Source: Actibacterium naphthalenivorans (GTDB lineage Bacteria; Pseudomonadota; Alphaproteobacteria; Rhodobacterales; Rhodobacteraceae). Taken from it: a DNA stretch of 64,000 bases. Below are positions 1-64,000 of the stretch, one piece after another. Location of the stretch: positions 186,001-250,000 of the forward strand of contig NZ_JACIEQ010000005.1 of NCBI RefSeq assembly GCF_014196965.1, in the 5' to 3' direction. Positions within the stretch are counted from its first letter, which is position 1, and every line of letters begins with the position of its first letter. A program made the translations under genes and the position numbers. The notes under the pieces were generated by a model. It searched no databases. It had not been told where the DNA came from and worked only from the letters and a program-made list of their open reading frames with translations.

Positions 1-173
1 AATTTTAGATACCTGCTGACGAAAATCCGACCGGACAGCAAGAGAGCCAGAAAGGAGACCACAAAAGCAAGATCCGATGGAGCTGGCTCAATTATAACCA
101 CGAACAAAGAAATAAAGAAAACCAGAAGGAAACTATATGAAGTTAACTGCAATCTGGCTTGTATAAGATTCAT
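1..173 (-). CDS. N-terminal part of a membrane protein (runs off left edge)
   Basis: An ATG at 171-173 opens a minus-strand frame that stays open to base 1, giving 57 residues. A GAGGG ribosome-binding site lies five to six bases upstream. The peptide begins MNLIQARLQL and then shows two hydrophobic stretches (about residues 13-28 and 36-47) separated by IEPAPSD, followed by a basic segment. That is what the start of a polytopic inner-membrane protein looks like. The EPSPAD-like loop after the first helix recalls O-antigen-ligase or exopolysaccharide polymerase proteins of Rhodobacteraceae, but this is only an impression. Its local base composition is AT-richer than the neighbours. Confidence 0.55.
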   Translation of the reverse strand, partial: MNLIQARLQLTSYSFLLVFFISLFVVIIEPAPSDLAFVVSFLALLLSGRIFVSRYLK

Positions 174-572
174 TTTCTGCCCTCAAAAATCCTAATTTAT
201 ATGCTATACACATCTGCTCAAAATCACCAACATTCGATCATACTAAGCTTGCCCACACAACGCAGTTGCACATCAATTTGCTCACGAGTTGGGCAGAAAT
301 GTGCTCATCGCTACGACGCCAGGGCGCATTCTGCCCGTTTGGTTAAGAATGCCAGCGCTACTTTATATTGCTGATCTAGGCCATGCGGGCCGATGAAAAC
401 TCGGAAGATCCGGTCGACGGCGCAGATGGATGATGCGGAACAAAACGCGCGAAGGTACCAGCTTGCCGATTGCCAAAACGAGGATGCCAACATGCGGCAC
501 AGGCGCGGCCGCGTCCTCCGCAACAGGCAGGCCGCGCCGGGCATCACCGCATCGCACCAGGCAGGCTACGGC
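174..572. other. Intergenic region without a convincing gene
   Basis: About 400 bases. Bases 174-300 are AT-rich and probably hold the promoter of the leftward membrane-protein gene. From about 360 the GC content rises, and short overlapping frames exist on both strands (for example 311-547 and 363-557, minus), but none has a good ribosome-binding site or recognisable domain. The stretch may hold a degraded gene. Confidence 0.5.
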
Positions 573-1649
573 TTACAACCGAATAAGATGGTTGTCCCAG
601 GCGACCCGGTGGCTTTCGGCCCCCAGAACCCGGCCCTGCTCCATATGGATCACGGTGCCGTTTCCTGTCGTCGCCACAAACCCCTCCGGCCCCGCGTTGA
701 TACCACAAACGTCCCCTTGCGGCAGTTCGGCCGCGAAAACCGCGGTGTCCGTGTCGAACATCTGAATGGCGCCGCCCCGGGGCGAGGTGATCGCAACCGA
801 ACCGCCGTCCGACGAGATCGCAACGCTGCCGGCGTAGCCCTCCATCCGGCGGTGCAAATCGTCCGGCGCCTGCAGCAGCAGCACGTCGTCGCCATCACGG
901 TGCAGGCCCAGAAGCGGCGGGTGAACCGCGCCGTCGCCCTGCCACTGCATGGCGAATGCCACCAGACCATCGTCCCGCACCGCCAGATGACGGATCGAGT
1001 TCAGGTGCAGATCGGCGTTCAGTTCGATCTGGCCGGTGACCTGCCCCATGCCATCCAGATAGGTCAGGTTGGGCCGCATCACCGGCAGGTTCAGCTTGGC
1101 ACGGCCCGCATCCGGGTGGGTCTCGATCCCGCCGTTGGCCACGACCATGGTATCGGTTCCGGGCAGCCGGGCGATGTCATGCGGGCCGACCCCGCCCGAG
1201 GAAAACTCATCAATACGGATGTAATCCGTGCCGGCCTGCCAGACGCCGATACGGCCCTGCCCCGCCTCGTAGTCGTTCTCTGGCGTGAACAGCAGCGATC
1301 CGTCGGCGGAGAACACCCCGTGGCCGTAGAAATGCCGCCCCTCGGGCGCCTCCATCCGCGACCGGATGCCGCCGGAGATACAATCGAGCACGATGGCGAA
1401 GGTCCCCGGGCGGCGGGCAAAGGCGACCGCTTCGGGCCGGGAGGGATGCGCGGCAGCGGCGTGCCCCCTGTCGGGCAGCGGAACACTGAAAAGCGGTGCT
1501 CCCAACTCGTCCAGCCCGTACAGGTGATAGCTGCCGTCAGGCCGTTTCGCGGCGGACAGATAGGCCGGGTTTCCGGCATCGGCCCAGCTTGGTTTCGGCG
1601 CCAGCCCGGTGGCCAGCATGCCTGCCATGAATCCCCGGCGTGTGGTCAT
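573..1649 (-). CDS. DUF1513 family periplasmic protein of the iron operon
   Basis: A 358-residue protein starting with a Tat-type signal (MTTRRGFMAG, ending near SWADA), so it is probably exported folded to the periplasm. The rest has repeated short WD/propeller-like segments such as GHGVFSADGSLLF and GPHDIARLPGTDTMVVANGG. The DUF1513 family is regularly found as the last gene of clusters with imelysins and a di-haem oxidoreductase, as here. The start is set at 1649 because the preceding gene ends at 1651 (arrangement TGA-c-ATG); a longer frame to 1718 would overlap that gene. Its exact biochemical role is unknown; a part in periplasmic iron handling is inferred from context. Confidence 0.85.
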   Translation of the reverse strand: MTTRRGFMAGMLATGLAPKPSWADAGNPAYLSAAKRPDGSYHLYGLDELGAPLFSVPLPDRGHAAAAHPSRPEAVAFARRPGTFAIVLDCISGGIRSRMEAPEGRHFYGHGVFSADGSLLFTPENDYEAGQGRIGVWQAGTDYIRIDEFSSGGVGPHDIARLPGTDTMVVANGGIETHPDAGRAKLNLPVMRPNLTYLDGMGQVTGQIELNADLHLNSIRHLAVRDDGLVAFAMQWQGDGAVHPPLLGLHRDGDDVLLLQAPDDLHRRMEGYAGSVAISSDGGSVAITSPRGGAIQMFDTDTAVFAAELPQGDVCGINAGPEGFVATTGNGTVIHMEQGRVLGAESHRVAWDNHLIRL

Positions 1650-1650
1650 G

Positions 1651-2664
1651 TCAATCTCCATCCAATGCGTTGAATCCCGCCGCGACGCCAAGCGCCGGGC
1701 CAAGGTCGGCTGCCGCAATCTCTCTGATCCGCCCGATCGACTGTTGCAGCGCCTCGACGCGCAGCCGGCCCTGCGGGTCCGCCACCCCGGCGAAAACCGG
1801 ATCGTCGAGCCGCTCGGTCAGATCGAGAGACTGGGCGAAGGCCGCGTCGAGCGTCGCCGACGCCTCGGGCGAGATGGATGCAAGGCGCTGCGCCAGATCC
1901 CGCAGGGCGATCAGCGAGAGCTGCACATGGCGCAGGGAACGGCCGGCGCGGCGGGCCTCGGCGCGGGTGGGGCGGGGCTGATCGAACGTGCCCAGCGGCC
2001 GCCCGAGCCGGGTATCGGCGGTAAACTGAAGTCCGGTGGTCAGCGCCTTGAACAGCTCCTGCAGCACCTCCTCGTCCGAGCGGTAGACATCGCTGTTCTC
2101 AGGCGAGATCAGCAGGGCGGCATAGTGATCCTGCCAGTCCGTCAGGATGGCCTGCGCGGTATTGTCGACATCGGCGGCAACCGCCCGGATCAGGGCACAG
2201 CGATAGGCGCCCGACCCCAGCGCGCTGATCTGCGGGTCGTAGAGCAGGAACTCCAGCGCATAGAACCCGCGCGCCGCGATCGAAACGGTTTGGAAGGCGT
2301 CGGCGCTTTCCACCACCGGATCCTCGGCTTCGATCATGGCCGACAGCGCCTTTGGCGTGGCGCTGCGGGGATCGGGCCAGAACGCCAGCGCGAAGGCCCT
2401 GTTGCCGGTCTCGGTCGGGCCGAAGCGCAGATGGCTGACCCCGATCCAGGCGTCGAAGGCATCGTTGAAGGCGCCCCGCAGGCCCTCCGACGCCGCCGCG
2501 CAATCGGCCTGCGCCGCCTGCGACAGGGCGGCAGAGGCCGACGCCAGCCGGGTAAAGCCCGGAAGGATATGGGCCTCGACCACATCTTGTATCGTGGCAG
2601 ACCGGTCTTGCGCCCAGCCGGTCAGAGGCGTGATCACAAAGGCAAGGAGGATCAGGAAACGCAT
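1651..2664 (-). CDS. Imelysin family (peptidase M75-like) periplasmic protein
   Basis: A 337-residue protein with a Sec signal peptide (cleavage likely after GWA near residue 18). It has the all-helical imelysin fold signatures, including FDAWIGVSHLRFGP near residue 80 and the later helix carrying GFYALEFLLYD. In imelysins and EfeO-like proteins the latter is normally GxHxxE; here the histidine is Tyr, so the putative metal site is altered, unlike the canonical GYHAIE in the paralogue at 4313-5575. It lies between the di-haem oxidoreductase (one-base gap, TGA-c-ATG) and the DUF1513 gene, clearly one transcript. A role in iron binding or delivery is inferred. Confidence 0.88.
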   Translation of the reverse strand: MRFLILLAFVITPLTGWAQDRSATIQDVVEAHILPGFTRLASASAALSQAAQADCAAASEGLRGAFNDAFDAWIGVSHLRFGPTETGNRAFALAFWPDPRSATPKALSAMIEAEDPVVESADAFQTVSIAARGFYALEFLLYDPQISALGSGAYRCALIRAVAADVDNTAQAILTDWQDHYAALLISPENSDVYRSDEEVLQELFKALTTGLQFTADTRLGRPLGTFDQPRPTRAEARRAGRSLRHVQLSLIALRDLAQRLASISPEASATLDAAFAQSLDLTERLDDPVFAGVADPQGRLRVEALQQSIGRIREIAAADLGPALGVAAGFNALDGD

Positions 2665-2665
2665 G

Positions 2666-4246
2666 TCAGAGGCTCTCCAGAAAACGGATCAGCGCGGCGC
2701 GGTCGGCTTTCGGCATGGCCACCACGGCGTCGCGCATCGGCTGTGCTTCGCCACCATGCCACAGAATCGCCTCCAGCAGGGATCTGGCGCGGCCATCGTG
2801 CAGAAAATAGCTGTGGCCGCTGACGGTTTGGGTGGAACCGATCCCCCAAAGCGGTGCGGTGCGCCATTCCATCCCGCTGGCGCGGGCCTCGGGGCGGTGA
2901 TCGGCCAGGCCCTCGCCCATGTCATGCAGCAAAAGATCGGTATAGGGCCAGATCAGTTGAAAGCTCTGCTCCGGCTGATCGGTCAGACGGTGGGTCACGA
3001 ATTTCGGGGTGTGGCAGGAAATGCAGCCGGTTTCATAAAACACATGCTTGCCGTGCAGCACCTGCGGATCGGCGATATCGGGCCGGGCGGGCACGGCCAG
3101 GTTGCGGCTGTAGAAGGTGACGAGGTCCAGCCCCTGCGCGTCGATCTCCAGCCCGTCATGCGCGGCGTCGCCGCCATCGGGGGCCGCGCGGCAATCGGCC
3201 TGCGCTTCGGTGCAATCTCCCCAGCCCGCTGGAAACAGCGGGCTGGAAATGCCGATGTCACCGGCAAAGGCGGCGGCCGACTGGTGGCGGATGGTCGGGG
3301 CGCCGGCCTTATGGCCGAACCGGCCCAGCATCGGGCGCCCGAATTCCACCGACCAGACGGTGTTGGCGCGGCCCGATACCCCGTTTCCGTCGCGGTCATC
3401 CGGGTCTGCCCCGGCCAGGATATCCTCGGCCGGGATCGCCTCGAGCAACCCGAGACCGATCATCTGCGACGCCACCCGGGGCGACAGCATCGCGTCGGGG
3501 TGCAGCGGGCCATAGCCCAGATCCGCCGCCGTATAGCTGGGCTTGCGCAAGGTCGCGGTTTCCCCCTCGGACAGCGCGACCTCGATCTCCTCATAGGTGA
3601 TCTGCAGCCGGTACTCGGCCGGGTGCCCCGCCACGCTGAAATCCTGAAGCTGCGTGCCGTAGGTGGGATCGGGCAGCGCGCCCAGATAGTCCTCGATCCC
3701 GGTCATCGCGGTGCCGGGGTCGGCGGGGATCGACACGCGCAGGAACATGGAAACGGCGCTGTCCTGCGGCCCCTCGGGCGGGTGGCCCCGCCCGTCCTTT
3801 ATGTGGCACCGCTGGCAGGAGCGGGCGTTGTAGAGCGGGCCGAGCCCGTCGGAGGCCAGGGTCGATGACGGGGACGACACCCAGAGCTTCTTGAACAACC
3901 CGTTGCCGACCTTGAAATCCAGCTCGCGCTCAAAGCTGATGTTGCCCGATGGCTGCGAAAACGCATCCGCGTTCGTCCGCCGGCGCACCGTGGCCGACCC
4001 GGCCGGCAATGCCTCGAATTTCTCGGGCGCGCTGAAATCATGGGCCGGGGCGGTCACCATCGCGATCCGGGCCGCCTCGTCCTCGGTGCGCGGGACAACG
4101 GGAAGATGAGGGTCGCCCGCCAGAGCGGCGGGCGCCCAAAACGCCAAAACGCCCCAAAGGGCAAAGCCGGCAGATTTGCATCTGCGCGGCGCGATATCCT
4201 GCTCAGGTCTTGCCATCGGTCTTTTCATACGGGGACCGGCTGACAC
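2666..4246 (-). CDS. Di-haem oxidoreductase family protein (DUF1111/thiol oxidoreductase-like)
   Basis: Up to 526 residues. Two c-type haem motifs are visible: CQRCH at residues 144-148 and CISCH at 408-412 (numbered from the GTG at 4246). The N-terminus has a signal peptide ending ALA-GD near residue 43. This family (DHOR, formerly DUF1111, related to MauG/cytochrome c peroxidases) sits beside imelysins in many iron-uptake clusters and probably performs a periplasmic redox step on iron. Start choice is uncertain: GTG at 4246 has an AGAGGG site eight bases upstream; ATGs at 4228 and 4216 are alternatives, and all keep the signal peptide. It is tightly followed by the second imelysin. Confidence 0.88.
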   Translation of the reverse strand: MSAGPRMKRPMARPEQDIAPRRCKSAGFALWGVLAFWAPAALAGDPHLPVVPRTEDEAARIAMVTAPAHDFSAPEKFEALPAGSATVRRRTNADAFSQPSGNISFERELDFKVGNGLFKKLWVSSPSSTLASDGLGPLYNARSCQRCHIKDGRGHPPEGPQDSAVSMFLRVSIPADPGTAMTGIEDYLGALPDPTYGTQLQDFSVAGHPAEYRLQITYEEIEVALSEGETATLRKPSYTAADLGYGPLHPDAMLSPRVASQMIGLGLLEAIPAEDILAGADPDDRDGNGVSGRANTVWSVEFGRPMLGRFGHKAGAPTIRHQSAAAFAGDIGISSPLFPAGWGDCTEAQADCRAAPDGGDAAHDGLEIDAQGLDLVTFYSRNLAVPARPDIADPQVLHGKHVFYETGCISCHTPKFVTHRLTDQPEQSFQLIWPYTDLLLHDMGEGLADHRPEARASGMEWRTAPLWGIGSTQTVSGHSYFLHDGRARSLLEAILWHGGEAQPMRDAVVAMPKADRAALIRFLESL

Positions 4247-4312
4247 CGAGGCGTCCCTCTGTCAGCCGCCTTGTTGGGGCCGGGGCACGGGCCGCGCCCC
4301 GGCGGTTAGCGA

Positions 4313-5575
4313 TTACTGGAACACGGCGCCGGGGTTGTCCAGACTGTCGGAGCCTTCGAAGGCGATCTGGTCAAGGTCGAGCGTGGTGACGACGCGCTCG
4401 ATCGTCCGGGTCTGGTCGATCAGCCCCTCGACCCCGCCCATGACCAGGGTTTCCCCCGCGAGATTGCCCCGCTCCAGCATCTGATCATAGGAAAACCCTG
4501 CCTCGGCCGCCGTCTTGATCCGGCCAAGTGCCCTCATCGTGGCCGACAGTTTGCGCTGCATCTCGGCATCGAGATCCGCATCCGTCGCGGCCACAAGATC
4601 AGACAGAGACGGACCGGACACCAGCGTGCCGTCAACCCGGACATATTCGCCCAGATAGACGTTCTGCACCCCCAGCCCGTCATAGTAGTGGCTGTTGTGG
4701 GTGTTGTCCGAGAAACAATCATGCTCTTCCTCGGGGTCGTTCAGCATCAGGCCAAGGCGCATGCGTTCGCCCGCCTGCTCGCCATAGGAAAGGCTGCCCA
4801 TCCCGGTCAGGATGGCCGAGAGGCCGGCATCTTCATGCGCCGTCAGGGCATTGCGTGCCGCGCCGCCATCGGCCCATTGCGCCGCCATCCATTCCAGATC
4901 GCTGACCAGAAGATCCGTCGCCGCCTGAAGATAGGCCGCGCGGCGATCGCAATTGCCGCCGGTGCAGGCGTCGCCGGTGGCGTAATCCGTCCAGGGCCGG
5001 TTACCGGCCCCATGGGCGTGCCCGTTCAGATCCTGCCCCCACAGCAGAAACTCGATGGCGTGATAGCCGGTGGCCACGTTGGATTCGATCCCGTCCGCTT
5101 CGTGCAGCGTGTCGGCCAGCAGCGCGGGCGTGATCTCTGCCGCGTCAATGCTCTTGCCCGACAGGGTGAAGCCGGGGTTTGCCACGACGTTCAGCACCGC
5201 AAAGGCGTTTTCGTCGGTCGGCCCGCCGTAAGAGCCATCCACATAGTCAATCAGCCCTTCATCCAGCGGCCAGGCGTTCACCTTGCCCTCCCAGTCGTCA
5301 ACGATCGGGTTGCCGAAGCGGAACGCCTCGGTCTGCTGATAGGGTACGCGGGCGGCAAGCCAGGCGGCGCGGGCCTGCTGCAACGCTTCGGCCGAGGGCG
5401 CGGTGCCAAGGGCATTGACCGCCACCTGCAGGCGCTGCGCGGTGATCAGGCTGTCGCCATAGGCCGCGGCGGCGATGTCGGCATAGGTTTCCAGAACGGC
5501 GGCCTTGTCCTGGGCCATCGCGCCGGTGCCGAGTGAGGCGCACAGGGCCACGGCTGCCGGAAGAAGAGGTTTCAT
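4313..5575 (-). CDS. Imelysin family protein with canonical GxHxxE motif (EfeO/IrpA-like)
   Basis: A 420-residue periplasmic protein with a Sec signal peptide (cleavage after GAMA, about residue 21). The motif GYHAIEFLLWG matches the imelysin/EfeO GxHxxE metal-binding signature, and further conserved blocks such as WLAARVPYQQTEAFRFGNP are present. Start chosen at 5575 because AAAGGA lies nine bases upstream; longer frames have no such site. It is the first of two imelysins in the operon and follows the cysteine-rich gene by 14 bases. Members of this family bind ferrous/ferric iron in the periplasm; that function is taken from family knowledge. Confidence 0.9.
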   Translation of the reverse strand: MKPLLPAAVALCASLGTGAMAQDKAAVLETYADIAAAAYGDSLITAQRLQVAVNALGTAPSAEALQQARAAWLAARVPYQQTEAFRFGNPIVDDWEGKVNAWPLDEGLIDYVDGSYGGPTDENAFAVLNVVANPGFTLSGKSIDAAEITPALLADTLHEADGIESNVATGYHAIEFLLWGQDLNGHAHGAGNRPWTDYATGDACTGGNCDRRAAYLQAATDLLVSDLEWMAAQWADGGAARNALTAHEDAGLSAILTGMGSLSYGEQAGERMRLGLMLNDPEEEHDCFSDNTHNSHYYDGLGVQNVYLGEYVRVDGTLVSGPSLSDLVAATDADLDAEMQRKLSATMRALGRIKTAAEAGFSYDQMLERGNLAGETLVMGGVEGLIDQTRTIERVVTTLDLDQIAFEGSDSLDNPGAVFQ

Positions 5576-5589
5576 CGGTGGTTGTCCTT

Positions 5590-6069
5590 TCAATGTAGTC
5601 TCGATGTCGGCGATTGCGGCGCCAAGGCATCCGCCCCGCCGCTCAGCGCCATGCGTTTGAGGGCAAGCCCCAGATCCTCGGCCAGCGCGGCGATGCAGGG
5701 CGCCAGATCGCACCGAACGATCAGCGTGGCGATCAGCAGCGCGTCCTCGCGGCACCCATCGGCGGCACAGGCCACGAAATTGGCGAAACAGCTTTCGTCG
5801 GCGCCCAGGCAACGGCAGGAAATGTCGTGCCGCATGAGCGGGCGCCGGCCGTGGCGGGTGCACAGATCACACAACTGCTCCAGCGTCATCGCCGCCGCCT
5901 GCCCCTGATCGGCACCAAGCGCCAGGGTGAAATCGCTGCGCACCTGATCCTGCGCCGCCGGGCCGCTGCACCAGAGCCGCAGATAGAAGACGGCCCCCGC
6001 CTCGACCGGCCCCAGCTCGGTGATGTGGCCGACGGGCACGCCGCCACGATGTGATCCCGGCCCGGTCAT
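5590..6069 (-). CDS. Cysteine-rich cytoplasmic protein of the iron operon, unknown function
   Basis: A 159-residue protein with no signal peptide or membrane segment. Ten cysteines are spread over the C-terminal four-fifths, including CDLC and CRC pairs and a run spaced C-x7-C-x4-C. Its ATG overlaps the hemP stop codon (ATGA), so it is translationally coupled to hemP, and the first imelysin gene follows closely. The cysteine content and position suggest an iron or iron-sulphur binding protein, perhaps a chaperone or sensor, but I recognise no family. The high cysteine number and clean overlap with hemP support it being a real gene. Confidence 0.7.
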   Translation of the reverse strand: MTGPGSHRGGVPVGHITELGPVEAGAVFYLRLWCSGPAAQDQVRSDFTLALGADQGQAAAMTLEQLCDLCTRHGRRPLMRHDISCRCLGADESCFANFVACAADGCREDALLIATLIVRCDLAPCIAALAEDLGLALKRMALSGGADALAPQSPTSRLH

Positions 6070-6233
6070 TTGGTCAGGATCAGCTTGCCGGCGCGGGTGA
6101 TGCGCAGGGTGTAGACCTGTTCGTCCAGCACGATCCGGGCCTGAACCCCGCCCCGGGTCAGATCCTCGGCCCGGTAGCAGGGCAGATCGCCGTCCCGCGC
6201 CTGCGGGGAGTTATGTACGGAATCCGCCGCCAT
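6066..6233 (-). CDS. hemP: Hemin uptake protein HemP
   Basis: A 55-residue protein. The C-terminal half reads VYTLRITRAGKLILTK, the standard HemP signature (usually YxLRxTRxGKLILTK), so the assignment is firm although the gene is short. HemP is a small cytoplasmic protein linked to haem and iron uptake in proteobacteria. Its start codon overlaps the stop of the upstream 54-aa ORF by one base (TGATG) and its stop overlaps the start of the cysteine-rich gene (ATGA), so three genes are translationally coupled. The promoter lies before the 54-aa ORF. Confidence 0.9.
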   Translation of the reverse strand: MAADSVHNSPQARDGDLPCYRAEDLTRGGVQARIVLDEQVYTLRITRAGKLILTK

Positions 6234-6397
6234 CACCCTGACTTTCCCGGCTGTTCAAAATGGTCGATAAGCCATTCAAGGCAGAACCGGCCCGTCAGCC
6301 CCGCCCCCACAGCCAGAGCAAGCAGTTCGGACCGGTCGCACCCCGGCTTCGTTTGGTCGTACTCGCGCACCCTGTGATCGTTCTGAACGCGTTTCAT
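6233..6397 (-). CDS. 54-residue protein leading the hemP operon, unknown function
   Basis: The frame starts at ATG 6395-6397 with AAAGG about ten bases upstream and ends TGATG onto hemP. The protein begins MKRVQNDHRV, is basic at the start, and has a mildly hydrophobic middle (ELLALAVGAGLTG) with two cysteines in total. It is not long enough for a confident membrane segment. It is the first gene after the predicted promoter, so it should be the first translated product of the iron operon. I recognise no family. Coupling to hemP and a proper ribosome-binding site are the reasons to call it. Confidence 0.6.
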   Translation of the reverse strand: MKRVQNDHRVREYDQTKPGCDRSELLALAVGAGLTGRFCLEWLIDHFEQPGKSG

Positions 6398-6467
6398 CGC
6401 GGAAAACCTTTCATCTTTCGATTCGGGCTTCCCCGTCGGAACGAGCAGGGTGGCTGGAACATTTTTA

Positions 6468-6496
6468 AATCTGACTTAAACAATAAGGATTGTCAA
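6468..6496 (-). promoter_or_regulatory. Predicted sigma70 promoter of the hemP iron operon
   Basis: On the minus strand a perfect TTGACA (6491-6496) is followed after 17 bases by CAGATT (6468-6473), a weak -10. The surrounding 60 bases are strikingly AT-rich for this genome. It lies 70-100 bases ahead of the 54-aa ORF. Confidence 0.5.
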
Positions 6497-6514
6497 TCCG
6501 AGTTTTTTGCTCGG
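6487..6514. promoter_or_regulatory. Two overlapping inverted repeats at the iron-operon promoter
   Basis: GGATTG-T-CAATCC (6487-6499) is a perfect palindrome overlapping the -35 box. It is directly followed by a second perfect inverted repeat, CCGAG-N7-CTCGG (6498-6514). The position fits an operator for an iron-responsive regulator (Fur/Mur, Irr, RirA or IscR type), but neither repeat is an exact match to a consensus I can vouch for. Confidence 0.4.
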
Positions 6515-6639
6515 AAAATAAGGCAATTGGCCATAGCGTCGCAGCCCGTCGCGGCATGTATCCGACGCATGCACCGGCTTCCTCCGCTGTCATTGATTCC
6601 GGTCAAGGCGCCCCGGCTCGCATCGACTATGTTGATCAA

Positions 6640-7299
6640 ATGATGCCCGAAAACTCGCGCCCCGTTGCCATCGCCGTCGATCGCGGAACCGTCGTATTGC
6701 CCGGCGATCTTGCACTGCCGCCCGCGCCGGGCGGGCTGGTGATTTTCGCCCATGGCAGCGGCAGCAGCCGGTTCAGCCCGCGCAACCGGGCCGTGGCTGA
6801 AAGCCTGCGGGCGCATGGCTTCGCAACCCTTCTGTTCGACCTTCTGACCGAAACAGAGGCCGCCGACCGCGCCAATGTGTTCGATATCACCCTGCTGGGC
6901 CGGCGCGTGGCCGACGCCGTTGGCTGGGCCCGCGCGGACACGGAAACCGCCGATCTGCCGATCGGGCTGTTCGGGGCCAGCACCGGCGCTGCGGCGGCGC
7001 TGGTGGCGGCGGCCCGGATGCAGGGCGCGGTTTCGGCTGTCGTGTCGCGCGGGGGGCGGCCCGATCTGGCAGGCGCCGCGCTGCCGGACGTGCGCTGCGC
7101 CACGTTATTGATCGTAGGCGGCGCGGATCATGGCGTCATCGCACTGAACGAGGCCGCGCTCGCGCGGCTGACCTGCGAAAAACGGCTGGAGATCGTTCCC
7201 GGCGCCACGCATCTGTTCGAGGAGCCGGGAACATTGGCTGCGGTCATCCATCTTGCCGCCGGGTGGTTCGGCGCGCATCTGCGGCCCCCGGCGGGATAG
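6640..7299 (+). CDS. Alpha/beta hydrolase (dienelactone hydrolase-like)
   Basis: About 219 residues from ATG 6640 (a second ATG follows directly). Nucleophile elbow GASTG, an oxyanion-hole strand VIFAHGSGSSRFSPRN, an acid in VGGADHGV and the terminal histidine in ATHLFEE give the full catalytic triad of an alpha/beta hydrolase of the dienelactone-hydrolase/phosphoribosyl-transferase-linked group. Such proteins act in the cytoplasm on esters of unknown identity. The frame could extend upstream to 6490, but that would cover the divergent promoter, so the shorter start is preferred; no strong ribosome-binding site marks it. It ends three bases from the convergent Hsp20 gene. Confidence 0.75.
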   Translation: MMPENSRPVAIAVDRGTVVLPGDLALPPAPGGLVIFAHGSGSSRFSPRNRAVAESLRAHGFATLLFDLLTETEAADRANVFDITLLGRRVADAVGWARADTETADLPIGLFGASTGAAAALVAAARMQGAVSAVVSRGGRPDLAGAALPDVRCATLLIVGGADHGVIALNEAALARLTCEKRLEIVPGATHLFEEPGTLAAVIHLAAGWFGAHLRPPAG

Positions 7300-7301
7300 G
7301 C

Positions 7302-7787
7302 TCAGCCCTCTTTCTCGACCTTGATCTTCTTTGTCTTCTCGACGATCTCGGAGGGCTTGGGCACGGTCACGGTCAGAATGCCGTCCTTGACCCCTGCCTT
7401 GACCGAATCGGGATCAATTTCGAAGGGCAAGGTCATCATCCGGTAGAACGAGCCAGAGGAACGCTCGATCCGGTGAAACTGGCGACCCTCTTCCTCTTTC
7501 TTTTCGTCCTTCTCGGATTTCTTCTCGCCCTTGATCGTGATGCGGTTTCCGGTCACCGACACGTCGACATCCTCCATCGCGATGCCGGGAAGCTCTGCCG
7601 TGATGCAAACCTCGCTGTCTGTCTCACTGACGTTCGAGCGGATCGTGAAACCCTGATCCTTCGGAAACGGCCCGCTGCCGAAATCATCGAGCAGCGTGTT
7701 GATCTGCTTTTGCAGGGAATAAAACGGGCTGTCGGTGTCTTCTTTGCCGCCAAGCCAGGATGTGGGCAGCCAGTCACGGTAGGTCAT
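7302..7787 (-). CDS. Hsp20/alpha-crystallin family small heat shock protein
   Basis: A 161-residue cytoplasmic holdase. The alpha-crystallin domain spans roughly residues 50-150, with the conserved AELPGIAMEDVDVSV start, a charged lysine/glutamate loop (KKSEKDEKKEEEG), and the closing GVKDGILTVTVPKP signature. The start at 7787 has a perfect AGGAGG seven bases upstream; the longer frame to 8024 is rejected. Small heat shock proteins bind unfolded clients under heat or oxidative stress. The neighbouring UspA-like and Lon-type genes suggest a stress-response neighbourhood. Confidence 0.95.
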   Translation of the reverse strand: MTYRDWLPTSWLGGKEDTDSPFYSLQKQINTLLDDFGSGPFPKDQGFTIRSNVSETDSEVCITAELPGIAMEDVDVSVTGNRITIKGEKKSEKDEKKEEEGRQFHRIERSSGSFYRMMTLPFEIDPDSVKAGVKDGILTVTVPKPSEIVEKTKKIKVEKEG

Positions 7788-7860
7788 GCGATGTCCTCCT
7801 AGAGAATCAAACACGTGAGAAATCCATGGCCGAGTCGCGGAACTGTTTCGCTGATCTGCA

Positions 7861-8610
7861 TCAAAATCCGGGAGGGTGCGCGCCGCCGTCTGCCGGCCCC
7901 GGCGGCAGGATGACACCGGCGGGAAAGACAACCGGCGCGCGGGCCGCATCGACAAGCCGGGCCAGCGTCGCCGGATCAAGCCCGGCCTGCCCAAGAAACA
8001 CGACGGAGACGCTGGCCCGGCCAAGATGCGCCATCACCGCGCCGGGATCGGCCGCGTCCCGCATCGAAACCGCCCCGGCCCCCAAGCGTGCCGCGGCGGC
8101 GGCGATACCGGCGTGCAGCGCGCGCGGCGCAAGCACGGTGATCGGGCGGCCGATATCGCGCGCCGCCTGCACCGCCAGCCCCAGCGCGGCATCATCCGCA
8201 GCACCCCCGGGAATGAATACGACATCGCCACTGCGCAAGGGCGCGCGTCGATGGCCCAGCAGGATGAGATCGCCCTGCCCCGCGATTTCCGACAGCAGCG
8301 GCAGCACCTGTCCCCGCCGCCGCGAAAAAGACCAGCGCAGCGCGCCGCTTTGCGCCAGCCGCGCCTGAAACGCCTCTGCATCCCGGCGATAGGCGGCCAG
8401 CATCCGCTCCAGGCTCAGCGGCGCCGCGCCAACCGCCTGCGCCCCCCGCCCCGCCGCGCAGGACAGGATCGCCTCTTCCTCGATCAGCAGGCCGACAAGC
8501 TCGCGCTCGGTCTGCCGTGCGAGCCCCACGGCAAAGCCGATCGCGCCTTCGGCATCGGCGAAAGAGGTCGCGCCAAGGATGATGCGGCCGGTTGGCGCGG
8601 GGGTGATCAT
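7861..8610 (-). CDS. UspA-like protein coupled to the Lon-type protease
   Basis: A 249-residue protein beginning MITPAPTGRIILGATSF. It has two Rossmann-like halves: an N-terminal helix with FAVGLARQTERELVGLLIEEE and a C-terminal VSVVFLGQAGLDPATLARLV segment. That layout is reminiscent of a degenerate tandem universal-stress-protein fold, but the ATP-binding G-x2-G-x9-G-S/T motif is not clear. Its ATG overlaps the stop of the Lon-type protease (ATGA, 8607-8610), so the two are co-translated. It may be an adaptor or regulator of that protease; this is inference from coupling only. Confidence 0.65.
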   Translation of the reverse strand: MITPAPTGRIILGATSFADAEGAIGFAVGLARQTERELVGLLIEEEAILSCAAGRGAQAVGAAPLSLERMLAAYRRDAEAFQARLAQSGALRWSFSRRRGQVLPLLSEIAGQGDLILLGHRRAPLRSGDVVFIPGGAADDAALGLAVQAARDIGRPITVLAPRALHAGIAAAAARLGAGAVSMRDAADPGAVMAHLGRASVSVVFLGQAGLDPATLARLVDAARAPVVFPAGVILPPGPADGGAHPPGF

Positions 8611-11057
8611 GCCTCGCCCCCGTCGGAATTACCCTGCCGGGGTGTCGCGATGAATCCCTTCCGGGCCTCGGCGAAGGCGCGCAGCCTGTCTTCGGCGAGG
8701 CGGTTGATGCTGTCGCCCTCATACAGACCATCGGGCAGGCGCTGCCCGGCGGGGCGGTCCGTCAGCAGGGTCAGCCCTTGGGCCACGGTGCGGATGGGGA
8801 TGATGCGGAACGCCCCCTCGGCGACCGCGTCGACGACCCGTTGGCGCAGCGCCAGATGCTGGATGTTGGCATGCGGGATCAGCACGCCCTGCCGCCCGGT
8901 CAGCCCGCGCGCGGCGCAGATATCGAAGAACCCCTCGATCTTTTCGTTCACGCCGCCGATGGCCTGTATATCACCGAACTGATTGACCGATCCGGTCACC
9001 GCGAAGGACTGATCGATCGCCACGCCCGACAGGGCCGACAACAGCGCGAAAAGTTCCGCCGCAGAGGCGCTGTCACCATCCACGCCGCCATAGCTTTGTT
9101 CGAACACGATGCTGGCCCAGAGCGACATCGGGATGTCCGGCGCGAAATTCGTGGCAAGAAAGCCCGACAGGATCATCACGCCCTTGGAATGCAGCGGCCC
9201 GCCCAGTTCTGCCTCGCGCTCGATATCCACAACCTTGCCGGTGCCCACGCGCACCCGCGCCGTGACCCGCGACGGCCGGCCGAAGCGGAAGCCGCCCAGT
9301 TCCAGCACCGAGAGCGCGTTGATCTGGCCGACCCGCGCGTCTTCGGTATCAATCAGAAGAATATCGCGGGTGATCGCCTCATGGCTCAACTCTCGCACCC
9401 GGCCGGCGCGGATTTCGGCGGCGGCGACGGCCTGATCGATCTCGACATCGCGGATCGCGGGCTGACCCGTGCGGCCCGCCCAATAATCAGCCTCGCGCAG
9501 AATGTCGGAGATCCGGTCGATATTCAGCGTCATCCGTTCACTGTCATCGGCAATCCGGGTGCTTTCCAGCAGCGCCCGCGCCACACCCGCCGCCGACAGC
9601 GGCCGTATCCCCGCCTTGCGCGCGATGGAGCCCAGAAGCCGGGCGTAGTGATCGGTGGCCTCGGGCGTGCGCGGCACCGCATCATTGAAATCGGCCTGCA
9701 GCTTGAACAGCGTGGCGAAGTCCGGATCGACCGCCGCCAGCAGGTAGTAAAGCACGCGGTCCCCCACCAGGATCACCCGCACGTCCAGCGCAATCGGGTC
9801 CGGCTCGAGCGAGACGGTGGAGATGAGGCTCATCTCCTCGCCCGCCGAGATGATGCTGATCTTGCCGGTCTTGAGGCTGCGCTTCAGCGCGCCCCAGGCG
9901 AAAGGCTCGCTCAGCAGGGCGCGCGCGTCCAGGATCAGATAGCCGCCGTTGGCGCGTTGCAGCGCGCCCGGCTTTATCATGGTGAAATCGGTGAACAACG
10001 CGCCCATCTGGCTGGCATGCTCGACCCGGCCGATCAGATTGGCCAGGGTCGGCAGGCTTTCCTCGACGATCGGCGCGCCGGCCGGATCATCCGCGGTATG
10101 CGACACCATCGGGTTGACGACATAGCGCCGGAACTGGGGTTTGGCGAAATGCCGGCTCGTGGCGACGGGAAACGCCCCGGCCTGCGGGCCATCCTCGCGG
10201 ATCAGGAACAGTTCGGGGTTTTCGATCAGATCCTTGCGCACCCCGGCAATGTATTTTTCGATCACCTCGACGCCGCGCAGATCGTGAAAGGCCTGGGCGA
10301 TGGCCGCATCCACGCCTTCCTCGGCCAGCGCCAGGTTCAGCTCTTCGACACGTGCCCGGCTGGCCTTCTGATAGCGGGGAAGCTCTTTCATAACCTCCTC
10401 CATCTCGCGCCGGGTCTGATCGACCTGCTTCTCGATCTCCTGTTGCCGCGCCTTGGGCAGCTTTTCGAACTTGTCCGGCGAAATAACCGCCCCGTCGCGC
10501 ATCGCGGCCACCGCATAGCCCATCGGGGTGCGCAGGATTGCCACGTCGCGGCCGCGCGCACGCTCGAACAGCGCGCCCATCGCCGCTTCGTGCTTTTCCG
10601 AGAATTCCTGCTCGATGGCATGGCGGCGGCTTTGGTAATCGTCGGATTCGAACAGCGTGGGAATGTCATTGGCCAGATCGTCGATCAGCGTTTCCATGGC
10701 GTGCTTCAGGCGCTGCGCCATCCCGGGGGCCAACCGCATCGCCCGTGGCTTGTGCGGCGCGTCGAAGTTGTTGACATAGACCCAGTCGTCGGGCACCGCG
10801 CGTTTCTGTGCGGCGGGCGCCAGAACCTCGCGCGTGGCATCGTGGCGGCCGCTTCCGGGCGTGCCCAGCACGAACAGGTTGAAATCGCTGTGCCGCGTCT
10901 CGGCGGCCATGCGGATGGCATCAAGCGCGCGGTCCTGACCCAGCCAGCCGTCGAGCGGCGGCAGATCCCGCGTTGTGTCAAAGGCAAAGGCGCCTTTGTC
11001 GAAACCTGCGGACAGGGCCGCCGGTTCCAGTGCTGCGGGCTTTGGCGGATGCGGCAT
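8607..11057 (-). CDS. Lon-type ATP-dependent protease (AAA_32 / LonB-YcbZ-like)
   Basis: An 816-residue protein of the Lon-related family with an N-terminal AAA_32-type region and a C-terminal Lon protease domain. A P-loop variant GTPGSGRHD lies near residues 62-70 (arginine in place of the usual lysine, as in this family). The serine-lysine dyad is visible: Ser663 in GGVDGDSASAAE and Lys706 in NEKIEGFF, spaced 43 residues exactly as in E. coli Lon (679/722). The start at 11057 has GAGGG upstream. It should degrade cytoplasmic proteins, with ATP use uncertain. The UspA-like gene overlaps its stop. Confidence 0.9.
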   Translation of the reverse strand: MPHPPKPAALEPAALSAGFDKGAFAFDTTRDLPPLDGWLGQDRALDAIRMAAETRHSDFNLFVLGTPGSGRHDATREVLAPAAQKRAVPDDWVYVNNFDAPHKPRAMRLAPGMAQRLKHAMETLIDDLANDIPTLFESDDYQSRRHAIEQEFSEKHEAAMGALFERARGRDVAILRTPMGYAVAAMRDGAVISPDKFEKLPKARQQEIEKQVDQTRREMEEVMKELPRYQKASRARVEELNLALAEEGVDAAIAQAFHDLRGVEVIEKYIAGVRKDLIENPELFLIREDGPQAGAFPVATSRHFAKPQFRRYVVNPMVSHTADDPAGAPIVEESLPTLANLIGRVEHASQMGALFTDFTMIKPGALQRANGGYLILDARALLSEPFAWGALKRSLKTGKISIISAGEEMSLISTVSLEPDPIALDVRVILVGDRVLYYLLAAVDPDFATLFKLQADFNDAVPRTPEATDHYARLLGSIARKAGIRPLSAAGVARALLESTRIADDSERMTLNIDRISDILREADYWAGRTGQPAIRDVEIDQAVAAAEIRAGRVRELSHEAITRDILLIDTEDARVGQINALSVLELGGFRFGRPSRVTARVRVGTGKVVDIEREAELGGPLHSKGVMILSGFLATNFAPDIPMSLWASIVFEQSYGGVDGDSASAAELFALLSALSGVAIDQSFAVTGSVNQFGDIQAIGGVNEKIEGFFDICAARGLTGRQGVLIPHANIQHLALRQRVVDAVAEGAFRIIPIRTVAQGLTLLTDRPAGQRLPDGLYEGDSINRLAEDRLRAFAEARKGFIATPRQGNSDGGEA

Positions 11058-11154
11058 CGGGCCCTCGTGTGACTGGTTGCGATCCGGTGTCACCAAACAT
11101 GCTTCGGGATCCGGTGCCTTGAGTCAAATCAACTGGCCCGCGATTGCGGTGATC

Positions 11155-11808
11155 CTACTGCCGGACCATGCTGAGCGCCCAGGCCAGCCGCGCGGCCGCC
11201 TCGACACCGTCGATGACGTTGACCGGCATCTCGGCCCGCGCGGTCTCAAGCAGGGTCACCATTCCGGCACAACCCAGCACCACGCTTTCGACGCCGTCCA
11301 TTTCCACCGCGCGGCGCATTTCGGCCAGCACGCGGGGGGCCGCCTCGGCCGGGTTGTCTTCCAGATCAAGCACGCGAACCCCGCTCGCCCGCACCCGGAC
11401 CAGGGCGCCGGACAGGCCGTAAGAGCGGATGTTGTTTTCAAGAATGGGAACCGACACGCTCAGCGTTGTCACCACCGAAAACCTTGCCCCGGCCAGCGCG
11501 GCAAGGTGATAGGCCGCCTGCCCGATCCCGATCACCGGGCAGGCCGCCAGCGCGCGCGCCTCGGCCAGGCCGGTATCGTCAAAACAGCCGATCACGATCG
11601 CCGCGGCGCCATCATCCGATGCCTTTTGCACCAGATGCAAAAGCGGCGGCACCGCCCGGTCGCCATCCTGCGGCCCCTCGATCGCGGCGGGGCCACCGGT
11701 GGATGTCCAGCCCTCGAAAGCCGCGCCGGGCACGGCGGCACGGGCCGATGCCAGCATCGCGCGGGTCATCGCCTGGGTGCTGTTGGGGTTGATGAAGACG
11801 ATGGTCAT
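11155..11808 (-). CDS. Hydantoin / Asp-Glu racemase family protein
   Basis: A 217-residue cytosolic enzyme starting MTIVFINPNSTQAMT, the standard opening of the hydantoin-racemase branch of the Asp/Glu racemase superfamily. Two catalytic cysteines sit in VIGCFDD and VLGCAGM, and the loop NPNST binds substrate. It would interconvert D- and L-isomers of a 5-substituted hydantoin or related compound. It is the last gene of the polyamine-type ABC operon (six-base gap after the permease gene), so the importer probably brings in a nitrogen-rich compound processed by this enzyme; that link is inferred. Confidence 0.85.
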   Translation of the reverse strand: MTIVFINPNSTQAMTRAMLASARAAVPGAAFEGWTSTGGPAAIEGPQDGDRAVPPLLHLVQKASDDGAAAIVIGCFDDTGLAEARALAACPVIGIGQAAYHLAALAGARFSVVTTLSVSVPILENNIRSYGLSGALVRVRASGVRVLDLEDNPAEAAPRVLAEMRRAVEMDGVESVVLGCAGMVTLLETARAEMPVNVIDGVEAAARLAWALSMVRQ

Positions 11809-11814
11809 GCCCGG

Positions 11815-12654
11815 TCAGATCATGCCCTTGCCCGCGTCCGACCCTGCCCGAGACCGGCGCCGGGTGGCGATCCGCGCGGTCAGCAGGAACACGGCGATGA
11901 TGAACAGCGAAAACACCGTGGTCAGCGTGCCCAGCGCGTAGAGGACGGGGGATGTGACATTCGTCGTCATCCCGTAGATCTCCAGCGGCAGGGTGTTGTA
12001 GCTGCCGGCGGTCAGCAGGGTGCGCGCGAATTCGTCATAGGACAGGGTAAAGCCGAACAGCGCCACGCCGATCAGCGAGGGCGCGATGATCGGGATGACC
12101 ACATGGCGCAGGGTCTGCCATGCGGTCGCGCCCTGATCGCGGGCGGCTTCCTCATAGCTTTTGTCAAAGCGGTTGAAGACCGCGAACATGATCAGCAGGC
12201 CGAAGGGCAGCGTCCATGTCAGCTGCGCGCCAAAGCCCGAGGTGGCCCAGTGCACGGTCAGCCCGAGCTGCGAAAAGATCAGCCCCACCCCGAGCGAAAT
12301 CAGGATCGACGGGATCACCAGTGCCGTGATGATCAGATAGAACACCACGTTCGAGCCCGCAAAGCGCTTGCGGAACGCCAGCCCGCCCATCACCGAGACC
12401 ACGACCGTGGTCACCATCACCATCAGCCCCAGCACGAGGCTGCGCGCGAAAGAGCCCCAGATATCGCCCACCGCCTGCTGCTCGAACAGGTTGAAGAACC
12501 AATGGGTCGATACCCCGTTCATCGGGAAGGTCAGCCCCCCGTTCGGCCCCTGGAACGACAGGATGCCGATGGTCAGCGTCGGGCCGTAGAGAAACAGCAG
12601 GAACAGGCAGAAAAACGCGGCGAGAACGTAGAAAGACCGGGGGCGCGGTTCCAT
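11815..12654 (-). CDS. ABC transporter permease, PotC-like (first polyamine-type operon)
   Basis: A 279-residue inner-membrane permease with about six hydrophobic segments and the EAA loop EEAARDQGATAWQTLRHVVIP near residue 190. It pairs with the PotB-like gene; their coding regions overlap by one base (TGATG at 12652-12656), which sets the start at 12654 rather than the longer frame. It forms the membrane channel with PotB and PotA homologues and takes substrate from the binding protein at 13576-14847. Family members carry polyamines, opines or other small cationic/nitrogenous compounds. Confidence 0.92.
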   Translation of the reverse strand: MEPRPRSFYVLAAFFCLFLLFLYGPTLTIGILSFQGPNGGLTFPMNGVSTHWFFNLFEQQAVGDIWGSFARSLVLGLMVMVTTVVVSVMGGLAFRKRFAGSNVVFYLIITALVIPSILISLGVGLIFSQLGLTVHWATSGFGAQLTWTLPFGLLIMFAVFNRFDKSYEEAARDQGATAWQTLRHVVIPIIAPSLIGVALFGFTLSYDEFARTLLTAGSYNTLPLEIYGMTTNVTSPVLYALGTLTTVFSLFIIAVFLLTARIATRRRSRAGSDAGKGMI

Positions 12655-13517
12655 CACAGCTCCTTTCGGATATCGACAAAGCGCAGCAGCAGGCCGATCA
12701 CGATCAGCACCGTCGCCAGAAGCACCACGGCGGTGGCCGCGGCCGAGGGGTATTGCAGCAGCGCGATGTCGTTGGAGATCAGCCGCCCGACATTGGCCGA
12801 CTGGCTGCCCGACATGAAGCGCACGGTGATGAAATCGCCCATCACCAGCGTGACTACGAAAATGGTGCCGATCATGATGCCCGGCTTGGACAGCGGGATG
12901 ATCACGTTCCACATGATCTGCGCGCCGGTGGCGCCCGCGTCGCGCGCGGCCTCGATCAGGGATTTGTCGATCCGCATCATCGTGTTGAAGATCGGCACCA
13001 CCATGAACAGCGTGTAAAGATGCACGAACGCCAGGATCACCGCGAAATCGGAATAGAGCAGCCAATCCAGCGGCGTGTCGATCACCCCGGCCGAGATCAG
13101 CGCCGAATTGGCGATACCGTTGCGCCCCAGAAACGGGATCCATGAGATCATGCGGATGATGTTCGAGGTCCAGAACGGAATCGTGCACAGCAGGAACAGC
13201 GCGATCTGCCAGGTCTGGCTGCGCACATGGAAAGCCAGGAAATAGGCCACGGTAAACCCGATCAGCAGGGTGCAGGCCCAGGTGATGACCGCGTATTTGA
13301 ACGTGTTCAGGAACACCTTGTAGGTGACGGGAGAGCCGAACAGGAATTCGTAATTCTCGAAGTCGAACGCCGGGACGATGGAAAATTCAGTCGCCTGCCA
13401 GAAGCTGACGATCACGATCATCACGATCGGCAGAACCAGAAACAGGGTCAGCACCAGCGTGAGCGGAGAGGCCAGAAGCCATCCCGAAACGGTCGGACGC
13501 GACAGAAATCTTTGCAT
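12654..13517 (-). CDS. ABC transporter permease, PotB-like (first polyamine-type operon)
   Basis: A 287-residue inner-membrane protein with a cytoplasmic N-terminus and six membrane segments. The EAA motif, EAARDAGATGAQIMWNVIIP, follows residue 190. It lies between the binding-protein gene, from which a stem-loop at 13542-13566 separates it, and the PotC-like gene which it overlaps by one base. It forms half of the translocation channel. Confidence 0.92.
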   Translation of the reverse strand: MQRFLSRPTVSGWLLASPLTLVLTLFLVLPIVMIVIVSFWQATEFSIVPAFDFENYEFLFGSPVTYKVFLNTFKYAVITWACTLLIGFTVAYFLAFHVRSQTWQIALFLLCTIPFWTSNIIRMISWIPFLGRNGIANSALISAGVIDTPLDWLLYSDFAVILAFVHLYTLFMVVPIFNTMMRIDKSLIEAARDAGATGAQIMWNVIIPLSKPGIMIGTIFVVTLVMGDFITVRFMSGSQSANVGRLISNDIALLQYPSAAATAVVLLATVLIVIGLLLRFVDIRKEL

Positions 13518-13541
13518 GGGATCATCCAGCGGAAGGTGGAT

Positions 13542-13566
13542 CGGGGGCGCCGCACGGGCGCCCCCG
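13542..13566 (-). terminator. Stem-loop between binding-protein and permease genes
   Basis: A perfect nine-base inverted repeat CGGGGGCGC / GCGCCCCCG with a seven-base loop, placed just after the binding-protein stop codon and before the PotB-like start. No U-tract follows, so it more likely stabilises the upstream message or partly attenuates transcription than ends it. Confidence 0.6.
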
Positions 13567-13575
13567 GTTGTGAGA

Positions 13576-14847
13576 TCAGGCCGCGATGAACTCGTTCCAC
13601 TTGCGAACCATATACTGGTTCTCGTCCATCACCGCGTTCCAGCAGGCGACGGCGCCCATACGGTCGTAGAACGAACCGCCGTCGCGCACCGCGCCCGCCT
13701 TTTCCATCACCTGCCCGAAGGGGTTGGTGATATCGCCCTCTGCCGGCTTGCCCTCGAACCAGAAGCCCCACTCATCGGCCGTCATGTAGTTCTTGGAGGT
13801 TTCGGGCACGGCCGAATAATAGCCCTGACGCATCAGGAAGCCGCCGACCCAGCCGTCGAGATACCAGTTGATGTATTCATAGGCCGCTTCCAGCTCGAGC
13901 CCGGTCAGGTTCTTCGACAGGCCGATACCGCCGCCCCAGCTGCGGTAGCCTTCCTTCAGCGGCTGATAGACGCAGGGGATGCCCTTGGATTTTACCGCGG
14001 TGATCGCGGGCGACCACATCGACTGGATGACGACCTCGCCCGAGGCCATCAGGTTGACGGATTCGTCGAAGCTTTTCCAGAAGGCGCGGAACTGGCCGGC
14101 CTTCTTGGCCTCGGTGAAGATCGCCATGGTCTTGTCGATCTCTTCGCGGGTCATGTTGCCCTTGTCGCCATAGGCGATCTCGCCCATCGCCTCGCAGACC
14201 ATCGCCGCGTCCATGATCCCGATCGACGAGATGTCGAGGATGCTGGCCTTGCCCTTGAATTCCGGGTTCAGCAGCTCTGCCCATGTATTGATCGGGCGGC
14301 CGATCAGATCGGGGCGGATGCCCAGCGTATCGGCATTGTAGATCGTCGGAATCAGCGTCATCCAGCCTGATTCGTAGTCCACGAATTCAGTGCCGCCGGG
14401 GCCCTCGACAAAGCCCACGGTGTGGGGCGCCGTACCTTGGGCGATCTCGCTTTCGGGGGTCAGTTTGCCGTTGCGGAAGATGCCCACGATCTTGTCGTAG
14501 TTCTTGATCTTGCCGGTATCCATCGCCTGCAGGTTGCCGGTCGGCCAGACCTTCTTGCAGATCCAGTATTCGATATCGGCGATGTCGAAACTGCCCGGCT
14601 GGGTCGCGGCGCGCTGGGTGACGCTGTCGGAATCGAGCGCCGTCATCTCCAGTGTGAAGCCCAGATCCTCTTTCACCTTGTCGGCCACCTCATTGAGGTT
14701 CGACACCCCGGTGCCGAACTGGCGCAGCGTCACGTCCTTGATGTTCTGCGCCCAGATCATCGGCGCGCCCAGCGTGCTGGCGCCCACGGCGGTTGCGGCC
14801 CCTTTCAAAATGCTGCGGCGGCTGAGTTTCCCTGTCGTTATCGTCAT
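13576..14847 (-). CDS. ABC transporter substrate-binding protein (PotD/PotF-like)
   Basis: A 423-residue periplasmic protein with a twin-arginine signal (KLSRRSILKGAATAVG; cleavage likely after WAQ near residue 34). The rest is a bilobal type-2 binding fold of the spermidine/putrescine group, with blocks such as DIADIEYWICKK and MWSPAITAVKSKGIP. It supplies substrate to the permeases downstream. The first gene of the operon, the ATPase, lies 33 bases upstream. The ligand is not evident from sequence; the linked racemase argues for a hydantoin-like or amino-acid-derived compound. Confidence 0.9.
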   Translation of the reverse strand: MTITTGKLSRRSILKGAATAVGASTLGAPMIWAQNIKDVTLRQFGTGVSNLNEVADKVKEDLGFTLEMTALDSDSVTQRAATQPGSFDIADIEYWICKKVWPTGNLQAMDTGKIKNYDKIVGIFRNGKLTPESEIAQGTAPHTVGFVEGPGGTEFVDYESGWMTLIPTIYNADTLGIRPDLIGRPINTWAELLNPEFKGKASILDISSIGIMDAAMVCEAMGEIAYGDKGNMTREEIDKTMAIFTEAKKAGQFRAFWKSFDESVNLMASGEVVIQSMWSPAITAVKSKGIPCVYQPLKEGYRSWGGGIGLSKNLTGLELEAAYEYINWYLDGWVGGFLMRQGYYSAVPETSKNYMTADEWGFWFEGKPAEGDITNPFGQVMEKAGAVRDGGSFYDRMGAVACWNAVMDENQYMVRKWNEFIAA

Positions 14848-14880
14848 GCTGTTCTCCTGTTGGTTTTCGCGTTTGCTCGG

Positions 14881-15867
14881 TCAGGCCTTCAAGGGATGAA
14901 GCTGCCCTGTCTCCCATGTCAGACCGATCCGGTCGCCCGGCTGTCTGGGATTGTTGAAAAAGATCGCTTCGGGCACCTGGGCGACCAGTTCCTGATCCCC
15001 CATGATCCGCGCGTTCAGCGATACATGCGTGCCCTGATATTCGATGCCCGTGACGCTGGCCTCGACCAGCCCGGTGCCGGGGCCCGTCACCTGCACCGCG
15101 TCGCTGCGGATGGCGAACGTCCCCTCCGGCAGGCCGACAACATTGTGCCCGCCCATGAACCGCGCCACGAACTCCGTCTTCGGGGCGTTGTAGACCTCGC
15201 GCGCGGGGCCGGCCTGTTCGATTACCGCGTTGTTCATCACCACGATCTCGTCGGCCAGGGCCAGCGCCTCGTCCTGGCCGTGGGTAACGTGCAGAAAGGT
15301 GATGCCAAGCTCGCGCTGCAGCTTCTTCAGCTCGCTGCGCATGCGGATACGCAGGAACGGGTCCAGCGCCGAAAGCGGTTCATCCAGCAGCAGCACCTGC
15401 GGCCGCGTGATCAGGGCGCGGGCCAGCGCGACCCGCTGCTGCTGACCGCCCGAAAGCTGATCCGGCATGCGGTCGCCAAAGGCGGTCATGTCCACCAGCT
15501 CCAGCATCTCGCCCGCTTTGGCGGTGCGCTCGGCGCTGGAAACGCCCTTCATCTTCAGGCTGAAGGCGACATTGTCGGTAACGCTGAGATGCGGAAACAG
15601 TGCATAGCTCTGGAACATCATCGCGGTACCGCGTTTTGCCGGCGGCAGCGCCGAAATATCACGCCCGCCCAGCAGAATGGATCCGTCCGAAACCGCCTCG
15701 TGCCCGGCGATCATCCGCAGGGTCGAGGATTTGCCGCAGCCCGAGGGGCCGAGCAGGCAGGCATAGGTGCCCGGTTTGAACCGGTGGTTGATCGCATCCA
15801 CCGCCACGGTCGTACCGTAACGCTTGGTCAGCGACACCAGTTCAAGATCAAGTTTGGCGTTTTCCAT
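14881..15867 (-). CDS. ABC transporter ATP-binding protein, PotA-like
   Basis: A 328-residue cytoplasmic ATPase. Walker A is GPSGCGKS (residues 40-47), the signature is LSGGQQQRVALARAL, and Walker B is VLLLDEPLSALD. After residue 240 comes a TOBE-type domain. It powers uptake for the operon. The start is set at 15867, where MENAKLDLELV begins; the longer frame to 15921 runs into the promoter region. It is the first gene after the divergent promoter shared with the GntR regulator. Confidence 0.92.
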   Translation of the reverse strand: MENAKLDLELVSLTKRYGTTVAVDAINHRFKPGTYACLLGPSGCGKSSTLRMIAGHEAVSDGSILLGGRDISALPPAKRGTAMMFQSYALFPHLSVTDNVAFSLKMKGVSSAERTAKAGEMLELVDMTAFGDRMPDQLSGGQQQRVALARALITRPQVLLLDEPLSALDPFLRIRMRSELKKLQRELGITFLHVTHGQDEALALADEIVVMNNAVIEQAGPAREVYNAPKTEFVARFMGGHNVVGLPEGTFAIRSDAVQVTGPGTGLVEASVTGIEYQGTHVSLNARIMGDQELVAQVPEAIFFNNPRQPGDRIGLTWETGQLHPLKA

Positions 15868-16011
15868 CGGCCCCCCGCGCTTGTTGCGTTCTTTTGAGCC
15901 GCGCAACATGGCGCGCGACAATGACGAACAGCGCCGGGGACCGGGCCATGCCGCGAGTTGGCGCGTTTTTAAGCAAAAGTTGATTGCGCCGATTAATTAT
16001 CGAACACAGTG

Positions 16012-16021
16012 TTGTATACAA
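16012..16021. promoter_or_regulatory. Probable GntR (FCD-type) operator
   Basis: The perfect palindrome TTGTATACAA sits in the 238-base gap between the leftward ABC operon and the rightward gntR gene. FCD-subfamily GntR regulators typically recognise TNGTNNNACNA-like palindromes, so this is a natural site for control of both directions. Confidence 0.5.
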
Positions 16022-16105
16022 TAAGGATATATTACGGATGCAAAATCGGCGCCGCTTGTCGACCCATGCCAGGTCTGGCACATGATCGGAACGAGGATCA
16101 GTGAT

Positions 16106-16819
16106 ATGAACAAGCCCGCCCGTCCGGCCCCCAAGGAACTCAAGCAAAACGCGGCCAGTGCCACCGTCGCCGAAGGGCTGGAGCTTGCCATTCACGAACA
16201 CCGGCTGGCCCCCGGCACCAAGCTGGGCGAAGACGAGATCGGCGAGATCTATGGCGTATCCCGCACCGTCGTACGCTCTGCCTTGCAGGCACTGGCGCAT
16301 GAGCAGCTTGTTCAGATCGAGCGCCACCGCGGCGCGTTCGTGGCACAGCCCAGCCTGCGCGAGGCGCGCGAGGTGTTCGAGGCACGCGAGCTGCTGGAAC
16401 CCCGCACCGCCCATTCCGCGGCACTGCGCGCCGTCCCCGAGGATATCGAGCGTCTGCGCCGGCATATCGAAGATGAACATGCTGCCCTTGCCGCATCCGA
16501 CAGTGGCCGGGCCGTGCGCCTGTCGGGTCTGTTTCACATCGAGATTTCGCGGATCGCGGATCAGAACACCATCGCGGGGTTCATCGAAACCCTGATCGCG
16601 CGCTCTTCGCTGATCATCGCGCTGTACTGGCGGCGTGAAAGCGCGCTGTGCGAAAGCCATGCGCATCACGCGCTGCTGGAAGCGATCGCTGCCAATGACG
16701 CCAAGCAGGCCGAAGAGCTGATGCGCAGCCATCTGGTGGATCTGCATTCGGCGCTGGACCTGCGTGAAAAAGGCGCCGCGCCCCGCTCGTTGAAAGAGGC
16801 GCTGATTGGACCGGGTTGA
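16106..16819 (+). CDS. GntR family transcriptional regulator (FCD domain)
   Basis: A 237-residue regulator. An N-terminal winged helix (residues about 10-75; SRTVVRSALQALAHEQLVQIERHRGAF) is followed by an all-helical FCD ligand domain with the metal-binding pattern of Asp/His residues (LFHIEISRIADQNT, ESHAHHALLEAI). The start at 16106 has GAGG nine bases upstream. It is divergent from the polyamine-type ABC/racemase operon and is the likely regulator of it, probably sensing the imported compound or a breakdown product. Confidence 0.9.
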   Translation: MNKPARPAPKELKQNAASATVAEGLELAIHEHRLAPGTKLGEDEIGEIYGVSRTVVRSALQALAHEQLVQIERHRGAFVAQPSLREAREVFEARELLEPRTAHSAALRAVPEDIERLRRHIEDEHAALAASDSGRAVRLSGLFHIEISRIADQNTIAGFIETLIARSSLIIALYWRRESALCESHAHHALLEAIAANDAKQAEELMRSHLVDLHSALDLREKGAAPRSLKEALIGPG

Positions 16820-17639
16820 GCATATGACCCGCGCGGATCTGGAATGCGTTCTGGGCTGGGCGGCTGATGAGGGCTGGAATCCTGGCCTGGATGACGCAGA
16901 GGCGTTTCTGGCTGCAGACCCCGAGGGGTTCTTCCTGAAACGGGTCGGCGGCGCGCCGGCGGCGGCGGTTTCGGTCGTCAACCACTCGGATGACTACGCC
17001 TTTCTCGGGCTTTACATCTGCGCCCCCGCGTTTCGCGGGATGGGTCATGGGCTGGATGTCTGGAACGCCGGGCTGGCCCATGCCGGCGGCCGGACGGTGG
17101 GCCTTGACGGTGTGCCGGCGCAACAGCAGAATTATGTGCGCTCGGGCTTTGTGCGCGCGGGCCGGACCATTCGCTACGAAGGCCGGGTAAACGGGCGCGA
17201 CGCGGCCAACCTTCGCCCGATGCGGGCCTCGGATATCCCCGCGATCCTCGCGCTTGACGCGGCGCAGACGGGCACCCGGCGTGACAGGTATCTTTCCGCC
17301 TGGCTGACCGCCACGTCCACCCGGCAGGGCCTGGTTATCGAGAGGAACGGCGCCATCGCCGCCTGTGGCACCGTGCGCGCCTGTCGGGCGGGGGCGAAGA
17401 TCGGTCCGTTCATGGCCCTCCGCGCGGGTGATGCCTCGGACCTGATGGCCGGGCTTGCGCGGATCATTGGCCGGGCACAGCTTTTCATCGACGTACCCGA
17501 CAGTTGCCACGACTTTCACGACCTGCTGGCCGGTCGCGGCTTTGCACCGGTCTTCGAAACCGCGCGGATGTACCGGGGGCCCGCCCCCGCAACCGCCTAC
17601 GCCCCGTTCCACGGGGTGGCCACGCTGGAGCTTGGTTGA
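16806..17639 (+). CDS. GNAT family N-acetyltransferase (YitH/HolE-like, two-domain)
   Basis: A 277-residue protein. The N-terminal GNAT fold has the acetyl-CoA loop in AFRGMGHGLDVWNAG, and the C-terminal half (from about residue 160) repeats a smaller GNAT-like domain typical of the YitH group. The start used is TTG at 16806, which has GAGG six bases upstream and adds the RVEHMTRADL strand that matches the family; ATG at 16824 is the alternative. It overlaps the end of gntR by 14 bases, so it is probably coupled to it. Substrate unknown. Confidence 0.82.
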   Translation: MDRVEHMTRADLECVLGWAADEGWNPGLDDAEAFLAADPEGFFLKRVGGAPAAAVSVVNHSDDYAFLGLYICAPAFRGMGHGLDVWNAGLAHAGGRTVGLDGVPAQQQNYVRSGFVRAGRTIRYEGRVNGRDAANLRPMRASDIPAILALDAAQTGTRRDRYLSAWLTATSTRQGLVIERNGAIAACGTVRACRAGAKIGPFMALRAGDASDLMAGLARIIGRAQLFIDVPDSCHDFHDLLAGRGFAPVFETARMYRGPAPATAYAPFHGVATLELG

Positions 17640-17738
17640 CCACCCGCCAATCCGCGCCTTCCCTGCCGCCAAATGCCCACATCGCAGAGAACCAGGGAGG
17701 AATTATTAACTGATTGATTTCAAACAGGATTACTTGGC

Positions 17739-17776
17739 GGTGCATTCTTTGCACCGGTAATGTGAAATTATAGCAT
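17739..17776 (+). promoter_or_regulatory. Candidate promoter/operator of the peptide ABC operon
   Basis: TTGCAC (17749-17754) and TAGCAT (17771-17776), spaced 16 bases, form a plausible promoter about 100 bases before the binding-protein start. A six-base inverted repeat GGTGCA/TGCACC (17739-17755) covers the -35 box and could be an operator. The surrounding 100 bases are AT-rich. Confidence 0.4.
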
Positions 17777-17865
17777 TAGAAGTAAACATTAATACAGCGC
17801 AGGCTCGGCCCATGCTCGCGCCACGCTTCGCCCGTGGCACAATTCAGCCACAGGGGAAAACACAG

Positions 17866-19479
17866 ATGACAGGAACCACCTCAAGACGCGATTTTCTGAA
17901 ATACGGCAGCGGCGTGATCGGCGCCTCGATGCTGCCCTTTCTGAAGGCACTGCCGGCCCGTGCCGCGGGCGGCGACGTTCTGGTCGCCGTGACCGGCCAG
18001 ACCATCAACAGCCTCGATCTGCACCGGACCGGCACCAACCGCGCCTCCTATCAGGTGGCGGTGAACTGCTATGACCGGCTGGTGTCCTTCGGCACCAAAG
18101 AGGCCCCGGGCGGCGGGCTTTCCTATGACTATTCGGTCATCGAGCCGGAACTGGCCGAAAGCTGGACCATCTCCGACGATGGGCTGACGATGACCTTCAA
18201 GATCAAGCCGGAGGCCAAATTCTGGGACGGCACCAAGGTGACCGCCGCCGATGTGAAATGGTCGTTCGACCGCGCCGTTTCGGTGGGCGGCTTCCCGACC
18301 GTACAGATGAAGGCCGGCGGCCTGATCGCGCCCGAGCAATTCGAGGCGGTCGATGACGAAACGTTCGTGATCCACCTTGAAAGACCGTCGAAGCTGAGCC
18401 TGCCCGATCTGGCGGTGCCGGTGCCGTTCGTCATCAATTCCAAGGTCGCGATGGCCAATGCCACCGCCGAAGATCCCTGGGCGATGGAATATCTGCACAA
18501 GACCCCGGCCGGGTCCGGCGCGTTCAAGGTGGCGAAATGGGCGCCGGGCGAACAGCTCGTCTATGAGCGGAACGACGACTGGGCCGGCGGCCCGCTGCCG
18601 GGGCCCAAGCGCGTCATCCTGCGCGAAGTGCCCAGCCCCGCCACCCGCCGCGCATTGATCGAGCGGGGCGATGTGCAGCTTTCCTTCGACATCCCCAACA
18701 AGGATGCCGCCGAACTGGCCGACAAGGTCACGGTCTATTCCACCCCGATCGAGAATTGCATGCACGTGGTCGGCCTGAACACCACGTTCGAGCCGTTCCA
18801 GGATCCTGACGTGCGCAAGGCCATCGCCTATGCCATTCCCTATGAGGATATCTTCCAGACCGCCGCCTATGGCCGTGGCGCGCCGCTCTGGGGCGGCAGC
18901 ACCGAGATCGACGATATCGCATGGCCGCGCAAATCGCCTTATTACACCGACATGGACATGGCCCGCAGCCATCTGGAAAAATCGGCCTTCGCCAAGGGGT
19001 TCGACGTGCCGTTCTCCATCAGCCTCAGCCTGGCCGACTGGATGGAGCCCACGGCGCTGCTTATTCAGGAAAGCCTGGCCGGGCTTGGCATCACCAGCGA
19101 GATCGAAAAGATCCCCGGCGCCAACTGGCGCACCGCGGCACTGGTTGAAAAGCGGCTGCCGCTGCACCTGGAAAACTTCGGCGGCTGGCTGAACACGCCT
19201 GATTACTATTTCTTCTGGGCCTATCAGAAGGGGCATCTGTTCAATTCGTCCAATTATGAAAACCCCGAGATCGAGGCCTTGGTCGACGAAACCCTGCACA
19301 TGTCGATGGAGGATCCGCAGTATATGCCCAACATCAAGCGCATGTTCGCGATCGCCTTCGAAGACCTGCCGCGCATCCCGCTCTGGCAGCCGGCGCTGAA
19401 CGTCGCCGCGAACGGGGCCGAAGGGTATGAGTTCTGGTTCCACCGCCAGCTCGACATCCGGCCGCTGAAAGGGGCGTGA
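17866..19479 (+). CDS. Dipeptide/oligopeptide ABC transporter substrate-binding protein (family 5)
   Basis: A 537-residue periplasmic protein with a twin-arginine signal (TSRRDFLKYGSGVIG, cleaving near ARA at about 34). The body has SBP_bac_5 signatures: ELAESWTISDDGLTMTFKI, AKFWDGTKVTAADVKWSFDR and RKAIAYAIPYEDIF. It captures peptides or other medium-sized solutes for the following DppBC permeases. The start at 17866 is chosen because the signal peptide begins there. An AT-rich 225-base leader separates it from the GNAT gene. Confidence 0.93.
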   Translation: MTGTTSRRDFLKYGSGVIGASMLPFLKALPARAAGGDVLVAVTGQTINSLDLHRTGTNRASYQVAVNCYDRLVSFGTKEAPGGGLSYDYSVIEPELAESWTISDDGLTMTFKIKPEAKFWDGTKVTAADVKWSFDRAVSVGGFPTVQMKAGGLIAPEQFEAVDDETFVIHLERPSKLSLPDLAVPVPFVINSKVAMANATAEDPWAMEYLHKTPAGSGAFKVAKWAPGEQLVYERNDDWAGGPLPGPKRVILREVPSPATRRALIERGDVQLSFDIPNKDAAELADKVTVYSTPIENCMHVVGLNTTFEPFQDPDVRKAIAYAIPYEDIFQTAAYGRGAPLWGGSTEIDDIAWPRKSPYYTDMDMARSHLEKSAFAKGFDVPFSISLSLADWMEPTALLIQESLAGLGITSEIEKIPGANWRTAALVEKRLPLHLENFGGWLNTPDYYFFWAYQKGHLFNSSNYENPEIEALVDETLHMSMEDPQYMPNIKRMFAIAFEDLPRIPLWQPALNVAANGAEGYEFWFHRQLDIRPLKGA

Positions 19480-19485
19480 ACCGGA

Positions 19486-20511
19486 ATGTCCGCGCGCCTG
19501 ACCTCTGTTCTTTCGCGCATCGCGCAGGCCATCCCGGTGGTGATCGGGGTCGTGGTCATCAGCTTTGTGCTGACCCGCGCCCTGCCCGGCGACCCGGCCG
19601 TGTATTTCGCAGGGGCGGCGGCGGATGAGGCCTCGATCGCCGAGGTGCGCGAGGCACTTGGCCTCGACAAGCCGATGCTGCGGCAGTTCATCATCTATGT
19701 CGGCGATCTCGCGCGCGGCGATCTGGGGCAGTCGATCTCCAGCGGGCGGCCGGTGGCCGAGGATCTGGCCAGCCGGCTGCCCGCGTCGCTGGAACTGACG
19801 CTGAGCGCGCTGCTGCTGTCTTGCGCGGTGGCGGTGCCGCTGGGGGTGCTGGCCGCAACGCGGCCGGGCTCGCCCGTCGATCACCTGTGCCGGGTGCTGG
19901 TCACGGCGGGGGTATCGCTGCCGACCTTCTTTACCGGCATCTTGCTGATCTATGTGTTCTACTACCTGCTGGGCATCGCGCCGTCGCCGCTAGGGCGGCT
20001 CGACTTCATCTATATCGAACCCGATCACGTGACCGGCTTTTACCTGATCGACGCGGCCCTTGCCGGGGATGCCGAGACATTTCTGGGCGCGCTGAAACAG
20101 CTTGTGCTGCCCGCGATCACCCTGGCGCTGTTCACCATGGCGCCGATCGCGCGGATGACCCGCGCGGCGATGCTGGGCGCGCTCAGCGCCGATTTCGTGC
20201 GCACGGCACGGGCGGCGGGGCTGACCAACCGCACGGTGCTATACGGCTATGCCTTCCGCAACGCGCTGTTGCCTGTCGTCACCACTCTGGGCATGGTGTT
20301 TTCCTTCACGCTCGGGGCGAATGTGCTGGTCGAAAAGGTCTTCGCCTGGCCCGGCATCGGCTCTTACGCGGTCGAGGCGCTGGTGGTGTCGGATTATGCC
20401 GCTGTTCAGGGCTTTGTGCTGGCGATGGCGTTTCTCTTCGTCCTGCTCAACCTCGTGATCGACCTGGCCTATACGCTGATCGATCCGCGCATCGGGTTTG
20501 CCGCGAAATGA
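19486..20511 (+). CDS. Dipeptide/oligopeptide ABC transporter permease, DppB-like
   Basis: A 341-residue inner-membrane protein with an N-terminal membrane anchor, a periplasmic loop of about 75 residues and five further segments. The binding-protein-dependent permease motif DFVRTARAAGLTNRTVLYGYAFRNALLP is clear. It follows the binding-protein gene by six bases and overlaps the DppC-like start (ATGA). It forms half the channel. Confidence 0.93.
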   Translation: MSARLTSVLSRIAQAIPVVIGVVVISFVLTRALPGDPAVYFAGAAADEASIAEVREALGLDKPMLRQFIIYVGDLARGDLGQSISSGRPVAEDLASRLPASLELTLSALLLSCAVAVPLGVLAATRPGSPVDHLCRVLVTAGVSLPTFFTGILLIYVFYYLLGIAPSPLGRLDFIYIEPDHVTGFYLIDAALAGDAETFLGALKQLVLPAITLALFTMAPIARMTRAAMLGALSADFVRTARAAGLTNRTVLYGYAFRNALLPVVTTLGMVFSFTLGANVLVEKVFAWPGIGSYAVEALVVSDYAAVQGFVLAMAFLFVLLNLVIDLAYTLIDPRIGFAAK

Positions 20512-21392
20512 CACAGGTATCGCCAGACAGCGCGGAACGGCCCCGTTCGAGCGGCGCGCTTGACCACCTGATCTATGTGCTGAAGGCCAATCCGGTCACG
20601 CTGCTGGCCTTCGTGATGTTCGCGCTGATCGTGATCTCGGCGCTGTTCGGCCCGGCACTCGTTCCCTATGACCCGCTGCAATCGGATGCGGCCAACGCGC
20701 TCCAGGCCCCCTCTGCGGCGCATTGGTTCGGCACCGACAGCCTGGGCCGCGACGTCTTCAGCCGGGTGATCGTGGCCACACGGCTGGATCTGGTGATCTC
20801 GGTCGCGGCGGTGGCGCTGTCGTTCGTGCTGGGGTCGGTTCTGGGGGCTGTCGCTGGCTATTGGGGCGGCTGGATCGACGTGGTGCTGAACCGCATCCTC
20901 GACACGATCATGGCTTTCCCGCTGTTCGTGCTGGCGATGGGGATCGTCGCGGCCATGGGCAACACGATCGAGAATATCATCTACGCCACCGCCATCATCA
21001 ACGTGCCGTTTTACGCGCGGCTGGTGCGGGCCGAGGTCAACATCCGGCGCGGGGCGGGCTTCGCGCTGGCGGCGCGCCTGTCGGGCAATTCAGACCTGCG
21101 CGTGCTGGCGCTGCATATCTTCCCGAACGCGCTGCCGCCGATGATGGTGCAGGTTTCGCTCAATCTGGGCTGGGCGATCCTGAATGCGGCCGGGCTCAGC
21201 TTCATCGGGCTGGGCGTGCGCCCGCCGACGCCGGAATGGGGGATCATGGTGGCCGAAGGCGCCAATTTCATCGTGTCGGGCGAATGGTGGCTGGCGGTGT
21301 TTCCGGGCCTGTGGCTGATGTTCGCGGTCTTCACCTTCAACCTGCTGGGCGACGGGTTGCGCGACATCGTCGATCCGCGCAAAAGGACGTGA
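20508..21392 (+). CDS. Dipeptide/oligopeptide ABC transporter permease, DppC-like
   Basis: A 294-residue inner-membrane permease. The N-terminal conserved PLQSDAANALQAPS block and HWFGTDSLGRDVFSRVI are the DppC hallmarks, followed by six membrane segments and the EAA-like loop LALHIFPNALPP. Its ATG overlaps the DppB stop, fixing the start at 20508 (ATG inside ATGA). The DppDF ATPase follows after five bases. Confidence 0.93.
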   Translation: MTQVSPDSAERPRSSGALDHLIYVLKANPVTLLAFVMFALIVISALFGPALVPYDPLQSDAANALQAPSAAHWFGTDSLGRDVFSRVIVATRLDLVISVAAVALSFVLGSVLGAVAGYWGGWIDVVLNRILDTIMAFPLFVLAMGIVAAMGNTIENIIYATAIINVPFYARLVRAEVNIRRGAGFALAARLSGNSDLRVLALHIFPNALPPMMVQVSLNLGWAILNAAGLSFIGLGVRPPTPEWGIMVAEGANFIVSGEWWLAVFPGLWLMFAVFTFNLLGDGLRDIVDPRKRT

Positions 21393-21397
21393 ACGCG

Positions 21398-23035
21398 ATG
21401 CTGTCGATCCGCGATCTTGCCGTTTCCTTCCAGACCCGCCGGGGCGCGGTGAACGCCGTGCGCGGGGTCAGCTTCGATGTGGCCACGGGGGAGGTTCTGG
21501 GTATCGTCGGCGAAAGCGGGTCCGGCAAATCGGTCACCTCTTATGCGCTGATGCGCATCCTCGATGCGGGCGGGGCGATCACGGCGGGCGATGTCAGCTA
21601 TTCCGGGCTCGACCTGCGCCGCGCCTCCGAAGCCGACATGCGCGATATTCGCGGGCGCGAGATTTCGATGATCTTCCAGAACCCGCGCGCCGCGCTCAAC
21701 CCGATCCGCAAGGTTGGCCATCAGATCGAGGATGTGCTGCGCCGCCACGCAAAGGCCACCCGGCAGGACGCGCGGCAAAAGGCGATCGCGGCGCTGGAGG
21801 CCGTGCGGATCACCGATGCCGAGGCCCGCTATGACGCCTATCCGTTCGAGCTTTCGGGGGGCATGTGCCAGCGGGTCGTGATCGCCATCGCACTGGCCTG
21901 CGATCCGCGCCTGTTGATCGCCGACGAGCCGACAACGGGGCTGGACATCACCACCCAGAAGGCGGTGATGGAACTGGTCAGCGCGCTGATCCGGGCACGC
22001 GGCATGGGCGCGATCGTGATCACCCATGACCTTGGGCTGGCCGCGCAATATTGCGACCGGATCGTGGTGATGAAAGATGGGCAGATCGTCGAGACCGGCG
22101 ATCCGGAGGCGCTGTTTGCCCGGCCCCGGCACGCCTATACCCGCAAGCTGGTCGACGCGACCCCGCGCGCGGGCGAGAGCATCCGAAGCCTGCTGCCCGC
22201 CGAGATCCGCACGCCCGACCTGCCCCACAAGGTGCATGAGCGCCCGATTCTGGCGGTGCGCGACCTGACCAAAACCTATCGCGGAAAATCCGGGCCGGTT
22301 CATGCGGTTCGTGGCATATCCTTCGAGGTGAAAGAGGGGCAAAGCGTGGGGCTGGTCGGGGAATCCGGCTGCGGCAAATCCACGACCTCGGAAATGCTGG
22401 TGCGGCTGCTCGATCCGACCAGCGGCGAGATCCTGTTCGACGGGCAGGATATCGCGGGTATTCCGGCCGGGCGCTTTGCCCGCAACCCGCGCCGGGGCGA
22501 CATTCAGATGGTGTTTCAGGATGCGACCGACAGCCTGAACCCCCGCCACAGCGCCCGTCAGACCATCGCCGACCCGCTGCGCCGGCTTGGCGGGATGGGA
22601 GGGGCGAAACTGGCCGCGCGTGTGGACGAGCTTGCCGATCTGACCGGCCTGCCGCGAACGCTGCTCGACCGGTTTCCACATCAGCTTTCGGGCGGGCAGA
22701 AGGCGCGGGTAGGCATCGCGCGGGCAATCGCGCTGAACCCCCGGTTTCTGATCCTCGACGAACCCACCGCCGCGCTTGACGTCTCGATCCAGGCGGTGGT
22801 GCTGAACCTGCTGGCCGATCTGCGCGCGGCACTGGGGATGAGCTATCTGTTCGTCAGCCACGACCTGCATGTGGTGCGCCTGCTGTGCGACCATGTGATC
22901 GTCATGAAGGGCGGCGAGATCGTCGAACAGGGACCGGCGGAGCAGGTGATGGCATCGCCTGCCCACCCCTATACGCAAGAGCTTTTGTCGGCCGCGCCGA
23001 AACCGCCCGCCCGGCGGCTGGTGCCCGCGCCCTAG
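21398..23035 (+). CDS. Fused DppD-DppF ABC ATPase
   Basis: A 545-residue protein holding two complete ATP-binding cassettes. The first (about residues 1-260) has Walker A GESGSGKS, signature LSGGMCQR and Walker B LLIADEPTTGLD; the second (about 280-545) has GESGCGKS, LSGGQKAR and FLILDEPTAALD. DppD and DppF are usually separate genes; here one protein supplies both cassettes to the permease pair. Start taken at ATG 21398, ten bases after AAAAGGA. Its end overlaps the convergent gene at 23032-24417 by four bases. Confidence 0.93.
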   Translation: MLSIRDLAVSFQTRRGAVNAVRGVSFDVATGEVLGIVGESGSGKSVTSYALMRILDAGGAITAGDVSYSGLDLRRASEADMRDIRGREISMIFQNPRAALNPIRKVGHQIEDVLRRHAKATRQDARQKAIAALEAVRITDAEARYDAYPFELSGGMCQRVVIAIALACDPRLLIADEPTTGLDITTQKAVMELVSALIRARGMGAIVITHDLGLAAQYCDRIVVMKDGQIVETGDPEALFARPRHAYTRKLVDATPRAGESIRSLLPAEIRTPDLPHKVHERPILAVRDLTKTYRGKSGPVHAVRGISFEVKEGQSVGLVGESGCGKSTTSEMLVRLLDPTSGEILFDGQDIAGIPAGRFARNPRRGDIQMVFQDATDSLNPRHSARQTIADPLRRLGGMGGAKLAARVDELADLTGLPRTLLDRFPHQLSGGQKARVGIARAIALNPRFLILDEPTAALDVSIQAVVLNLLADLRAALGMSYLFVSHDLHVVRLLCDHVIVMKGGEIVEQGPAEQVMASPAHPYTQELLSAAPKPPARRLVPAP

Positions 23036-24417
23036 CCCCGGCTGCGCCCCCATTCGCGCATCATCACCGCCACCGCGCAAGAGGCCAGCCGCGCCTGTTC
23101 GTCATCGGCCCGGCTGGTCAGGATGATCGGGCAGGATGCGCCAAGCACGATGCCGCCTGCCTGGGCATGGGCGATGAAGGTCAGCTCTTTGGCCAGCATG
23201 TTGCCCGCCTCGAGGTTGGGCACGACAAGGATTTCCGCGTGGCCCGCCACCGCCGAGGATATGCCCTTGGTGCGCGCGGCTTCCAGATCGATGGCGTTGT
23301 CCATGGCCAGCGGCCCGTCCACCAGCCCGCCCTTGATCTGCCCGCGATCGGCCATTTTCGACAGCACCGCCGCGTCGATGGTCGAGGGGATGCGCGGGTT
23401 GACCGTTTCCACCGCCGACAGGATGCCGACCTTCGGCATCTCGATCCCCAGCGCATGCGCCAGGTAGATGGCGTTCTGAACGATATCGACCTTCTCTTCC
23501 AGATCGGGGGCGATGTTGATGGCCGCGTCGGTGACCATCAGCAGGTGATCAAGCCCCGGCACATCCATCACGAAAACATGCGACAGGCGGCGGTTGGTGC
23601 GCAGCCCGCCGACCTTCTTGAGCACCTGACGCAGAAGATCGTCGGTATGAAGATTGCCCTTCATCAGCGCCTTGGCGCGGCCCTCATGCACCATCTTCAC
23701 CGCCTGCGCCGAGGCGGCGGAATGATCGGGGATATCCACGATCTCCAGCCCCGACAGGTCGGCGCCGATCTCTTCGGCGGCGGCGGCGATCTTCTTCGCA
23801 CAGCCCACCAGGATGGGGTGCAGCAGCGTGTGCCGATAGGCCAGAAGCGCACCGCCGAGCGAGGCGTCATCCTCTGGCGCGACAACCGCCGTCGGCATCG
23901 GCTCCAGCGGTTCGGCGCGGGCCAGGATACGGTCGAAATGCGCATGGGTCTGCACTGTCAGGCCCGGAACATCGCGGATGTCGATGGCCACCTTGCGTTC
24001 CGGGGCAAGCACAACCGCCTCGCCCTCGGCGATGCGGGTGCCGTCGGCCTGTTCCACCCAGGTCTCGAAGGTGGCGAGATTGCCCTCGCCCTTTGACAGC
24101 AGGCGCACCTTGGCGGTGATTTCATCGCCTGCGTGGGCGCGGCCCAGAAAGGTGAGCATCTGGCTTTTGTAAAGCGTTCCCGGGCCGGGCAGGAAATTTC
24201 CCAGCACCCCGGAGATCAGCGCCCCCATCCACATCGAGGGCGCCACCGCCTCGGGCTTGCCATCCCCGTCACCGTCTTCCTTGGGAAGATGCATCGGGTT
24301 CAAATTGCCCGAGGAATTGGCGAAAACGTAGAAATCCTCGGCCCGGCAGGTGTGGGTGGTTTCCGCCTCCATGCCGATCTCCAGATCGGTCCAGGGGATA
24401 TTGGTGTGCAACGTCAT
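23032..24417 (-). CDS. Bifunctional MaoC-like enoyl-CoA hydratase / phosphate acetyltransferase
   Basis: A 461-residue cytosolic fusion. Residues about 1-140 form a MaoC-like hot-dog domain (LEIGMEAETTHTCRAEDFYVF, NLNPMHLPKEDG), and about 160-461 a phosphotransacetylase/phosphate butyryltransferase domain (KALMKGNLHTDDLLRQVL; GLDHLLMVTDAAINIAPDLEEK; GHAEILVVPNLEAGN). It would hydrate an enoyl-CoA and exchange acyl-CoA for acyl-phosphate. Such fusions are common in Rhodobacteraceae. The gene is on its own, convergent with the peptide importer. Confidence 0.92.
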   Translation of the reverse strand: MTLHTNIPWTDLEIGMEAETTHTCRAEDFYVFANSSGNLNPMHLPKEDGDGDGKPEAVAPSMWMGALISGVLGNFLPGPGTLYKSQMLTFLGRAHAGDEITAKVRLLSKGEGNLATFETWVEQADGTRIAEGEAVVLAPERKVAIDIRDVPGLTVQTHAHFDRILARAEPLEPMPTAVVAPEDDASLGGALLAYRHTLLHPILVGCAKKIAAAAEEIGADLSGLEIVDIPDHSAASAQAVKMVHEGRAKALMKGNLHTDDLLRQVLKKVGGLRTNRRLSHVFVMDVPGLDHLLMVTDAAINIAPDLEEKVDIVQNAIYLAHALGIEMPKVGILSAVETVNPRIPSTIDAAVLSKMADRGQIKGGLVDGPLAMDNAIDLEAARTKGISSAVAGHAEILVVPNLEAGNMLAKELTFIAHAQAGGIVLGASCPIILTSRADDEQARLASCAVAVMMREWGRSRG

Positions 24418-24583
24418 CAGAGCAGCCTCCTTGCCGGGATCAGGCGCCAGCCTGTGGGCTGAACGTAACCCTTTCGTGACCGGCCCCCAAGCGTTTCAGG
24501 CGGGGTGCCGCGGAATGCCGCGGCCCGCGCATCGTTTTGCGGCTGTCTCTTCCGGTTTCCCCGCGCAGGGCCTATCAAGGCGC

Positions 24584-25648
24584 ATGCCTGTAACGCTCCA
24601 TTCCCTCTCCGATCTGCCCCGCCTGCCCTTCGACGAGGTGATCGACGTGCGCACCCCCGCCGAATTCGCGGAAGATCGCATTCCCGGCGCGATCAACCTG
24701 CCGGTTCTCAGCAATGAGGAACGCGCCCGCGTCGGCACGATCTACACCCAGCAAAGCCCGTTTCTGGCGCGCAAGCTGGGCGCGGCGCTGGTGGCGCGCA
24801 ATGCCGCACGGCATCTTGAAACCACCCTGGCCGACAAGCCCGGCGGTTATCGCCCGTTGGTCTATTGCTGGCGCGGCGGGCAGCGGTCGGGCTCGTTCAC
24901 ACTTATCCTGCGGCAGGTGGGCTGGCAGGCCGACACGATCGAGGGCGGCTATCGCAGCTTTCGGCGGCTGGTGCAGGCGGATCTTTATGAAAAGCCCTGG
25001 CCCTGCCCCGTCGTGGTGCTCGATGGCAATACCGGCACGGCCAAGACCGAACTCTTGCCGCTGCTGGCCGCCGAGGGCCTGCAGGTGATCGATCTGGAGG
25101 GGCTGGCGAACCATCGCGGCTCGCTGTTCGGGGCGATGACCGCCGGGCAGCCTGCGCAGAAGGGGTTCGAAACCGCGCTGGCCATGGCCGCCGCCGGGCT
25201 GGACCCGTCGCGCCCGCTGGTGGTCGAGGGGGAATCGAGCAGGATCGGCCAGATCAACATTCCCGCCGGGCTGTGGGCCGCGATGAAAACCGCGCCACGG
25301 CTGGTGGTTCAGGCACCGCTGGCCGCACGCGCGGCCTATCTGACCCGCGCCTATGGCGACATGATAGAGGATCGCGCCCGGCTGGACGCCACGCTGCGGC
25401 TGCTGGCCCCGCTACACCCGCGCGAACGGGTCGAAGGCTGGCTGGCGCTGGTGGCGCAGGGCGCGTTCGCACAGCTTGCCGCATCGCTGATGGCCACGCA
25501 TTACGACCCGCGCTATGAAAAACAGCGCGGCCGGTTCGACGATCTGCCATCATACACGGTGGCACTTGAAACGCTGGACCCCGCCGCGCTCGCCGCCGCC
25601 GCGCCAGAGCTGGCCCGCGCCGCGCATATGCTCAGCGCAGGGCGATAA
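24584..25648 (+). CDS. selU: tRNA 2-selenouridine synthase (SelU/MnmH)
   Basis: A 354-residue enzyme. The N-terminal rhodanese domain carries the catalytic cysteine, Cys95 in VYCWRGGQRSGS, equivalent to E. coli Cys97. A P-loop variant, GNTGTAKTELLP, follows near residue 145. It replaces sulphur by selenium in 5-(methylaminomethyl)-2-thiouridine at the wobble position of some tRNAs, using selenophosphate. Its end overlaps, tail to tail, the gene for selenophosphate synthetase (25632-27827) by 17 bases, which agrees with the assignment. Confidence 0.95.
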   Translation: MPVTLHSLSDLPRLPFDEVIDVRTPAEFAEDRIPGAINLPVLSNEERARVGTIYTQQSPFLARKLGAALVARNAARHLETTLADKPGGYRPLVYCWRGGQRSGSFTLILRQVGWQADTIEGGYRSFRRLVQADLYEKPWPCPVVVLDGNTGTAKTELLPLLAAEGLQVIDLEGLANHRGSLFGAMTAGQPAQKGFETALAMAAAGLDPSRPLVVEGESSRIGQINIPAGLWAAMKTAPRLVVQAPLAARAAYLTRAYGDMIEDRARLDATLRLLAPLHPRERVEGWLALVAQGAFAQLAASLMATHYDPRYEKQRGRFDDLPSYTVALETLDPAALAAAAPELARAAHMLSAGR

Positions 25649-27827
25649 GCGGCGGGCCGTCCACGATTTCGCCGATACAGGCCGCGTGCGCACCCGCGGC
25701 CCTCAGATCGTCCAGAATGCGGGCCAGATCATCGCCCGGCACCGCGGCCAGCAGCCCGCCCGCCGTCTGCGGATCGCACAGCAGGGCGCAGCGGGCGTCG
25801 CCCGCATCCGCCCCCGCCACTTCCGACAGCATCACCGCGTTCTGCGGATAGAGGCTGGAGCGCACCCCGGCCTCGGCCAGCGCCAGCGCCCCGTCCATCA
25901 GCGGCACATCCGCCAGCCGCAGATCCGCCCCCGCGCCAGAGGCCCGCAGGATGGTCAGCAGATGCCCCGCCAGTCCATAGCCTGTCACGTCGGTCATCGC
26001 ACGGGCCACCGGCGCCAGCACGCCCGCCGCGGGGCCAAGCGGCGCGGCCATCTGCGCCAGCGCGGCGGCGATGTCGGCGCCACGGGCCCTGCCCTGCATC
26101 TCGGCCGCGAACAGCGTACCGCTGCCGATCGGCTTGGTCAGGATCAGCGCATCGCCCGGCCGCGCGCCCGCCAGCCCGACGGGGGTGCCATCATGCAGGC
26201 CGGTCACGGTGAACCCCACCGTCAGCTCGGGTCCGACAGAGGTATGCCCGCCCACCAGATCGGCCCCAGCAGCGCCGAAAACCGCGCTGGCCGCCGCCAT
26301 GATCTCGCGCAGCGTATGCTCCTGCATCCGGTCGCGCATGCGGGGCAGGATCAGCGTGGCAAGGGCGGCCTGCGGGCGCGCGCCCATCGCCCAGATATCG
26401 CCCAGAGCATGCACCGCCGCGATGCGGGCCATCATGTAAGGGTCTTCGATGAAGGCCCGGAAGTGATCCGAGGTGATCACCTGCACCCCGTCGCCATGGC
26501 GCAAAACCGCCGCGTCATCGCCCGCGCCATGCAGCACGTCCGGCCGCGTTGGTGCCGGCAGCCCGGCCAGCCCGCCCCGCAGCACGCCTGCCCCCGGCTT
26601 CGCCGCGCAGCCGCCGCAGGGCGGCACGCCCCCGGCCAGCATCTCGCCGACGCCCGCCGCCGCCTCTGCCGGGATGTCTTGAACGGCGTTCATCTTCGGT
26701 AGATCATGAAACTTCCCCATGAACTTGCGATCGATCCGGTCTTTCCAGCGCCACAGCGCATCACCTTCCAGCCGCAGGCCCAGCTTGTCGGCCACCGCAT
26801 GTTTGCGCCCGGTCGAGATCAGTTTCAGGTAATCCTTTTGCGGATGGTAGCCGCGCCGGGCGCCCCCGGTCAGATCGGCGCGCAGGTTATGGGCCAGCAC
26901 CGGCGCCTGCCGCACCGCGAACACCCCCGCCTTGGGGCGGGGTGCATGGGTCATATGGGCGCAATCGCCCGCCGCATAGATCAGCGGATCGTTCAGCGTG
27001 CGCAGATCGGGGCCGATGTCGATGAACCCGTCGGTCAGCTGCAGCCCGGTGTCCGCCACCCAGCCCTGCGGCCGCGCGCCCGCCGCGCCAATGGTGATGC
27101 CGCCGGTCAGCACCTCGCCGCCCTCCAGCTCCACCCCCTCCGCCGTGACCCGCGCGATGCGGATACCGGTGCGCAGATCGACACCCTGTTCGCCCATCTG
27201 CGCCAGCAGCGCCCGGCGCGCACCGTCGCCGATGCCGCGCAGGGCGGTGTCTGCAGCCTCCAGCAGCGTCACCTTTCCGGCCACGCCTTCCTGTGTCAGG
27301 CGATGCGCGCAGGCCAGCGCCAGTTCCACCCCCGCGACGCCGGCCCCGATGACCAGAACGCAAGGGGCGGCATCGCCGGCCCTGACCTGTGTCACGTACC
27401 TCTCCCAGCTTTCGGCGAAGGGGCCGAGCGGTTTGGCGGGCACGGCGTGTTCGGTGAACCCCTCCAGCGCGGGCAGGTCGGAGCTGATGCCGATATCGAC
27501 CGAGGCAAGATCATAGAATACCGGTGCGCGCCCCTCGACCTCGATCAGCCGGGCGTCGCGGTTGATGCCGGTGGCCCGGCCCAGCACCAGCCGCGCCCCG
27601 GCGAAACGCGCCAGCTTCACCAGATCAATCTCCAGCTCATCCCGCGCATAATGCCCTGCCACCAGCCCCGGCAGCATCCCCGAATAGGGCGCGGTCGGGC
27701 CGGGATTGATCAGCGTCAGCCGCGTGCCGGGCAGCGGCTTCATCCCCCATTTGCGCAGGACCAGCGCGTGGGAATGCCCGCCGCCGATCAGCACCAGGTC
27801 TCGGGTCAGGGGAAGGGGGCTGTGCAT
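25632..27827 (-). CDS. selD: FAD-dependent oxidoreductase-selenide,water dikinase fusion (SelD)
   Basis: A 731-residue protein of two parts. Residues about 1-385 are an NADH-dehydrogenase-like FAD/NAD(P)-binding domain (GGGHSHALVL, GAGVAGVELALA, IYAAGDCAHM). Residues about 400-731 are selenophosphate synthetase: catalytic Cys407 and Lys410 in CGGCAAKPG match E. coli Cys17/Lys20, and further SelD blocks are GDDAAVL, ITSDHFRAFIEDPY, DLVGGHTSVG and PQTAGGLLAAV. It makes selenophosphate from selenide; the oxidoreductase half probably reduces a selenium species or supplies electrons (inference). The catalytic position uses Cys, not selenocysteine. No selA or selB is in the window. Confidence 0.95.
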   Translation of the reverse strand: MHSPLPLTRDLVLIGGGHSHALVLRKWGMKPLPGTRLTLINPGPTAPYSGMLPGLVAGHYARDELEIDLVKLARFAGARLVLGRATGINRDARLIEVEGRAPVFYDLASVDIGISSDLPALEGFTEHAVPAKPLGPFAESWERYVTQVRAGDAAPCVLVIGAGVAGVELALACAHRLTQEGVAGKVTLLEAADTALRGIGDGARRALLAQMGEQGVDLRTGIRIARVTAEGVELEGGEVLTGGITIGAAGARPQGWVADTGLQLTDGFIDIGPDLRTLNDPLIYAAGDCAHMTHAPRPKAGVFAVRQAPVLAHNLRADLTGGARRGYHPQKDYLKLISTGRKHAVADKLGLRLEGDALWRWKDRIDRKFMGKFHDLPKMNAVQDIPAEAAAGVGEMLAGGVPPCGGCAAKPGAGVLRGGLAGLPAPTRPDVLHGAGDDAAVLRHGDGVQVITSDHFRAFIEDPYMMARIAAVHALGDIWAMGARPQAALATLILPRMRDRMQEHTLREIMAAASAVFGAAGADLVGGHTSVGPELTVGFTVTGLHDGTPVGLAGARPGDALILTKPIGSGTLFAAEMQGRARGADIAAALAQMAAPLGPAAGVLAPVARAMTDVTGYGLAGHLLTILRASGAGADLRLADVPLMDGALALAEAGVRSSLYPQNAVMLSEVAGADAGDARCALLCDPQTAGGLLAAVPGDDLARILDDLRAAGAHAACIGEIVDGPPLIALR

Positions 27828-27906
27828 GGGGTTGGCGTCCGCTGGATGTTACCCGCCAAGACTTAGCGGTCCGGGCCGCGTCATGAAAGGGGACGCCGCG
27901 CCGCGC

Positions 27907-28947
27907 CTAGTCATAGCCGGTCATTTCCAGATAGCCGCGCCCGGCGTGGCTGCCCGAGAACCGCACCGGGCCTTCCCAATAGGCAAAGCGCGTGCCCATC
28001 CACGCCTGCGGGTTCAGCGCGTTCACGGTGATGTCGAGCCCGCGCGCGGGCAGTTCCAGCCGCCAGCGCGTCGGCAGCTTGCGCCCGGCCACCCGCGTTT
28101 GGTTCAGCGGCGACATCCGCAGCACGCCATCGCCAAACGGCATCGCCCCGCCATCGGCCCCGATCCAGGTGCCCGAGGTATAGCCGCCCTCTGCCCCGCG
28201 CAGCCGGAACCCCATCAGCTTTTCACCACTGTCGAAATGGAGCGAGACCCAATCCCATCCGCTCTGATCCGCGTCCAGCGGCTGTGACGACCATTCCCTG
28301 TCCAACCAGGCTTGCCCGGACACGCGAAGGGGGCCTTCGGGCAGATCCAGAACGCCGTTCACGGTGTAGAACGGCTGCGAGTAATAATGGCTCGCCTGCC
28401 CGCTTGCCGATTTCACCGAATAACCGGCCTCGCCCTGCAACACGATCGGCCCGGTCGCGGCAAGCCGCAGGTCATAGGCGAATTCCGCGCCGGTGGCGGC
28501 AAGGCGCAGCCGGTCGGGCGTGGTGCCCGCCATTTCCCAATCGTCGATCCATGCGGCGAACGGGGCGGCGGTGACACCGGCCTGCCCGATCCCGCCGCGC
28601 GCCATCCGCTCGGCGACAAAATGCCGGTCGGGCGTGGTCAGCCCGGCGTGGCCGAGCCAGACCTGCGGCGTCGCCCAGCCGGTGCCGCCGCCCGGCGCCA
28701 GGGCCGAGCGGAACAGCGTCCATTGCACGCCGTAGTCGCGGCCGTCTTCGCCTGTCAGGTTGGCGGTGAGGTACCACCATTCGATGCGAAAATCGGGATG
28801 CGCGCCATGATCGGCGGGAAAGCTCAGTTCGGCGCCGCGCTGCGGATGGGCAAACCCCTCGCCCCCCGCGCCCAGCCCCGCAAAGCCCTGCCCGAAGACG
28901 GGCGTGGCCAGCCAGAGCAAGAATATAAGCAGTGCCCTAACGTTCAT
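27907..28947 (-). CDS. AttH-like lipocalin-domain protein (carotenoid 1,2-hydratase family fold)
   Basis: A 346-residue exported protein with a Sec signal peptide (cleavage after VFG or GQG near residue 19). Family signatures include HPDFRIEWWYLTANL, AHYYS-type SHYYSQPFYTVNG, AWLDREWSSQPLD and GWDWVSLHFDSGEKLMGF. These belong to the AttH/CrtC-like group (lipocalin-like domain). It overlaps the FtsX-like permease gene by 11 bases and so is part of a three-gene set with an ABC ATPase, the attE-F-G-H type arrangement. The ABC complex may export or insert a lipid-linked ligand handled by this protein; this is inferred. Confidence 0.85.
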   Translation of the reverse strand: MNVRALLIFLLWLATPVFGQGFAGLGAGGEGFAHPQRGAELSFPADHGAHPDFRIEWWYLTANLTGEDGRDYGVQWTLFRSALAPGGGTGWATPQVWLGHAGLTTPDRHFVAERMARGGIGQAGVTAAPFAAWIDDWEMAGTTPDRLRLAATGAEFAYDLRLAATGPIVLQGEAGYSVKSASGQASHYYSQPFYTVNGVLDLPEGPLRVSGQAWLDREWSSQPLDADQSGWDWVSLHFDSGEKLMGFRLRGAEGGYTSGTWIGADGGAMPFGDGVLRMSPLNQTRVAGRKLPTRWRLELPARGLDITVNALNPQAWMGTRFAYWEGPVRFSGSHAGRGYLEMTGYD

Positions 28948-31351
28948 GCGCGAAGACTTTCAACAGGTCCGCCGGGGCTGTCCGCGCCAGGCGCCAGGCG
29001 GGCCAGGCGGCCGCCAGCCCCCCCGCCAGCAGCGCCAGCGCGCCAAGGCGCAGCCAGTCGGCCGGAAACACATGCATCGGAAGGCGCCACCCGAAGGCCG
29101 CAACGTTGACCACCGCCAGCAGCGCCCAGGCCAGAAGCAGCCCGACCGGCAGCGCCACCAACATCGTCAGCGCCGTCAGCATCAGCGCGCGCGCAAGCTC
29201 CAGCCAGGCCAGCCGCGCCCGCGTCAGACCCAGAGCCCAGACCGGCGCGAGCTGCGGCAGGCGCATGGCCGACAGGGTCAGCAGGCTGGTGAGGATCGCG
29301 AAGCCCGCGACGCCAAGCGTCAGGATATTCAGCGCGGCGGTCACGGCGAAGGTCTGTTCGAAGATCCCCATGGAAAACACCTTGATCGCGGCCTGATCGC
29401 TGACATTGTCTTCCGGCAGCCCGAAATCGTCGATCAAGGCGTGGGCCAGCACGGGTGCGGACTCTGGCGCGATGCTGACGGCATGGCGCAGCCGCGCCAC
29501 ATCGGGGAACAGCGCGGTCAGCCGGTCTACCGCGATCATCACCTGCCCGCGCGGGTTGCCATAATCGGAATAGACCCCGGCAATGATCATCCGCCCCCCG
29601 TCGGGCAGGATCAGCGGATCCCCCGGCACAAGCCCTTCACGGCGGGCGAGTTGCTCGTTTATCAACGCGCCCTCACCCGAAGCGACCCTGCCCCAGACAT
29701 CCGGCAGGGCCGACAGCATCGGCCAGTTCCGGCGATAGGTCGGGTGATCGGCGATGCCCTGCACCGTGGCCGGCGCGCCGAACAGCGGCACCTCGACCGA
29801 CCAGAGTGGAAGAAGATCGCCGGGCCGGGTTGCCAGCCAGGCGCGCAGCCGGGCGGCCTGTTCCTCGGTCTCGGCACTGACGTAGAGCTCGGCCGACAGG
29901 CGCTGATCCAGCCAGCCGGCGAAGGTCAGCCGGAAGCTGGCCACCATGGTGCCCACGCCGATATTCGCCGCCAGCGCCAGCAACAGCGCCATCAGCGCCA
30001 GCGACAGCCCCGGCAGTTGCTGCCGCGTGTCTGCCCAGAACCACCGCGCCAGAACGCCCCTGCCCGCCCGCGCGGCCCCGGCGAGCAGCGCCGCCAGCAC
30101 AGCGGGAAGCGCCAGCGCCGCCGCCATCAGCAGCGCCCCCAGCAGGATGAACCCGGCCAGCAGCCCGGTGCCGAACCGCGCCGCCCCCAGTGCGACAAGC
30201 GCCAGCGCGCCCGCGATCGCCACCTGCCGCCAGAGCGAACGGGTGGTGGCGCGGACCCAGGCCCGGGGCTGCGCGGGCGCCAGAAGCGGCAGGCGCCAGA
30301 CGCGCCAAAGGCTTTGCGCCGCGGCCGCCCCCGCCCCCAGCACCGCCATCGCCATGCCCCCGGCCCACCAGCCGGGGCGCAGGATCAGTGTGCCCGGCAC
30401 CTCGGCCCCGTAAAGGCCGCGCAGGGTTGCCGCCACATCCGGCAGCAACGCCGCCGCGACAAGATAGCCAAGCGCCATGCCCGCCAACCCCGCAAGGATG
30501 GACAGGATCAGCACCTCCGCCACCAGAAGCCTTGTGAGCGCGACCAGCGGCAGGCCCAGCGCGCGCAGGGTGCGAAACATCGCCCGGCGCTGTTCAAACG
30601 CGAGGCCGATGGCCGCGTGGACGATGAACAGCCCGACGGCAAAGGACAGCAGGCCAAAGGCGGTCAGGTTCAGGTGAAAACTGTCGGTCAGCCGCGCGAT
30701 GTCGGCCTCGGCCTGCGGCGCGCGTCGGGTCAGGCCGGGGGCGACGTCTTGCAGGGGCGTTTGCCGAAGCGGCTGATCCGGCAGCACGATCAGCCGCGAC
30801 ACCTGCCCCGGCGCGGCCAGAAGTGTCTGGGCGATGCCGATATCCATGATCAGCGTGCCGGGCAGGCTGTCATCCGCCACCCGCAGCGCAGGCAGGCCCG
30901 GCACATCTTGCAGCGCGGCGATGGTTTCGGCCGCACCGAAGGCGATGCCCGGCGGGGTCAGGAACGCGCGCAGATCGCCGTCGGCCTGCGCCGCGCCGCC
31001 ACCCCCGGGGGTCTGCGGGGCTGTCACCGGGTCGATCCCGATCACGCGCAGGCGGGTTTCGCCCTGCCGCCACTGCCCCTCGAGCACCGGAGAGATGCGC
31101 CAGCCCCCGCGCCGCAGCGCAACGTAGACGTCCTGTGAAAACCGCTGCCCGTCTTCGGCCACAAGCTGCGGCAGACGGTCCTGCCCCAGCATCCCCGCCG
31201 CCCTGTCATAGCTGGCCCGCGCCTGCCCGTTGATCGCCTGCACCCCGGACCAGAGCGCGGTGGCCAGTGCCAGCCCGACAAGAACACTGGCGAGCTGCAG
31301 CGGCTGGCGGCGCCAATGCGACAAGAGCGCCAGAAGCGCCGCGCGATACAT
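28937..31351 (-). CDS. FtsX-like ABC transporter permease (MacB/LolC-type, AttFG-like)
   Basis: An 804-residue inner-membrane protein. It begins MYRAALLALLSHWRRQPLQ, the usual N-terminus of an FtsX/MacB permease. It has about ten membrane segments in two FtsX domains (near residues 255-410 and 690-800), with long periplasmic domains between. It ends 11 bases inside the AttH-like gene and starts in a one-base overlap with the ATPase gene (TGATG). Its size suggests the fused form in which both half-permeases are in a single chain. Probably moves a lipid or lipoprotein. Confidence 0.9.
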   Translation of the reverse strand: MYRAALLALLSHWRRQPLQLASVLVGLALATALWSGVQAINGQARASYDRAAGMLGQDRLPQLVAEDGQRFSQDVYVALRRGGWRISPVLEGQWRQGETRLRVIGIDPVTAPQTPGGGGAAQADGDLRAFLTPPGIAFGAAETIAALQDVPGLPALRVADDSLPGTLIMDIGIAQTLLAAPGQVSRLIVLPDQPLRQTPLQDVAPGLTRRAPQAEADIARLTDSFHLNLTAFGLLSFAVGLFIVHAAIGLAFEQRRAMFRTLRALGLPLVALTRLLVAEVLILSILAGLAGMALGYLVAAALLPDVAATLRGLYGAEVPGTLILRPGWWAGGMAMAVLGAGAAAAQSLWRVWRLPLLAPAQPRAWVRATTRSLWRQVAIAGALALVALGAARFGTGLLAGFILLGALLMAAALALPAVLAALLAGAARAGRGVLARWFWADTRQQLPGLSLALMALLLALAANIGVGTMVASFRLTFAGWLDQRLSAELYVSAETEEQAARLRAWLATRPGDLLPLWSVEVPLFGAPATVQGIADHPTYRRNWPMLSALPDVWGRVASGEGALINEQLARREGLVPGDPLILPDGGRMIIAGVYSDYGNPRGQVMIAVDRLTALFPDVARLRHAVSIAPESAPVLAHALIDDFGLPEDNVSDQAAIKVFSMGIFEQTFAVTAALNILTLGVAGFAILTSLLTLSAMRLPQLAPVWALGLTRARLAWLELARALMLTALTMLVALPVGLLLAWALLAVVNVAAFGWRLPMHVFPADWLRLGALALLAGGLAAAWPAWRLARTAPADLLKVFAHER

Positions 31352-32007
31352 CAGGCCAGCCCGCCGCCGGCCAGATGCAGGCGCCGCTCCAGCCGCGCGG
31401 CCAGCCGTTCGGAATGGGTGACCATCAGCAACCCGGCGCCGGTTTCCGCGACCAGCCCAAGCAACAGCGCCATCACCGCGTCGCCTGTCGCCGCGTCGAG
31501 ATTGCCGGTGGGTTCATCGGCCAGAATGAGCCGGGGCCGCCCGGCAAGCGCCCGGCCGATCGCCACCCGCTGTTGCTGACCGCCCGAAAGCTGTTCGGGA
31601 TAGCGATCCATCAGCGGCGAGAGGCCAAGCCGTGCGGCCAACTGCTCCAGCCAGGCCGCATCCGCGCGCCCGGCCAGGCGGGCCTGAAACGACAGGTTGG
31701 CCGACACGTTCAGCGACGGGATCAGGTTGAACTGCTGAAACACCAGGCCCACGCTTTCGCGGCGCAGTGCGGCCCGGGCGCGATCGTCGAGCGGGGCCAG
31801 ATCCTGGCCGGCCAGGCGCACCTGGCCTTCATCGGGCCGGTCCAGACCGGCGCACAGATGCAGGAGCGTGCTTTTGCCGCTGCCGGATTCGCCAGTCAGG
31901 GCCACGGCCTCGCCCGCATCCAGGCGGAAGGAGACATCGGAAAAGACCTGCAACCGGCCCGCGCCGGCTTCATACCCTTTAGCGACTTCTCGCACGTCAA
32001 GCAGCAT
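31351..32007 (-). CDS. ABC transporter ATP-binding protein (LolD/MacB-type)
   Basis: A 218-residue cytoplasmic ATPase. Walker A GESGSGKS near residue 38, signature LSGGQQQRVAIGRAL, Walker B LILADEPTGNLD, with the short length and DEPTGNLD of the LolD/MacB/AttE group. It is the first gene of the set, starting within a 188-base gap before the divergent binding-protein gene at 32195. It powers the FtsX-like permease downstream. Confidence 0.93.
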   Translation of the reverse strand: MLLDVREVAKGYEAGAGRLQVFSDVSFRLDAGEAVALTGESGSGKSTLLHLCAGLDRPDEGQVRLAGQDLAPLDDRARAALRRESVGLVFQQFNLIPSLNVSANLSFQARLAGRADAAWLEQLAARLGLSPLMDRYPEQLSGGQQQRVAIGRALAGRPRLILADEPTGNLDAATGDAVMALLLGLVAETGAGLLMVTHSERLAARLERRLHLAGGGLA

Positions 32008-32194
32008 TCACACCCCCCAAGCCTGTCAACCCTAGCCCGCCGCCACGAAAGTGCCAGCCCGATCGCGCCGGAGCGGCCGGAAAGAATGACGGCTTTACAA
32101 AAGCGCAACAAAAGCGTCGAGCCACTGTCACCTCGCCGCACTATGGGCGGTTCCGTCTGCGCGAGAGGCGCATACTGACACAGGGGACACATCC

Positions 32195-33319
32195 ATGAAC
32201 TTCACTCGTCGTACCGCATTGCAGCTGACCGGCGCCGCGCTGGCCGCGCCCGCGGTCCTGAAAGCCACCGACGCGCTGGCCTCGTCCGGCTCGGTCAAGG
32301 TCTTTGCCTGGCAGGACTATATCCAGCCGAACATCGCCGAGAAATTCGAGGCCGACACCGGCATCAAGCTGGAACTGACCACCTATGGTTCGAACGACGA
32401 GGCCGAATCGACCGTGCGCGCCAACGGCGGCAAGGGCTTCGACGTGGTCTTCCCGTCGATCACCAACTCCGCCGGTTATCTCGATGACAATGGCGAAACC
32501 TATTTCGCGACCGTTCCGGCAGCCGTGAACACCGGCAACGTGATCCCCTCTTTCCTGCGTGACAGCGCCAGCCTGGGCGGCCAGTTCAAGGGCGAGCAGA
32601 TCCTGCTGCCGTTCGACTGGGGCACCGAAGGCATCACCCTGAACCGCGGCAAGCTGCCGATCGCCGATGCCGATATCTCTTTCGGCGACCTGTTCCTGCA
32701 GGAGGCCGCCAAGGGCGCCGCCGCGTTCCGCCAGAAATCGGCGATCATGGGCGTGGGCCTTTATCTGGACGCCGTCGGCGAAGTGCCGTCGAACCGGATG
32801 CTGGACGTGTACAAATCCGAAGACGACGCGCGCCGCGTCTGGGGCGCCGTGACCAAGTGGATCCTGGAGCACAAGGAAAACATCGGCGCCTTCTGGAACA
32901 ACGCGACCGAAGCCACCGCCGCCTTCAAGGAAGCCGGCTGTGTGATCGGCCAGACCTGGGACACCACCGGGCTGCTGCTGAATCGCGAGGACAAGAACTT
33001 CGTCTACCGTGCGCCGAAAGAGGGCATCATCACCTGGCTCGACAGCTTCGGCATGCTGAAGCAGGCCGAGAACCCCGAACAGGCGGTGGCCTTCATGAAC
33101 TTCATGCTGCAGCCCGAAGTGGGCGGCATGTTCGCCAACAACACCGGCTACAACTCGGCCGTGGCCGGCGCCGCCGATTTCGCCAGCGCGGAGTTCAAGG
33201 CGCAGTTCAACGAGGTTTATACCCCGGAGGTTCTGGGCAACATGTGGTGGTGGCAGGCCGATACGCCGTTCTTCGCCCCGATCCGCAACGAGTTCGTCGA
33301 GATCATCACCAACGCCTGA
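32195..33319 (+). CDS. ABC transporter substrate-binding protein, PotD-like (second operon)
   Basis: A 374-residue periplasmic protein with a twin-arginine signal (NFTRRTALQLTGAALAAP; cleavage near ALA, residue 29). The fold is that of spermidine/putrescine-binding proteins (KVFAWQDYIQPNIAEKFEADTG; DVVFPSITNS; PFDWGTEGITLNRGKL). The ligand may be a polyamine or related compound. It heads a four-gene importer (binding protein, ATPase, two permeases). A strong stem-loop follows the gene, as in the first polyamine-type operon. Confidence 0.92.
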   Translation: MNFTRRTALQLTGAALAAPAVLKATDALASSGSVKVFAWQDYIQPNIAEKFEADTGIKLELTTYGSNDEAESTVRANGGKGFDVVFPSITNSAGYLDDNGETYFATVPAAVNTGNVIPSFLRDSASLGGQFKGEQILLPFDWGTEGITLNRGKLPIADADISFGDLFLQEAAKGAAAFRQKSAIMGVGLYLDAVGEVPSNRMLDVYKSEDDARRVWGAVTKWILEHKENIGAFWNNATEATAAFKEAGCVIGQTWDTTGLLLNREDKNFVYRAPKEGIITWLDSFGMLKQAENPEQAVAFMNFMLQPEVGGMFANNTGYNSAVAGAADFASAEFKAQFNEVYTPEVLGNMWWWQADTPFFAPIRNEFVEIITNA

Positions 33320-33341
33320 TCCGCGATTTTTCTGCGAGAAA

Positions 33342-33368
33342 CGGGGGCCCCTGTTGCCGGGGGCCCCG
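33342..33368 (+). terminator. Stem-loop between binding-protein and ATPase genes
   Basis: A ten-base GC-rich stem (CGGGGGCCCC pairing with GGGGGCCCCG, one G-G mismatch) with a seven-base loop, beginning 23 bases after the binding-protein stop codon. No U-tract follows. It most likely protects the 3' end of the binding-protein message and lowers downstream expression. Confidence 0.6.
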
Positions 33369-33405
33369 CATTCTTGGTGCCGGCCCGCCTGTGGCGCGCG
33401 CGGGA

Positions 33406-33440
33406 GCCTCCGGCGGGGATATTTAGGGAAAGATGAAAGA
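33406..33440 (+). repeat. Dispersed intergenic motif, copy A
   Basis: The segment has a CCTCCGGCGGG block, then GATATTT, then three bases and GGAAAGATGAA. It runs into the start of the PotA-like gene, whose AGGGAAAG works as ribosome-binding site and whose ATG is at 33433. The same layout recurs at 43386-43417 (plus) and 43519-43553 (minus). Confidence 0.5.
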
Positions 33441-34572
33441 CATGCATGGCAGGGACGTTACGCTGGACGGGGTTTCCATCACCTATCCCAACGGGTTTAC
33501 CGCCGTGCATCCGACCGATCTGACCGTTGGCGCGGGCGAGTTCTTTTCGATCCTCGGCCCGTCCGGCTGTGGCAAGACGACCATCCTGCGCGCGGTATCG
33601 GGGTTCGTGGAGCCCAGCGCCGGGCGCATCCTGATCGGCGGCGAGGATCAGAGCGGGCGGGCGCCGAATGCGCGGCCCACGGCGCTGATATTCCAGAACC
33701 TCGCGCTTTTTCCGCTGATGAGCGTGCGCGAGAATGTGGCCTTCGGGCTTGAGGCGCGCGGTGTGCCCCGCCGCGCGCGCCTTGACCGGGCCGATGAGTT
33801 GCTGGCGCTGGTCGCATTGCAGGACCAGGGCGGCAAGAAGCCCACCGAGCTTTCCGGCGGGCAGCGGCAGAGGGTCGCGATTGCGCGGGCGCTGGCGGTG
33901 GAGCCGGCGGTGCTGTTGCTGGACGAACCGCTTTCGGCGCTGGATCTGAAGCTGCGCCAGCATATGCGCGCCGAACTTCGGGCGATCCAGAAGCAGACCG
34001 GCGTGACCTTCATCTATATCACCCATGACCAGGGCGAGGCGCTGACCATGTCGGACCGGATCGCGGTGATGAACGAGGGCCGGATTGAGCAGGTGGGCAC
34101 GGGGGACGAGATATATTCCGCACCGGCCACAGCCTTTGCCGCCTCTTTCGTGGGCGAGGTCAATCAGTTTCGCGGCCGCGTCGTCGCGCTGGAGGATGGC
34201 ATGGCCTATATCGACACCGGCGTCGGCCGGATGTTCGCCCGAAATCCGGCGGGGCTGGCACCGGGCGACAGCGCGATTCTGTTCGTACGACCGGAGAACA
34301 TGGGTTTTGAACGGGGCGACCGGCCCGAGCCCTTTGGCAATCATCTGACCGCCCGGCTGGAACGGCGCGATCTGGAGGGGGCTTTCATCAATCTGCAGAT
34401 GCGGGCGGCGGGCGCGGAGCAGCCGGTGGCGATGCATCTGACCAATAGCGGAGAGGGTCCGGCGATCAGCGCCGAAACCGACCTGCGGATCGGGTTTACC
34501 TGTACCGCCGCGCTGATCCTGCCCGAGGGGCCGCTGGCCCGCACCGGGCGCGAAGATCTGGCCGCGCGATGA
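33433..34572 (+). CDS. ABC transporter ATP-binding protein, PotA-like (second operon)
   Basis: A 379-residue cytoplasmic ATPase. Walker A GPSGCGKT near residue 44, signature LSGGQRQRVAIARAL, Walker B VLLLDEPLSALD, followed by a C-terminal TOBE-type regulatory domain (from about 250). Overlaps the first permease gene by four bases (ATGA). The start lies inside dispersed motif copy A. It energises uptake of the ligand captured by the binding protein at 32195. Confidence 0.92.
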   Translation: MKDMHGRDVTLDGVSITYPNGFTAVHPTDLTVGAGEFFSILGPSGCGKTTILRAVSGFVEPSAGRILIGGEDQSGRAPNARPTALIFQNLALFPLMSVRENVAFGLEARGVPRRARLDRADELLALVALQDQGGKKPTELSGGQRQRVAIARALAVEPAVLLLDEPLSALDLKLRQHMRAELRAIQKQTGVTFIYITHDQGEALTMSDRIAVMNEGRIEQVGTGDEIYSAPATAFAASFVGEVNQFRGRVVALEDGMAYIDTGVGRMFARNPAGLAPGDSAILFVRPENMGFERGDRPEPFGNHLTARLERRDLEGAFINLQMRAAGAEQPVAMHLTNSGEGPAISAETDLRIGFTCTAALILPEGPLARTGREDLAAR

Positions 34573-35975
34573 AAGCGCTCTTGCGGGGATACGGGCGCGG
34601 GCTGGTGGCGCTGTTCGTCGCCGCCATTCTGGGCTGGGTGCTGGTGCTGATCGTGCTGCCGCAGCTGACCATGCTGGAGCGCGCCGTCACATCGCCCAAG
34701 CGACAGCTGGACAGTTCCATCGCCGGGGCGCTGGGGCGCGACGCGCGGACCTGTATCAGCGTTCTGGAGACCTATGAGGCAGACGCGGCGGCGGTGGCCC
34801 CGGCCGGCGGCGGCCTTGCGATCCCATCCGCTTCGGGCATGTCGGTGCCGTCGGCGGGCGGGATGGCGGTGCCTTCGGCGGGGGGCGCGGCCGGCGGAGC
34901 GACGCGGCCCTATATCCTTCAGTGCGACAGGGCCACTACACATACCTCGATGGTGCGCGGGGCCGGTGCGCGCGTCTATCTGGACGCGCTTTACGACCTG
35001 CCCCTGCTGTCGGTGGACGACAGCCTGCCGCTGCGCGAACAGATGGCGGCGGCCGGGCAGATCGCCGACCTTGCCGACGCGCTTTACAAGCGGTTGCTGG
35101 AGGAGGAGGCGCGCTCTTCCAACCTGACGCTTTCGAATTTCGGGGCGCTGGCCGGGGCGACGCTGATCCCGCTGTCGCCGGCGCAGCGCGAAATCGAGGC
35201 GCGGCAGCTTTCCAACCGTCTCTTCACGCTTCTGGGGCTGAGGTTCGAGCGCGGGGGCGAGGTCTACAAGCGCCTTGGCCTGATCACCCTGACCCGCACG
35301 CTGAGCTTTGCGATCATGGCCACCGCGCTGGCGTTGGTGATGTGTTACCCGATGGCCTTCAAGGTGGCGCTGGCCACCCCGCCCGAGCGCGCAACCTGGC
35401 TGTTTCTGGGCCTTGTCATCCCCTATGCGATCGTCGAGCTGATGCGGATCTACGCGTGGACCGCGATCATCGACAATCAGGGCCTGCTGAACGCGTTTTT
35501 CGACCTGATCGGGGTGATCGACATGCAGGCGGGCGAGGCCATCCAGTTCAAGCGGATGCCCGGCACGATCTTCGTGGTGATCGTCTATACCTACGTACTG
35601 TTCATGGTGTTCCCGATCTACAACGTGATGTCGACGCTCGACCGCAACCAGATCGAGGCGGCGAAGGATCTGGGCGCGCGACCGTGGCGGGTGCATTGGC
35701 GCGTGATCATCCCCCATTCCAAGCCGGGCATCGCCGTTGGCTGCATCTCGACCTTCATGCTGGCGGCGGGCGCGTTTTCGGTGCCGCGGATCATCAGCCG
35801 GGGCCTGCAGGCGGAATGGTTCAGTCAGACGATCTACAACAAGTTCTTCGAGAGCGAGAATTCCAACGTGGGGGCCGCCTATTCCTTTGCCTATACGCTG
35901 GTCTGTTTCGGATTGGTCGGGCTGTTCATGTGGGCCATGCGCACCCGCCTGAAAGATTTCGCGAGGGTACAATGA
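34569..35975 (+). CDS. ABC transporter permease, PotB-like, with long low-complexity periplasmic loop
   Basis: A 468-residue inner-membrane protein, about 160 residues longer than a usual PotB. After the first membrane segment (about residues 12-38) a periplasmic domain of roughly 190 residues is inserted. It contains three near-repeats of the form x-(I/V)-P-S-A-x-G-G/M between about residues 78 and 100. The canonical permease core follows, with six segments and the loop EAAKDLGARPWRVHWRVIIP. Starts in ATGA overlap with the ATPase gene and ends in ATGA overlap with the PotC-like gene. Confidence 0.9.
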   Translation: MKALLRGYGRGLVALFVAAILGWVLVLIVLPQLTMLERAVTSPKRQLDSSIAGALGRDARTCISVLETYEADAAAVAPAGGGLAIPSASGMSVPSAGGMAVPSAGGAAGGATRPYILQCDRATTHTSMVRGAGARVYLDALYDLPLLSVDDSLPLREQMAAAGQIADLADALYKRLLEEEARSSNLTLSNFGALAGATLIPLSPAQREIEARQLSNRLFTLLGLRFERGGEVYKRLGLITLTRTLSFAIMATALALVMCYPMAFKVALATPPERATWLFLGLVIPYAIVELMRIYAWTAIIDNQGLLNAFFDLIGVIDMQAGEAIQFKRMPGTIFVVIVYTYVLFMVFPIYNVMSTLDRNQIEAAKDLGARPWRVHWRVIIPHSKPGIAVGCISTFMLAAGAFSVPRIISRGLQAEWFSQTIYNKFFESENSNVGAAYSFAYTLVCFGLVGLFMWAMRTRLKDFARVQ

Positions 35976-36802
35976 CCTCTCAACGGCTGCTCAACCTTTA
36001 CACCGGCGCCTTCCTGCTGTTCATGTTCGCGCCGCTGGTGCTGATGATCGTCACCTCGTTCAACGATGTCTCGCCGCCTTCGGTCACCGACTGGCAGGGG
36101 CTGACGGGCAAGTGGTATGCGTTCTTCTGGGCCGATCAGGATCAGCTGCGCGCCGATCCGGTGCTGCGCGCGCTGGACCGTGACCGGTTCGTGGGCTGTT
36201 TCGGCAATTCGCTGAAGGTGGCGGGGGCGGTGGTGCCGCTGGCGCTGCTGCTGGGGCTGGCGGGGGCGGTGTTCCTGACCCGCTGGCGCAGCCGCGCAAA
36301 CGGGTTTCTGTGGTGGGTGCTGCTTTCGCCGATGCTGGCGCCGGGCATCGTGCTGGGCCTGTCGGCGCTGGTATTCTGGAGCCGGCTGGGCGTGGATGCG
36401 GGCCTTTTTACCATCGTCATGGCGCAGCTGACGTTTGTGGCAGGGTTTCCGATGCTGATCCTGATGGCGCGCCTGCAGCGCCAGCCGGTGGAGATGGAAG
36501 AGGCCGCGCTTGATCTGGGCGCCACCCCGTTTCGCGTATTCACCCGCATCACCTTGCCCTATCTGTTGCCGGCGCTGGCCTCGGCCGCCGTCATCTCGTT
36601 TCTGGCGTCGATGGAGAATTACAACACCACCATGTTCGCCAAGGGCGGCGCCTGCACCTTCGCGACGGAGATTGGCGCCATGTCGCGCAACGCCAACGGC
36701 CATCCGCCGGTGATCAACGCGGTGGGAACGGTCATCATCGTGCTGACGGTCTCGGCGACATTGGCGCATACCTTCCTTCTCAGGAAGGACACGCGCGGCT
36801 AA
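35972..36802 (+). CDS. ABC transporter permease, PotC-like (second operon)
   Basis: A 276-residue inner-membrane protein with about six membrane segments and the loop EEAALDLGATPFRVFTRITLP near residue 170. Its ATG overlaps the stop of the PotB-like gene (ATGA at 35972). It completes the second polyamine-type importer. A separate hypothetical gene starts 10 bases after its stop. Confidence 0.92.
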   Translation: MTSQRLLNLYTGAFLLFMFAPLVLMIVTSFNDVSPPSVTDWQGLTGKWYAFFWADQDQLRADPVLRALDRDRFVGCFGNSLKVAGAVVPLALLLGLAGAVFLTRWRSRANGFLWWVLLSPMLAPGIVLGLSALVFWSRLGVDAGLFTIVMAQLTFVAGFPMLILMARLQRQPVEMEEAALDLGATPFRVFTRITLPYLLPALASAAVISFLASMENYNTTMFAKGGACTFATEIGAMSRNANGHPPVINAVGTVIIVLTVSATLAHTFLLRKDTRG

Positions 36803-36812
36803 TGTCGCCCGC

Positions 36813-37508
36813 ATGAAGATCATCGCCCGCTGTCACCCGCAGCTCGAACCGCTGCTGCCCCGGCCCGTGCCCGCGGCTCAGGCCCTGCCCGGCTGGCTGC
36901 GCGCCATGCCAGGACAGGTCGAGGCCGAAACGCTGGGCGGCGCGCCGATCCGGACGCTGAAACACTGCCCCCCCTTCATCGACGCGCTGTCGCTGGGGCT
37001 GATGATTCCGCTGGCGACCGATCTGCACGTGAAGGACGGCGAGATCAGTTGGGACTGGGACCCGCCGATCATTCCCGACGCGCCGCTTACCCGCGCGCCG
37101 ATCGGGTTGCACGCGCCCGAGCAGGCCAGCGGGATGCCTGTCAATCTGGATGCCCGGATGGTCATCAAGTTCACCAACTTCTGGACGCTGGAGGCGCCGG
37201 CGGGCTGGTCTCTTTTGTTCACCCATCCGCTGAACCGGGCCGATCTGCCGTTCCAGACCCTGTCGGGCGTGGTGGATTGCGATCTGTTCGGCCTTGGCTA
37301 CGTGCATTTCCCCGCGCTCTGGACCGATACGAAGTTCGAGGGCACACTGCCCGCCGGAACGCCGGTGGCACAGGTCATCCCGGTGCCGCGTGAGGCGGTG
37401 GGCTGTGAAACAACTGCCCTGAATTCGGGCGAAGTTACCCAGAGCCGTGAGATTCAGGAGGCGTTGCAGGCGGAAACCGGCGTCTACCGCCGCCGCTTCC
37501 GGCATTGA
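36813..37508 (+). CDS. Hypothetical protein, 231 residues
   Basis: A soluble protein of 231 residues without signal peptide. It starts MKIIARCHPQLEPLLPRPVPA and has several conserved-looking blocks: CPPFIDALSLGLMIPLATD near residue 50, WDPPIIPDAPLTRAPIGLH, and VIKFTNFWTLEAPAGWSLLFTHP. I do not recognise the family with confidence. Tryptophan- and proline-rich segments suggest a compact beta-rich domain. It lies ten bases after the importer operon and may be transcribed with it, but nothing shows a functional link. Confidence 0.75.
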   Translation: MKIIARCHPQLEPLLPRPVPAAQALPGWLRAMPGQVEAETLGGAPIRTLKHCPPFIDALSLGLMIPLATDLHVKDGEISWDWDPPIIPDAPLTRAPIGLHAPEQASGMPVNLDARMVIKFTNFWTLEAPAGWSLLFTHPLNRADLPFQTLSGVVDCDLFGLGYVHFPALWTDTKFEGTLPAGTPVAQVIPVPREAVGCETTALNSGEVTQSREIQEALQAETGVYRRRFRH

Positions 37509-37559
37509 GGCTTTACAGCCTCCACCCCTTTGTAACAGTTTTGTGGCAAAAGGGGGCAT

Positions 37560-37853
37560 ATGATCCGGGCAGCTTTCATATCACTGGTCATTGCCGCGGG
37601 CCCGGTCTGGGCCGGGGCAGCGGATCCGCTGGCGCAGCGCCGCGCGCAATGCGTGGGATGGATGATGACGGCCTATCCTTCGGGGCTGGAAGAGGTGGCC
37701 TGCACCAATGAATTCGGCCTGCCCTCACCGTTTCTGTTCAAATGCGCCAGCGCGCAACGCAACGGATTCGCCGACACGACCCAGCAACGCGCCTGTCAGG
37801 TCTTCTTTGCCCGCGCATCGCAGGCGGCGGGCGACGGATATGTGCAGAATTAG
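37560..37853 (+). CDS. Small secreted protein, unknown function
   Basis: 97 residues with a Sec signal peptide (cleavage after VWA near residue 18). The mature part is about 79 residues and has four cysteines, so two disulphides are possible in the periplasm. A GGGGG-type ribosome-binding site (AGGGGG) is six to seven bases upstream of ATG 37560. I recognise no family. Downstream the TPR gene converges on it. Confidence 0.65.
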   Translation: MIRAAFISLVIAAGPVWAGAADPLAQRRAQCVGWMMTAYPSGLEEVACTNEFGLPSPFLFKCASAQRNGFADTTQQRACQVFFARASQAAGDGYVQN

Positions 37854-37913
37854 GGCGGGCGCCGCACGCCCCTCCGGTCGCCTTTCGCGAAAAACCGCTT
37901 TGGGAATCGCCGG

Positions 37914-38489
37914 TTACAGTTTCGGAAAGCGCAGCGGCACCGCGCCCTTCGCCACCCGCGTCAGCGCCTTCATCGCCTGCGGCCGCAGCGCCGGATCCGA
38001 TAAAAGCGCGGCACGGGCAGCGCCTGTATCCTCGCCCAGTTCCGCCGTCACGCGATAGAGCGCCACCCGTGCTTCCGCATCATCGCCCAGATGCAGCCAG
38101 GCCGTGCGCGCCTGCGCCCATTGCCCGCGCCGCAGCCGCACGCGGCCCAGATTGCGCCAGGCGTCGATGTCTTGCGGGACCAGCCGCGCGGCCCTGGCGA
38201 AGGCCTGTTCCGCCAGCACCAGATCCTCCGCTGCGACCGCCCAGCGCCCCAGCTCGAACCAGGCATTGGCATAGCCGGGCTCGACCGCCACCGCCCGGCG
38301 ATACCACGCCCCCGATTGCGGGGCTTTTCCGCCCGCCTCCAGCACCTTGCCAAGGTTGTAGAATACCTGCGCCGGCGCGCGCCGATCCTTCGCCGCGCGG
38401 CGCAAGAGACGCTCCGCCCCGGCCCAATCCTCGGCCTGCAAGAGCGCGGGAAGGCTGCTGACATCCACCATGGCCGGTTTATCAGTCAT
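37914..38489 (-). CDS. Tetratricopeptide repeat protein
   Basis: A 191-residue soluble protein with three to four TPR units between residues about 20 and 140 (for example PAQVFYNLGKVLEAGGKAPQ, YANAWFELGRWAVAAEDLVL, DIDAWRNLGRVRLRRGQWAQ). Such repeats mediate protein contacts. The ATG at 38489 is chosen; a longer frame to 38540 has no good ribosome-binding site. It is divergent from the PHP gene at 38572 with an 82-base gap. Confidence 0.85.
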   Translation of the reverse strand: MTDKPAMVDVSSLPALLQAEDWAGAERLLRRAAKDRRAPAQVFYNLGKVLEAGGKAPQSGAWYRRAVAVEPGYANAWFELGRWAVAAEDLVLAEQAFARAARLVPQDIDAWRNLGRVRLRRGQWAQARTAWLHLGDDAEARVALYRVTAELGEDTGAARAALLSDPALRPQAMKALTRVAKGAVPLRFPKL

Positions 38490-38571
38490 CCGCGCCGCAG
38501 TTTGCAAGCCTGTCACAAACTCTTCACGGATCGCCCCCAAAAGCGAAGGCGCATGTCAGAAGGGACACCCG

Positions 38572-39495
38572 ATGCCGACCAGCTTTTTCACCGCCCCCGG
38601 CCCGTTTTACCGCGGCAATCTGCACACCCATTCGAACCGCTCCGACGGTGTGCTGACACCAGAGGAGGTGTGCCGCCGCTATCGCGCGGAAGGCTATGAT
38701 TTCATCGCGCTGACCGATCATTTCATCGGCATGTATGACTATCCCGTAACCGACACCACCGGCTTTCGCGCAGACGGGTTCACCACCATCCTGGGGGCCG
38801 AAGTGCATTCCGGCGCGATGCAGAACGGCGAACTCTGGCATATTGTGGCCGTCGGCCTGCCCGCGGATTTCGCGCCTGGCAACGCGCCGCATTTCCTGCC
38901 TGTCGAGGGGCAGGAAACCGGCCCCGAGATCGCCCGCCGCTGTGCCGAGGCCGGGGCCTATGTCGCCGTCGCCCATCCGCAATGGTCGGGCCTGACGCTG
39001 GAAGACGCGCGCAGCATCGACGCAGCCCATGCCGTCGAGGTGTACAACCACGGCTGCGCCATCGGCTGCGATCGCCCGGACGGGTTCCACACGCTGGACC
39101 TGTTGCTTTCGGAAGGGCGCGCGCTGAACCTGATCGCCACCGACGATGCGCATTTTTCCGAGCCCGATCATTTCGGCGGTTGGGTCATGGTCAAGGCAGA
39201 GGCGAACGAGCCCGATGCCTTGGTGGCCGCGCTGAAGGACGGCGCCTTTTATTCCTCGCAAGGCCCCGAGATTCGCGACATCCGCCTGACCGGCACCGCA
39301 GTCGAGGTCGACTGCTCCGCCGCGACGGCGGTGATCGTGCAGGGCCAGGGCTCTGCCGCGACGGCGATCCACGGAAGTTCGATGACAAGCGCGTCGGTCC
39401 CGCTGGACCGGTTCGCGCGCTCGCCCTGGATCCGTGTCACCGTGGCGGACCGGGCAGGCAAGCGCGCCTGGTCGAACCCGATCTGGCTGGACTGA
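38572..39495 (+). CDS. PHP domain-containing metal-dependent phosphoesterase-like protein
   Basis: A 307-residue cytosolic protein. PHP motifs are visible: NLHTHSNRSDGVLTPEEV near residue 16, IALTDH near 46, then EVHSG, AVAHPQWSG and NLIATDDAHF. These supply His/Asp ligands for a trinuclear metal site. The C-terminus (from about 235) is beta-rich. Likely a phosphoesterase, substrate unknown. The start at 38572 has AAGGG about seven bases upstream. Confidence 0.87.
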   Translation: MPTSFFTAPGPFYRGNLHTHSNRSDGVLTPEEVCRRYRAEGYDFIALTDHFIGMYDYPVTDTTGFRADGFTTILGAEVHSGAMQNGELWHIVAVGLPADFAPGNAPHFLPVEGQETGPEIARRCAEAGAYVAVAHPQWSGLTLEDARSIDAAHAVEVYNHGCAIGCDRPDGFHTLDLLLSEGRALNLIATDDAHFSEPDHFGGWVMVKAEANEPDALVAALKDGAFYSSQGPEIRDIRLTGTAVEVDCSAATAVIVQGQGSAATAIHGSSMTSASVPLDRFARSPWIRVTVADRAGKRAWSNPIWLD

Positions 39496-39499
39496 CCGC

Positions 39500-39883
39500 C
39501 TATTCGGGCAGGGGCAGCATCCGGCCAAGCCTGCGCCCGGCCAGGATATGCACATGCAGATGCGGCACTTCCTGCAGGCCATTGTCGCCGGCGTTGGAGA
39601 TCAGACGGAACCCGGCGCCGCCTTCGCCAGGCTGCACGCCCAGCATCCGGCACACCTCGCCCACCGCGCGGGTGAAATCGACGATCTCTGCCTCCGAGGC
39701 TTCCAGCGCGAAATCGTCATAGCAGACATAGGCGCCCTTGGGGATGACCAGCACATGATGCGGGGCCTGCGGCGCGATGTCGTGGAAGGCCAGGCTGTGC
39801 TCGGTTTCCAGCACGGTCTTGTTGGGGATCTCGCCCCGCAGGATTTTGGCGAAGATGTTCTGCGGATCATAAGTTTTGGCCAT
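39500..39883 (-). CDS. HIT family nucleotide-binding protein (Hint-like)
   Basis: A 127-residue protein. The histidine-triad active site HLHVHILAGR is near the C-terminus, and the N-terminus reads DPQNIFAKILRGEIPNKTV, the classic bacterial HIT/HinT opening. It probably hydrolyses purine nucleotide phosphoramidates in the cytosol. The ATG at 39883 is taken; an upstream TTG frame start is not used. It follows the glycosyltransferase gene by eight bases, so the two are probably co-transcribed. Confidence 0.93.
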   Translation of the reverse strand: MAKTYDPQNIFAKILRGEIPNKTVLETEHSLAFHDIAPQAPHHVLVIPKGAYVCYDDFALEASEAEIVDFTRAVGEVCRMLGVQPGEGGAGFRLISNAGDNGLQEVPHLHVHILAGRRLGRMLPLPE

Positions 39884-39891
39884 GGGTGTCC

Positions 39892-41469
39892 TCAATCGAC
39901 GTAAAGATATTCGGTCGCGGCGATCTCGCGCGCCTGTTCGGGGGGGATGCTCAGAAAGGCCGACAGCGGCTCTGCATTCTCATCGGCACTCGCCTCTTCA
40001 CGGATGCGATAGAAATGGGGGAAATCTGCATCGCGGATGCGATCACTTTCGAACACCACATCATAGCGGATGGTGGGCAGCAAACGGTCGATCGTTTCTT
40101 GCGGCGTCCGCTCGCCCGCCAGCCCCACGCGCTTGGCGTGGCCCAGCAGATATTCGTCGGAGAATGTCGTCTGGATCTCCAGCAGCCGGGTGGTGCAGCG
40201 ATCGGAAAAGAAATCCTGCATCAGGTCCAGATTGGACGGGTCCATGCAGATCATCAGCCGGTCGGTCTCGTAATAGTCGAACAGCATCCGCATCAGCGCG
40301 CGCCGGTGCCGCGTGCGTTTTTCCAGCGTCGACTGGATGCCGCCCAGATCGGGCAGCGCCGTGTCTTCCTCGTTGAACAGGTATTCGATGGCGGGCAGGT
40401 TGGTCACCTGACGGGCGCGTTCCAGCAGGCGCTTGGCCACATGCCATTTCTTGCAGGTCACGATCATCAACTCGCGCTCGCGCCCCAGGCTCGATTCGGT
40501 TTCCCAGAAACGCGGCGCGAACCGGCGCCCGACGCGGCCGCGCCCGGTGAGGAACTTGAACAGGCTGGCGCCCTCGTTCGAGATCCGGAACTCCATCCCC
40601 TGGCTGGCATAGACCGCGCCCAGCCGCCGCTTCAGCTCTTTGGCCTCGGGCGAAATCTTGCGCGCGAACAGGAAATCCTGGCTCAGCAGCATGTCGTAGT
40701 GATCGTTGTAAAAGGTGATCGGCATTCCATAGTCCGAGAACATCAGAAAGGTCGGCGTCCGGGTCTCGATCTCTTCTTCGGGCACCAGATGGCGCACGAG
40801 GGTCTGAAAGAACGTCTCGTCCGGGATCCAGGTCGTGCGGAAGAACCACAGCACATCGCGCCGCTGGCGGCAGAACTCCAGCACCGCCTCGATCGTGCGG
40901 CGCCGCAGACACCACCACTGGCTGCCGATCATGATCTGCAGATCGGACGGGATGCGCCGCGTTAGCCCCAGCCGTTTTTGCAAGTTGTACGACCCGTAGA
41001 ACAGCCGCTTGTGCTTTCTTTCGTTGAAGAAATGGCGATAGATCAACCGCTCGCGCTTCATTCCGGTCTTGATCCAGTCGGACGCCAGGAAATCGAAGCT
41101 TTCGATCAGATCGACATCGCGATCATCGAGAAAGCGGTGCATGTATTCGGCGGATTTGATCGGCATGCAATCGCCCGACAGCATGTAGAAATGCGTGGCG
41201 CGGGGAAACGCTTCTTCCGCGGCCTCGACCGCATGCAGGGTGGCCTGCACCAATGACCATTCGCCCCAACCGCATCTGATGCGCTTTTTCGCGAAGACGA
41301 CATTGGGATTGTCTTTCAGCGCCTCGGAAATCGCCTCGAAATGCTCTTTCCTCGCGCGGGCGTCGAAATGGATCGACATGAAATCGCCCGCCGCAGTCAA
41401 CCGCTCGGCCTGTTGAACGATCGCGTCAGGATCCTTGTGACACAGCAGAATATACGCGATTTTAGCCAT
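39892..41469 (-). CDS. Core-2/I-branching type glycosyltransferase with C-terminal extension (DUF5928-like)
   Basis: A 525-residue protein. The N-terminal domain (about 1-260) resembles beta-1,6-N-acetylglucosaminyltransferase (Branch) enzymes: IAYILLCHKDPDAIVQQ, YMLSGDCMPIKSAEYMHRFLDD and TWIPDETFFQTLVRHL. The C-terminal part (about 270-525) has the character of a domain found fused to such enzymes in Rhodobacteraceae, possibly DUF5928. Probably builds cell-surface polysaccharide. Divergent from the sulfotransferase gene at 41609 by 139 bases. Confidence 0.88.
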   Translation of the reverse strand: MAKIAYILLCHKDPDAIVQQAERLTAAGDFMSIHFDARARKEHFEAISEALKDNPNVVFAKKRIRCGWGEWSLVQATLHAVEAAEEAFPRATHFYMLSGDCMPIKSAEYMHRFLDDRDVDLIESFDFLASDWIKTGMKRERLIYRHFFNERKHKRLFYGSYNLQKRLGLTRRIPSDLQIMIGSQWWCLRRRTIEAVLEFCRQRRDVLWFFRTTWIPDETFFQTLVRHLVPEEEIETRTPTFLMFSDYGMPITFYNDHYDMLLSQDFLFARKISPEAKELKRRLGAVYASQGMEFRISNEGASLFKFLTGRGRVGRRFAPRFWETESSLGRERELMIVTCKKWHVAKRLLERARQVTNLPAIEYLFNEEDTALPDLGGIQSTLEKRTRHRRALMRMLFDYYETDRLMICMDPSNLDLMQDFFSDRCTTRLLEIQTTFSDEYLLGHAKRVGLAGERTPQETIDRLLPTIRYDVVFESDRIRDADFPHFYRIREEASADENAEPLSAFLSIPPEQAREIAATEYLYVD

Positions 41470-41608
41470 TAGCGGGTCAGTATCTCGTGCATGCGGGCCA
41501 GTCTTTACGTTGATAGCGTGAAGGGACGTTGAATAAACAGCATTTCTTTGCTTTTTTGTAGGTCGAGAAAGCCGGGCACCAAAGCAACCGGCATGGAGGC
41601 AAGGGCGA

Positions 41609-42412
41609 ATGGGGTTTCCGGGCACATGGATGACGGAAAGTGAAAGCGTGGTTTACCGGGTCGTGCCGAAATGCGCCTGCTCGACCATCGGCCAGATCAT
41701 GTACTATTCCGACCATGGCGCGTTTTTCGACGGCGATATCCATGATGCAACCAAGGGGATGCATAAATGGGCGCTGGAAGACAGCCACAAGCTGATCGAG
41801 CGCAATGTGAAGGGGCATAAATCCTATGCCTTCACCTGCGTCCGCAACCCCTATACCCGCATCCTGTCGTCCTTCTTCGACAAGATCTGCGGCATTCAGC
41901 GCAACGGCAAGCGCTATCGCGGCAATCTCGTGCCGCTGCTGACCCAGAAATACGGGATCGAGGTGGAGGGCGACTTCGACCAGATCGCATCGTTCCGCCG
42001 GTTCCTGCTGTTCGCGCGCGACACCATCCGCTGGCGCCGCCCGATGGAGCCGGACATCCACTGGTCGGCGATGTCGGGGCATGTCTCAACCTTCATCGTG
42101 AACGGCGGGCGCTACGACAACATCTTCTTCACCGAGAAATTCAACGAAGGGATGCAGTCGGTTCTGGATGCCATCGAAACCGCGCATACCGTCGATCTGG
42201 CCACGATCCCGCGCTTCAACGAATCCGAAGGCCACGGCCCGAAACGCGCCCATCCGGTGGCGGATTACTTCGATGACCTGTCGATGCATCTGGTCTATGA
42301 AATCTACAAGCGCGACTTCACCCTCTTCAAATACGATTTCGAAAACCCCGGCAACAAGATGCCCCTGGGCGAGGTCGATCTGGACGAGGTCCACGCCAAG
42401 CTGGGCGACTGA
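41609..42412 (+). CDS. Sulfotransferase family 2 protein
   Basis: A 267-residue protein. The PAPS-binding 5'-phosphosulphate loop VPKCACSTIGQ is near residue 19 and the 3'-phosphate-binding block CVRNPYTRILSSFFDK near 77, with the rest of the fold typical of the Sulfotransfer_2 family. It would transfer sulphate from PAPS to a carbohydrate. The divergent glycosyltransferase suggests a sulphated surface polysaccharide as substrate (inference). AAGGG and GGAGG lie upstream of ATG 41609; the second ATG at 41630 is an alternative. Confidence 0.87.
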   Translation: MGFPGTWMTESESVVYRVVPKCACSTIGQIMYYSDHGAFFDGDIHDATKGMHKWALEDSHKLIERNVKGHKSYAFTCVRNPYTRILSSFFDKICGIQRNGKRYRGNLVPLLTQKYGIEVEGDFDQIASFRRFLLFARDTIRWRRPMEPDIHWSAMSGHVSTFIVNGGRYDNIFFTEKFNEGMQSVLDAIETAHTVDLATIPRFNESEGHGPKRAHPVADYFDDLSMHLVYEIYKRDFTLFKYDFENPGNKMPLGEVDLDEVHAKLGD

Positions 42413-42422
42413 CGTTTTGTGA

Positions 42423-42446
42423 AGGTTTCATGAAACCTCGCTTTTC
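42423..42446 (+). terminator. Palindromic hairpin after the sulfotransferase gene
   Basis: AGGTTTCATGAAACCT (42423-42438) is a perfect 16-base palindrome starting 10 bases after the stop codon. It is followed by CGCTTTTC. It looks like a rho-independent terminator with a short U-run; a regulatory site (for example for the pstB-like gene downstream) is also possible. Confidence 0.5.
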
Positions 42447-42517
42447 TTGATCTGGATCGAATTGCCCGGTCACGGATCAGGCGACATTGGCGGCGAACCT
42501 CCAGAGGGACTCGCGCG

Positions 42518-43333
42518 ATGCAAGGTCACGAAGAACTTCCCAAAAGCATCTATCACCCGTCCGGGCGCAACACCGACCCGATCATGGAAATTCTCGACCT
42601 GAGCCTGTGGTACGGAGAGAAACAGGCGCTGTTCGACGTGAACTTCGATCTCTACCCGTCCGAGATCCTCGCTTTCATCGGCCCGTCCGGCTGCGGCAAG
42701 TCCACCGCACTGAAGGCGCTGAACCGGATGCACGACCTGACGCGGGATGTCCGGATCGAAGGGCGCATCCTGATGGACGGGCACGATATCTATGCCCCCG
42801 ACATCGACCCGCCGCTGCACCGCAAAAGATTCGGCTGGGTCGCGCAGAAACCCAACCCGTTCACCACATCGGTCTATGACAACGTGGCCTATGGCGCGCG
42901 CATCCACGGGCTGACCCGCACCCGGGCCGATCTCGATGAACATGTGGAAACCTGCCTGCGCCGCGCCGACCTGTGGGAAGAGGTGAAGGATCACCTGCAC
43001 TCGCAGGCCGGCACCGCGCTATCGGGCGGCCAGCAACAACGGCTGTGTATCGCCCGCGCACTCGCAACCGAACCCGAAGTGCTGCTGATGGACGAGCCGA
43101 CCGGCTCCATCGATCCGATCGCGACGGCGCGGGTCGAGGAGTTGATGCTCGACCTGAAGAAAGATCATTCGGTGGTCGTGGTGACCCATTCGATGATGGA
43201 GGCGCGGCGAGTGTCCGACAGGGTGGCCTATTTCCACCTTGGCCACCTTTTGGAACTCGGCCCCACGATGCAGATCTTCGAACATGCCGAAACCCGGCAG
43301 GCATCGGAATTCATCCGCGGAAAATTTGGCTGA
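42518..43333 (+). CDS. pstB: Phosphate ABC transporter ATP-binding protein, PstB-like (lone)
   Basis: A 271-residue cytoplasmic ATPase with PstB features: Walker A GPSGCGKST followed directly by ALKALNRMHDL, the PNPF block in QKPNPFTTSVYDNVAYG, signature LSGGQQQRLCIARAL and Walker B VLLMDEPTGSIDPIA. PstB energises high-affinity phosphate uptake. No pstS, pstC, pstA or phoU is near it; the gene stands alone between the sulfotransferase and a convergent kinase. It could be a second PstB or belong to a related anion importer located elsewhere. Confidence 0.85.
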   Translation: MQGHEELPKSIYHPSGRNTDPIMEILDLSLWYGEKQALFDVNFDLYPSEILAFIGPSGCGKSTALKALNRMHDLTRDVRIEGRILMDGHDIYAPDIDPPLHRKRFGWVAQKPNPFTTSVYDNVAYGARIHGLTRTRADLDEHVETCLRRADLWEEVKDHLHSQAGTALSGGQQQRLCIARALATEPEVLLMDEPTGSIDPIATARVEELMLDLKKDHSVVVVTHSMMEARRVSDRVAYFHLGHLLELGPTMQIFEHAETRQASEFIRGKFG

Positions 43334-43337
43334 GCGC

Positions 43338-43356
43338 AGGGGGCTGTCTGCCCCCT
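43338..43356 (+). terminator. Hairpin directly after pstB-like gene
   Basis: AGGGGGC / GCCCCCT stem with a five-base loop (TGTCT), four bases after the stop codon and followed by CTT. Probably a weak terminator or 3' stabiliser. Confidence 0.5.
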
Positions 43357-43357
43357 C

Positions 43358-43382
43358 TTGCCCCGGAACAAGTCCGGGGCAA
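43358..43382. repeat. Ten-base-arm palindromic intergenic repeat
   Basis: A perfect stem TTGCCCCGGA / TCCGGGGCAA with loop ACAAG. Sequences of this CCCCGGAACAAGTCCGGGG type recur between genes in many Rhodobacteraceae, and I take it as one such REP-like element. It stands just before dispersed motif copy B. Confidence 0.55.
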
Positions 43383-43385
43383 TTC

Positions 43386-43417
43386 ACCCCCGAGGATATT
43401 TTAACGAAAAAGAAACC
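43386..43417 (+). repeat. Dispersed intergenic motif, copy B
   Basis: ACCCCCGAGGATATTTT, three bases, then CGAAAAAGAAACC. It shares a CCSSCRRGGATATTT core with copy A and lies in the same place relative to a gene end (about 55 bases after the pstB-like stop). Confidence 0.5.
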
Positions 43418-43518
43418 GGAATCGGAGCAACTGGGCGTGCGGTACAGGCGGGGACGCCGATGACCGCCGAAGAAGAAGCCGCCCCGGTCCGGATGGCCGG
43501 GGCGCACCTTCTGCCCGC

Positions 43519-43553
43519 TTCTTTTTCGGTCAAGTATCCTCGCCGAAGGCAAG
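43519..43553 (-). repeat. Dispersed intergenic motif, copy C
   Basis: On the minus strand it reads CCTTCGGCGAGGATACTT, three bases, CGAAAAAGAAGCG, matching copies A and B. It lies about 75 bases after the stop of the kinase gene, mirror-image to copy B. Confidence 0.5.
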
Positions 43554-43629
43554 AAAGTTCCGCGCGCGGAACGGGCGCACCGGGTCCAACGCCGGGCAGG
43601 CGCGCGGGCCTGGGCGGCAGAGGGTTGGC

Positions 43630-44616
43630 TCAGATCAGCCCATTTTTCCTGAACAGCTCCTTCAGGCTCGCCTCGGGCCGGGCGCCGAAATGGCTGATGA
43701 CCTCTGCCGCGGCCACGTTGCCCATGCGCCCGCAGGTTTCCAGCGACTGACTGGTGGCAAGGCCGTAAAGAAACCCCGCAGCGAACTGATCGCCCGCGCC
43801 GGTGGCATCCACCGGCACGATGCGCTTGACCGGCACAACCGCCTCTTCCGCGCCCCGCACGAGCACCACGTCGTGGCCTGACCGGGTGCAGACCACCAGC
43901 CCGCTTTCCGATGCCGCCTGTTCCAGCGCCGCGCCAAGGTCGGTCTGATAAAGCGCTTCCCACTCGTGCTCGTTGCCGATGACATAGTCGAGTTCTTTCA
44001 CCAGCCGGCGGAAACTGTCGCGGTGCCGGTCGACGCAGAAAGGGTCTGACAGGGTAATCCCGGCCTTGCCGCCGCTTTCGCGGCAGACCCTTGCCGCCCG
44101 GTCAAAGGCCTGCTTGCCCTTGGGCTTGTCATAAAGATAGCCCTCGAGGAACAGGATCTCGGCCTGCCCCGCCACATCGTCGGCCACGTCATCGGGGCCC
44201 AGTTCGGCGGAAATGCCCAGATAGGTGTTCATCGACCGTTCGCCATCGGGCGACACGAAGATCATGCTGCGCGAGGTCGGAAGCTCGCCGCCCGTGACCG
44301 GAGGGTTCACGAAATCGGTGCCGTCGCGGGCCATTTCAGCGGCATAGAACTGGCCCAGCGCATCGTCATGTACCCGCCCGATGAAACCGGTGGACAGGCC
44401 CAGATTGCCCAGCCCCGCCAGCGTGTTCGCCACCGACCCGCCCGGCGCCTGTGTCCGGCCGCGCATCGCGCCGTACAGCATCTCGCCGCGTTTGCGTTCG
44501 ACCAGTTGCATGATGCCTTTCTGAATCCCCATCAGATCGAGGAAGCTGTCATCGCACTGGGTCAGCACATCGACGATGGCGTTGCCGATACCGACAACCT
44601 GATAGGTCTTTTTCAC
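43630..44616 (-). CDS. Adenosine kinase-like PfkB family carbohydrate kinase
   Basis: A 328-residue cytosolic kinase of the PfkB/ribokinase family. N-terminal GNAIVDVL, substrate loop GGSVANTLAGLGNLG near residue 58, and the catalytic, anion-hole motif DATGAGDQFAAGFLYG with its aspartate base near 280 are clear. The overall pattern fits the alphaproteobacterial adenosine/carbohydrate kinase annotated next to nth. It phosphorylates adenosine or a sugar analogue with ATP. Its ATG overlaps the nth stop (44613-44616). Confidence 0.88.
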   Translation of the reverse strand: MKKTYQVVGIGNAIVDVLTQCDDSFLDLMGIQKGIMQLVERKRGEMLYGAMRGRTQAPGGSVANTLAGLGNLGLSTGFIGRVHDDALGQFYAAEMARDGTDFVNPPVTGGELPTSRSMIFVSPDGERSMNTYLGISAELGPDDVADDVAGQAEILFLEGYLYDKPKGKQAFDRAARVCRESGGKAGITLSDPFCVDRHRDSFRRLVKELDYVIGNEHEWEALYQTDLGAALEQAASESGLVVCTRSGHDVVLVRGAEEAVVPVKRIVPVDATGAGDQFAAGFLYGLATSQSLETCGRMGNVAAAEVISHFGARPEASLKELFRKNGLI

Positions 44617-45257
44617 AGGGTCTTCTCCTCGAACGGGCAGAGATCACGGATGATGCAGTTGGGGCAGACGGGTTTGCGCGCCTTGCAGACATAGCGGCCA
44701 TGCAGGATCAGCCAGTGGTGGGCATGCTGCAGAAACGCGACCGGGATGTTGTCTTCTATGGCCCGCTCCACGGCGTCCACATCCTTGCCGGCGGCGATGC
44801 CGGTGCGGTTACCGACCCGGAAGATATGGGTATCGACCGCCTGCGCGGGATAGTGGAACCACATGTTCAGCACCACATTCGCCGTCTTGCGCCCGACGCC
44901 GGGCAGCGACTGCAGCGCGGCGCGCGAAGAGGGCACCTCGCCGCCATAATCCTCAACCAGGATGCGGCTCATCTTGATGACGTTCCTGGCCTTGTTGCGG
45001 TAAAGGCCGATCGTCTTGATATGTTCGATCAGCCCTTCCTCGCCCAGATCCAGCATCTTTTCCGGTGTGTCTGCGATCTTGAACAGGGCCCGCGTGGCCT
45101 TGTTCACACCGGCATCGGTGGCCTGGGCCGAAAGCGCCACCGCCACGACAAGCGTATAGGCGTTCACATGTTCCAGTTCGCCCTTCGGTTCGGGCTCATG
45201 CGCCCGGAACCGGGTGAAAATCGCGCGCAGGGTATGATAATCGAGTTGACGGGCCAT
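44613..45257 (-). CDS. nth: Endonuclease III (DNA glycosylase/AP lyase)
   Basis: A 214-residue DNA-repair enzyme. The helix-hairpin-helix block LPGVGRKTANVVLN contains the catalytic lysine, and the catalytic aspartate is in VDTHIFRV. The C-terminal iron-sulphur cluster has the exact spacing C-x6-C-x2-C-x5-C. It excises oxidised pyrimidines and cleaves abasic sites. I take ATG 45257 as start, matching the family N-terminus; GTG 45272 is possible and has an AGAGGG site. It overlaps the kinase gene by four bases. Confidence 0.95.
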   Translation of the reverse strand: MARQLDYHTLRAIFTRFRAHEPEPKGELEHVNAYTLVVAVALSAQATDAGVNKATRALFKIADTPEKMLDLGEEGLIEHIKTIGLYRNKARNVIKMSRILVEDYGGEVPSSRAALQSLPGVGRKTANVVLNMWFHYPAQAVDTHIFRVGNRTGIAAGKDVDAVERAIEDNIPVAFLQHAHHWLILHGRYVCKARKPVCPNCIIRDLCPFEEKTL

Positions 45258-45330
45258 TGCTTCAGATGGCACGGGCGCGGCGCCCTCTGCAACTGCATTT
45301 CAGGGGCGCCGCGCGTGGTATTTGGCCGGT

Positions 45331-46602
45331 TCAGCTCTGGCGGCGCCGGCGGCGGGCAAAGCCCATCGCGCCCAGACCGGCGATCAGCAGCGGTGCCGTG
45401 GCCGGCAGTGGCACGGCGGCGACCGAGGCAACCGTCGAAACGCGCAGCGTGAACCTGTCTTGCTGATACGTGTCGTCGACCAGGATGGCGTAGTTCTCGT
45501 TGAGGTTCGCCAGATCTTCGATCAGCCCGGTTTCAACCTCTCCTGCTGCCAGTGACAGCCCCAGGAAATCCGCCGCGCCCGCGACATCCGCGAAGGTGGT
45601 GTAGCTGTCCAGCGTCGTGCCATAGCTGCAGGTGGTCAGGTCCGCCGGATCGGTGCAGGTGGTCGTTGCCTCGCGACGCACCTCCCATGCGCCGTCAGGC
45701 GTTTGCCAGGCCAGCAGCAGCGCATCGGTGGTCGGATCGCCGTCGAAATCCCAGAACAGCCCATCGGGCGCCATTTCCTGCGACATCCAGGCGCCAAACG
45801 TGTCGGAATAGGAACCATACATATCGCCGCTGGTGATCAGATCTTCGGTCATGTCCAGATCGAACCCGGTTCGCTGGGTGTCGAAGAACCCGTCGATCGT
45901 GAAGTTCGGGTTGGTCGAGGCATCGCCGAACAGGCCGAACGGATACTGGCTGAACGCGTTGAGATCCTGCGGACCCGAGGTGAACGCAGCCGAGAAGGAC
46001 AGCCCGTCGCCCGCGCTCGAGGCAACGAAATTATCGCCAATGCCCGAGCCAAGCTGAATGCTGAAGGATTCGATGCTCTGCCCGGTCAGGTTCACCAGCC
46101 GATGATACACCTGATAGCCGACGGGAGCGTCGACGCTCAGCACGCCGTCCTGATCAACCGGATCGGTGGTCACATCCACGCCGAACACAAGGTCGACCTC
46201 GCCGATACCGGTGAGTTGCTGCTTGAACCGCTTGCCGCTCTGGAACGGGCCATCGCAGGTCGAGGCGCTCGAGGCCATGATGCACCCCGAGGCGACATCC
46301 TTGGGGGCCGGTCCGCCGAGTTCGTAGGCGTCATTTTCCACCCGCAGGCCGGGCGATGTCGCCTCTGGTTCGGAATAGGCGATCCGGCCATTGGAGGCCG
46401 CACCGGAAATCAGCGGATCGAGGCCGCCGAGATCGCGATCATAGATCACGCTGAATCCGGTTTCGCCATCCGGAAGGTCTGCGGGGCCGACGACAACGTT
46501 CGCCGTGTCCCAGGTGGTGATTGTCGCGGCGGATGCCAATCCGGGCGCGATTGCGGCCGCACAGATCGTGCAAAACAGCCGTCTCTTGGCAATGGCAGTC
46601 AT
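45331..46602 (-). CDS. VPLPA-CTERM surface/exported protein
   Basis: A 423-residue exported protein. It has an N-terminal signal peptide (cleavage after ASA near residue 25), an aspartate/glycine-rich beta-type body with many D-x-D runs (for example FWDFDGDPTTDAL), and a C-terminal sorting tail: VPLPATAPLLIAGLGAM followed by an arginine-rich end. That VPLPA-hydrophobic-basic layout is the Rhodobacterales PEP-CTERM-like signal, normally processed by an exosortase/archaeosortase not present in this window. The start at 46602 has GGAGGA five bases upstream. The cargo function is unknown. Confidence 0.85.
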   Translation of the reverse strand: MTAIAKRRLFCTICAAAIAPGLASAATITTWDTANVVVGPADLPDGETGFSVIYDRDLGGLDPLISGAASNGRIAYSEPEATSPGLRVENDAYELGGPAPKDVASGCIMASSASTCDGPFQSGKRFKQQLTGIGEVDLVFGVDVTTDPVDQDGVLSVDAPVGYQVYHRLVNLTGQSIESFSIQLGSGIGDNFVASSAGDGLSFSAAFTSGPQDLNAFSQYPFGLFGDASTNPNFTIDGFFDTQRTGFDLDMTEDLITSGDMYGSYSDTFGAWMSQEMAPDGLFWDFDGDPTTDALLLAWQTPDGAWEVRREATTTCTDPADLTTCSYGTTLDSYTTFADVAGAADFLGLSLAAGEVETGLIEDLANLNENYAILVDDTYQQDRFTLRVSTVASVAAVPLPATAPLLIAGLGAMGFARRRRRQS

Positions 46603-46963
46603 ACCATTCCTCCATTCACTTCCACAAAATTTGATTTTTTGGTGCGTCCAGAGCATCGCGGCCTTCGCAATCGAACGACCGGCTCGCCTGACAATTCACT
46701 TCCCAGGGCACCCTCCCGCGCCCTATTCACATATTCGTGATTCAAAATGTCTATGGCAACACATTTTTGCCTTAATTTGCCGGTCGTCCCGCAAGATAAA
46801 TCAATCTTCAAAAATTCCCCTCATTCGCCTTAAAGTGGATACAATAACCAGCGAAAGCCCGTTATTCTCCCGATTTCATCAAGGCATTTGCGCATCATTC
46901 GGGTCGACCTGCGCCCCGCCTGCCGCCAAATAGATGGCAAAGCGAACCTGCGGGTGAAGAGCG
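46603..46963. other. AT-rich divergent regulatory region
   Basis: A 361-base gap between the leftward VPLPA gene and the rightward ogt gene. It is markedly AT-rich between about 46610 and 46870, as expected for two divergent promoters, and I see no coding potential on either strand that has a credible start. No clear consensus boxes can be assigned with confidence. Confidence 0.5.
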
Positions 46964-47818
46964 ATGGACGAAACAGAACGCAACTATCACTACAACGTCA
47001 TGCGCCGCGCGATCGACAGGATCGATGCGCAGGGCGGCGCGTGCCTGACGCTGGAAGAGCTTTCGAACGAGATGCAGATGAGCCCGGCGCATTTTCAGCG
47101 CCTGTTCAGCCGCTGGGCCGGTGTGTCGCCCAAGCGGTACCAGCAATATCTGGCGCTGGGGCATGCCAAGGCGCTGTTGCGCGAACGCTTCACCACGTTG
47201 GAGGCCGCAGCGGGCGCCGGGCTTTCGGGCGGCGGGCGCCTGCATGATCTGTTCCTGCGCTGGGAGGCGATGAGCCCCGGCACCTTCGCCCAGAAGGGCG
47301 CCGGGCTGACCATCTGGTACGGCTGGTTTCCCGGCCCCTTCGGCGAAACCCTGGCGATGGGCACCGAAAAGGGCCTGTGCGGGCTGGCCTTCACCGAGGA
47401 AACCGGGCCCGAGGCCGGGTTCGAAGACATGCGCGCCCGCTGGCCGGCCGCGCGGTTCGTCGAGGCGCCGGAACGCTTGGAACCGGCCGTCTCCGCCGCC
47501 TTTCGCCAATCGGGCGAGGCGCGGCTGCACCTGATCGGGGCCCCTTTTCAGATCAAGGTGTGGGAGGCGCTTCTAAGTGTCCCGTCGGGGCAGGTCACGA
47601 CCTATTCAGAGATCGCGCAGGCCATCGGCCATCCCAAGGCGGTGCGGGCGGTGGGCACCGCGGTGGGGCGCAACCCGATCAGTTTTCTGATCCCCTGCCA
47701 CCGGGCCCTGCGGAAATCGGGCGGGCTGGGCGGGTATCACTGGGGCCTGCCGGTCAAACGGGCGATTCTCGCCTGGGAAGCCGCGCGCGCGGATGCGGCT
47801 GAGGCAACCGCCCCCTGA
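46964..47818 (+). CDS. AraC-HTH / methylated-DNA-protein-cysteine methyltransferase (Ada-like)
   Basis: A 284-residue protein. Residues about 1-95 are an AraC-type helix-turn-helix (LEELSNEMQMSPAHFQRLFSRWAG), and the C-terminal part (about 115-284) is an O6-methylguanine methyltransferase with the alkyl-accepting Cys245 in IPCHR and the RAVGTAVGRNP helix. Compared with full-length Ada it lacks the N-terminal phosphotriester-repair, zinc-cysteine domain, so it may repair and bind DNA but not sense methylphosphotriesters. It removes methyl groups from O6-methylguanine in a suicide reaction. Confidence 0.9.
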   Translation: MDETERNYHYNVMRRAIDRIDAQGGACLTLEELSNEMQMSPAHFQRLFSRWAGVSPKRYQQYLALGHAKALLRERFTTLEAAAGAGLSGGGRLHDLFLRWEAMSPGTFAQKGAGLTIWYGWFPGPFGETLAMGTEKGLCGLAFTEETGPEAGFEDMRARWPAARFVEAPERLEPAVSAAFRQSGEARLHLIGAPFQIKVWEALLSVPSGQVTTYSEIAQAIGHPKAVRAVGTAVGRNPISFLIPCHRALRKSGGLGGYHWGLPVKRAILAWEAARADAAEATAP

Positions 47819-47874
47819 CCCGCTGGCGAATTCCCGCCGCCCGGCCGGAACTTTTCGTGCTGCCCTTCGTTAAA

Positions 47875-47901
47875 CGCCGAGGAATGCATATATGCTCGGC
47901 G
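47875..47901. other. Inverted repeat between ogt and OmpA-type gene
   Basis: CGCCGAG and CTCGGCG form perfect seven-base arms with a 13-base AT-rich loop, 57 bases after the ogt-like stop and 35 bases before the lipoprotein start. It could be a terminator without U-run, an operator, or part of the lipoprotein 5' leader. Confidence 0.35.
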
Positions 47902-47935
47902 GTATCCCAAGATCGGGCCAAACTGAGAGGCAGTA

Positions 47936-48601
47936 ATGATTCAAGCGAAACTTCCCCTGACCATCGTCGCCATGGGCGCGCTGGCGCTTTCGGCATGTAC
48001 CGATCCTTCGGTTCAGACCAGCGACCCCGACAAGCGCACGAAAGAGGGCGTGGCGCTTGGCGCGGCCCTTGGCGCGGCTGTAGGCGCCATGACCGGTGAC
48101 AACTCGGCAGAGCGCAACAAGGGCGCCGTCATCGGCGGCATCGTCGGTGCAAGCGTCGGCGGCGTGATCGGCAACCGGCTTGACAAACAGGCCGCCGAGC
48201 TGCGTCAGGATTTCGACAACAATCAGATCACCGTGGTCAACACCGGGTCCGAACTGATCGTGACCATGCCGCAGGATATCCTGTTCGCCTTCGACAGTGA
48301 TACGGTTTCGTCCAGCCTGCAATCCGACCTGCACGTGCTTGCCGCCAGCCTGAACGACTATCCGAATACCACCGTCGATATCATCGGCCACACAGACAAC
48401 GTCGGCAGCGCGTCTTACAACCAGGCGCTTTCGGCACGCCGCGCGAGTTCGGTGGCCTCCGTTCTTCGGAGTTCCGGCGTCGCCTCGTCGCGCATCCGCT
48501 CTTATGGGCGGGGCGAGGATGAACCTGTCGCGTCGAACCTGACGCCGGAAGGCCGCGCGCAGAACCGCCGGGTCAATATCATCATCCGCCCCAACGCCTG
48601 A
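47936..48601 (+). CDS. OmpA family lipoprotein with glycine zipper (YiaD-like)
   Basis: A 221-residue outer-membrane lipoprotein. The lipobox LSAC places the lipidated cysteine at residue 21. A glycine-zipper segment (about 40-85; GVALGAALGAAVGAMTGD and GGIVGASVGGVIGNRL) follows. The C-terminal OmpA-like domain (about 110-221) has the peptidoglycan-binding signature VDIIGHTDNVGSASYNQALSARRA and ends RRVNIIIRPNA. It tethers outer membrane to peptidoglycan. The terminator at 48618-48643 closes the gene. Confidence 0.92.
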   Translation: MIQAKLPLTIVAMGALALSACTDPSVQTSDPDKRTKEGVALGAALGAAVGAMTGDNSAERNKGAVIGGIVGASVGGVIGNRLDKQAAELRQDFDNNQITVVNTGSELIVTMPQDILFAFDSDTVSSSLQSDLHVLAASLNDYPNTTVDIIGHTDNVGSASYNQALSARRASSVASVLRSSGVASSRIRSYGRGEDEPVASNLTPEGRAQNRRVNIIIRPNA

Positions 48602-48617
48602 CGGCGATGCAGCAACA

Positions 48618-48643
48618 GGCCGGGCGGCGCACGCCCGGCCTTT
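48618..48643 (+). terminator. Rho-independent terminator after OmpA-type gene
   Basis: A perfect eight-base stem GGCCGGGC / GCCCGGCC with a seven-base loop and TTT directly following, 17 bases after the stop codon. Confidence 0.7.
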
Positions 48644-48665
48644 CCCGGTTGCCGCCTCCACGCGG

Positions 48666-48684
48666 TGGTCATATGATTTGACCA
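48666..48684 (+). promoter_or_regulatory. Inverted repeat upstream of gntR (probable operator)
   Basis: TGGTCA-N7-TGACCA, 16 bases before the ATG. FadR/PdhR-type GntR proteins bind TGGT-N-ACCA-like sites, so autoregulation is likely. Confidence 0.5.
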
Positions 48685-48700
48685 ATTGCCGGAGGCCCGA

Positions 48701-49471
48701 ATGCCCTTTCAGAAAGTTCAGCCCGAAAAGCTCTCTCGTGCCGTGGTGCGACAGATCGAGCTTCTGATCCTGCGCGGCATCCTGCGCCCGGGCGAGCGGC
48801 TACCCTCCGAGCGTGAGATGGCCGAAAAGCTGGGCGTCTCTCGGCCCAGCCTGCGCGAAGCGGTGGCCGAGCTGCAGGAACGCGGCCTTCTGATCAGCAA
48901 GATCGGGGCCGGCATTTTTGTGGCCGAGGTTCTGGGCTCTTCCTTTTCCGACGCGCTGATCCGGCTGTTCGCAGATCACGAAGAGGCGGTGTTCGATTAT
49001 ATCGCCTTCCGGCGCGACATGGAGGGGCTGGCGGCGGAACGGGCGGCGCGGCTGGCCTCGGACACCGATCTGCAGGTGATCGACACGATCTTCCGCAAGA
49101 TGGAAGCGGCCCATTCAAAGCGCAACCCGGCCGACGAGGCGCGGCTGGATGCCGAGTTTCACATGTCGATCATAGAGGCATCACATAACGTGATCATGCT
49201 GCACATGATGCGCTCGATGTATGATCTGCTGCGCGAGGGTGTGTTTTACAATCGCCAGGTGATGTTCAAACAGCGCACCACCCGCGGCACGCTGCTGGAC
49301 CAGCACCGCGCGATCAACACGGCGCTTCAGGCACGCGATCCGCAGGCCGCCCGCGCCGCGATCGAGGCGCATCTGAACTTCGTCTCGGATGCGCTGCACG
49401 ATCAGCACACCGCCGACCGGAACGAAGAAATCGCCCGGCAAAGGCTGCAGCACGAAGAAGCGCGCGGATAG
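48701..49471 (+). CDS. GntR family regulator (FadR/PdhR-type, FCD domain)
   Basis: A 256-residue transcription factor. Winged helix at about residues 10-75 (ERLPSEREMAEKLGVSRPSLREAVAELQERGLL) and an FCD ligand-binding domain from about 95 with the metal ligands in EFHMSIIEASHN and LDQHRAINTALQ. ATG 48701 has GGAGG ten bases upstream. It stands alone before a bidirectional terminator, so it probably regulates targets elsewhere and itself. Ligand is probably a carboxylic acid such as lactate, glycolate or pyruvate, by family analogy. Confidence 0.9.
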   Translation: MPFQKVQPEKLSRAVVRQIELLILRGILRPGERLPSEREMAEKLGVSRPSLREAVAELQERGLLISKIGAGIFVAEVLGSSFSDALIRLFADHEEAVFDYIAFRRDMEGLAAERAARLASDTDLQVIDTIFRKMEAAHSKRNPADEARLDAEFHMSIIEASHNVIMLHMMRSMYDLLREGVFYNRQVMFKQRTTRGTLLDQHRAINTALQARDPQAARAAIEAHLNFVSDALHDQHTADRNEEIARQRLQHEEARG

Positions 49472-49479
49472 CGCATGAA

Positions 49480-49505
49480 AAAACCCGGCGCGAAGGCCGG
49501 GTTTT
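49480..49505. terminator. Bidirectional terminator between gntR and ATP synthase operon
   Basis: AAAACCCGGC and GCCGGGTTTT form a perfect ten-base stem with a six-base loop, with A-run on one side and T-run on the other, so it can end the gntR transcript and the leftward atp operon. Confidence 0.85.
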
Positions 49506-49529
49506 CAGTCTTTCAGGATCGGCGAACAG

Positions 49530-50084
49530 CTAGTGAAGCTTCGCCTCGGCCTGCTTGATCGCATCGTCGATCAACGCATCGCCCGCGGCGCCCGTCATCT
49601 GCTTGGCCACGACATCGGCAGCGGCGGCAACCGCCACGGCCACGGCCCGGTCACGCACTTCGCGCAGGGCAGCAGCCTCGGCCGAAGCGATCTGCTCCTC
49701 GGCGGCCTGAAGGCGCCGCGTGATGGACGCCTCAAGCTCTTTGCGGGCCTGTGCCGCCGCAATCTCGGCTTCCTCGCGGGCATGTGCCACGATCCGCTGC
49801 GATTGCTCCTGCACTTCCTTCTGCTTGCGCTCGTAAGACGCCAGAATGGTCTGCGCCTCTTCACGCAGGGCCCGCGCCTCGTCAAGCTCGGCACGGATGC
49901 CTTCGGCGCGCTTGTCCAGCATGCCGCCCAGCAACGCCGGAACCTTGAGGTAGATCAGGAACCCGATGAACAGCAGAAAGGCCAGCAGCACGACGAAATC
50001 GGTGTTGCGCAGCGAGAAGAACGGGCCCGAGGCCGCAAGTGCCGGGCTGGCGGCAAGGGCGAACAGAACTGTCAGCTTTTTCAT
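49530..50084 (-). CDS. atpF: ATP synthase F0 subunit b
   Basis: A 184-residue subunit with a signal-like N-terminus ([11 protein letters not shown]), a membrane helix at about 28-50 and a long alanine- and glutamate-rich cytoplasmic coiled coil. It is the last gene of the F0 operon, and pairs with subunit b' (50089-50640) to form the heterodimeric stalk found in photosynthetic and other alphaproteobacteria. It holds F1 against rotation. Overall layout agrees with atpF of Rhodobacteraceae. Confidence 0.93.
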
Positions 50085-50088
50085 CGCT

Positions 50089-50640
50089 TTACCCTTTCAG
50101 CCGGGCGTTGACCGCTTCGGATACCACGGCGGCGTCGGCCTTCTGATCCAGCATGCCGATGATTTCGGCAGCCGTATCCTTGGCCACTTCCGTCACGGCC
50201 TCCAGCGCGCCGGCGCGCACTTCGCCGATCTTCTTTTCCGATTCCGCCGCTTTCGCGGCAATCTCGGCATCGGCCTTCGCGGTGGCTTCGTCCAGTCCGA
50301 TCTGGATTTCGGCCTTCGCCTCGGCGATGATTTTCTGCGCCTCGACGCGGGCATCGGCCAGCGCCTGGTTATAGGCCGCTTCGGCCTCCTGCGCCTTGAG
50401 CTTCAGCTCTTCGGCGGCGGCGATGTCATTGGTGATCGTGCCCTGACGCTCTGCCAGAACCGAACCGATCCGGGGCAGCGCGACGCGCGACAGGATCAGA
50501 TAGATCACGACGATCGTGACGACCAACCAGAAAATCTGGTTCGGGAAGGTCGCAAAATCGATCTGCGGCATGCCGCCGGTTTCGGCCGCGTGCGCCGCGT
50601 CTGCAGCACCATGCGCTGCTTCGTTCGCGTTTGTCGCCAT
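50089..50640 (-). CDS. ATP synthase F0 subunit b' (AtpX/AtpG-type)
   Basis: A 183-residue homologue of subunit b with an alanine/histidine-rich leader of about 25 residues, a membrane helix ([19 protein letters not shown], about 32-52) and a charged coiled coil to the end. It lies four bases before atpF and forms the heterodimeric b-b' stalk. The presence of two unequal b genes is characteristic of the alphaproteobacterial F0 operon. Confidence 0.93.
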
Positions 50641-50717
50641 GTTTCGTCCTCCGGGAACCTGATATTACACCGGGCGGGCAATCATGCCCACCCGGCCGTA
50701 AGGATCGGTTCGATGGA

Positions 50718-50954
50718 TCAGACGGCGAACATGAGCAGAAGCGCAACGAGGAACGAGAAGATCCCCAGAGCTTCGGCAAACGCGATACCGATGAACAGCG
50801 TGGCCGTCTGCGAAGCGGCAGCCGACGGGTTGCGCAGCGCGCCCGACAGGAAGTTGCCGGCAACGTTGCCCACACCGAGGGCGGCAAGGCCCATGCCGAA
50901 CGCCGAGATGCCGGCGCCGATGAACTTGCCCATTTCTGCGATATCGCCTTCCAT
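50718..50954 (-). CDS. atpE: ATP synthase F0 subunit c
   Basis: A 78-residue hairpin of two membrane helices (about 10-35 and 50-78) linked by the polar loop RNPSAA. The proton-carrying carboxylate is Glu61 in AFAEALGIF. It forms the rotating c-ring. Length and sequence are typical; the glycine-rich first helix ([17 protein letters not shown]) is standard. Confidence 0.97.
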
Positions 50955-51001
50955 TGAAGTATCTCCTTAGGTTGGAATGGCTGAACTTGGACCCTGACCG
51001 G

Positions 51002-51751
51002 TCAGTGATGCGGGTGCAGCGCGTCTTTCAGGTAGACGCAGGTCAGGATGGTGAAAACGTAGGCCTGGATGAAGGACACCAGGATTTCGAGCCCGTACAT
51101 GGCCGCCACACCCAGGATCGCCAGAGGCGACAGGATGGCAGCGCCCGCGAAGGCCGCGAAGACTTTGATCACCGCGTGGCCGGCGGTCATGTTACCGGCA
51201 AGACGGATGGAATGGCTGACGGGGCGCACGAAGTAGGAAATGATCTCGATCACCGCCAGCACCGGCCGGATCGCCAGCGGCGCCGACGTGACCCAGAACA
51301 GGCCCAGGAAACTGGCGCCGTTCTTGACGAAGCCCAGAACCGTTACACCGATGAACACGGCCAGCGCCAGAACCACCGTCACCGCGACGTGCGACGTGGT
51401 GGTGAAGGCCATCGGCAGCAGGCCCAGGAAGTTGGCGAACAGGATGAACATGAACAGTGTCATGATATAGGGGAAGTATTTCAGCCCGTCCTTGCCGGCC
51501 ACATCCTCGACCATCTTGTAGACGAAGCCATAGGCAAGCTCGGCGATGGATTGCACGCGGGTCGGGATCACGGCGCGGCCGCGGCTGCCCAGAACCAGCA
51601 ACAGGAAAATCGCCACCACGGTGAGGCCCATCCACAGGGTCGCGTTCGTCGGCGTATACCAGTGAATGGCGTCACCACCGAACAGCGGCTCCACCTTGAA
51701 CTGATCCATCGGGTGGAACACCAGGCCTTCGCTTGCTTCTTCCGTCGCCAT
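51002..51751 (-). CDS. atpB: ATP synthase F0 subunit a
   Basis: A 249-residue inner-membrane protein with five to six helices. The stator arginine lies in [16 protein letters not shown], and the [24 protein letters not shown] segment is conserved. It provides the two proton half-channels facing the c-ring. It begins three bases after the AtpI stop and leads into the c subunit gene. Confidence 0.96.
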
Positions 51752-51754
51752 GTT

Positions 51755-52084
51755 TCAGTCCCTCTTGTCCTTGTCGGCCTCGGCCGTCATCGTCTTCTGT
51801 ATCTCCGCGGCGGATCGCAGCATCACGCGCACCCCGGCCACGAAGCCCAGCAATATGAACAGCACCAGAAAGACGGGCATTGTGCCGAACAGCGTGTCCA
51901 GCCCGTATCCGATGCCGAAGCCGATCCCCAGACCGGCCACAAGCTCTGTCACCATTCGCCAGCCAAGCTGAGCCTGCGAATAATGTTCTTCCTGATGGGG
52001 CTTTTCCGGCGCCTGCGCCTTCTTCGCCGCAGCGATCTTTGCTTCGAGCCGCGCCAGCCGCGCCTTTTCCGCAGGATCCACCAT
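51755..52084 (-). CDS. atpI: ATP synthase accessory protein AtpI
   Basis: A 109-residue protein. An N-terminal charged coiled segment (EKARLARLEAKIAAAKKAQ) is followed by two membrane helices (GWRMVTELVAGLGIGFGIGYGLD and the PVFLVLFILLGFVAGVRV region). It is the usual first gene of the alphaproteobacterial F0 operon, helping c-ring assembly or magnesium supply. ATG 52084 is chosen; the longer frame to 52132 overlaps the promoter. Confidence 0.88.
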   Translation of the reverse strand: MVDPAEKARLARLEAKIAAAKKAQAPEKPHQEEHYSQAQLGWRMVTELVAGLGIGFGIGYGLDTLFGTMPVFLVLFILLGFVAGVRVMLRSAAEIQKTMTAEADKDKRD

Positions 52085-52113
52085 GTACGAAAGCCCCCTG
52101 GACAGTCGCCGCG

Positions 52114-52142
52114 AACCTAGAAACCCCGGCACTCCGAGTCAA
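52114..52142 (-). promoter_or_regulatory. Promoter of the ATP synthase F0 operon
   Basis: TTGACT (minus strand, 52137-52142), 17 bases, then TAGGTT (52114-52119). It is placed about 30 bases before the AtpI ATG. The AT-rich patch around 52165-52195 just upstream fits a UP-type element. Confidence 0.55.
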
Positions 52143-52313
52143 GCGCGTTCACAGCCCCGCGAAACACATTTAATATATTGTTTTCAAACGATATTCCAGA
52201 ACTCGCGCTGGCCGCCGTCAGGCGCGCCGCGGCAGTTTGGGCGCTAACAGGGCGCCACCGCATATTCAACCGGACGGTTGACGATCCCGACGGGTTGGCC
52301 CCATAGCTGTGCG

Positions 52314-52649
52314 ATGGAAACCCGACTTGATACCGTATTCTCGGCCCTGGCAGACCCCACCCGGCGGGCGATCCTCGCCATGCTGCTGGAGGATGACATG
52401 GCGGTGACGGACGTGGCGGAGCCCTTCGCCATGTCGCTCGCGGCCATTTCCAAGCATCTGACCATCCTCAGCCGCGCCGGGCTGATCAGCCAGGAAAAGC
52501 GCGGCCGGGTGAAATGGTGCAAGCTGGAGCCGGACGCGCTGCGCGACGCCTCGGTCTGGATGCAGAGCTTCGGCCAGTTCGAGGCGGTGAACCTCGACGC
52601 GTTCGAAAAGTTTCTTCAGGTCGAGCTGGATGAGGGCACCGCCGGCTGA
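52314..52649 (+). CDS. ArsR family transcriptional regulator
   Basis: A 111-residue winged-helix protein. Residues about 7-85 hold the ArsR fold, with ALADPTRRAILAML and the recognition helix AMSLAAISKHLTILSRAGLI. No cysteine cluster typical of metal sensing is visible apart from one Cys, so it may respond to another signal. The C-terminal 34 bases overlap, convergently, the EamA gene. ATG 52314 matches the family length. Confidence 0.87.
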   Translation: METRLDTVFSALADPTRRAILAMLLEDDMAVTDVAEPFAMSLAAISKHLTILSRAGLISQEKRGRVKWCKLEPDALRDASVWMQSFGQFEAVNLDAFEKFLQVELDEGTAG

Positions 52650-53548
52650 ACCGGCTCCTCGTCCTTCAGCAGCATCCAAAGCGCCGCGATCGTCAGCGCG
52701 ACCCCCACCAGGGTCAGCACGCCGGGCACGCCGTGGCCCAGCACGATCTCCCATCCGATCACCCAGCTTGGGGTGAGATAGGTATAGGCCATGACCTTCG
52801 CCGAGGGCAGGCGCAGCGTGGCATAGCGCAGCAACAGGAAGGTCAGCGCGCTGGCGAAGAGCGAGACGTAAAGCACGATCAGCCAGTCGCTGAAGGTCAG
52901 CGCCGCCCAGTCCGCCGCAAGGATATCGCGCCAGCCATACCCGACCAGCAGCACCACCATGGCCACCATCACCCCGAAGTTGAACACCAGCGCCGGTTCG
53001 CCCCGGCTCAGCCTGCGCAGCAGCGGGGTGAAGAGGGCATGTGCGATACAGCCGATGAAATAGACCGTCTCTCCCTGTCCGACATCAAAGGCCAGCAGCG
53101 CCGCAAGATCGGCCCGGAAAATGACCCAAAGCGCCCCCGCCCCGCCAACGGCCAGCGCCAGCGCCATGCGCGGCGTGGTGACCTGGCGCAGCAAAAGCCA
53201 GCCGAAACCGGCCGAGAGCACCGGGGTCAGGGTGAAAACGGCCGCGGTGGAAACCGGCGGCGCGGTTTTCAGCCCCGCGAACATCAGCACGAAATAGGCG
53301 GCGAACAACGCGCCAAGGATGGCATAGCGCCAGGGCGCGCGGAAACTGGCCAGCCGCAGCCCCGGCCCGACCGCGGCGGCGATACCGATCACCGTGCCCG
53401 CGATCACGAAGCGCACCGCCGTCAACGCGACCGGATCGATTTTATTGGCGATCAGGCTGCCGAAGCTGAACGATCCGGCCACAAGGGCCGAAAACAGCAG
53501 CATCGCCAGATGCCCCTTGCGCGGCTCGGACAGCCCGCCTAGGGCCAT
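52616..53548 (-). CDS. EamA family (DMT superfamily) transporter
   Basis: A 310-residue inner-membrane protein with ten predicted helices in two five-helix EamA repeats (about 10-140 and 155-295). Families in this group export or import metabolites such as amino acids, nucleosides or drugs; the substrate here is unknown. ATG 53548 overlaps the end of the lysR gene by 10 bases, so the two are translationally coupled. Its end overlaps the convergent arsR gene by 34 bases. Confidence 0.87.
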   Translation of the reverse strand: MALGGLSEPRKGHLAMLLFSALVAGSFSFGSLIANKIDPVALTAVRFVIAGTVIGIAAAVGPGLRLASFRAPWRYAILGALFAAYFVLMFAGLKTAPPVSTAAVFTLTPVLSAGFGWLLLRQVTTPRMALALAVGGAGALWVIFRADLAALLAFDVGQGETVYFIGCIAHALFTPLLRRLSRGEPALVFNFGVMVAMVVLLVGYGWRDILAADWAALTFSDWLIVLYVSLFASALTFLLLRYATLRLPSAKVMAYTYLTPSWVIGWEIVLGHGVPGVLTLVGVALTIAALWMLLKDEEPVQPAVPSSSST

Positions 53549-54420
53549 GTTCTGGCGGCCTCTTTGAGCGCCGCGGTAAAGCTCTGAACCTTGGCCGTCC
53601 GGTGCAGATCGACATGGGTCACCAGCCAGAGCTGCATTTGCCAGTCGGGGCGCGGCGGGCTGAGTTCCACCAGATCCGGGTCGTTCCGCGCGGCCCAGAG
53701 CGGCACGAACCCCACGCCGACGCCAGCCTTCACCGCCGCGACGCCATCGCGCATGTCCGACACCCGCAGGGTGATGCGTTCGGCCGGAACGTTCTCCTTG
53801 AGCCACTGGAAATTCTTCGCCCGGTGATTTTCGTCGGTCGGGCCGATGAACCGGTGCCGGGCGCAATCGGCCTCGCCCTCCAGCATCCCGTGAGCCTCGA
53901 CGTAGTCGCGATGGGCGAACAGGGCCATGCCCGGACAGCCCAATGCCTGAACCACATTGTCGGGATCATCGGGCTTGGCGCCCGCGCGGATCGCGACATG
54001 CGCCTCGCCGTATTCCAGGCGGAAGACGCGGGCATCCGTGATCAGCCGGATCACCAGTTCCGGGTGTTCCTCCTGGAAACTGGCCAGCGTCGGCATCAAA
54101 AGCTGCGCCACGCTGTCAACCGAGGTCAGCACCAGTTCGCCTGTCATCGCGGCGCCCTGCCCGTGCAGGCGCCCGGCGAGCTGCTCGAACTGATCGGCCG
54201 TGGCCTGTGCGACCTGCAGCAGGTCCAGCCCGGCCTCGGTCGGGGTATAGCCGCGCGCGTGGCGCTGAAACAGCTTTACCCCCAGCCGCTTTTCCAGCGC
54301 ATCTATGTGCCGGATGACCGTTGCGTGATGCACGCCCAGAACCTCTGCCGCGCCGCTGACCGTGCCCAGGCGGGCGACGTGAAAGGCCGTGCGGATCTCA
54401 TCCCAGTTCTCAACTTCCAT
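53539..54420 (-). CDS. LysR family transcriptional regulator
   Basis: A 293-residue regulator. The N-terminal winged helix (about 1-62) has GTVSGAAEVLGVHHATVIRHIDALEKRLG, and the remainder is a periplasmic-binding-like effector domain. It stands divergent from the azoreductase gene (54535) across 114 bases and overlaps the EamA gene downstream; it probably controls one or both. Confidence 0.9.
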   Translation of the reverse strand: MEVENWDEIRTAFHVARLGTVSGAAEVLGVHHATVIRHIDALEKRLGVKLFQRHARGYTPTEAGLDLLQVAQATADQFEQLAGRLHGQGAAMTGELVLTSVDSVAQLLMPTLASFQEEHPELVIRLITDARVFRLEYGEAHVAIRAGAKPDDPDNVVQALGCPGMALFAHRDYVEAHGMLEGEADCARHRFIGPTDENHRAKNFQWLKENVPAERITLRVSDMRDGVAAVKAGVGVGFVPLWAARNDPDLVELSPPRPDWQMQLWLVTHVDLHRTAKVQSFTAALKEAARTWP

Positions 54421-54534
54421 ATGTGCGCCACCTCACATCTCCTGTTCAGTTTGCGCCGATTGCGTTCACCTGTGCAAGAGTCATCTTGAGCCCAGCCCGA
54501 TCGATTTTACCCACCCACGCTTCAGGAGCACCCA

Positions 54535-55137
54535 ATGAGCCAGACAATCCTTCGCATCGACTCTTCCATCAAGGGCGGCGACTCCGTTTCCCGCAAGCTG
54601 ACCGATGACATCATCGCCAAGATCACTGCGGCCGATCCCGGCGCAACCGTCGTGACGCGCGATCTGGCCGAGCTGTCGCTGCCGATGATCAACGGCGCCT
54701 GGCTTGGCGCTGTCTTCACCCCCGAAGCGGACCGTTCGGACGAGCAAAGCGCCACCGCCGCCCTTTCGGACACGTTCATCACCGAGCTCAAGGCCGCCGA
54801 TATCGTCGTGATCGGCCTGCCGATCTACAACTTCGCGCTGCCGGCGCAGCTCAAATCCTGGATCGATCACATCACCCGCGCCGGCATGACCTTCAACTAC
54901 AGCGAAAACGGCCCCGTCGGCCTGGTCGACGACAAGCGCGTGATCGTGGCCTATGCCTCCAACGGCACGCGGCTCGGCTCCGAGGTCGATTTCGCCTCGT
55001 CCTACCTGAAGCACATGCTTGGCTTCATCGGCATCACCAATGTCGAGTTCGTCGCCGCCGATCACATGGCGATTGATGCCGAGGCGTCGATGAAGGCGGC
55101 GAACGAGGCGATCGCGCAGCTCAAGCTGCCGGCCTGA
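54535..55137 (+). CDS. azoR: FMN-dependent NADH-azoreductase / quinone reductase
   Basis: A 200-residue flavodoxin-fold enzyme. FMN contacts are in RIDSSIKGGDSVSRKLTD and the IYNFALPAQLKSWIDHITRAGMTFNY block. Such proteins reduce quinones and azo compounds with NADH, protecting against electrophiles. Its position divergent from a LysR regulator supports inducible expression by that regulator. Confidence 0.92.
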   Translation: MSQTILRIDSSIKGGDSVSRKLTDDIIAKITAADPGATVVTRDLAELSLPMINGAWLGAVFTPEADRSDEQSATAALSDTFITELKAADIVVIGLPIYNFALPAQLKSWIDHITRAGMTFNYSENGPVGLVDDKRVIVAYASNGTRLGSEVDFASSYLKHMLGFIGITNVEFVAADHMAIDAEASMKAANEAIAQLKLPA

Positions 55138-55197
55138 GCAGACACCACCCCGGCACCGCGCAATGTGGTGTCGGGGCGGCGCAGTTGCCCGCCGCGC

Positions 55198-55226
55198 TTG
55201 ACTTTGCGCGCCGCCCCGCCTAAACG
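55198..55226 (+). promoter_or_regulatory. Candidate promoter of the ffh-rpmE gene block
   Basis: TTGACT (55198-55203), 17 bases, TAAACG (55221-55226). It lies 159 bases upstream of the ffh ATG, leaving a structured leader that has a CACCAGT/ACTGGTG inverted repeat at about 55288-55316. Confidence 0.4.
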
Positions 55227-55384
55227 CCCCCCAAGTTTCCGGAAGTGTGCCAAACCTTCCGGTCCCGTTTCCGATGCGGGATCGCCACCAGTCAGCGCGT
55301 TGCGCCCACTGGTGCCGTTGGCGTTTGGGACGTTCGCCCCTACTTAGGGCGGGCATGGTGTAACGGTCGCAGGAGGGCCAGGGC

Positions 55385-56878
55385 ATGTTTGAAAATCTAT
55401 CCGAACGCCTGTCTGGCGTCTTTGATCGGCTGACCAAACAGGGTGCGCTGTCCGAAGAGGATGTGAAAACCGCCCTGCGCGAGGTGCGCGTCGCCCTGCT
55501 CGAGGCGGATGTTTCGCTGCCCGTGGCGCGCGAGTTCGTGAAGGCGGTGCAAGAGCGCGCCACCGGCCAGGCCGTCACCAAATCGGTGACGCCGGGCCAG
55601 CAGGTCGTCAAGATCGTGCATGACGAACTGGTGCATGTGCTGACCGGCGACGACGACCCCGGCGCGCTGAAGATCGACAACGCGCCCGCCCCGATCCTGA
55701 TGGTCGGCCTGCAGGGCTCGGGCAAGACGACGACCACCGCCAAGCTGGCCAAACGGCTGAAGGAAAAGAACGGCAAGCGGGTGCTGATGGCCTCGCTCGA
55801 TACCAACCGCCCGGCGGCGATGGAACAGCTTGCCATTCTCGGCGCGCAGATCGGGGTGGATACCCTGCCGATCGTCAAGGGCGAAACCGCGGTGCAGATC
55901 GCCAAGCGCGCCAAGCAGCAGGCGATGCTGGGCGGCTATGACGTCTATATGCTCGACACCGCCGGACGCCTGCATATCGACGATGTGCTGATGGACGAGG
56001 TGCAGGCGGTGCGCGATGTCGCCACCCCGCGCGAAACCCTGCTGGTGGTCGATGGCCTGACCGGGCAGGACGCGGTGAATGTGGCCTCGGAATTCGACGG
56101 CAAGGTGGGCATCTCCGGCGTCGTGCTGACCCGGATGGATGGCGACGGGCGCGGCGGCGCGGCCCTGTCGATGCGCGCCGTCACCGGCAAGCCGATCCGC
56201 TTCGTCGGCCTTGGCGAAAAGATGGACGCGATCGAGGAATTCCACCCCGAACGCATCGCCGGCCGCATTCTGGGCATGGGCGACATCGTTTCGCTTGTCG
56301 AAAAGGCGCAGGAAACCATCGAGGCCGAACAGGCCGAACGGATGATGCGCCGGTTCCAGAAGGGTCAGTTCAACATGAACGACCTCAAGATGCAGCTGGA
56401 ACAGATGCTCAAGATGGGCGGCATGGAAGGCGTGATGGGCATGATGCCCGGCATGGGCAAGATGGCAAAGCAGGTGCAGGACGCCGGCTTTGACGACAGC
56501 ATCCTGAAACGCCAGATCGCGCTGGTTCAGTCGATGACGAAGAAAGAGCGCGCCAATCCCGCCCTGCTGCAGGCCAGCCGCAAGAAGCGGATCGCCAAGG
56601 GCGCGGGGCTTGAGGTGTCGGAGCTGAACAAGCTGCTGAAGATGCACCGGCAGATGGCCGACATGATGAAGAAGATGGGCAAGGGCAAGGGCGGCATGCT
56701 GAAACAGGCCATGAAGGGCATGTTCGGCAAGGGCGGCCTGCCCGCCGACATGGGCGCTGCGGGCATGGACCCGAAGGCGCTGGAAGCGGCCGCCCGGCAG
56801 ATGGGCGGCGGCAAGCTGCCCGGTCTGGGCGGCGGCGCCCTGCCGCCGGGGCTGAGCGGGTTCGGGAAGAAGAAATGA
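55385..56878 (+). CDS. ffh: Signal recognition particle protein Ffh
   Basis: A 497-residue protein with N domain (about 1-85), GTPase G domain with GLQGSGKTTTTAKLA near residue 108, DTAGRLH and TRMDGDGRGG, and the methionine-rich M domain at the end (for example MEGVMGMMPGMGKMAKQ, MHRQMADMMKKMGKGKGG). It binds signal sequences and 4.5S RNA for co-translational membrane targeting. A GGAGGG site is upstream of ATG 55385. Its end overlaps the first GNAT gene (ATGA), as is usual in Rhodobacteraceae. Confidence 0.97.
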   Translation: MFENLSERLSGVFDRLTKQGALSEEDVKTALREVRVALLEADVSLPVAREFVKAVQERATGQAVTKSVTPGQQVVKIVHDELVHVLTGDDDPGALKIDNAPAPILMVGLQGSGKTTTTAKLAKRLKEKNGKRVLMASLDTNRPAAMEQLAILGAQIGVDTLPIVKGETAVQIAKRAKQQAMLGGYDVYMLDTAGRLHIDDVLMDEVQAVRDVATPRETLLVVDGLTGQDAVNVASEFDGKVGISGVVLTRMDGDGRGGAALSMRAVTGKPIRFVGLGEKMDAIEEFHPERIAGRILGMGDIVSLVEKAQETIEAEQAERMMRRFQKGQFNMNDLKMQLEQMLKMGGMEGVMGMMPGMGKMAKQVQDAGFDDSILKRQIALVQSMTKKERANPALLQASRKKRIAKGAGLEVSELNKLLKMHRQMADMMKKMGKGKGGMLKQAMKGMFGKGGLPADMGAAGMDPKALEAAARQMGGGKLPGLGGGALPPGLSGFGKKK

Positions 56879-57384
56879 CCGCGCCGATCCTTCATACCAA
56901 ACGCCTGACGCTGAGAATGCCGATACTCGCCGATTTCGAGTATCGCGCGGCCTTTTACGCCTCGGACCGCTCGGTCTGGGAAGACGGCCCCATGCCGCGC
57001 GCGCAGGCCTGGCGGGTCTGGGCGTCCGAGGTGGCGCAATGGCCGCTGATGGGCTTCGGACCGTTTTCGCTCGAAGACAGGCAAAGCCGCCAATATCTGG
57101 GCGAGGTCGGTGTTTACCGGCCCGAAGGCTTCCCCGAACCCGAACTCGGCTGGTTCGTTCTGCCCGAGGCCGAAGGCCGCGGCTACGCCGCGGAAGCCGC
57201 GCGCGCGGTCATGGGATGGGTCCGCAAGACCTTTGGCTGGGATCATCTGGTCAGCTACATCGCCCCCGGCAATCTGCGTTCGATCGCACTTGCCCTGCGG
57301 ATCGGCGGCCGGAAGGTCACCGACCGGCCGGGCACGGCCGACGACGATGTGGTTATCCTGCATGATCTGCGGGGCATCGCATGA
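56875..57384 (+). CDS. GNAT family N-acetyltransferase, copy 1 (RimJ/RimL-like)
   Basis: A 169-residue acetyltransferase. It opens with LHTKRLTLRMPILADFEY, the RimJ/RimL beginning, and has the acetyl-CoA binding signature LPEAEGRGYAAEAARAVMGWV near residue 98. Its ATG overlaps the ffh stop and its stop overlaps copy 2. Likely acetylates a small molecule or protein N-terminus; substrate unknown. One of three adjacent paralogues that differ in sequence but share the GPM-box (SVWEDGPMPRAQ) near residue 33. Confidence 0.9.
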   Translation: MTAPILHTKRLTLRMPILADFEYRAAFYASDRSVWEDGPMPRAQAWRVWASEVAQWPLMGFGPFSLEDRQSRQYLGEVGVYRPEGFPEPELGWFVLPEAEGRGYAAEAARAVMGWVRKTFGWDHLVSYIAPGNLRSIALALRIGGRKVTDRPGTADDDVVILHDLRGIA

Positions 57385-57902
57385 CGCAGTTTACGATTCC
57401 CACCGTCGAGACTCAGCGGCTGACGCTGCGCGGCCCCACGCAAGGCGATTTCCCCGCCGTGGCCGCCTTTTATGCGTCCGACCGCTCCGTTTTCGTCGGC
57501 GGGCCGATGACGGCGGAGGCCACCTGGCGCCACCTGGCCTGCGAAATCGGGCATTGGGCGCTGCTCGGCTATGGCCGCTGGGCCGTTGTCGAAAAGACCT
57601 CTGGCGCCATTTGCGGCATCGTCGGGCTGTGGGATCCCGAAGGCTGGCCCGAGCCCGAAATCGGCTGGGATCTGTTCGACGGCTTCGAAGGCCGGGGATA
57701 CGCGACAGAGGCCGCGCTGGCCGCGCGCGGCTTTGCCTATGACGTGCTGGGCTGGACCACCGCGATCAGCCTGGTGAAACCGGCCAACACCGCCTCTGCC
57801 CGCGTTGCCGGGCGGCTGGGCGCGCGGCGCGACGGCCGGTTCGACCACGCGCGCTTCGGCACGCTCGACATCTATCGCCACCCGGCGCCGGAGGCCGTGT
57901 GA
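57381..57902 (+). CDS. GNAT family N-acetyltransferase, copy 2 (RimJ/RimL-like)
   Basis: A 173-residue paralogue of copies 1 and 3: VETQRLTLRGPTQGDFPAV at the start, SVFVGGPMTAEATW near residue 36 and LFDGFEGRGYATEAALAARGF near 95. Overlaps copy 1 by four bases (ATGA) and copy 3 by one base (TGATG). Confidence 0.9.
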   Translation: MTQFTIPTVETQRLTLRGPTQGDFPAVAAFYASDRSVFVGGPMTAEATWRHLACEIGHWALLGYGRWAVVEKTSGAICGIVGLWDPEGWPEPEIGWDLFDGFEGRGYATEAALAARGFAYDVLGWTTAISLVKPANTASARVAGRLGARRDGRFDHARFGTLDIYRHPAPEAV

Positions 57903-58507
57903 TGAACCACAGCGACATTCCCGTGCTGGAAACCGACCGCCTGATCCTGCGCGGCCCCGAGGCCGCCGATTATCCGGACTTCAAGGCTACGTTCAGTTCC
58001 TACCGCTCGCGTTTCATGGGCGGGCCGCTGAACAAGTACGAGGCCTGGATGCTTTATGCCGCCGAGATCGGCCATTGGCATATTCGCGGCTTCGGCATGT
58101 GGATGATCCACGACCGCGTCACCGATGAAACCTATGGCATGGCCGGCGGCTGGCAGCCCGCGGGCTGGCCCGAGCGCGAGATTGCCTGGATCATCTGGCC
58201 CGACAAGGCCGGCCACGGCTATGCGCTGGAAGCCACCGATGCCGCCCGGCGCTATTTCTATGAAACACAGGGCTGGGTCGGCGCTGTCAGCTATATCGAC
58301 CCCAAGAACCTCGACAGTATCCGGCTGGCCGAACGTCTGGGCGCGGTAAAGGATCACGACGCCGAGACGATCGACGGCAATGACGCGGTCTATCGCCACC
58401 CCTCGCCCGCGCGCCTGCGCTCGGGGCAGATCGCCGATGGCATCGCGCTGGAGATCCAGAACTACATCAACCCGCTGTTCAAACCGAAGGGGTTCGCAAT
58501 TGACTGA
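57902..58507 (+). CDS. GNAT family N-acetyltransferase, copy 3
   Basis: A 201-residue paralogue: LETDRLILRGPEAADYPDF at the start, SRFMGGPLNKYEAW near residue 35 and IIWPDKAGHGYALEATDAARRYF near 97. The glycine-rich loop reads KAGHGYALE, weaker than the RGYA form of copies 1-2. A C-terminal tail of about 30 extra residues follows. ATG 57902 overlaps the copy 2 stop; the end overlaps chorismate mutase by eight bases. Confidence 0.9.
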   Translation: MNHSDIPVLETDRLILRGPEAADYPDFKATFSSYRSRFMGGPLNKYEAWMLYAAEIGHWHIRGFGMWMIHDRVTDETYGMAGGWQPAGWPEREIAWIIWPDKAGHGYALEATDAARRYFYETQGWVGAVSYIDPKNLDSIRLAERLGAVKDHDAETIDGNDAVYRHPSPARLRSGQIADGIALEIQNYINPLFKPKGFAID

Positions 58508-58796
58508 TGCTGCCACCCGCGCCGCCCAGGTGCTGAAGGAACACCGCGAAAGCATCGACCGGCTGGACGCGATCCTCGTCTATACGTTGGGCGAGCGGTT
58601 CAAGCACACCCAGGCGGTGGGCCGGCTGAAGGCCGAGCATGACCTGCCGCCCTCTGACCCAGAGCGGGAAGCGCAACAGATTTCGCGGCTGGAAGAGCTG
58701 GCCAGCTCTGCCGACCTCGATCCCGATTTCGCCAAGAAATTCCTGAATTTCGTGATTCAGGAAGTCATCCAACACCACAAGCAACACCAGAAATAG
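58500..58796 (+). CDS. Chorismate mutase (AroQ class)
   Basis: A 98-residue all-helical AroQ-type enzyme ([38 protein letters not shown], with the basic and acidic residues of the active site present). It converts chorismate to prephenate for phenylalanine and tyrosine. It starts at TTG 58500, inside the GNAT stop region, with AAGGGG eight bases upstream; there is no ATG near the domain start. Confidence 0.88.
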
Positions 58797-58837
58797 GCGG
58801 TGACCCCGCCCATTGCCAGACCAAGGAGAAAACCAAA

Positions 58838-59224
58838 ATGGCACTTAAAATTCGTCTCGCCCGCGGCGGCTCCAAGAAGCGCCCGTTCTATCGCATCGTG
58901 GCCACCGACAGCCGCATGCCCCGCGACGGCCGCTTCATCGAAAAGCTGGGCGTCTACAATCCGCTGCTGCCCAAAGACAGCGAAGAGCGCGTGAAAATGG
59001 ATATGGAGCGCGTCAAGTACTGGCTTGGCGAAGGCGCCCAGCCCACCGACCGTATCGCCCGCATGCTCGAGGCTGCCGGCGTTCTGACCAAGAAAGAGCG
59101 CAGCAACCCGAAATCCGGCACCCCGGGCAAGAAAGCCGTCGAGCGCGCGGAAGAGAAAGCCGCCAAGGCGGCCGAAGCTGCCGAAGCCAGCGCGGCCCCC
59201 GCGGAAGAAGCCGCTGCCGAGTAA
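58838..59224 (+). CDS. rpsP: 30S ribosomal protein S16
   Basis: A 128-residue protein. The first 80 residues are typical S16 ([42 protein letters not shown]), followed by an alanine- and glutamate-rich tail of about 30 residues seen in alphaproteobacterial S16. AAGGAG lies eight bases upstream of ATG 58838. Confidence 0.97.
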
Positions 59225-59242
59225 TCGGCGCGGAGGTCTGCG

Positions 59243-59386
59243 ATGCTCCGCCTGTTCATGATTTGCGGCCTTGCTGCGGGCGTCTGGCTTGGGATGAAAG
59301 CCGAACGTTTCCTGCAGCAGGACCGCTGTCTTGGCGCAGGCGGGGTGGTGGACACGCGCGGGTTCTGCAGCGGGGCCCGGCCATGA
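59243..59386 (+). CDS. Small membrane protein between rpsP and rimM
   Basis: A 47-residue ORF with a hydrophobic N-terminal helix (about 3-19, [16 protein letters not shown]) and a cytoplasmic or periplasmic tail carrying two cysteines separated by 13 residues. GGAGG lies about eight bases upstream of ATG 59243, and the gene fits neatly between rpsP and rimM. Short proteins of this pattern (hydrophobic start, then C...GG...C) are common in Rhodobacteraceae but unnamed. Function unknown. Confidence 0.6.
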
Positions 59387-59414
59387 CCGGCACAGCGACA
59401 AGGGGTTTGGCACG

Positions 59415-59927
59415 ATGACCGATCGTGTTTGCGTGGGCGCGATTGCCGGGTCTTTCGGCGTCCGGGGTGAGGTGCGGCTGAAAAGCTTCTGCGCCGAGCC
59501 CGAGGCGATCGGCGATTACGCCCCGCTGTTCACCGAAGACGGCAGCCGCAGTTTCACCGCCCGGATCAGCCGGCCGGTGAAGGGCGGATTTGCCGTCAGG
59601 CTGTCGGGGGTTGCCACCAAGGAACAGGCCGACGCGCTGAAAGGCACCCGGCTGTTCGCCGATCGCGCCGCCCTGCCCGAGCTTGCCGATGACGAATATT
59701 ACCATGCCGATCTGATCGGGATGGAAGTGCTCGATACCGGCGGGCGCAGTCTGGGCCATGTGCACGCGGTGCATGACCACGGCGCCGGCGATCTGCTGGA
59801 AATCCACGGGCCGGGCCTGAAATCCACCGTTTTGCTGCCCTTCACCAATGCCGCCGTCCCCACGGTGGATCTGGGTGCGCGCCGCATCATCGCCGACCCG
59901 CCCGAGGGGCTGTTTTCCGATGACTGA
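59415..59927 (+). CDS. rimM: Ribosome maturation factor RimM
   Basis: A 170-residue protein. The N-terminal RimM domain ([21 protein letters not shown]) and the PRC-barrel domain (from about 92, [22 protein letters not shown]) are present. It binds S19 during 30S maturation. ATG 59415 fits between the 47-aa gene and trmD. Confidence 0.96.
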
Positions 59928-59942
59928 CCGGGGCCGGGGCGG

Positions 59943-60779
59943 ATGACCGACACCCCCAAATCGAAATCCCATGGCAGGCTGTCGATCGCGGCCTCGCTGA
60001 AGCCGCGCGATCTGATCGAGGCCCGCCCGCGTCTGAAAGGCGCCTGGAAGGCCAAGGTCATCACCCTGTTCCCCGAGGCGTTTCCCGGCGTTCTGGGCCA
60101 GTCGCTGACCGGGCGGGCGCTGGATCAGGGGCTTTGGGCGCTGGAAACCATCAACCTGCGCCTGTTCGGCGAGGGCCGTCACCGAAATGTCGATGACACC
60201 CCCGCCGGCGGCGGCGCGGGCATGGTGCTGCGGCCCGATATCGTCGGCGCGGCACTGAAACAGGCCGCGGCCGGCACGCCCGCCGATCGCGCCGCCTGGC
60301 CCGTCGTCTATCTCTCGCCACGGGGCAAAAGGTTCGATCAGGCCATGGCCCGCCGCTTTGCCCAGGCCGAGGGCATCACCCTGCTTTGCGGCCGTTTCGA
60401 AGGCGTGGACGAGCGTGTGCTGGAGCATTTCCGTGTCGAAGAGGTCTCATTGGGGGATTTCGTGCTGACCGGGGGCGAGATTGCGGCGCAGGCCTTGATT
60501 GACGCCACGGTCCGACTTATACCGCGCGTGCTTGGGAATCAGGCCTCGACCGAAGAGGAGTCTTTCTCTGAAGGCTTGCTTGAGCACCCGCAATACACGA
60601 AGCCCGCTGTCTGGGAAGGCCGCGCGATACCGGAAATTCTTCTGTCCGGGCATCACGCGAATATCGCCTCCTGGCGGAAGGCCATGGCCGAAAGGCTGAC
60701 AAAGGAACGTCGACCTGATCTCTGGCGGGCTTACTGTGCGAAACACGGTAGGGACCCGGAAGAAGACCAAGAGCTCTGA
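59943..60779 (+). CDS. trmD: tRNA (guanine37-N1)-methyltransferase TrmD
   Basis: A 278-residue SPOUT methyltransferase. After an N-terminal extension of about 35 residues (rich in K, R and S) comes the usual start [15 protein letters not shown]. The knot and AdoMet-binding motifs are [28 protein letters not shown] and [29 protein letters not shown]. It methylates G37 of tRNAs. The extension is longer than in E. coli, though it may reflect an upstream start choice. Confidence 0.96.
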
Positions 60780-60829
60780 GGACGCGCAAACTTCGCGGGG
60801 AAAACCGCGAGCATATAGGAGAAGAAGCG

Positions 60830-61213
60830 ATGAATCTTATCGCGCAACTCGAGGCCGAGCAGATTGCCGGTCTGGAAAAGACCATCCCGGATTTCAAGGC
60901 CGGTGACACCATCCGCGTCGGTTACAAAGTGACCGAAGGCACCCGTACCCGGGTTCAGAATTACGAAGGCGTCTGCATTTCCCGCAAGAACGGCACGGGC
61001 ATCGCCGGATCGTTCACGGTGCGCAAGATTTCCTTTGGCGAAGGCGTGGAACGTGTGTTCCCGCTCTACTCCACCAATATCGACAGCATCGAAGTGGTAC
61101 GCCGTGGCCGCGTTCGCCGCGCCAAGCTGTACTATCTGCGCGAGCGTCGCGGCAAATCCGCCCGGATCGCCGAAGTCTCCAACTACAAGCCCAAATCCGG
61201 CGCCGAAGCGTAA
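60830..61213 (+). CDS. rplS: 50S ribosomal protein L19
   Basis: A 127-residue protein with standard L19 blocks: [44 protein letters not shown] and [28 protein letters not shown] lies just before ATG 60830. A small CGCGG/CCGCG hairpin precedes it in the 50-base gap after trmD. Confidence 0.98.
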
Positions 61214-61224
61214 GGAGCGGACAG

Positions 61225-61446
61225 ATGAAAAAAGACATCCATCCCGATTACCACATGATCAACGTCAAGATGACCGACGGTACGATCCTTCAGATGAAAT
61301 CCACCTATGGCGCCGAGGGCGACACCCTGTCGCTCGACATCGACCCGACGGTGCACCCGGCCTGGACCGGCGGCTCCACCCGTCTGATGGACGCGGGCGG
61401 CCGTGTGTCAAAGTTCAAGAAGAAATACGAAGGTTTGGGCTTCTAA
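61225..61446 (+). CDS. rpmE: 50S ribosomal protein L31 (cysteine-free form)
   Basis: A 73-residue protein with L31 sequence ([46 protein letters not shown]). It has no cysteine at all, so it is the zinc-free (C-minus) type. AAGGAG lies about ten bases before ATG 61225, eleven bases after the L19 stop. Confidence 0.97.
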
Positions 61447-61492
61447 GCCTGCCCCTTCGGCTTCCCAAGCGGCAGCACACAACATATAGTAG

Positions 61493-61522
61493 AGGCGCGC
61501 CCCCGTTTCGGGCGCGCCTTTT
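61493..61522 (+). terminator. Rho-independent terminator after rpmE
   Basis: Perfect ten-base stem AGGCGCGCCC / GGGCGCGCCT (61493-61502 and 61510-61519) with a seven-base loop and a T-run at 61519-61522. It ends the ffh-rpmE gene block before mipZ. Confidence 0.85.
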
Positions 61523-61545
61523 GCATCGGGAAAAGGAAAAACGGC

Positions 61546-62355
61546 GTGGCGCATATCATCGTCGTGGGCAATGAAAAAGGCGGGGCAGGCAAATCGACCA
61601 TGTCGATGCACGTGGCCACCGCTCTGGCACGGATGGGCCACAAGGTTGGTGCATTGGATCTGGACCTGCGCCAGCGCAGTTTCGGCCGCTACATGGACAA
61701 CCGCCGCGCCTATTGCGCGCGCGAGGGGCTGGATCTTCCGACACCGGAATATCACGACCTGCCCGATATCGATCATGATCAGCTCGACCCGGGCGAGAAC
61801 ATCTTTGACCGGCGCCTGTCGGCCGCCGTGGCCGGGATGGAAAGCGAGGTCGATTTCATCCTGATCGATTGTCCCGGATCGCACACGCGCCTCAGCCAGG
61901 TCGCGCATTCGCTGGCCGACACGCTGATCACGCCGCTGAACGACAGTTTCGTGGATTTCGATCTTCTGGCCCGTATCGAGCAGCCCTCGGGCAAGATTCT
62001 GGGGCCGTCGATCTATTCGGAAATGGTGTGGAGCGCGCGCCAGCTGCGCGCCCAGGCCGGCCTGCCGGCGATCGACTGGATCGTGCTGCGCAACCGGCTT
62101 GGCGCCCAGCAGATGCATAACAAGAAGAAGATGGGCGATGCGCTGGAAAACCTGTCGCGCCGGATCGGCTTTCGTGTCGCGCCGGGCTTTAGCGAGCGGG
62201 TGATTTTCCGCGAATTGTTCCCCAACGGCCTGACCCTGCTCGACCTCAAGGATATCGGCGTCAAGGGCCTGAATCTTTCAAACGTCGCCGCGCGGCAGGA
62301 GCTGCGCGATCTGATGCTGGCGCTCAACCTGCCGGGCGTACGCGTCGATTTCTGA
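61546..62355 (+). CDS. mipZ: Division plane positioning ATPase MipZ
   Basis: A 269-residue ParA/MinD-type ATPase. The deviant Walker A KGGAGKST is at residues 11-18, and the switch-like block LIDCPGSHTRLSQVAHSLADTLITPLNDSF follows. The MipZ extras DLDLRQRSFGRYMDNRRAYCARE and MHNKKKMGDALENLSRRIGFRV are present. MipZ forms a gradient from the poles and positions FtsZ in alphaproteobacteria. The start is GTG 61546 with AAAAGGAAAA upstream. Confidence 0.95.
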   Translation: MAHIIVVGNEKGGAGKSTMSMHVATALARMGHKVGALDLDLRQRSFGRYMDNRRAYCAREGLDLPTPEYHDLPDIDHDQLDPGENIFDRRLSAAVAGMESEVDFILIDCPGSHTRLSQVAHSLADTLITPLNDSFVDFDLLARIEQPSGKILGPSIYSEMVWSARQLRAQAGLPAIDWIVLRNRLGAQQMHNKKKMGDALENLSRRIGFRVAPGFSERVIFRELFPNGLTLLDLKDIGVKGLNLSNVAARQELRDLMLALNLPGVRVDF

Positions 62356-62488
62356 AAAGCGGGCAGGCCTTCGGCCTGTTCATCTTTTCCCAGCCATGTG
62401 CCCCGAGCGCATTGGTGCGCGCGTTGAACGCATCCCGGACACCGATCTGCCGGGTTGCCGCGTCGCGTAGAAGCGAAACCAGTTTCAT
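62324..62488 (-). CDS. Possible 54-residue ORF antisense to the mipZ end
   Basis: ATG at 62486-62488 with GGAG/GGGAAG upstream opens a frame of 54 codons (MKLVSLLRDAATRQIGVRDA...) that ends inside mipZ, overlapping its last 32 bases. It has a clean ribosome-binding site and protein-like composition in the first 40 residues, but no family and no neighbours to support it. It also spans the mipZ terminator hairpin, which weakens the case. Confidence 0.25.
   Translation of the reverse strand: MKLVSLLRDAATRQIGVRDAFNARTNALGAHGWEKMNRPKACPLFRNRRVRPAG
62364..62388 (+). terminator. Probable terminator after mipZ
   Basis: CAGGCC-TTC-GGCCTG stem-loop (62364-62378) followed by TTCATCTTTT, nine bases after the mipZ stop codon. 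Confidence 0.65.
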
Positions 62489-62836
62489 CTTCCCGTCTCC
62501 TTTTTTGCCCCGCCCGATACCATGAAGGGTCGTGGCCCCCTATGGCACAAACATGGCGGCGACGCGCCGGTTTCGGGTCAGACGGTGCCGCCACGGAAAC
62601 AGTTTATTTTCAACGAGGGGCTATCGCACCCGCAAGCCCTGGACCCGGGCGCAGGCAGCCGAAAGAGACGGACCAACAGCGCCCACATCAGAGCGCCCGC
62701 CGGAGTATTCGCAGGTTCGGCCCGCCCGAAGAGGTTTTCGGCACGCGAGAGTCCAGGCGACGGGTGGTCAGCGCAGCCCGATCGGGGCCACATTCCGCGC
62801 TAACCGCCAGTACGGAAGCCCGCAGGCTCCAACATG
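62489..62836. other. Intergenic region between mipZ and tRNA-Ser
   Basis: About 350 bases with no credible gene. Short frames (for example 62522-62803 plus and 62578-62793 minus) lack domains and good starts. The antisense tail of the recombinase reading frame covers 62768 onward. It may be the core-genome flank of the integration site. Confidence 0.5.
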
Positions 62837-64000
62837 TTGATATTCGTGAGATCTGCTCTTGTTATTATAGAGCAAAACGGGATAAACCCGGCGGCGGAGA
62901 CGTGGCCGAGTGGTCGAAGGCGCTCCCCTGCTAAGGGAGTAGGCGGGAAACCGTCTCGAGGGTTCGAATCCCTTCGTCTCCGCCATATTACAATCACCCC
63001 CGAAACCACCACCTAACGCCCTGAACGGAAACGATAATTCCGGGGTTCGAAACCCTTCATTTCGGACATATGCCAACCGCTCGGAAAACGTCAGTCTGAG
63101 CACGAGTCGCTGTAGTTCAAAGCGACCGCTTTCCCAGACTTTACAGGGGTTTAGCAGGAATGCACTGGCGAGTTCGAACATTTGCTCGAAGGGCCGTGCC
63201 GGGCGACCTGATCCGTCTGCTTTTTCGACAATAAGCAGTTTTTCCTGCTCCAGCTTGCCGATCTTCTTCTCATAGGCCTGGATGACGGTTTTCGTTTCCG
63301 CATCGATCAATCGGTTTAAGAGTGTCTCAACCTGCGTATCGATTTCCTTGATCTTGACCTCAAAGAGCGCAGCCTGTTCCTTGGCGCGACCCAGACGGAT
63401 ATCCCAGATATCTGCGAACATGGCTTTGGCAGCAGAGAGCACCGAGCGTGAGGGCAGTACGCCTGTCAGAAGATCGGCAAACTCATCTTCGATCACATCG
63501 CGGCGGATAGATTTTCGGTACGAGTCGCACCCTTTGTTGAAGCACATATAATAAGGATGCTTCTTGCCTGTTTTGCTTTTCGACCAGCAGGAGGTGAGCG
63601 GGCGATCACAGTCGCCGCAGACCACGGAGCCGCGAAGAGGAAAATCCTCATTGATATCTGCGCGGGCGGCAATGCGCGCGCCTTCTTTGATGCGTTCCTG
63701 GATGCGTGTGTAGGTCTCGAACGAGATCAGCCCTTCATGCTGTCCCTTCATCATGCGGATGCCCCAGGCAGGGACTTCGATGTAACCTGCATAGTGCGGG
63801 CGAGTGAGCAGTCGAATGACTTCTTCGTAGCGGACAAATCCACTTGGAAAACGACCGGCAAAGGCGGGTTCAGATTCCAAATAGGTCTTCACTTCGCTTT
63901 GCGACGCAAAACGCCCGTGGGCGAATCCATCTAGCGCCTCGGAAATGATCGTTGCAAGCGGCTCGTCCCGCACGAGGAGTTTGCCATGTCCTGCCTTGCG
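62768..64000 (-). CDS. Serine recombinase (resolvase/integrase), partial; frame runs into tRNA-Ser
   Basis: The frame enters open at the right edge and continues to a stop at 62768; the N-terminal catalytic resolvase domain lies beyond the window. Visible are a Recombinase domain (HYAGYIEVPAWGIRMMKGQHEGLIS), a zinc beta-ribbon (CGDC...C...C around 63510-63630) and a long coiled coil (AKEQAALFEVKIKEIDTQVE). The usual C-terminal motif VRNEGFRTPELSFPFRALGG is at about 63000-63070. From about 62990 down to 62768 the translation is antisense to tRNA-Ser and the flank, and is unlikely to be original protein sequence. The natural C-terminus was probably lost or replaced by integration. Confidence 0.85.
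   Translation of the reverse strand, partial: RKAGHGKLLVRDEPLATIISEALDGFAHGRFASQSEVKTYLESEPAFAGRFPSGFVRYEEVIRLLTRPHYAGYIEVPAWGIRMMKGQHEGLISFETYTRIQERIKEGARIAARADINEDFPLRGSVVCGDCDRPLTSCWSKSKTGKKHPYYMCFNKGCDSYRKSIRRDVIEDEFADLLTGVLPSRSVLSAAKAMFADIWDIRLGRAKEQAALFEVKIKEIDTQVETLLNRLIDAETKTVIQAYEKKIGKLEQEKLLIVEKADGSGRPARPFEQMFELASAFLLNPCKVWESGRFELQRLVLRLTFSERLAYVRNEGFRTPELSFPFRALGGGFGGDCNMAETKGFEPSRRFPAYSLSRGAPSTTRPRLRRRVYPVLLYNNKSRSHEYQHVGACGLPYWRLARNVAPIGLR
62837..62865 (+). promoter_or_regulatory. Candidate promoter of tRNA-Ser
   Basis: TTGATA (62837-62842), 17 bases, TGTTAT (62860-62865), ending 30 bases before the tRNA 5' end, in a locally AT-rich stretch. Confidence 0.5.
62896..62985 (+). tRNA. 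tRNA-Ser (anticodon GCT)
   Basis: A class II tRNA of 90 bases. The acceptor stem GGAGACG pairs with CGTCTCC (62975-62981), then discriminator G and an encoded CCA (62983-62985). The anticodon arm CTCCC-CTGCTAA-GGGAG puts GCT at 62930-62932. The extended variable arm and the T-arm GAGGG-TTCGAAT-CCCTT are present. It reads AGC/AGU codons. Its 3' end is the probable integration site of the element on the right. Confidence 0.97.
62960..62988 (+). repeat. tRNA-Ser 3' end segment with a near-copy downstream (copy 1)
   Basis: This 29-base segment, from the T-loop through CCA and ATAT, matches 63043-63071 at 24 of 29 positions. The mismatches fall at positions 10, 17, 19, 22 and 24. It is the probable attachment core of the element. 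Confidence 0.5.
63043..63071 (+). repeat. Near-copy of tRNA-Ser 3' end inside recombinase gene (copy 2)
   Basis: Matches the tRNA 3' end at 24 of 29 bases, 54 bases after the first copy, within the codons for the VRNEGFRTP motif of the recombinase. It may be an old attachment-site relic or a chance likeness to conserved codons. Confidence 0.45.

Follow-up and report, generated by a model that had tools for sequence, protein, structure and literature searches.

Large serine recombinases at tRNA 3' ends: an attP apparently inside the recombinase gene and a probable native C-terminal tail at the far end of the element

The DNA analyzed here is a 64,000-nucleotide stretch of the Actibacterium naphthalenivorans genome (the window), close to whose right-hand end a gene for a large serine recombinase runs into a tRNA gene. 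ARAGORN places a host tRNA-Ser(gct) gene with an encoded CCA end (62983–62985) at 62896–62985 on the plus strand. On the minus strand, the recombinase frame has no stop codon from position 64000 down to a stop at 62768, and the translation of 62768–63070 agrees letter for letter with the peptide quoted in the original prediction, AETKGFEPSRRFPAYSLSRG. Translation and tRNA call thus bear out the prediction that the frame continues in antisense across the whole tRNA gene. The contig extends 958 bases beyond the window, and the complete reading frame comprises 586 amino acids, starting at an ATG 528 bases beyond the window end (L003:2528). Assembly of the contig stops about 430 bases upstream of this start; in the close relative G130 there is a break some 300 bases away from the match, perhaps at a repeat. 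A gene of about 100 amino acids with the motif LWxIVxxFVDLGFG lies on the minus strand 525–926 bases past the window end (L003:2525–2926). A simple pattern detects such a gene in 38 of 74 loci, with its end at the recombinase start or close to it; three examples had no match in Pfam and two had none in PHROGs, and we regard it as a candidate directionality factor. The features of the locus are as follows.

62984–64000, minus strand: element-encoded part of the recombinase (Pfam Resolvase, Zn_ribbon_recom and a sub-cut-off Recombinase match; AlphaFold model)
Past the window end, minus strand: N-terminal part of the recombinase, with the start codon 528 bases beyond 64000
62896–62985, plus strand: host tRNA-Ser(gct), the insertion target, with downstream sequence unlike that of 29 other tRNA-Ser(gct) loci
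62983–62986, no strand: CCA plus T, likely crossover core, by analogy with the GCACCATCT and CCACCATC shared by attL and attR in the genomes G181 and G285
62986–62984, minus strand: codon ATG, expected parting point of the two tail versions (position computed)
62768–62983, minus strand: host-derived tail of the integrated recombinase, made of antisense tRNA-Ser and upstream host sequence
62962–62967, plus strand: tRNA T-loop GTTCGA, presumed zinc-domain motif of attB, from the GAAC spacing in relatives
62986–63031, no strand: putative P half of attP, within the recombinase coding sequence, from the spacing of 46 (or 43, 47) bases in 75 of 77 loci
63014–63016, minus strand: TTA leucine codon in the P arm, with DNA-level constraint suggested by codon bias in 61 loci
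63045–63050, plus strand: second GTTCGA, a T-loop look-alike in GFRT codons, 83 bp from the tRNA's own T-loop

The protein has the resolvase, recombinase and zinc-ribbon domains of a large serine recombinase, and the Pfam search returned serine recombinase domains only and no tyrosine recombinase domain. PF00239 (E 1.3e-25) and PF13408 (E 5.7e-10) match the window protein; PF07508 falls just under the cut-off (19.9 versus 21.1 bits) and exceeds it in two relatives. Residues R21, V22 and S23 are invariant across 28 rows, and we read S23 as the catalytic serine. In an AlphaFold model built with 28 sequences (mean pLDDT 83.8, pTM 0.47), helices 361–409 and 413–439 form a long pair resembling the coiled coil of the zinc domain, the last helix spans residues 500–505, and residues 509–514, just ahead of the junction with the tRNA, are predicted to be disordered. 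The best Foldseek matches in the PDB are complexes of serine integrases with att sites (best E 4e-20), with modest leading TM-scores (0.2–0.5). As the body is predicted to stop short of the junction, a split at this point should leave its fold whole.

A search with the recombinase body (E ≤ 1e-40) found matches in 51 of 292 genomes of the order and in 23 of 385 genomes of the class, the window's own included. We examined the 88 loci that hold the C-terminus, 61 from the order and 27 from the class sample, having dropped the duplicates L099 and L100 (the same as L035 and L022) and L293 and L298 (the same as L095 and L071). In 53 of the 61 and 24 of the 27 loci, or 77 of 88, the conserved C-terminal end is followed immediately by an antisense tRNA; these counts are not independent, the loci sharing descent. 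The tRNAs represent 17 anticodon types in the order sample and 15 in the class sample. The spacing from the end of the conserved body to the tRNA is 46 bases in 59 loci, 47 in 11 and 43 in five, with 58 and 67 bases at one locus each. In 76 of the 77 tRNA-abutting loci the recombinase frame enters the tRNA without a stop; a random 15-codon stretch is expected to be stop-free about half the time, and by this sequence-based comparison the open run exceeds chance. Since the frames enter the tRNA unstopped, both the frame and the length of the tRNA-derived tails depend on which tRNA is entered and at what spacing: two tRNA reading frames are used, according to spacing class, and the tails end anywhere from directly past the core to more than 300 amino acids further on. 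The comparison of C-termini in relatives that had been proposed as a check thus supports a fusion of the recombinase to the tRNA by insertion; the fusion is, in these relatives, a property of the recombinase subfamily and not of one event.

Eleven of the 88 loci lack a tRNA at this place (L013, L023, L030, L034, L070, L083, L084, L093, L281, L288 and L294). At L034 the frame runs into what we take for an IS, and L084 belongs to a tandem pair of elements. In this tandem (L019, L084 and L124; G075:C1, about 1,043,000–1,062,500), the two elements are of different spacing classes, and the inner recombinase reads out of frame into the other element's tail and meets an early stop.

The element ends were located with the sister genomes G181 and G285, which serve as reciprocal empty sites for each other's elements. 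Their alignment, with host flanks 97 and 99% identical, reveals inserts of 25.3 and 24.6 kb. The only sequence common to both ends of an insert is GCACCATCT in G181 and CCACCATC in G285, that is, the CCA end of the tRNA and a few bases. In these two elements, proven by empty sites, the common core of attL and attR is thus 8–9 bp, to which the far end adds a shifted T-loop mimic. The filled and empty sites imply, as far as sequence can tell, that integration between attP and attB has taken place. The sequence directly past the tRNA at 29 other tRNA-Ser(gct) loci, compared by eye, is unlike that of the window, and together with the G181 and G285 empty sites this divergence places the crossover at the tRNA 3' end. 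Four elements measured from core to core are 20–29 kb long. In G181 and G285, the two elements examined for this, a PF03432 relaxase lies near the far end; carrying both a relaxase and an integrase, these elements look mobilizable. No relaxase was seen for the window's element, which is cut short by the end of its contig. Among the other empty-site pairs, G056/G005 and G015/G019 gave approximate ends only and G007/G009 none. For the window's tRNA-Ser and for a second element of the same genome, at a tRNA-Thr on contig C3, comparison with the same-genus genome G292 and three others yielded no attR, because conservation between the genomes is lacking past the tRNA. Nor did we find the displaced copy of the tRNA 3' end foreseen at the right-hand end of the element, either in the window's genome or in the 12 element stretches searched; the one partial match among these 12, in G079, is the far end of the G079 element.

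At the far ends of the G181 and G285 elements, a short open reading frame of 48 and 40 codons, respectively, leads from the core on the recombinase strand, and the two frames are similar in sequence. Tails of this type, which in most cases follow the pattern SNxLFxxLxxWExxL, occur on the recombinase strand in 23 of 40 element stretches, 1.3–42 kb from the stretch end over all elements. An initial listing and pattern scan covered the plus strand only, and seven tails were chosen by eye for their mutual likeness among many chance pattern hits in three phases. Of the 23 tails, 22 went into the final profile, which found the 23rd (G075_L085) by itself; some tails are weak alone (E up to 0.14), and the opposite-strand control reached a best E of 0.11. 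No tail was found in 17 of the 40 stretches, many of which are only 5–20 kb long, and G255 carries a tail remnant with a stop. A scan of further genome contigs added bodies and far ends in named species. Thioclava marina has both ends on a single contig; in Oceanibium sediminis and Sinisalibacter aestuarii, body and far end share a contig and a strand, separated by about 19 and 22 kb, respectively. For two 46-class tails there is no family in Pfam or PHROGs, and one of the 47 class has sub-threshold Pfam matches only. In the window's genome, the C3 element at tRNA-Thr(ggt) has a tail, with 29.1 kb between cores, and was the only one found there by a profile of 11 tails. Neither this profile nor a pattern search of the genome, with 22 places and no tail-like sequence among the translations inspected, revealed a tail for the window's element.

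The phase of these tails largely matches that of the recombinases. Recombinases with a spacing of 46 or 43 bases cross the core as NTG GNG and those with a spacing of 47 as GGN GCN, and the tail fits the phase of the neighboring recombinase in 21 of 23 cases, 17 of the 46/43 kind and four of the 47 kind (for G075_L085, whose core is altered, phase was judged from the bases after the core). If phases were random, at least 21 fits in 23 would have a probability of 1e-8, in a calculation that treats related loci as independent. The two misfits are the tails near L018 (G248) and L072 (G235). Immediately ahead of the G248 tail, and in frame with it, stands a decayed C-terminus of a recombinase of the fitting class, to which this tail may belong; for G235 no explanation was found at the locus. 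Contiguous in-frame junctions of body and tail occur naturally at L242:2857–3228, at L183/L184 (G248) and at L178/L179 (G056). All three follow decayed recombinase C-termini, and we read them as putative fossil attP-like junctions.

The spacing of a short motif around the core suggests how target sites may be recognized. GAAC, the T-loop GTTC read on the other strand, is separated from the T of TGG by 20 bases in all 18 tRNAs at attL and by 25 bases at all 20 far ends, five of which came from a pattern allowing 23–26 bases. In the Listeria integrase and its relatives, the zinc-domain motif is described as shifted by 5 bp between attB and attP (PMC3783163), and the distances of 25 and 20 bases amount to the same shift, at one half-site and by sequence. 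This spacing suggests that the tRNA T-loop is probably the zinc-domain motif of attB, which would explain the use of many tRNAs.

DNA-level constraint is also apparent on the P side, within the gene. In the GFRT look-alike, the arginine codon ends in A in 52 of the 52 loci that have this arginine (61 examined), compared with 17% elsewhere in these genes, and the leucine codon downstream in the P arm is TTA in 52 of 60 cases (61 loci), compared with 3% of leucine codons elsewhere. The window's look-alike lies 59 bases from the core in direct orientation, outside a normal attP half-site. Base agreement with the T-loop was scored in 81 of the 88 loci: base 59 of the look-alike equals that of the neighboring tRNA in 59 of 81 (28.4 expected on shuffling), base 57 agrees in 45 of 81 (36.5 expected) and base 58 hardly varies; the comparison is no clean test, because related loci share both look-alike and tRNA.

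By sequence, then, the relatives have an att site inside their own recombinase gene, which is split at that site. In the mechanism that we propose, attP would be embedded in the coding sequence of the recombinase, with 33 to about 65 codons still to go to the native stop. In the circular form, the frame would pass from the recombinase body via the core into the conserved native tail. When the element inserts at a tRNA's CCA end, the gene would be cut at the core, so that the body reads into the antisense tRNA and the native tail is left behind at the far end of the element. The zinc domain would read the tRNA T-loop as the attB motif, letting relatives use many tRNAs. Given an attP inside the gene and a far-end tail that fits its phase, the circle should encode a longer recombinase, whose native tail is swapped on insertion. 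Such a circle would presumably form and express the long protein; no intact circle form was found in the plasmids, phages or viral contigs searched. A P. inhibens plasmid copy considered as one proved to be the remnant of a recombinase, located behind an IS21 element and next to a tRNA-Arg, and L260, L261, L265 and L269, which resembled wider matches, are in our reading far ends preceded by open frames. Only in the circle can tail and body be translated together, so the tail probably serves a step at that stage, for example integration. The tail would thus aid integration or another circle-stage step and be dispensable for excision, which the integrated form or another copy would carry out.

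The tail itself can be read in other ways. The far-end frame might be a separate small gene starting at or near the core, with the open recombinase frame incidental to it. Cores of the 43 and 46 classes do supply an ATG, GTG, TTG or CTG at the right place, and for two 47-class members (G192 and G065) the host sequence offers an ATG a few codons ahead of the core. Tails of the 47 class, however, read GGT GCN at a core without a start codon and still follow the recombinase phase in four of four cases (one with an altered core), which speaks against a free-standing gene; only one of the 77 recombinase frames, moreover, stops before the core, against the half or so expected of random 15-codon stretches. 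We consider a separate gene very improbable. The tail might also be conserved merely as the P' arm of attP, with an inert peptide. Its first 11 codons (numbered from the codon after NTG), which hold the T-loop mimic, are the most conserved DNA, and codons 27–39 are under little coding constraint, with 9, 8 and 10 of 13 columns variable at the three codon positions. Codons 12–26, however, lie at more than 33 bp from the core, and in 12 tails of one clade most of their variation falls on third positions (8, 3 and 14 of 15 columns). In the same 12 tails, pN/pS over codons 12–39 is 0.51 in frame and 0.85 and 1.38 in the other frames, and N, F, L and nearly always W and E are kept across 14 members, distant ones included. 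These patterns argue against a role as a DNA arm alone, a reading that we regard as improbable.

Two further alternatives accept the split and concern what becomes of the protein. The split may be real but neutral, the body alone being fully competent and the swap without regulatory effect. The predicted body does end ahead of the junction, and the integrated enzyme seems tolerant of many tails, because those derived from tRNAs differ so widely in length and frame; the coding constraint on the native tail, on the other hand, suggests that the tail acts while attached. For neutrality, we find the balance even. That the tail swap is a functional switch, a view that we consider less likely than not, would be the converse; a specific form of it, in which the native tail of the long circle form favors integration and the body form stays put or excises only with a partner such as the small gene at the recombinase start, we hold to be doubtful. 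It has also been considered that the host-derived antisense tail is useful in itself, giving an adapted enzyme with each insertion. Every tRNA-abutting integrated copy has such a tail, except the one that stops before the tRNA, but the use of two tRNA frames by spacing class, the ends ranging from just past the core to more than 300 amino acids later and the lack of any shared property seen among the tails leave this idea with almost no weight.

The best explanation overall is, very probably, an attP inside the recombinase gene and an insertion that splits off the native tail. That this split architecture holds in the family we consider highly probable, and for the window's own element it is likely; by analogy, that element would have the same far end as its relatives. 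The original proposal of a host-derived tail in the integrated state and a native stop in the circle thus gains support in relatives, the C3 element included, from far-end tails, their phase and empty sites; for the element in the window itself, no far end was found.

The proposed arrangement recalls several known systems. Large serine recombinases such as the A118/LI, Bxb1, phiC31 and SPbeta integrases have the same domains, the long helical pair and the 5-bp shift described in PMC3783163. In contrast to these enzymes, the recombinase here apparently has attP within its own gene, its attB half-site would be the acceptor end and T-arm of a tRNA, and its native tail would be lost on insertion. 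For the archaeal suicidal integrases of SSV1, pTN3 and pT26-2, att is described as part of the integrase gene, so that integration splits this gene (PMC8371274). Those enzymes are tyrosine recombinases, whereas the one described here is a bacterial serine recombinase; their fragments are reported to have failed to recombine in vitro (PMC8371274), and the serine recombinase, judging from its sequence, would lose a C-terminal tail only and keep its body intact. The same 2021 review calls self-disruption of integrases exclusively archaeal (PMC8371274).

In mycobacteriophage BPs, attP is reported to lie inside the repressor ORF, and insertion trims the C-terminus by 33 residues (PMC4557955). This integration-dependent immunity resembles the present case in its in-ORF attP and in an insertion that alters the fate of the protein; in BPs, however, the split gene encodes the repressor, and what insertion removes is a degradation tag, whereas here the split gene encodes the recombinase. 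Islander-type islands with tyrosine integrases likewise insert at tRNA 3' ends and spare the tRNA, according to PMC4383910. They differ from the present elements, where no displaced tRNA fragment was found in 12 stretches searched, crossing over takes place at the CCA and the two proven cases have a repeat of just 8–9 bp. The inducible Paracoccus phage phiPam-6 is reported to have a serine recombinase at a tRNA-Met, with a 17-bp repeat ending in ACCAT (PMC3925955). It could belong to this element family, though only as a lead; the loci of 64 viral contigs with the phiPam-6 17-mer showed no close relative. The passages retrieved from two serine integrase discovery papers (PMC10083194, PMC12884075) make no mention of a split at an in-gene attP, and among the titles and abstract openings listed from a largely open-access literature we found no description of a serine recombinase split at its own attP.

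We class the enzyme as a serine recombinase that may act like a mild suicidal integrase. If this is true, it would be a bacterial, serine-family counterpart of the archaeal self-splitting integrases, and it would account for recombinase frames that end in antisense tRNA. The two forms of the enzyme would also provide a natural paired test of the role of the serine integrase C-terminus in directionality. If the reading of the T-loop is right, these integrases are aimed at a near-universal motif. Should the switch reading hold as well, a single stretch of DNA would encode the enzyme, its target specificity and the switch, with recombinase and tail codons that hold tRNA-mimicking sites.
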